Assembly (NCBI GenBank): GCA_030690405.1
Contig: JAUYGU010000162.1
Coordinates: 1-12,725, forward strand
From: Dehalococcoidia bacterium
GTDB lineage: Bacteria > Chloroflexota > Dehalococcoidia > SM23-28-2 > RBG-16-64-32
Length of the DNA stretch: 12,725 nucleotides
Direction: 5' to 3'
Shown here piece by piece: positions 1 to 12,725 of this stretch; position 1 is the stretch's first letter, and each line of letters begins with the position of its first letter. Under the pieces are notes generated by a model. It searched no databases, was not told the DNA's origin, and saw only the letters and a program-made list of their open reading frames with translations. The position numbers and the translations under genes are program-made.

Positions 1-718
1 GGCTATAGAGCAGCAGGTCGCCATCGCTGTACACGGTGTCCCCCATCTCGCTGCCGCGCTTCAGCGCCCTCATCGTCGCCTTGGTGAGCGCGACCGGCAG
101 CGGCGGATGATCGGTTATCCTCGCCGCCATCTCTCGCGCGGCCTGCATCACCTCCCCGTCTGGCACGACGTGGCTGAGCATCCCGTACTCGTACGCCTGG
201 GCGGCGCTGAAACGGTCGCAGATGATCGTAAGCTCCAGCGCCCGCGAGGGCCCCACCTCCCGCGAGAGGCGCGGCAGCGCGTTCCAGCTCAGCGGTATCC
301 CCAGCTCCACCTCCGGGATCGAGAACCAGGCGCTCTCGCCGGCCAGCCGCAGGTCGCAGCACAGCGCGAACACCACCGCCCCGCCGACCGCGAAGCCGTG
401 GATGGCGGCGATCGTCACCTGGTCCAGTGACTCCAGGGCCGCCGAACTGCGGCTGCCGACGGCGGACATGTGCCGCAGCTCGAGCTCGTTGTCGGGGCCC
501 GCCTGGCCCCACTCGCTGGTGTCCGCGCCGGACGAAAACCCGGCCCCTTCGCCCGCCAGGATCACCACCCGCGTCTCGAAGTCCTCCGCCAGCTCCCGGC
601 AAACCTGCTGCAGCTCCGCGTGCATCCGCAGGTTGATGGCGTTCCGCTTCTCCGGGCGGTTGAGGCGCACCGTCATCAGCGGCCCCTCTCGCTGCACCAT
701 AAGAGTCTCGTAGGTCAT
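1..718 (-). CDS. Enoyl-CoA hydratase/isomerase (crotonase) family protein, 3' end cut by window
   Basis: Reading leftward from an ATG at 718-716, preceded by a GGAG-type ribosome site, the frame stays open for 239 codons to the window edge, so only a short C-terminus is missing compared with the usual 250-265 residues. Crotonase hallmarks are visible: an FSSGAD oxyanion-hole segment (residues 61-66), HGFAVGGA (107-114) carrying the second oxyanion-hole glycine region, CCD (120-122) and a PE dipeptide (135-136). By manual comparison with rat mitochondrial enoyl-CoA hydratase, Glu164 is kept as E136 but Glu144 is replaced by V116. It may therefore be an isomerase or another CoA-ester enzyme rather than a standard hydratase. 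A cytoplasmic role on acyl-CoA substrates is known for the family; the substrate is unknown. It is divergent from the LLM oxidoreductase gene. Confidence 0.88.
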   Translation of the reverse strand, partial: MTYETLMVQREGPLMTVRLNRPEKRNAINLRMHAELQQVCRELAEDFETRVVILAGEGAGFSSGADTSEWGQAGPDNELELRHMSAVGSRSSAALESLDQVTIAAIHGFAVGGAVVFALCCDLRLAGESAWFSIPEVELGIPLSWNALPRLSREVGPSRALELTIICDRFSAAQAYEYGMLSHVVPDGEVMQAAREMAARITDHPPLPVALTKATMRALKRGSEMGDTVYSDGDLLLYS

Positions 719-754
719 TCTCCGTGCTCCTATCGGCTACGCCTGGTCAGCGCC

Positions 755-783
755 AGTCTACCCGCGCGCGGGGCCTGTGTCAC
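755..783 (-). promoter_or_regulatory. Promoter of the crotonase gene
   Basis: On the minus strand GTGACA (783-778) lies 17 bp from TAGACT (760-755). The predicted transcript starts near 748, giving a leader of about 30 nt before the ATG at 718. It is back-to-back with the promoter of the LLM gene. Seen by eye, not tested. Confidence 0.5.
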
Positions 784-799
784 GGACGCCCCCCGGCGA

Positions 800-829
800 T
801 GGACAGGCGCGGGGGCTCACGTCTACAAT
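800..829 (+). promoter_or_regulatory. Promoter of the LLM oxidoreductase gene
   Basis: TGGACA (800-805) and TACAAT (824-829) are separated by 18 bp. The transcript would start near 836 with a leader of about 28 nt that carries the GGAGG site at 853-857. The same TACAAT -10 recurs upstream of two other genes in the window. Confidence 0.6.
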
Positions 830-863
830 GGGGCATCCGAGAGCGCGGGACTGGAGGACGGCC

Positions 864-1952
864 ATGAAGTTCGGTCAGCTGCACCTGTTTGAAAACCCGA
901 TGGACCGCAGCGAAAAAGAGATCGTCGACGAGCAGTTCGACATCATGGCGCGCGCCGAGGAGTTCGGCTTCGACTCCGTATGGCTGGCCGAGCACCACTT
1001 CAGCGAGTACGGCTACTGCGCCTCGCCGGCCGTCACCCTGGCCGCCCTCGCCACCCGCACCCAGAAGGTCCGCCTCGGCACCGGCGTCGTCGTCCTCCCC
1101 CTGAACCACCCCCTGCGAGTGGCGGAGGACTACGCCATTCTCGACCTGCTATCCGGCGGCCGCATCGATCTCGGCGTCGGGCGCGGCTATCAGCCCCACG
1201 AGTTCGCCGGCTACGGCGTCGACCAGGCCCGCTCCCGCGACATCTTCCACGAATCCGTGGAGATCATCCAGCGAGCCTGGACGGAAGAGCGCTTCTCCTA
1301 CCAGGGGCAGTTCTACCAGGTCAACGACCTGTCCGTGCGCCCCAAGCCGCTGCAGAAGCCGCACCCGCCCATCTGGATGGCCTCCCTCTCGCCGGAGACG
1401 TTCGAGCTCTGCGGCCGCGACGGGTTCAATCTCATGTGCGCACCGGTGTTCGGCTTCAACGTCAACACCGGCGCTTCCCTGATCGAGCATTACCGCGCGG
1501 CCCTGCGTGATCACGGACGCGATCCCGCCGGCTTCGAGATCGCCGGGCTTACCATGACCTACGTCGCGGAGACCACTCAACAGGCGCTGGCGGACTTCCG
1601 CGAAGCCGTTATGTGGTACTACAAGACCTTCGCCAGGTACATCGCCCCGCCCAAGGGCGCCCCCGCCGTCAAGACGTACGAGTTCTACGCCGCCGCCCGA
1701 GACGCCATCGAGTCGGCGGAGTGGGACCGCATCGTCGCCTCCGGCTCCGTTGTCTGCGGCAGCCCGGACCAGGTGGCGGAGCGCATCGCTGAGATCCACG
1801 AGCTGTGCGGCATCACCCACTACCTGGCCTGGACCCGCATCGGCGGGCTGGAGCACGGGAAGGTACTGCGCAGCATGGAGCTGATGCGGGACAAGGTCAT
1901 GCCCCAGGTGCGTCACCTCGGCGAACGCTCCGCCGCCGAAACGGCCGGCTAA
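864..1952 (+). CDS. LLM-class (luciferase-like) flavin-dependent oxidoreductase
   Basis: The ATG at 864 is chosen because GGAGG (853-857) sits 6 nt before it and the protein then begins MKFGQLHLFE, the usual short beta strand of this fold; in-frame upstream codons lack such a site. The 362-residue product has the luciferase-like TIM-barrel signatures: FDSVWLAEHHF (36-46), KVRLGTGVVVLPL (68-80), an ILDLLSGGR segment (92-100) followed by DLGVGRGYQPHEF, and a C-terminal stretch with a CGSPDQVAERI motif typical of the family. Such enzymes use FMN or F420 to oxidise or monooxygenate diverse small molecules; cofactor and substrate cannot be read here. It is a single gene with its own promoter, divergent from the crotonase gene. 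Family assignment is firm, function unassigned. Confidence 0.92.
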   Translation: MKFGQLHLFENPMDRSEKEIVDEQFDIMARAEEFGFDSVWLAEHHFSEYGYCASPAVTLAALATRTQKVRLGTGVVVLPLNHPLRVAEDYAILDLLSGGRIDLGVGRGYQPHEFAGYGVDQARSRDIFHESVEIIQRAWTEERFSYQGQFYQVNDLSVRPKPLQKPHPPIWMASLSPETFELCGRDGFNLMCAPVFGFNVNTGASLIEHYRAALRDHGRDPAGFEIAGLTMTYVAETTQQALADFREAVMWYYKTFARYIAPPKGAPAVKTYEFYAAARDAIESAEWDRIVASGSVVCGSPDQVAERIAEIHELCGITHYLAWTRIGGLEHGKVLRSMELMRDKVMPQVRHLGERSAAETAG

Positions 1953-2001
1953 CGCCCGCTCGCTCCCGGAATCCTCTCACCGCTGCGCCCCCGCCAGCGA
2001 C

Positions 2002-2020
2002 GTTTACTTTACGTTAACCA
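2002..2020 (+). promoter_or_regulatory. Two-unit Pho-box-like direct repeat upstream of the TadG-like gene
   Basis: GTTTACTT (2002-2009), three bases, then GTTAACCA (2013-2020): two 8-mers with an 11-bp period. This matches the architecture described for cyanobacterial Pho boxes (PyTTAAPyPy(T/A) repeats spaced by three bases) with one to two mismatches per unit. It resembles the longer repeats at 9843-9894 and 10020-10061. I do not see a convincing -10 at the spacing found there, so regulation of the downstream gene is tentative. The rest of 1953-2117 shows nothing else I can name. Confidence 0.35.
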
Positions 2021-2117
2021 TGAACCCCGCTCAATCACGTCTCCCGTATGGCATCATGATTATGGAAGACCCGCGCGCACCCCCAGCTCCGCCGGCTCAA
2101 CAAGGGAGGGTAAACCG

Positions 2118-3155
2118 ATGCGCGCGAACACCGGACGACCACAGCCTGGGACCAGGCGCTCTGAGCGCGGCCAGGCTCTTATCATGTTCGCACTCGCGGC
2201 CGGCGTGCTCTTCGGTTTTGCGGCGATGGCGATCGATGTCGGGATGATCCTTCACGAGCGCCGCGTTCTCCAGAACGCCGCCGACGCCGCCGCACTCGCG
2301 GGCGCCCTCGAACTTCCGGACAGCGCGGCGCTGGCCGGCGACCAGGCGAAGGAGTGGGCCAAAAGCAACGGCATCGACCTCGCCTCCGGAGACGAGCTCG
2401 ATATCACCGTCTCTCCCGATAACACCTCCGTCACGGTAGAAGTCACGCGGGAAACGTCGTTCATCTTCGGACGGGTCCTCGGCCTCGTGTCGACCGAGGT
2501 CCGCGCCGACGCGACCGCACGGGTGGGCTCTCCCCTTGCGCTCTCAGGGATCCTGCCCTTCGGCGTGCTGGAGAGCGCCATAAACTATGACGGCGATCCC
2601 ACTACGATCAAGTACGATGCCACCAACCCCAGCAACGGCAACTTCGGGCCGCTGCGCATCGACGGCAACGGCGCCACCGTCTTGGAGCAGTCCATCAAGT
2701 ACGGGACCCAGACCGGCGTCTGCGCCCAGAGCCAGCCCGAATGCCAGGACCCGACGGCGCCCACCCAGACCGGTAACGTCATCAGCGCCGCCCGGGACGG
2801 CTTCAACTACCGCTTCGACAACACGAGCGCGGATTGCGACGAGTTCACTGATGTCCTCATTCCCAAAGGCGACGGGACCTACAACGTGGACCCGTCCTGC
2901 CACCCGTTCGCCTCCGACAGCCTGCGCCTCGTGCTGATCCCCGTCATCGACGAGTTCCCGAACGGAAGCAAGCCTGTCACCATCATGTACTTCACGGGGA
3001 TGTTCCTGAACAGCATGCCCCCGGGCAAGTGCACGGGAAATAGCTGCGAGATTACTGGCACCTTCGTCAAGACGGTCTTCGACCCTACGAGCGACGCCAC
3101 CTTTGGCATCTACGACCCGGTGAGCGGCATTGAGTTCGTCCGCCTCGTGGACTAA
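2118..3155 (+). CDS. TadG-like (Flp pilus assembly type) exported protein
   Basis: The ATG at 2118 follows GGGAGGG (2104-2110). The 345-residue protein has a short basic N-terminus, then RGQALIMF and one hydrophobic segment (about residues 20-44) ending in AIDVG, the signature of the N-terminal domain of TadG/TadE-like proteins. Next comes a helix rich in NAADAAALAGA (about 53-63), also typical. The remainder looks extracytoplasmic and contains six cysteines in GVC, PEC, ADC, PSC, GKC and NSC contexts, which may form disulfides. Family members are membrane-anchored minor pilins or pilus-assembly proteins. No other tad genes (CpaF, TadB, TadC) are in the window, so this is an orphan here and its role is unknown. 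Downstream it converges on the SDR gene with a 21-bp gap. Confidence 0.8.
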   Translation: MRANTGRPQPGTRRSERGQALIMFALAAGVLFGFAAMAIDVGMILHERRVLQNAADAAALAGALELPDSAALAGDQAKEWAKSNGIDLASGDELDITVSPDNTSVTVEVTRETSFIFGRVLGLVSTEVRADATARVGSPLALSGILPFGVLESAINYDGDPTTIKYDATNPSNGNFGPLRIDGNGATVLEQSIKYGTQTGVCAQSQPECQDPTAPTQTGNVISAARDGFNYRFDNTSADCDEFTDVLIPKGDGTYNVDPSCHPFASDSLRLVLIPVIDEFPNGSKPVTIMYFTGMFLNSMPPGKCTGNSCEITGTFVKTVFDPTSDATFGIYDPVSGIEFVRLVD

Positions 3156-3176
3156 CCGGGCCGCCGAAACGCCCCG

Positions 3177-4061
3177 CTAGGGCGTCTCGGAGTTCGGCTC
3201 TGCCGGGTCGGCCGCCGGGGCCTCCGCCGGTTCCGTGTACGGCGGTCCCCTGTCCGGCGAGGCGGGTCGGGTCCCGGCCCCCAGCCAGAAGAAGCGCACC
3301 GCCCAGTCCGCGATGGCGGGCGCGAGGGGATAGGCGGTGACGGCGGCGAAGTCCTGGGCCGTCACGTAGGCGTCCCGCAGGCTCCAGCGCACCGCCTGCA
3401 CGATCCGCCTCGCCACCGCCGCCGCGTTCGCACTCGGCAGGTAGCGCGGCGGGTCCGGCACGTCCACCTCCCGCAACATCTGCTCCTGGAACGACGTTTC
3501 CGTCAGCCCCGGGTACACCGTGCTCACGTGGACGCCCGTTCCGGCCAGCTCGGAGCGCAGCGCGTCGGACACCGCGGTCAGCGCGAACTTGGTCGCGCTG
3601 TAGATCCCCATGTACGGCGCCGCGACCTTGCCGGCCACCGACGAGACGTTCACGACGTGGCCACGCTGCTGCCTTCGCATATAGGGGACCGTCGCCTGGA
3701 TACACTGGATAGCGCCCCAGAAGTTCACGTTGAACAGATGGTGCATGTTGTCCAGACTGCCACCGGCGATCGGCGCGAATAGCCCGACGCCGGCATTGTT
3801 CACCAGCACGTCGACGCTATCGAACTCCTCCACCGTCCGACGGACCAGCGCCTCTACCGCGAAGCGGTCGGTCACGTCAGTCGGCACCACCAGGCGCCGG
3901 CCGGGAAAGTCCGCCAGCTCCTGGGCGAGCTCCTCCAGCTTGTCGCGATTGCGCGAGGCGAGGACGACGTGGGCGCGCCGGCGGGCGAACTCCCGCGCCG
4001 TCGCCCGGCCGATCCCGGAGGAGGCCCCGGTGATGATTACGGCGCGGCCGTCTACGTGCAA
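3177..4061 (-). CDS. Short-chain dehydrogenase/reductase (SDR), possibly PHA-related
   Basis: A TTG start at 4061 is preferred: GAGG lies about 8 nt upstream and translation then begins just before the Rossmann strand; the nearby ATG in another frame meets a stop. The 294-residue protein has the classical SDR motifs TGASSGIG (11-18) for NAD(P) binding, NNAG (88-91), catalytic Ser141, Tyr154 and Lys158 (YSATK). A proline/glutamate-rich tail (after about residue 265) is probably disordered. It starts 10 nt after the phaC stop, so it is the last gene of the padR-phaE-like-phaC operon. Context suggests a role such as acetoacetyl-CoA reduction for polyester precursors, but the sequence alone does not prove PhaB activity; SDRs with this kind of tail act on many substrates. 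Confidence 0.9.
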   Translation of the reverse strand: MHVDGRAVIITGASSGIGRATAREFARRRAHVVLASRNRDKLEELAQELADFPGRRLVVPTDVTDRFAVEALVRRTVEEFDSVDVLVNNAGVGLFAPIAGGSLDNMHHLFNVNFWGAIQCIQATVPYMRRQQRGHVVNVSSVAGKVAAPYMGIYSATKFALTAVSDALRSELAGTGVHVSTVYPGLTETSFQEQMLREVDVPDPPRYLPSANAAAVARRIVQAVRWSLRDAYVTAQDFAAVTAYPLAPAIADWAVRFFWLGAGTRPASPDRGPPYTEPAEAPAADPAEPNSETP

Positions 4062-4071
4062 CCGGCCATCC

Positions 4072-5160
4072 TCAAACGGAGCGCACGCTGAGCCACTGCG
4101 AGAGCTGGGGCCACAGCCGGAACAAGGCGTTGCGCCCGGCGATCAGGCTCACGTGCCCGCCCTTCAGGACGATGTCTTCCTTATCCTGAGAGCCCAGCAG
4201 AGACGTCAGCGGCTGGGTCGCGGCGAAGGGAGCGATATGGTCGTGCTGGGCCATGATGTTCAGCGCCGGGCAGGTGATCCCCGTCAGGTCCACCCTCCTG
4301 CCGCCCAGGGCAAGCTGCCCCTTCATCAGCTTGTTCTCCCACATCAGCTCCTTGATCATCTGGCGGTACGCTTCGCCGGGGAAGGGGATCTGGTCGTATA
4401 CCCAGCGATTGAACAATCGGTAATTCTTGACCCAGAGGTCGTTCCACAGGTTGTCGAACAGGCGGGCGTAGGCCGCCCAGCGCTCGGCCGGGCGCAGCAT
4501 CTCGAACGAGCGGAAGATCAGGTCGGGCGGGATGTTGCCCAGCGTGTCTACCATCCGGTCGACGTCGAACCAGCGCCGGTCGCTCCAGCGGCGGAACATC
4601 CCCATCCCCGCGAAATCGACCGGGGTGGCGGCGCACACCAGGTTCGCCACCGGGGCGTCGTGGAAGATGCCGCTGTACATCAGCGCCATCAGCCCGCCCA
4701 TGCAGTACCCCAGGAGGCTCACCTCCTGTTCGCCGGTGACCTTCTGGACCTCCTCAACGTTGCGGGGCAGCGCCTCCAGCACGTAGTACTCCAGCGTCAG
4801 CCGGCTGTCCTCCGGGCGGGGCACGCCCCAGTCCACCATGAACACGTCGAACCCTTCGCGCAGCAGGTACTCCACCAGGCTCTGCCCCGGCGAAAGGTCA
4901 AGGATGTACGGCCTGCTGATCAGCGACATGACGAGGACCAAGGGTATCCGGTACACCTCATCGGTGACCGGGCGGTAGCGGTACAGACGCATCGTGCCCT
5001 TGGAGTAGACCACGTCCTTCGGCGTGGCGCCCACCACCGGCGGGTTACGGTCGAAGATAACGTCCATCCCCCGGCGGACACGGTCCAGGTTGCGCTTGAC
5101 CGCTTCCGCCTGGAAGATCTCTGTCAGCGGGGGCGTTTCCGGGATGCGAACGGTTACCAT
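4072..5160 (-). CDS. phaC: Class III polyhydroxyalkanoate synthase catalytic subunit PhaC
   Basis: The ATG at 5160 has GGAG about 7 nt upstream. At 362 residues it has the length of class III/IV synthases (about 355 aa), not the longer class I/II enzymes. The lipase-like box is GYCMGG (151-156) with catalytic Cys153; Asp307 in AQHDHIAP and His336 in KGGHVSLI complete the triad, in positions close to Cys149/Asp302/His331 of the Allochromatium vinosum enzyme. It polymerises (R)-3-hydroxyacyl-CoA to polyester at the granule surface and in this class needs a second subunit, which is supplied by the gene just upstream. Order in the operon is padR, PhaE/PhaR-like, phaC, SDR. Nothing looks damaged. 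Confidence 0.95.
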   Translation of the reverse strand: MVTVRIPETPPLTEIFQAEAVKRNLDRVRRGMDVIFDRNPPVVGATPKDVVYSKGTMRLYRYRPVTDEVYRIPLVLVMSLISRPYILDLSPGQSLVEYLLREGFDVFMVDWGVPRPEDSRLTLEYYVLEALPRNVEEVQKVTGEQEVSLLGYCMGGLMALMYSGIFHDAPVANLVCAATPVDFAGMGMFRRWSDRRWFDVDRMVDTLGNIPPDLIFRSFEMLRPAERWAAYARLFDNLWNDLWVKNYRLFNRWVYDQIPFPGEAYRQMIKELMWENKLMKGQLALGGRRVDLTGITCPALNIMAQHDHIAPFAATQPLTSLLGSQDKEDIVLKGGHVSLIAGRNALFRLWPQLSQWLSVRSV

Positions 5161-5196
5161 AGGGCGACTCCAGCGCCGGCGCAGAGGGCCGGCGTG

Positions 5197-5592
5197 TTAC
5201 TTCGTCCCGGCAGGCTGGCTGCGCGGCTGGCGGGTGCGCCGGGGACGAAGCTGCGTGACCGCGGCCGGCCGGCTCGGGTGGCCGACGGCCTGGGCAAGGG
5301 CGTTGATGCTGGACTCGATGGAGGAGAGCCTCTCCTCCAGGCTGCTGAGCCGCTCGCTCAGATCCAGGACGTCGCTCCGGCTCGGCACGTTGAGCGTGGA
5401 GAGGGAGCGCTCCATGTTCTGAGCCACCATCCGCTGGAAGGTGGAGTATATATCCATGTACCCACCCATGAAGCGGCCGAAGGAATCAGTGCCCATCACG
5501 TCGTTGAAGAAGGCGTTCCACTGGCGCTCAGTGTCGGTCAGCCAGTTGCGCCAGAGCTGTCCAACGTCCGCCCGGTCGTTACTGTCAGGCAT
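5197..5592 (-). CDS. Small PHA synthase partner subunit, PhaE/PhaR-like
   Basis: The ATG at 5592 has GGGAGGA just upstream and overlaps the 3' end of the padR-like gene by 8 bp. The 131-residue product has an aromatic-rich amphipathic N-terminal half (residues 13-60, with WRNWLTDTERQW and FFNDVMG), then LNVPSRSDV (67-75) and a leucine-heptad coiled coil (about 77-103), ending in a basic tail. The LN(V/L)P-x-R-x-D followed by coiled coil is characteristic of PhaE, PhaR and related phasin-like proteins. It is much shorter than PhaE (about 350 aa) and somewhat shorter than Bacillus PhaR (about 200 aa). Its place directly before phaC supports a role as the required synthase partner. Confidence 0.8.
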   Translation of the reverse strand: MPDSNDRADVGQLWRNWLTDTERQWNAFFNDVMGTDSFGRFMGGYMDIYSTFQRMVAQNMERSLSTLNVPSRSDVLDLSERLSSLEERLSSIESSINALAQAVGHPSRPAAVTQLRPRRTRQPRSQPAGTK

Positions 5593-6067
5593 GGCGTCCT
5601 CCCTGTTTCGAGCCTCGCGTGCGCCTGGGCTCCTCGGTTGCTGGTCGGTCGCCGCCGCTCTTCCCCCGCTTCTGCAGATTGTCGTACGAACTGAGGGCTG
5701 ATTGCAAGATGCTCTGGTAGTGAGATAGGACATCCAGCCATAAATTGAGGAACGCCTCGCCCGTTTTCGTCAGCGAGTACATCCGCCGCGCCGGACCGGA
5801 CTCCGTTGTATCCCAGAACGATGATACCATCCCCGTCCGCTCAAGCTGCCGCAGGGTCCGGTACACCGTCGCCGAGTCGAACGCCGGCAGGCCCGCCTTG
5901 CTCAGCTCCCTTACCAACTGGTAGCCGTAGGCCGGCCAGTTGCGGAGGAACGCCAGCAAGCTGGACGCCAGCAAGTCGCCGTGGAGACGGGGCTGGCGGC
6001 GGCTGTTCTCGCCGTCGGCGTCCGTCTCGTCGTCGCGGGGCCCGGTTCGTCTGCTCTGCGTAGCCAT
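5585..6067 (-). CDS. PadR-family transcriptional regulator
   Basis: The most likely start is the ATG at 6067 (160 residues); the frame is open further upstream to 6145, but that would lie inside the operator/promoter region. No good ribosome site precedes 6067: GAGGA is about 20 nt away, so the start is uncertain. After a disordered 30-residue head, the winged helix-turn-helix runs from about 31 to 100, with LLASSLLAFL (32-41), YGYQL (47-51), TVYRTLRQLE (67-76) and MYSLT. A helical dimerisation segment (102-133) and a basic tail follow. PadR proteins are mostly repressors answering small ligands. It overlaps the PhaE/PhaR-like gene and is divergent from the phasin-like gene, so it probably controls polyester storage and itself. 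Confidence 0.88.
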   Translation of the reverse strand: MATQSRRTGPRDDETDADGENSRRQPRLHGDLLASSLLAFLRNWPAYGYQLVRELSKAGLPAFDSATVYRTLRQLERTGMVSSFWDTTESGPARRMYSLTKTGEAFLNLWLDVLSHYQSILQSALSSYDNLQKRGKSGGDRPATEEPRRTRGSKQGGRHA

Positions 6068-6112
6068 TTGTGAAATTTGTCGATTTTCCTCGTTGCGCCT
6101 TGCCGCCTGGGG

Positions 6113-6141
6113 TTGACAGCACGTGTTACTATGTGTATCTT
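6113..6141 (+). promoter_or_regulatory. Promoter of the phasin-like gene
   Basis: A perfect TTGACA (6113-6118) is followed after 17 bp by TATCTT (6136-6141). The transcript would begin near 6148, leaving a leader of about 30 nt with AAGGAGGT. The -10 lies within the inverted repeat 6133-6155, so binding there would block RNA polymerase. Confidence 0.65.
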
Positions 6142-6155
6142 GCACTTAGATGCAT
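6133..6155. promoter_or_regulatory. Imperfect inverted repeat, candidate PadR operator
   Basis: Arms GTGTATCT (6133-6140) and AGATGCAT (6148-6155) pair at 6 of 8 positions around a 7-bp centre. The repeat lies between TTGACA on the plus strand (6113-6118) and TTGACA on the minus strand (6166-6161), so one dimer could repress both directions. It is not the exact ATGT-N8-ACAT site known from PadR itself; assignment rests on position next to a PadR gene. Confidence 0.5.
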
Positions 6156-6166
6156 TAGTTTGTCAA
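6138..6166 (-). promoter_or_regulatory. Candidate promoter of the padR-phaC operon
   Basis: On the minus strand a perfect TTGACA occupies 6166-6161. No good -10 is seen at 17-18 bp (GCAAGA or CAAGAT), so this would be a weak or activator-dependent promoter. A start near 6130 would give a leader of about 60 nt to the ATG at 6067. Confidence 0.35.
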
Positions 6167-6178
6167 GGAGGTTGCCCC

Positions 6179-6679
6179 ATGGCACAGCAAAGTTCCGTCG
6201 ACAAGTTCTTCGGCGCCGTCGACAACGCCTATGACGTCGTCCTGGACACCCTCAAGGCCGGAGTCGACCGCGGCTACCGCGTCTCCAAGGGCCTCATCGA
6301 GCAGGCCCAGACCGGCCAGCACGAGGCCCTGGACTTGGCGCAGTCCGTCGCCAAGTCACCCACGAACCTCGCCGGCGCCACCGGCGCCGTCGTTCAGACC
6401 CTCACCAAAACCCAGGGTCGTGTCCTCGAGATCTCCCGCCAGTGGCTGGATGAGGCGCTTGACTCGCAGCAGGAGGGCCGCGAGGCGCTCCGCCGCCTGA
6501 TCGACGCCAACCGCCAGGCTGGCGAGGCCGTCATCGAGAGCTCCCGCGGAGTGTTCGGCCGCGCCCAGGAGCGCGCCCGACAGGTCATCCGCCCCGGACG
6601 CGGCGGTAACGGCGCCAAGGCTGAAGGTGAGCCGCGACCGCGCCGCAAGGCCCAGAGCGAAGAGACAAAGACCGAATAA
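6179..6679 (+). CDS. Phasin-like polyester granule-associated protein
   Basis: The ATG at 6179 follows a near-perfect AAGGAGGT (6165-6172), implying strong translation. The 166-residue product has no signal peptide or membrane segment. Residues 5-60 and 70-138 form long amphipathic helices; the last 30 residues are charged and probably disordered, with a PRPRRK patch. I recognise no catalytic motif. The helical make-up, the abundant-protein style ribosome site and the divergent position opposite the PHA synthase operon with a shared operator fit a phasin, which coats PHA granules. Direct homology to a named phasin family was not established, so this is inference from structure and context. 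An alternative is a generic stress or nucleoid-associated helical protein. Confidence 0.6.
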   Translation: MAQQSSVDKFFGAVDNAYDVVLDTLKAGVDRGYRVSKGLIEQAQTGQHEALDLAQSVAKSPTNLAGATGAVVQTLTKTQGRVLEISRQWLDEALDSQQEGREALRRLIDANRQAGEAVIESSRGVFGRAQERARQVIRPGRGGNGAKAEGEPRPRRKAQSEETKTE

Positions 6680-6685
6680 GCGGCG

Positions 6686-7474
6686 CTACGCCGTCTGACT
6701 ATCCGGCACGTGCTGGCCCCGCTCCACCGCGGTGGCCAGCACGTTCGCTACGTGACGGTACACCTGGGAGTTGAACACCAGCCCCACATGCGTCCCCTGC
6801 ACCTCGATGTCGGTCTCCGGGTCGTCGTTGACGCAGCAGCGCCAGTCAATGACCCCATCCCCCTTCGTGTAGATCGCCGCCTCGACGATCGATTCGGCCA
6901 GGGGCTGGCGCAGCGAGTTCAAGAAGTCGCAGGAGCAGAAGCCGCTGTAGCAGTCCGGCTGAACGGAGCCTTCGGAGAGGATCCGCCGCCTGACGATCAT
7001 CGCCGCGCCCAGCACCATAGGGTGGGCACGCACCGCCCGGAACGGTGCCGCCATGGTGATAACCGAGGCGACGAGCTGGGGCTTCCGCACGGCGACACTG
7101 CGCGCCAGCGTCCCGCCCAGACTGTGGCCCACCAGGTGCACCTTACGGCCGCTCTCCAGGCAAGCGCTCTTCACCGTCTCGATCAACCGGCCGGTCAGGG
7201 TGTCCGGACACTCGGCGTTGCGGCCCATGCCAGACATGTACGGCTGGTAGCCGATGCGACGGAGCCATGAGAACATATCGCCCAGGTACTGGTCCGAGCC
7301 GAGGAAGCCGGGTATGAGGACGACGACACTGCCGTCGCCGTGGGGCACGCCGATCCCGCGATATACCGACGAAGCGCGGAGGCTAAGCCAGTCCATTCCC
7401 ACCAGCGCCTCCCGCCAGAGCGGCAGGGCCATGGCCTCAAACTCTTCAGTATTGGTCGGCTGCCAAGTGGCCAA
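6686..7474 (-). CDS. Alpha/beta hydrolase, lipase/esterase-like
   Basis: A TTG start at 7474 is chosen because GGGAGGGG lies about 6 nt upstream; the internal ATG at residue 15 has none. The 262-residue cytoplasmic-looking protein has an oxyanion-loop segment LIPGFLGSD (53-61), the nucleophile elbow GHSLGG (116-121; Ser118), an acid candidate in TKGDGVIDW (Asp206 or Asp210) and His229 in GTHVG. This is a complete lipase/esterase triad. Neighbouring PHA genes and a WS/DGAT gene suggest hydrolysis of a storage lipid or polyester, but substrate cannot be read from sequence. It converges with the phasin-like gene: the stops are separated by 6 bp and a CGGCG/CGCCG hairpin spans the junction. Confidence 0.85.
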   Translation of the reverse strand: MATWQPTNTEEFEAMALPLWREALVGMDWLSLRASSVYRGIGVPHGDGSVVVLIPGFLGSDQYLGDMFSWLRRIGYQPYMSGMGRNAECPDTLTGRLIETVKSACLESGRKVHLVGHSLGGTLARSVAVRKPQLVASVITMAAPFRAVRAHPMVLGAAMIVRRRILSEGSVQPDCYSGFCSCDFLNSLRQPLAESIVEAAIYTKGDGVIDWRCCVNDDPETDIEVQGTHVGLVFNSQVYRHVANVLATAVERGQHVPDSQTA

Positions 7475-7530
7475 ACCAGACCCCTCCCCTGGGCTATAGA
7501 CTCCGGCTACCCGCAGTATGCCCGTCTTCT

Positions 7531-7560
7531 ATATTACCAAATTTTCCCGCCAACCGTTCA
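7531..7560 (-). promoter_or_regulatory. Weak candidate promoter of the hydrolase gene
   Basis: On the minus strand TGAACG (7560-7555), 18 bp, then TAATAT (7536-7531), in the most AT-rich stretch of the area. The transcript would start near 7524, 50 nt before the TTG start. The -35 is poor. Confidence 0.35.
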
Positions 7561-7570
7561 GCGAACACTG

Positions 7571-7600
7571 TCGACAGTAGGTGAAAAGGTATTATACAAT
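7571..7600 (+). promoter_or_regulatory. Promoter of the WS/DGAT gene
   Basis: TCGACA (7571-7576) and TACAAT (7595-7600) with an 18-bp spacer, the same pattern as at 800-829. The predicted start near 7607 gives a leader of about 73 nt. Confidence 0.6.
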
Positions 7601-7641
7601 GCCTCAGTAGCTCGCGGGGGAACACGGGTCAAACACAGTTC

Positions 7642-7662
7642 CGTCCGGCGTCGTGCCGGACG
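7642..7662 (+). promoter_or_regulatory. Stable hairpin in the WS/DGAT leader
   Basis: CGTCCGGC (7642-7649), loop GTCGT, GCCGGACG (7655-7662): a perfect 8-bp GC-rich stem ending just before the GGGGGG ribosome site (7668-7673). It may set translation efficiency or mRNA stability; no ligand role is implied. Confidence 0.5.
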
Positions 7663-7679
7663 CATACGGGGGGCCTAAC

Positions 7680-9185
7680 ATGTCACAGGCCAACCTTAGC
7701 CGCCGCCTCAGCGCCCAGGACGCCACCTTCCTGTACTTTGAGCGGGAAGAGACGCCCATGAATATCGGCTCCGTAGCCGTGTGCCAGGGTCAGATACCCT
7801 ACGATAAGTTCGTCAAGAACATACAGGACAAGATACACCTCATCCCGCGCTACCAGCAGCGCATCGTCCCGGCTCCCCTTAACCTCTCCCACCCCACCTG
7901 GGAGTGGGACCCCAACTTCGATATCCGCAGGCACATCATGCCGCTGCGCCTGGACCCCCCCGGCAGCCTGGACCAGCTCCGCGAGCTCGCCTCGCGGCTC
8001 TTCCAGGGCATGCTCAGCCGCGACAAGCCGCTGTGGGAGATGTACCTGGTCCACGGCGTCGAAGGCGACCGCTCTGCCATCGTCTCCAAAGTCCACCACT
8101 GCCTCGTCGACGGCGTCTCCGGCATCGAGCTGCTGATGATAGTGTTCGACGTCTCGCCCAACCCGGCCCCCCCGCCCCCACCCCCGGAACCGGTCGCCGT
8201 AACCTCCATCCCGGACCCCGTATCACGCTTCTTCGACGCCATGTTCGATCGCCTGGCCACCAACCTCCGGACCGCGGCCGACGCTCAGAAGGCACTCCTC
8301 AGCGCCATCGATAATCCCGCCTCTGTCCGCAGCCTGAACCGCGCCCTGGAGACTGTCCTCCCCTACTTCCTGCGGCCGGGCCGCCGGGCGCCCTTCAACA
8401 AGGCCTTCTCCGGCGAAAGAAAGCAGTCCTGGAGCGAATGCTCCTTCGCCGAAGTCCGCGCCATCCGCCAGGCCTGCGGCGGCACCGTCAACGACGTCGT
8501 CCTCGCCATCCTCGGCGGCGCCCTCAGCCGTTACTACGAGGCGCATGGCATGGATACCGAGGGCCAGGTCGCCCGCGTCCTTACGCCCGTCAACGTGCGC
8601 CGCGAGGACGAGCGCGGCAGCCTCGGCAACCGCATCTCCATGCTCCTCGTCGAGGTCCCCCTGGGCGTGCGCGACCCGATCGAGCGGCTGAACATCGTCC
8701 GCGAGCGGACGGACAACCTGAAGCGCAACCACATCGCCGACGGGATCGAGCTCCTGTCAGACTCGCTGGGGAACGTGCCGCCGATGCTCCAGGCGCTGTT
8801 GGGTACCCTTCCGGCTCCCCCGAACAACGTCGCCAACATGGTCTGCACCAACGTCCCCGGCCCCATGATCCCTCTCTACTCCGTCGGCCACCGCCTGGAG
8901 GCGCACTACCCCATGGTACCCATCGCCGGGGAGATGGGGGTCGGATTCGCCATCACCAGCTACAACCAGAAGCTCTACTTCGGGTTGACGGCGGACGCCG
9001 GCGCGGCGCCGGACGTTGAGCGGCTGGGCGATTTCCTGGCGCAAGCGTACGTGGAGCTCAGGTCGGCGGCGGGGGTCACCCCAATGGAAACGACCGAGGT
9101 GGGCGTGGCCGAAACGGAGCAGAAGCCAGCGCGGAAGCGGGCAGCGCCTTCAGCGGGACAGCCGCTGGCCGCAGATGCCGGCTAG
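7680..9185 (+). CDS. Wax ester synthase/diacylglycerol acyltransferase (WS/DGAT)
   Basis: The ATG at 7680 follows a G-rich site (7668-7673); an in-frame GTG at 7653 lacks one. The 501-residue protein carries the catalytic HHCLVDG (139-145; HHxxxDG), the upstream PLWE (117-120) and, in the C-terminal domain, a TVNDVVLA segment, TPVNVR, GNRIS and TNVPGP motifs that mark WS/DGAT enzymes. A proline-rich linker follows the N-terminal domain (about 162-172) and a 30-residue charged tail ends the protein. The enzyme esterifies acyl-CoA to fatty alcohols or diacylglycerol, forming wax esters or triacylglycerol droplets. Its stop codon overlaps that of the convergent GNAT gene in the tetranucleotide CTAG (9182-9185). 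Start site is moderately sure, family very sure. Confidence 0.93.
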   Translation: MSQANLSRRLSAQDATFLYFEREETPMNIGSVAVCQGQIPYDKFVKNIQDKIHLIPRYQQRIVPAPLNLSHPTWEWDPNFDIRRHIMPLRLDPPGSLDQLRELASRLFQGMLSRDKPLWEMYLVHGVEGDRSAIVSKVHHCLVDGVSGIELLMIVFDVSPNPAPPPPPPEPVAVTSIPDPVSRFFDAMFDRLATNLRTAADAQKALLSAIDNPASVRSLNRALETVLPYFLRPGRRAPFNKAFSGERKQSWSECSFAEVRAIRQACGGTVNDVVLAILGGALSRYYEAHGMDTEGQVARVLTPVNVRREDERGSLGNRISMLLVEVPLGVRDPIERLNIVRERTDNLKRNHIADGIELLSDSLGNVPPMLQALLGTLPAPPNNVANMVCTNVPGPMIPLYSVGHRLEAHYPMVPIAGEMGVGFAITSYNQKLYFGLTADAGAAPDVERLGDFLAQAYVELRSAAGVTPMETTEVGVAETEQKPARKRAAPSAGQPLAADAG

Positions 9186-9772
9186 CGTCGGGGACGGGTC
9201 TCAGCGGTATCGCTGAAGCCGGTCACGTCGTAGGACATTATCAGCAGGTCGTAGGTCCGGCCGTCGCGGCCCATCACGAAGTCCGCCAGCAGCGCCTCCG
9301 GCCGGAAGCCCAGGCTCTCCACCATCCCGCGGGCGCCGCGCTGATCGGTGGTCATCTGCACCATCACCTTCTGGAGGCCGAGGTCCTTGGCGATCGCGAA
9401 CACCTCGTTCGCCAGCGCCTTGCCGAGGCCGAAGCCGCGCAGCTCCGGCTTGAGCAGGACCCTGATCTCGCCGACGTGCCGCGTCCACAGCACTTCGTTG
9501 TGGTGCAGGCTGGCGTAGCCCAGAAGCTCGCCGCCGCCCTCCGCCATCACCGTGATCGTGCGGCCCTTCTTCAGGTTCTCGACCCACTCATCGACGACCT
9601 TCGGATCGGTCACGTCGGAGCGGAGGAACAGCAGGTCGTGGTCCGGGAGAGAGCGGCCGAAGCTCAGTATCGTGTCGCGGTCTGAGGGCTCCATCAAGCG
9701 GAGCGTCATCTCCACCCCGCCGACCGACGTCTGCCAGGGATACGTTCGCTTAACTACGCCTGCGTCAGCCAT
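9182..9772 (-). CDS. GNAT-family N-acetyltransferase
   Basis: The ATG at 9772 has GGGAGGGG (9787-9780) 7 nt upstream, better than more distal in-frame starts. The 196-residue protein is a single GNAT domain: central strand VGEIRVLLKPE (100-110), then the acetyl-CoA pyrophosphate-binding RGFGLG (112-117; R/QxxGxG/A) and the following helix, and a late SLGFRPEALL segment (153-162). The acceptor (small molecule, amino acid or protein lysine) is unknown. The gene has its own promoter and its upstream region abuts the candidate small-RNA locus. Nothing appears broken. Confidence 0.88.
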   Translation of the reverse strand: MADAGVVKRTYPWQTSVGGVEMTLRLMEPSDRDTILSFGRSLPDHDLLFLRSDVTDPKVVDEWVENLKKGRTITVMAEGGGELLGYASLHHNEVLWTRHVGEIRVLLKPELRGFGLGKALANEVFAIAKDLGLQKVMVQMTTDQRGARGMVESLGFRPEALLADFVMGRDGRTYDLLIMSYDVTGFSDTAETRPRR

Positions 9773-9807
9773 GAGCGCGCCCCTCCCTCGGTTATGTTGG
9801 CCTGCCA

Positions 9808-9836
9808 AGCATACTGGAAGACCGTGAACTTTGCAA
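9808..9836 (-). promoter_or_regulatory. Promoter of the GNAT gene
   Basis: Minus strand TTGCAA (9836-9831), 17 bp, TATGCT (9813-9808). Start near 9801 would leave a leader of about 29 nt with the GGGAGGGG site. It lies 7 bp from the start of the phased repeats at 9843, so a regulator bound there might also affect this gene. Confidence 0.55.
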
Positions 9837-9842
9837 GCAGAT

Positions 9843-9908
9843 TCTCACCGAATTAACACCCCCGCCTAACCGTTCCTTAACCATGCCCTGACCGCTACGC
9901 CGTACCAT
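9843..9908 (+). promoter_or_regulatory. Phased 11-bp direct repeats and -10 of unit A (Pho-box-like)
   Basis: The triplet ACC recurs exactly every 11 bp at 9847, 9858, 9869, 9880 and 9891, each within an 8-mer resembling PyTTAAPyPy(T/A); CTTAACCA (9876-9883) is a full match. A -10-like TACCAT lies at 9903-9908. Eleven-bp phased direct repeats are typical of OmpR/PhoB-type response regulators, and the 8+3 layout is that of cyanobacterial Pho boxes. The absence of a TTGACA box fits an activated promoter. The regulator's identity is inference. Confidence 0.55.
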
Positions 9909-9913
9909 AGCCT

Positions 9914-10000
9914 TGCAAGTGCACGGAGCGGCAACACCCCCTCCCGCCCCGAGCAGAAATCACGAGCCGGCTGTTGAATAAGCAGCCGGCTCGCTGATTT
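9914..10000 (+). ncRNA. Candidate small RNA, unit A
   Basis: Predicted transcript of roughly 87 nt from about 9914 (7 nt past TACCAT) to the end of the hairpin. It would carry GGAGCGG (9925-9931), the C-rich CACCCCCTCCCGC (9935-9947) and a 17-bp hairpin with one bulge. GGAG (9925-9928) could pair with CTCC (9941-9944) in an alternative 5' hairpin that hides the C-rich segment. No protein frame with a ribosome site is seen. CCCCTCCC is complementary to GGGAGGGG ribosome sites of nearby genes. The start position, orientation and small-RNA nature are inference from the paralogous unit B. Confidence 0.5.
9957..10000 (+). terminator. Hairpin of unit A, probable intrinsic terminator
   Basis: AAATCA (9957-9962) and CGAGCCGGCTG (9963-9973) pair with CAGCCGGCTCG (9983-9993) and TGATTT (9995-10000), with one bulged C at 9994 and a 9-nt loop. 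The U-tract is short (TTT), and the outer A/T arms make it usable from either side. Confidence 0.6.
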
Positions 10001-10019
10001 CCCAGCCCCTCCTCTCGTT

Positions 10020-10086
10020 TCTTACCGAACTCCTACCCCCCCTCTAACCTGCCTTTAACCCATCCACCCCAGCGAGGCACTAACCT
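10020..10086 (+). promoter_or_regulatory. Phased direct repeats and -10 of unit B (Pho-box-like)
   Basis: 8-mers TCTTACCG, TCCTACCC, TCTAACCT and TTTAACCC place ACC at 10024, 10035, 10047 and 10058 (spacing 11, 12, 11). A TAACCT -10-like element is at 10081-10086, the same 23 bp beyond the last ACC as 9880 to 9903 in unit A. Confidence 0.5.
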
Positions 10087-10091
10087 AACGT

Positions 10092-10184
10092 TGAAAGCAG
10101 CGGAGCGGTCAGCACCCCCTCCCGCGCCGCAAAGGCACAGAGCGAGCCGGTTGAGTTTGTCGGCAACCGGCTCGCTCCCGTTTT
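10092..10184 (+). ncRNA. Candidate small RNA, unit B
   Basis: Predicted transcript of about 93 nt from near 10092 to the T-run at 10181-10184. It shares CGGAGCGG (10101-10108) and CACCCCCTCCCGC (10113-10125) with unit A and ends in a perfect 14-bp hairpin. The two units keep the C-rich segment unchanged while flanking bases drift, suggesting that segment is the working part. No expression evidence is available. Confidence 0.52.
10140..10184 (+). terminator. Intrinsic terminator of unit B
   Basis: GAGCGAGCCGGTTG (10140-10153), 10-nt loop, CAACCGGCTCGCTC (10164-10177): perfect 14-bp stem followed by CCG and TTTT (10181-10184). Relative to unit A the inner stem changes from GGCTG/CAGCC to GGTTG/CAACC, keeping pairing. 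Confidence 0.7.
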
Positions 10185-10198
10185 GGTACCCACCTTCG

Positions 10199-10227
10199 TT
10201 GACGCCCCTATAGGCCCGTGCTACAAT
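10199..10227 (+). promoter_or_regulatory. Strong promoter of the MetE-like genes
   Basis: TTGACG (10199-10204), 17 bp, TACAAT (10222-10227), with an extended TG at 10219-10220. It is the best promoter in the window. A start near 10234 leaves an untranslated leader of about 130 nt. Confidence 0.75.
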
Positions 10228-10255
10228 CGCGGGTGCTCCAGGACCGTCAGATGTA

Positions 10256-10354
10256 ATGCACTTGCGCGGTCGCTGGTTCAGCTTCGGATTCGCCCGCCCT
10301 TTGGCTTCTGATTCCGAAGCGCCGGGCGATTCCTCACCGGAACAAGTACTGTAG
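10256..10354 (+). CDS. Possible 32-residue leader ORF, uncertain
   Basis: An ATG at 10256 opens a frame that ends at TAG (10352-10354), 9 nt before the ATG of the first MetE-like gene and in the same frame. AGGA (10240-10243) sits better for the overlapping minimal frame ATG-TAA (10251-10256), whose stop shares its last base with the ATG at 10256. The encoded peptide has no run of methionine, cysteine or other regulatory codons. Such a frame arises easily by chance in GC-rich DNA, so it is listed only as a possible translated leader. Confidence 0.2.
   Translation: MHLRGRWFSFGFARPLASDSEAPGDSSPEQVL
10281..10333 (+). promoter_or_regulatory. Structured leader with two interlocking helices, candidate riboswitch or attenuator
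   Basis: GCTTCGGA (10281-10288) is perfectly complementary to TCCGAAGC (10313-10320). Within its loop TCGCCCG (10290-10296) is perfectly complementary to CGGGCGA (10323-10329), which lies outside; with GGA (10286-10288) and TCC (10331-10333) this second helix reaches 10 bp around one T-T mismatch. The helices either form a pseudoknot or exclude each other. The element lies between the promoter and the start of a MetE-like gene. I do not recognise a known SAM, SAH or cobalamin riboswitch consensus. The connecting segments of 1 and 2 nt are tight for a classical pseudoknot, so alternative hairpins are at least as likely. Confidence 0.45.
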
Positions 10355-10363
10355 GACAAGCTC

Positions 10364-11338
10364 ATGCAAACGACAGTCGCAGGAAGCTACCCGAAGATAC
10401 CCAACCGGCCGCGGCCCGCCCGCCTCCGCCAGGCCATCGCCCGCCTGGACCGCGGCGAGATCACCCCGGAGGAGTTGGCCCAGATCCAGGGCGAGGTCAC
10501 AATCGAGATCATCGGGGAGCAGCTCGCAGCCGGCCTGGACCTGATCGCCGACGGCCAGGTCCGCTGGGACGACGACCAGACATACGTCGCGCGGGGGCTG
10601 GAGGGCTTCGAGATCGGCGGCCTGGTCCGCTACTTCGATACCAACACCTACTACCGTCAGCCCACCGTCAGCGGACCCGTCGGCTGGCGGAAGCCGGTCC
10701 TGGTCCGCGACTACCAGTTCGCGGCCGCTCACAGCACGAAGCCCGTGAAGGCGATGCTCACCGGGCCGTACACGCTGGCCGCCCTCTCCACCGATTCGCA
10801 CTACGGAGACCGGCGCCGGCTGGTGCTGGACCTGGCGCAGGCGCTCCGCCAGGAGGCGCTGGCGCTGGCCGCCGCCGGCGCGCCGTTCATCCAGGTGAAC
10901 GAACCCGCCATCGTCCACAACAAGGACGACGCGCCCCTGCTTCACGAGGCGATCACGGCGATGCTGGACGGAGTCCACACGCGGACCGCGCTACACACCT
11001 GGTTCGCGGACACGGCCGGCATACTCCCCCTCCTGAACGACCTGCCGGTGGACGTCATCGGCCTCGACTTCGTCTGGGGTCCCGGGAACTGGGACGCCCT
11101 CAAAGCCGGCCCGTTCACCAAAAGCCTCGGCTTCGGTATCGTCGACGCCCGCAACACACGGATGGAGACCGCCGACGAGATCGCCGAGCAGATACGGAGG
11201 GTCGGTCAGCTCGTGCCCACGGAACGGCTCTACATCAACCCTTCCTGCGGACTGGAATACCTCCCGCGCGAGGTCGCCTTCGAGAAGCTCAAGCGCATGG
11301 TCGAGGGCGTGCGTCGCGCCGAGGCGGTGGCGGTCTAG
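10364..11338 (+). CDS. MetE-like methyltransferase (core methionine synthase fold), copy 1, zinc site altered
   Basis: The ATG at 10364 has only a modest AGGA site about 7 nt upstream. The 324-residue product covers just the C-terminal catalytic barrel of cobalamin-independent methionine synthase: GSYPK (7-11), KPVKAMLTGPYT (126-137), VNEPAI (178-183), NPSCGL (292-297). It is a paralogue of the next gene. The HTHxC zinc motif reads H211-T-W-F-A215, losing the HxC pair; Cys295 stays and Asp235 sits where MetE has its zinc-binding Glu. The DEPA aspartate, implicated in homocysteine binding, is Asn179. It may be a non-catalytic or differently acting partner of the next protein. Short MetE proteins are known as folate-independent (corrinoid-protein dependent) methionine synthases, and related ones transfer to other thiols. 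Confidence 0.8.
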   Translation: MQTTVAGSYPKIPNRPRPARLRQAIARLDRGEITPEELAQIQGEVTIEIIGEQLAAGLDLIADGQVRWDDDQTYVARGLEGFEIGGLVRYFDTNTYYRQPTVSGPVGWRKPVLVRDYQFAAAHSTKPVKAMLTGPYTLAALSTDSHYGDRRRLVLDLAQALRQEALALAAAGAPFIQVNEPAIVHNKDDAPLLHEAITAMLDGVHTRTALHTWFADTAGILPLLNDLPVDVIGLDFVWGPGNWDALKAGPFTKSLGFGIVDARNTRMETADEIAEQIRRVGQLVPTERLYINPSCGLEYLPREVAFEKLKRMVEGVRRAEAVAV

Positions 11339-11353
11339 GAATGCGGTGTAGCT

Positions 11354-11371
11354 GCAGGGCTTCAGCCCTGC
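11354..11371. repeat. REP-like palindrome between the MetE-like genes
   Basis: GCAGGGCT (11354-11361), TC, AGCCCTGC (11364-11371): perfect 8-bp arms. The GGCT-TC-AGCC core is also the centre of the palindromes at 12472 and 12594, suggesting one dispersed element type. It could act as a partial terminator between the two genes. Confidence 0.65.
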
Positions 11372-11420
11372 CCACAAGACCTGATAGCATAAGGCCAGAT
11401 CCGGGAAGATCGAGGTACCG

Positions 11421-12416
11421 ATGTCAGCGCTCGTAACAACCGCGGTGGGCAGCTACCCCAAGCCGGACTACCTGGCCCGCGCCCGCAGCCAGTTCTCCCA
11501 GGGCAAGCTTGACCGCGAGGAGCTGGAGAAGCTGGAGCGCCAGGCCACAGAGTACTGGATCCGCTCCCAGGAGCGGCTGGGCCTCGACGTACTCGTGCAC
11601 GGCGAGATGGAGCGCGGCGACATGGTCGCCTACTTCGCCGGCGAGCCCGGCGGCCGCACCATCGAGGGGATGAAGCTGGGCGGCCTCGTCCGCTCCTACG
11701 GCAACCGCTACTACCACAAGCCGGTCATCGCCGGCAAGCTCGCCTGGCCCGGCCCCATGACCGTGGAGATGTGGCGCTACGCCCAGGGCCTCACCGATAG
11801 GCCCGTCAAGGGGATGCTCACCGGCCCTTACACCATGGTGGAGTGGTCGTTCGATGAGCACTACCCGTCGCGGCGCGACGCCGTCCTCGACATGGCGAAC
11901 GTCATCCGCCGCGAGGTCGAGGAGCTCGTGAAGGCCGGTGCCCGCTACGTCCAGATCGATGAGCCCGCCATCCACACGCGGCCGCGGCAGGATTTCGACC
12001 TCGCCGTGGAGGCGATGGAACGCGTCGTCGAGGGGATCGACTGCGAGTTCCACACCCACATCTGCTACGGCGAGGTGGAACTGATCTATCCGGACATGCT
12101 GCGGCTGCCCGTCAAGCAGATCCACCTGGCGTTCAAGAACACCAACTTCGAATACCTCAAGCTCCTGGAGGAGCACCCCTTCGACAGCGACAAGGACCTC
12201 GGCGTCGGCGTCGTCGACGTCCACACCCATGTGCTGGAGCCCGTCGACGAGGTGAAGGACGGCATCAAGCGCACGCTGAAGCTGCTGCCGCCGGAACGCG
12301 TCTGGATCCTGCCCGACTGCGGCCTCAAGACCCGCACCGTCGAGGAGGCCGAGGGGAAGCTGCGGGTGATGATGGACGCCACCCGCGCGGTCAAGCGCGA
12401 GCTGGAGCTCGACTAG
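11421..12416 (+). CDS. MetE-like methyltransferase (core methionine synthase fold), copy 2, zinc site mostly intact
   Basis: The ATG at 11421 follows GAGGT (11412-11416) by 4 nt. The 331-residue protein is again the catalytic barrel alone: GSYPK (10-14), GEME (61-64), RPVKGMLTGPYT (127-138), IDEPAIH (179-185), HTHICYGE (211-218) and PDCGLKTR (298-305). His213, Cys215 and Cys300 match three of the four zinc ligands of E. coli MetE (His641, Cys643, Cys726); the position of Glu665 is Ala237. The substrate-binding Asp180 is kept. This is the better candidate for a thiol methyltransferase; without the N-terminal folate-binding domain it probably takes methyl from a corrinoid protein or another donor. 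It follows copy 1 by 82 bp. Its last 11 codons and stop are the start of the 122-bp tandem repeat. Confidence 0.85.
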   Translation: MSALVTTAVGSYPKPDYLARARSQFSQGKLDREELEKLERQATEYWIRSQERLGLDVLVHGEMERGDMVAYFAGEPGGRTIEGMKLGGLVRSYGNRYYHKPVIAGKLAWPGPMTVEMWRYAQGLTDRPVKGMLTGPYTMVEWSFDEHYPSRRDAVLDMANVIRREVEELVKAGARYVQIDEPAIHTRPRQDFDLAVEAMERVVEGIDCEFHTHICYGEVELIYPDMLRLPVKQIHLAFKNTNFEYLKLLEEHPFDSDKDLGVGVVDVHTHVLEPVDEVKDGIKRTLKLLPPERVWILPDCGLKTRTVEEAEGKLRVMMDATRAVKRELELD

Positions 12417-12434
12417 GCAAACGCAGGGTTAGGT

Positions 12435-12455
12435 CCCCGTCCCTGCCGGGCGGGG
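12435..12455 (+). repeat. GC hairpin within the 122-bp repeat unit
   Basis: CCCCG-t-CCC (12435-12443), loop TGCC, GGG-CGGGG (12448-12455): eight pairs with one bulge. It is repeated 122 bp further on, and again in the third copy. There is no T-run, so a rho-independent terminator is unlikely; it may protect mRNA 3' ends. Confidence 0.5.
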
Positions 12456-12471
12456 CTGGGCGCAATCGCTG

Positions 12472-12491
12472 CCGCGGCTTTCAAGCCGCGG
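12472..12491. repeat. REP-like palindrome within the 122-bp repeat unit
   Basis: CCGCGGCTT (12472-12480), TC, AAGCCGCGG (12483-12491): perfect 9-bp arms. A second copy lies at 12594-12613 and a third begins at 12716 and is cut by the window end. It shares the GGCT(T)TC(A)AGCC core with the palindrome at 11354. Confidence 0.8.
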
Positions 12492-12725
12492 TCCCGCCCC
12501 CCACCCGCGAGGTCAAGCGCGAACTGGAGCTCGACTAGGCAAACGCAGGGTTAGGTCCCCGTCCCTGCCGGGCGGGGCTGGGCGCAATCGATGCCGCGGC
12601 TTTCAAGCCGCGGTCCCGCCCCCCACCCGCGAGGTCAAGCGCGAGTTGGAGCTCGACTAGGCAAACGCAGGGTTAGGTCCCCGTCCCTGCCGGGCGGGGC
12701 TGGGCGCAATCGCTGCCGCGGCTTT

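Follow-up and report, generated by a model that had tools for sequence, protein, structure and literature searches.

A C-rich hairpin loop acting as antisense to a G-rich ribosome-binding site (RBS) was reportedly, to judge by its title, the subject of a 2019 paper by Mai et al., and the accession of the 6C family in Rfam is RF01066. Among the 6C/B11 RNAs of actinobacteria, B11 of M. abscessus has a C-rich loop that pairs with six consecutive G at the RBS of eccB4 and represses this gene, with compensatory changes described (PMC10470900). The nearest tandem case is that of NmsRA and NmsRB of Neisseria, two similar sRNAs that share one intergenic region and carry anti-Shine-Dalgarno motifs, according to the available sections of that report (PMC5362039). 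For Dehalococcoides, the accessible excerpt of one paper mentions only an rdhA motif (PMC11109978), and within the available literature on Chloroflexota sRNAs, no study of trans-acting sRNAs was found for this mostly uncultured phylum; a search limited to open-licence papers, seen in part, yielded no description of the RNA presented here.

The stretch analysed in this work (the window) comprises 12,725 nucleotides from a Dehalococcoidia bacterium, in which the 591 bases between an acetyltransferase gene and the first MetE-like gene hold two copies of one unit. The features of this region are as follows.

9185..9772, minus strand: GNAT acetyltransferase gene, divergent (PF00583)
9843..9882, plus strand: unit 1 putative operator, four TNACC at 11-bp steps (TCTCACC..TAACACC..CCTAACC..CTTAACC), from the pattern
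9903..9908, plus strand: unit 1 putative -10 hexamer TACCAT, without a good -35, 20 bp past the last TTAACC
9909..10001, plus strand: unit 1 predicted RNA, from covariance models, predicted start about 9914-9916
9924..9947, plus strand: unit 1 core CGGAGCGG-CAA-CACCCCCTCCCGC, hairpin with C-rich loop, from pattern and fold
9963..9993, plus strand: unit 1 terminator hairpin CGAGCCGGCTG..CAGCCGGCTCG, from fold and covariation
10020..10060, plus strand: unit 2 putative operator, four TNACC with spacing 11/12/11 (26.6 on the box matrix, best register)
10081..10086, plus strand: unit 2 putative -10 hexamer TAACCT, 20 bp past the last TTAACC
10087..10182 (10086-10182 by model R2), plus strand: unit 2 predicted RNA, from covariance models
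10101..10125, plus strand: unit 2 core CGGAGCGG-TCAG-CACCCCCTCCCGC, from the pattern
10140..10177, plus strand: unit 2 terminator hairpin GAGCGAGCCGGTTG..CAACCGGCTCGCTC, from fold and covariation
10199..10227, plus strand: sigma-70-type promoter of the MetE-like gene, TTGACG-17-TACAAT (10 of 12 matches, 0.2 expected)
from 10364: first MetE-like gene (PF01717)

By comparing these units with the described systems, both likenesses and differences become apparent. The likeness to 6C/B11 lies in the C-rich hairpin loop as antisense to a G-rich RBS (PMC10470900, accessible part). 6C/B11 has two C-rich loops, whereas here there is one C-rich loop (C5UC3) followed by a terminator, in a different phylum; the two hairpins with a C-rich loop each, by which 6C is recognised, were not found in the window units. 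Moreover, 6C gave no match at E<=10 in 9820-10220 and none at E<=1 in the window or in the loci of 17 relatives. With NmsR, the units share the arrangement of two similar putative transcription units within one intergenic region, which recurs in five genomes besides the window, and the anti-Shine-Dalgarno motifs (PMC5362039, available sections). NmsR is under RelA/stringent control and differs from the window units in sequence and phylum, and the same sections mention nothing like the 11-bp repeat box found here (PMC5362039). By this analogy, the best reading is that the units would work like 6C/B11 and NmsR without being a member of either. The original prediction could name no known RNA family by eye, and the Rfam scan agreed: no family matches the region, and the 17 relatives' loci gave only tRNAs plus a weak YrlA match inside a tRNA cluster.

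The two units are clearly related. Local alignment of 9830-10010 with 10010-10190 scores 50.0, against a mean of 11.7 (sd 2.0, maximum 21) for 1000 dinucleotide-shuffled pairs. The two paralogous units with an identical order of parts were correctly placed by the original prediction. In both, four TNACC direct repeats are followed by a -10 hexamer, a C-rich core hairpin and a terminator hairpin. The phased repeats proposed earlier are present, but their description is revised to four TNACC repeats whose A-to-A spacings are 11/11/11 (unit 1) and 11/12/11 (unit 2); the pattern TTAACCN5TTAACC (<=3 mismatches) occurs at 9 places in the window, 4 of them inside the two units, where 1.67 are expected in all. 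The distance of 23 bp given for the -10 element holds when counted from the A of the last ACC and corresponds to 20 bp from the end of the last TTAACC. The TTGxAAG block is common to both window copies but is absent as a family feature, and the G-rich block reads GCGGNGCGG across the family, as judged from the alignment and folds. A strict terminator scan found none in the window; the U tails of both unit terminators are weak.

On the basis of this anatomy, each unit may be a self-contained gene for an untranslated sRNA of about 85-95 nt. A response regulator of the OmpR/PhoB type would bind head to tail on the four subsites at 11-bp steps and recruit RNA polymerase to a -10 element that has no good -35. 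The predicted RNA would then fold so that a GCGG/CCGC hairpin displays ACACCCCCUC in its loop and a terminator hairpin ends the transcript, a fold to which the covariation also points, and the loop would pair in trans with G-rich RBSs and block translation, with the mRNA of WS/DGAT (wax-ester/triacylglycerol synthase) in the same neighbourhood as a possible target. That the units are real sRNA genes is considered highly probable, and it is reasonably likely that they act as a sibling trans-acting pair with loop-to-RBS pairing under an OmpR/PhoB-type regulator.

The units belong to a family of one order of uncultured Chloroflexota bacteria. The exact core pattern was found at 7 loci in the genome collection, of which L004, L005 and L007 are Chloroflexota MAGs with complete anatomy; the other 4, with 14.7-21 bits over the core alone, were not accepted. 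With covariance model R1, built from six units, 9 of 294 genomes of class Dehalococcoidia yielded 22 places, all nine genomes belonging to one order. Beyond the window, model R2, built from 23 units, located 22 units, spread over 9 of the 25 genomes of that order (26 raw places, 4 of which lay opposite genuine units and were dropped). The window units belong to both training sets and score 88.2 bits (R1) and 73.6 bits (R2) for unit 1 and 81.2 and 75.4 bits, respectively, for unit 2. Among 301 genomes of the phylum, partly the same as the class sample, R2 had strong matches in G002 only; 17 weak places (29-36 bits), 15 of which were read and two of which are opposite-strand reads of two of these, are mostly bare hairpins and were not accepted. 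Neither sample, of 294 genomes from the class and 301 from the phylum, contains an accepted unit outside the order. Within the order, no unit was found in the other 16 genomes; this does not prove absence, since the larger searches had stricter filters and completeness is not stated. The family set therefore consists of 24 units, 2 in the window and 22 elsewhere, from 10 genomes in all. The covariance-model search proposed in the original prediction thus returned recurrent matches with the C-rich segment and covarying stems.

There are 1-5 copies per genome, in which box, core and hairpin follow one another in constant order, with the box missing in three G176 copies (L026, L029, L032) that are also shorter; one tRNA gene lies near copy c and three near copy e. 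This is not the picture of a dispersed repeat, which the original prediction named as a refuting finding. No reading frame is conserved over the 24 units: stops break the three frames in 12, 13 and 16 of them, leaving 12, 11 and 8 with a stop-free frame across the core, which speaks against a small-peptide gene and agrees with the earlier claim of noncoding RNA genes rather than protein genes. Several copies per genome, and tRNA genes near two of the box-less G176 copies, are what a dispersed repeat or mobile element might leave behind, and a small-peptide gene was weighed along with them; against these, the copy number of 1-5, the conserved locus and the missing frame conservation make all three extremely improbable. 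A plasmid or viral element was likewise rejected, as plasmids gave no match and the three viral-contig pattern matches were partial or none by the model.

In terms of structure, the family core approximates GCGGNGCGG-nnn-ACACCCCCTCCCGC-CCCGC. Pairing of the G-rich block with the last bases of the C-rich block and those after it leaves ACACCCCCUC in the loop of a GCGG..CCGC hairpin; the second hairpin is the GAGCCGG.. terminator, which has no C run. The loop is nearly invariant across the family and the flanks drift. In an alignment of 23 sequences, 89.3% of cells pair, compared with 83.0% in shuffles (0 of 500 as high) and 31.6-52.0% in slid versions, and two-sided changes number 37, compared with 12.6 in shuffles (none as high). 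Of the five covariation measures, two do not stand out clearly from the shuffles, namely the pairs with a two-sided change (8 vs 5.0; 18 of 500 shuffles as high) and the further pair types (23 vs 21.2; 98 of 500 as high). The covariation resides mainly in the terminator, where 7 of 12 pairs show two-sided changes over the 23 units; in the core stem, a single pair switches from GC to UA in two related units, and the lower part is paired in only about 16 of 23 units. When six units were folded as single sequences, five showed the core stem, unit 2 of the window folding differently; the loop CACCCCC is predicted to be 0.95-1.0 unpaired in unit 1 and partly open (0.18-1.0) in unit 2. In the best reading, the two window copies are sibling RNAs that share their loop but differ in the flanks.

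Tandem pairs occur in 6 of the 10 genomes (window, G002, G001, G176, G279 and G273), and G165 has two units on different contigs. In a FastTree tree of the 24 units, unit 1 groups with the first copy of G002 (0.94), the first units of G176 and G165 group together (0.90), as do their second units (0.98), and unit 2 groups weakly with the second copy of G002 (0.45); because first copies group with first and second with second, the tandem pair is probably older than some of these splits. A divergent gene for one kind of acetyltransferase adjoins at least one unit in 10 of 10 genomes (by Pfam in the window and G176). The other flank of the pair holds an FTR1-like permease, accompanied by a cupredoxin-like protein in G176 and G001 but not in G279, or else a ZIP transporter (G273) or a MetE-like gene (window, G002). 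A DtxR-type gene and a MetE-like gene come next in both G279 and G273; Pfam was run for the neighbours in G176 and G273 and the DtxR-type protein of G279, and the other neighbours were judged from their N-termini.

A terminator hairpin ends each unit, and in the window the MetE-like gene comes next, as would suit leaders, attenuators or terminators of neighbouring genes. Opposed to this, the gene that follows is convergent in G176, G001, G279 and G273, four of the six tandem pairs, so that the units are not a leader of that gene; the MetE-like gene of the window is served by a separate promoter (10199-10227), the only one found by the scan; and box and -10 are separate for each unit. A role as leader, attenuator or terminator of the neighbouring genes is very improbable, and sRNA genes in their own right remain the preferred reading.

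Other observations were made around these loci. Copy c of G176 is convergent with a gene for a Trans_reg_C-domain protein, whose RBS has GGGGG. At about 10255-10340 of the window, a small frame, RGRWFRFGFAPPFGFWFR, before the MetE-like gene looks frame-shifted by eye; it is open in L005 (about 1500-1620, minus strand) and in L106 (9291-9554). At 12379-12725, the final codons of the second MetE-like gene recur in a tandem array (122-bp period, 2.8 copies, 97% matches) that continues past the window end.

The loop is an anti-Shine-Dalgarno sequence, and the RBS of the WS/DGAT gene near the units is a candidate target.

7668..7682, plus strand: candidate target at the WS/DGAT gene start (GGGGGG run plus start codon)

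Of 9 sRNA-bearing genomes, 7 (window, G267, G132, G002, G001, G273 and G003) show a G5-6 run at this RBS, vs 1 of 7 others (Fisher, P 0.02 one-sided, 0.04 two-sided). The sRNA-bearing set consists of the window and 8 genomes, G165 having no match; its exceptions read GGGG (G279) and plain GGAG (G176). Among the sRNA-less genomes, G155 has a G run, with GGAGG, and G261, G198, G218, G235, G081 and G285 have none. Two second paralogues (L248, L249) have no readable start, and L250 stands for G003, where L244 is a start-less fragment. As background, GGGGG stands at the RBS of 7 of 98 genes on sRNA contigs (ATG plus an SD-like stretch), and 4 of these 7 are WS/DGAT. Since shared ancestry and a shared locus bear on the same contrast, it is a lead rather than proof that WS/DGAT may be a target. 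A G-rich RBS also precedes the alpha/beta-hydrolase gene of the locus in the window, G001 and G132, the three genomes in which the motif caught the start of this gene.

Other target candidates were tried. Exact 11-nt loop complements, GGGAGGGGGTG, are not enriched: of 31 places, 12 are sRNA genes, leaving 19 vs 19 controls, and the gene starts at long perfect complements offered nothing convincing (L180, L183 and L194 skipped). The reversed loop pairs with RBSs about equally well, so pairing strength does not separate targets from the SD background. The window acetyltransferase gene carries GGGAGGGG at its RBS; as a conserved target, the acetyltransferase mRNA was rejected, as it ranks 33 to 137 of 169 genes (7 rows, window copy excluded). 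It may be asked whether the RNA binds a protein or the 30S subunit, as a sponge or anti-SD mimic, instead of chosen mRNAs. The nearly invariant loop beside drifting flanks and the lack of enriched exact extended mRNA complements would suit such a role; on the other hand, the conserved letters are those that RBS pairing needs, the neighbouring WS/DGAT gene keeps its G-run RBS, and no known protein motif was recognised in the RNA. Binding of this kind is therefore regarded as improbable, and pairing of the loop with G-rich RBSs is preferred.

The four-repeat box is present in 21 of 24 units and is near TCTYACC-n4-TNNYACC-n4-TNTAACC-n4-TTAACC, with its position set by hand in G279b1 and G267; downstream, the aligned promoters tend towards TAACCT/TAATCT in columns 67-72. 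A regulated promoter is likely, given the four 11-bp repeats. Direct repeats at 11-bp steps are also the likeness to OmpR/PhoB-family operators: in the parts available, PhoP of M. tuberculosis is described as binding 7-bp motifs with a strict 4-bp spacer, three or four motifs being bound better than two (PMC4832192), and the cyanobacterial SphR/PhoB box as an 8-bp CTTAACCT with a 3-bp linker (PMC1906773). We infer from this arrangement an OmpR/PhoB-type regulator for the predicted box. The distance to the -10 is different: 20 bp here, counted from the end of the last of the four TNACC, against 10 bp for the E. coli Pho box according to the same excerpt (PMC1906773).

With <=2 mismatches, the four-repeat pattern has 26 matches in the 25 genomes vs 1 for the reversed pattern. 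Boxes of the sRNA units account for 16, one of which is an overlapping register. The remaining 10 comprise four upstream of a small winged-helix gene in G226, G176, G001 and G273 (Pfam in G176 only), one in G279 that precedes the RNA element of these winged-helix loci, described below, but a different gene, three at an ECF sigma gene in G198, G218 and G001 (Pfam in G001 only) and two single ones. On a matrix built from 20 sRNA boxes, unit 2 of the window being excluded, the winged-helix boxes of G001, G176 and G273 and the G279 box score 32-43 and that of G226 <12; the reversed matrix has no match >12 bits in 745 kb of loci, overlapping loci included. Outside genuine boxes, 400-bp windows of the sRNA contigs reach 9.4, and five non-family places (L145, L151, L135, L043 and L119) score 19-21. 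Trans_reg_C proteins over the cut-off number 11-16 in each of three genomes, none of them tied to the box. The TTAACC repeats upstream of the ECF sigma gene (L123, L124 and L142) come with a conserved GGGGCGTCTATTGTTCATCC leader and are seen in two genomes without the sRNA as well.

The regulator might be PhoB itself, which would make the tandem units phosphate-starvation sRNAs. In favour, the repeats are similar to the SphR/PhoB box of cyanobacteria, which consists of CTTAACCT and a 3-bp linker (PMC1906773, excerpt), and because the box letters recall it, pstS-type genes were inspected (16 places in 8 of 9 genomes, with 12 upstream regions read). Four of the 12 have repeats, and the G176 region reaches 22.8 on the sRNA-box matrix on one strand; a -10-like hexamer stands about 21-22 bp past the last repeat in 3 of the 4 promoters, by eye. 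However, the pstS repeats read GTTAAC/TTAACG with 11/10/11 spacing, unlike the sRNA box, and on the better strand the other boxes score 10.2 (G279), 3.0 (G273) and negative (G001, where a 20.3 falls beside the box). The 22.8 is not unique, since other loci reach 19-21, and the 11-bp step is general to the OmpR family. PhoB as the regulator is thus rather unlikely, and a Pho box, alike in step but unlike in letters and spacing, was not taken as the settled answer; an OmpR/PhoB-type regulator in the wider sense is preferred. As a separate observation, TTTTACG..GTTAAC..GTTAAC..GTTAA (11/10/11) upstream of pstS-type genes (L072, L073, L078, L079) is likely the Pho box of the order.

A second C-rich hairpin RNA was also seen in the order, with TCATCGCCGCACCCCCG in a GCGC..GCGC stem and a U-rich tail (L205-L229; e.g. 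L212, L217, L221, L224). Model R3, built from 5 members, gave 28 places in 16 of 25 genomes; among the newly read loci, the motif is present in 18 of 20 (L211 and L223 being loci not located by the script) and the TNACC box in none, whereas the five training members do have the box. In 4 of the 5 boxed genomes this RNA is followed by the winged-helix gene, in G279 by another gene, and Rfam on 12 of its loci gave no match. Another element, GAAAGGAGGTGGTGTGCAGTGAG to a terminator hairpin, is common to L086, L089 and L093, three of the weak R2 places, from three other Chloroflexota genomes.

One response regulator might drive both CACCCCC-loop RNA families as an RNA arm that silences G-run RBSs, including that of WS/DGAT; this is offered tentatively, as a doubtful but far-reaching extension. 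If true, the RNA arm of uncultured Dehalococcoidia would cover the storage-lipid enzyme WS/DGAT. In general, the family offers another lineage with C-rich-loop antisense control, and its readable operator, fixed loop and conserved locus make post-transcriptional control in Chloroflexota testable in metatranscriptomes.
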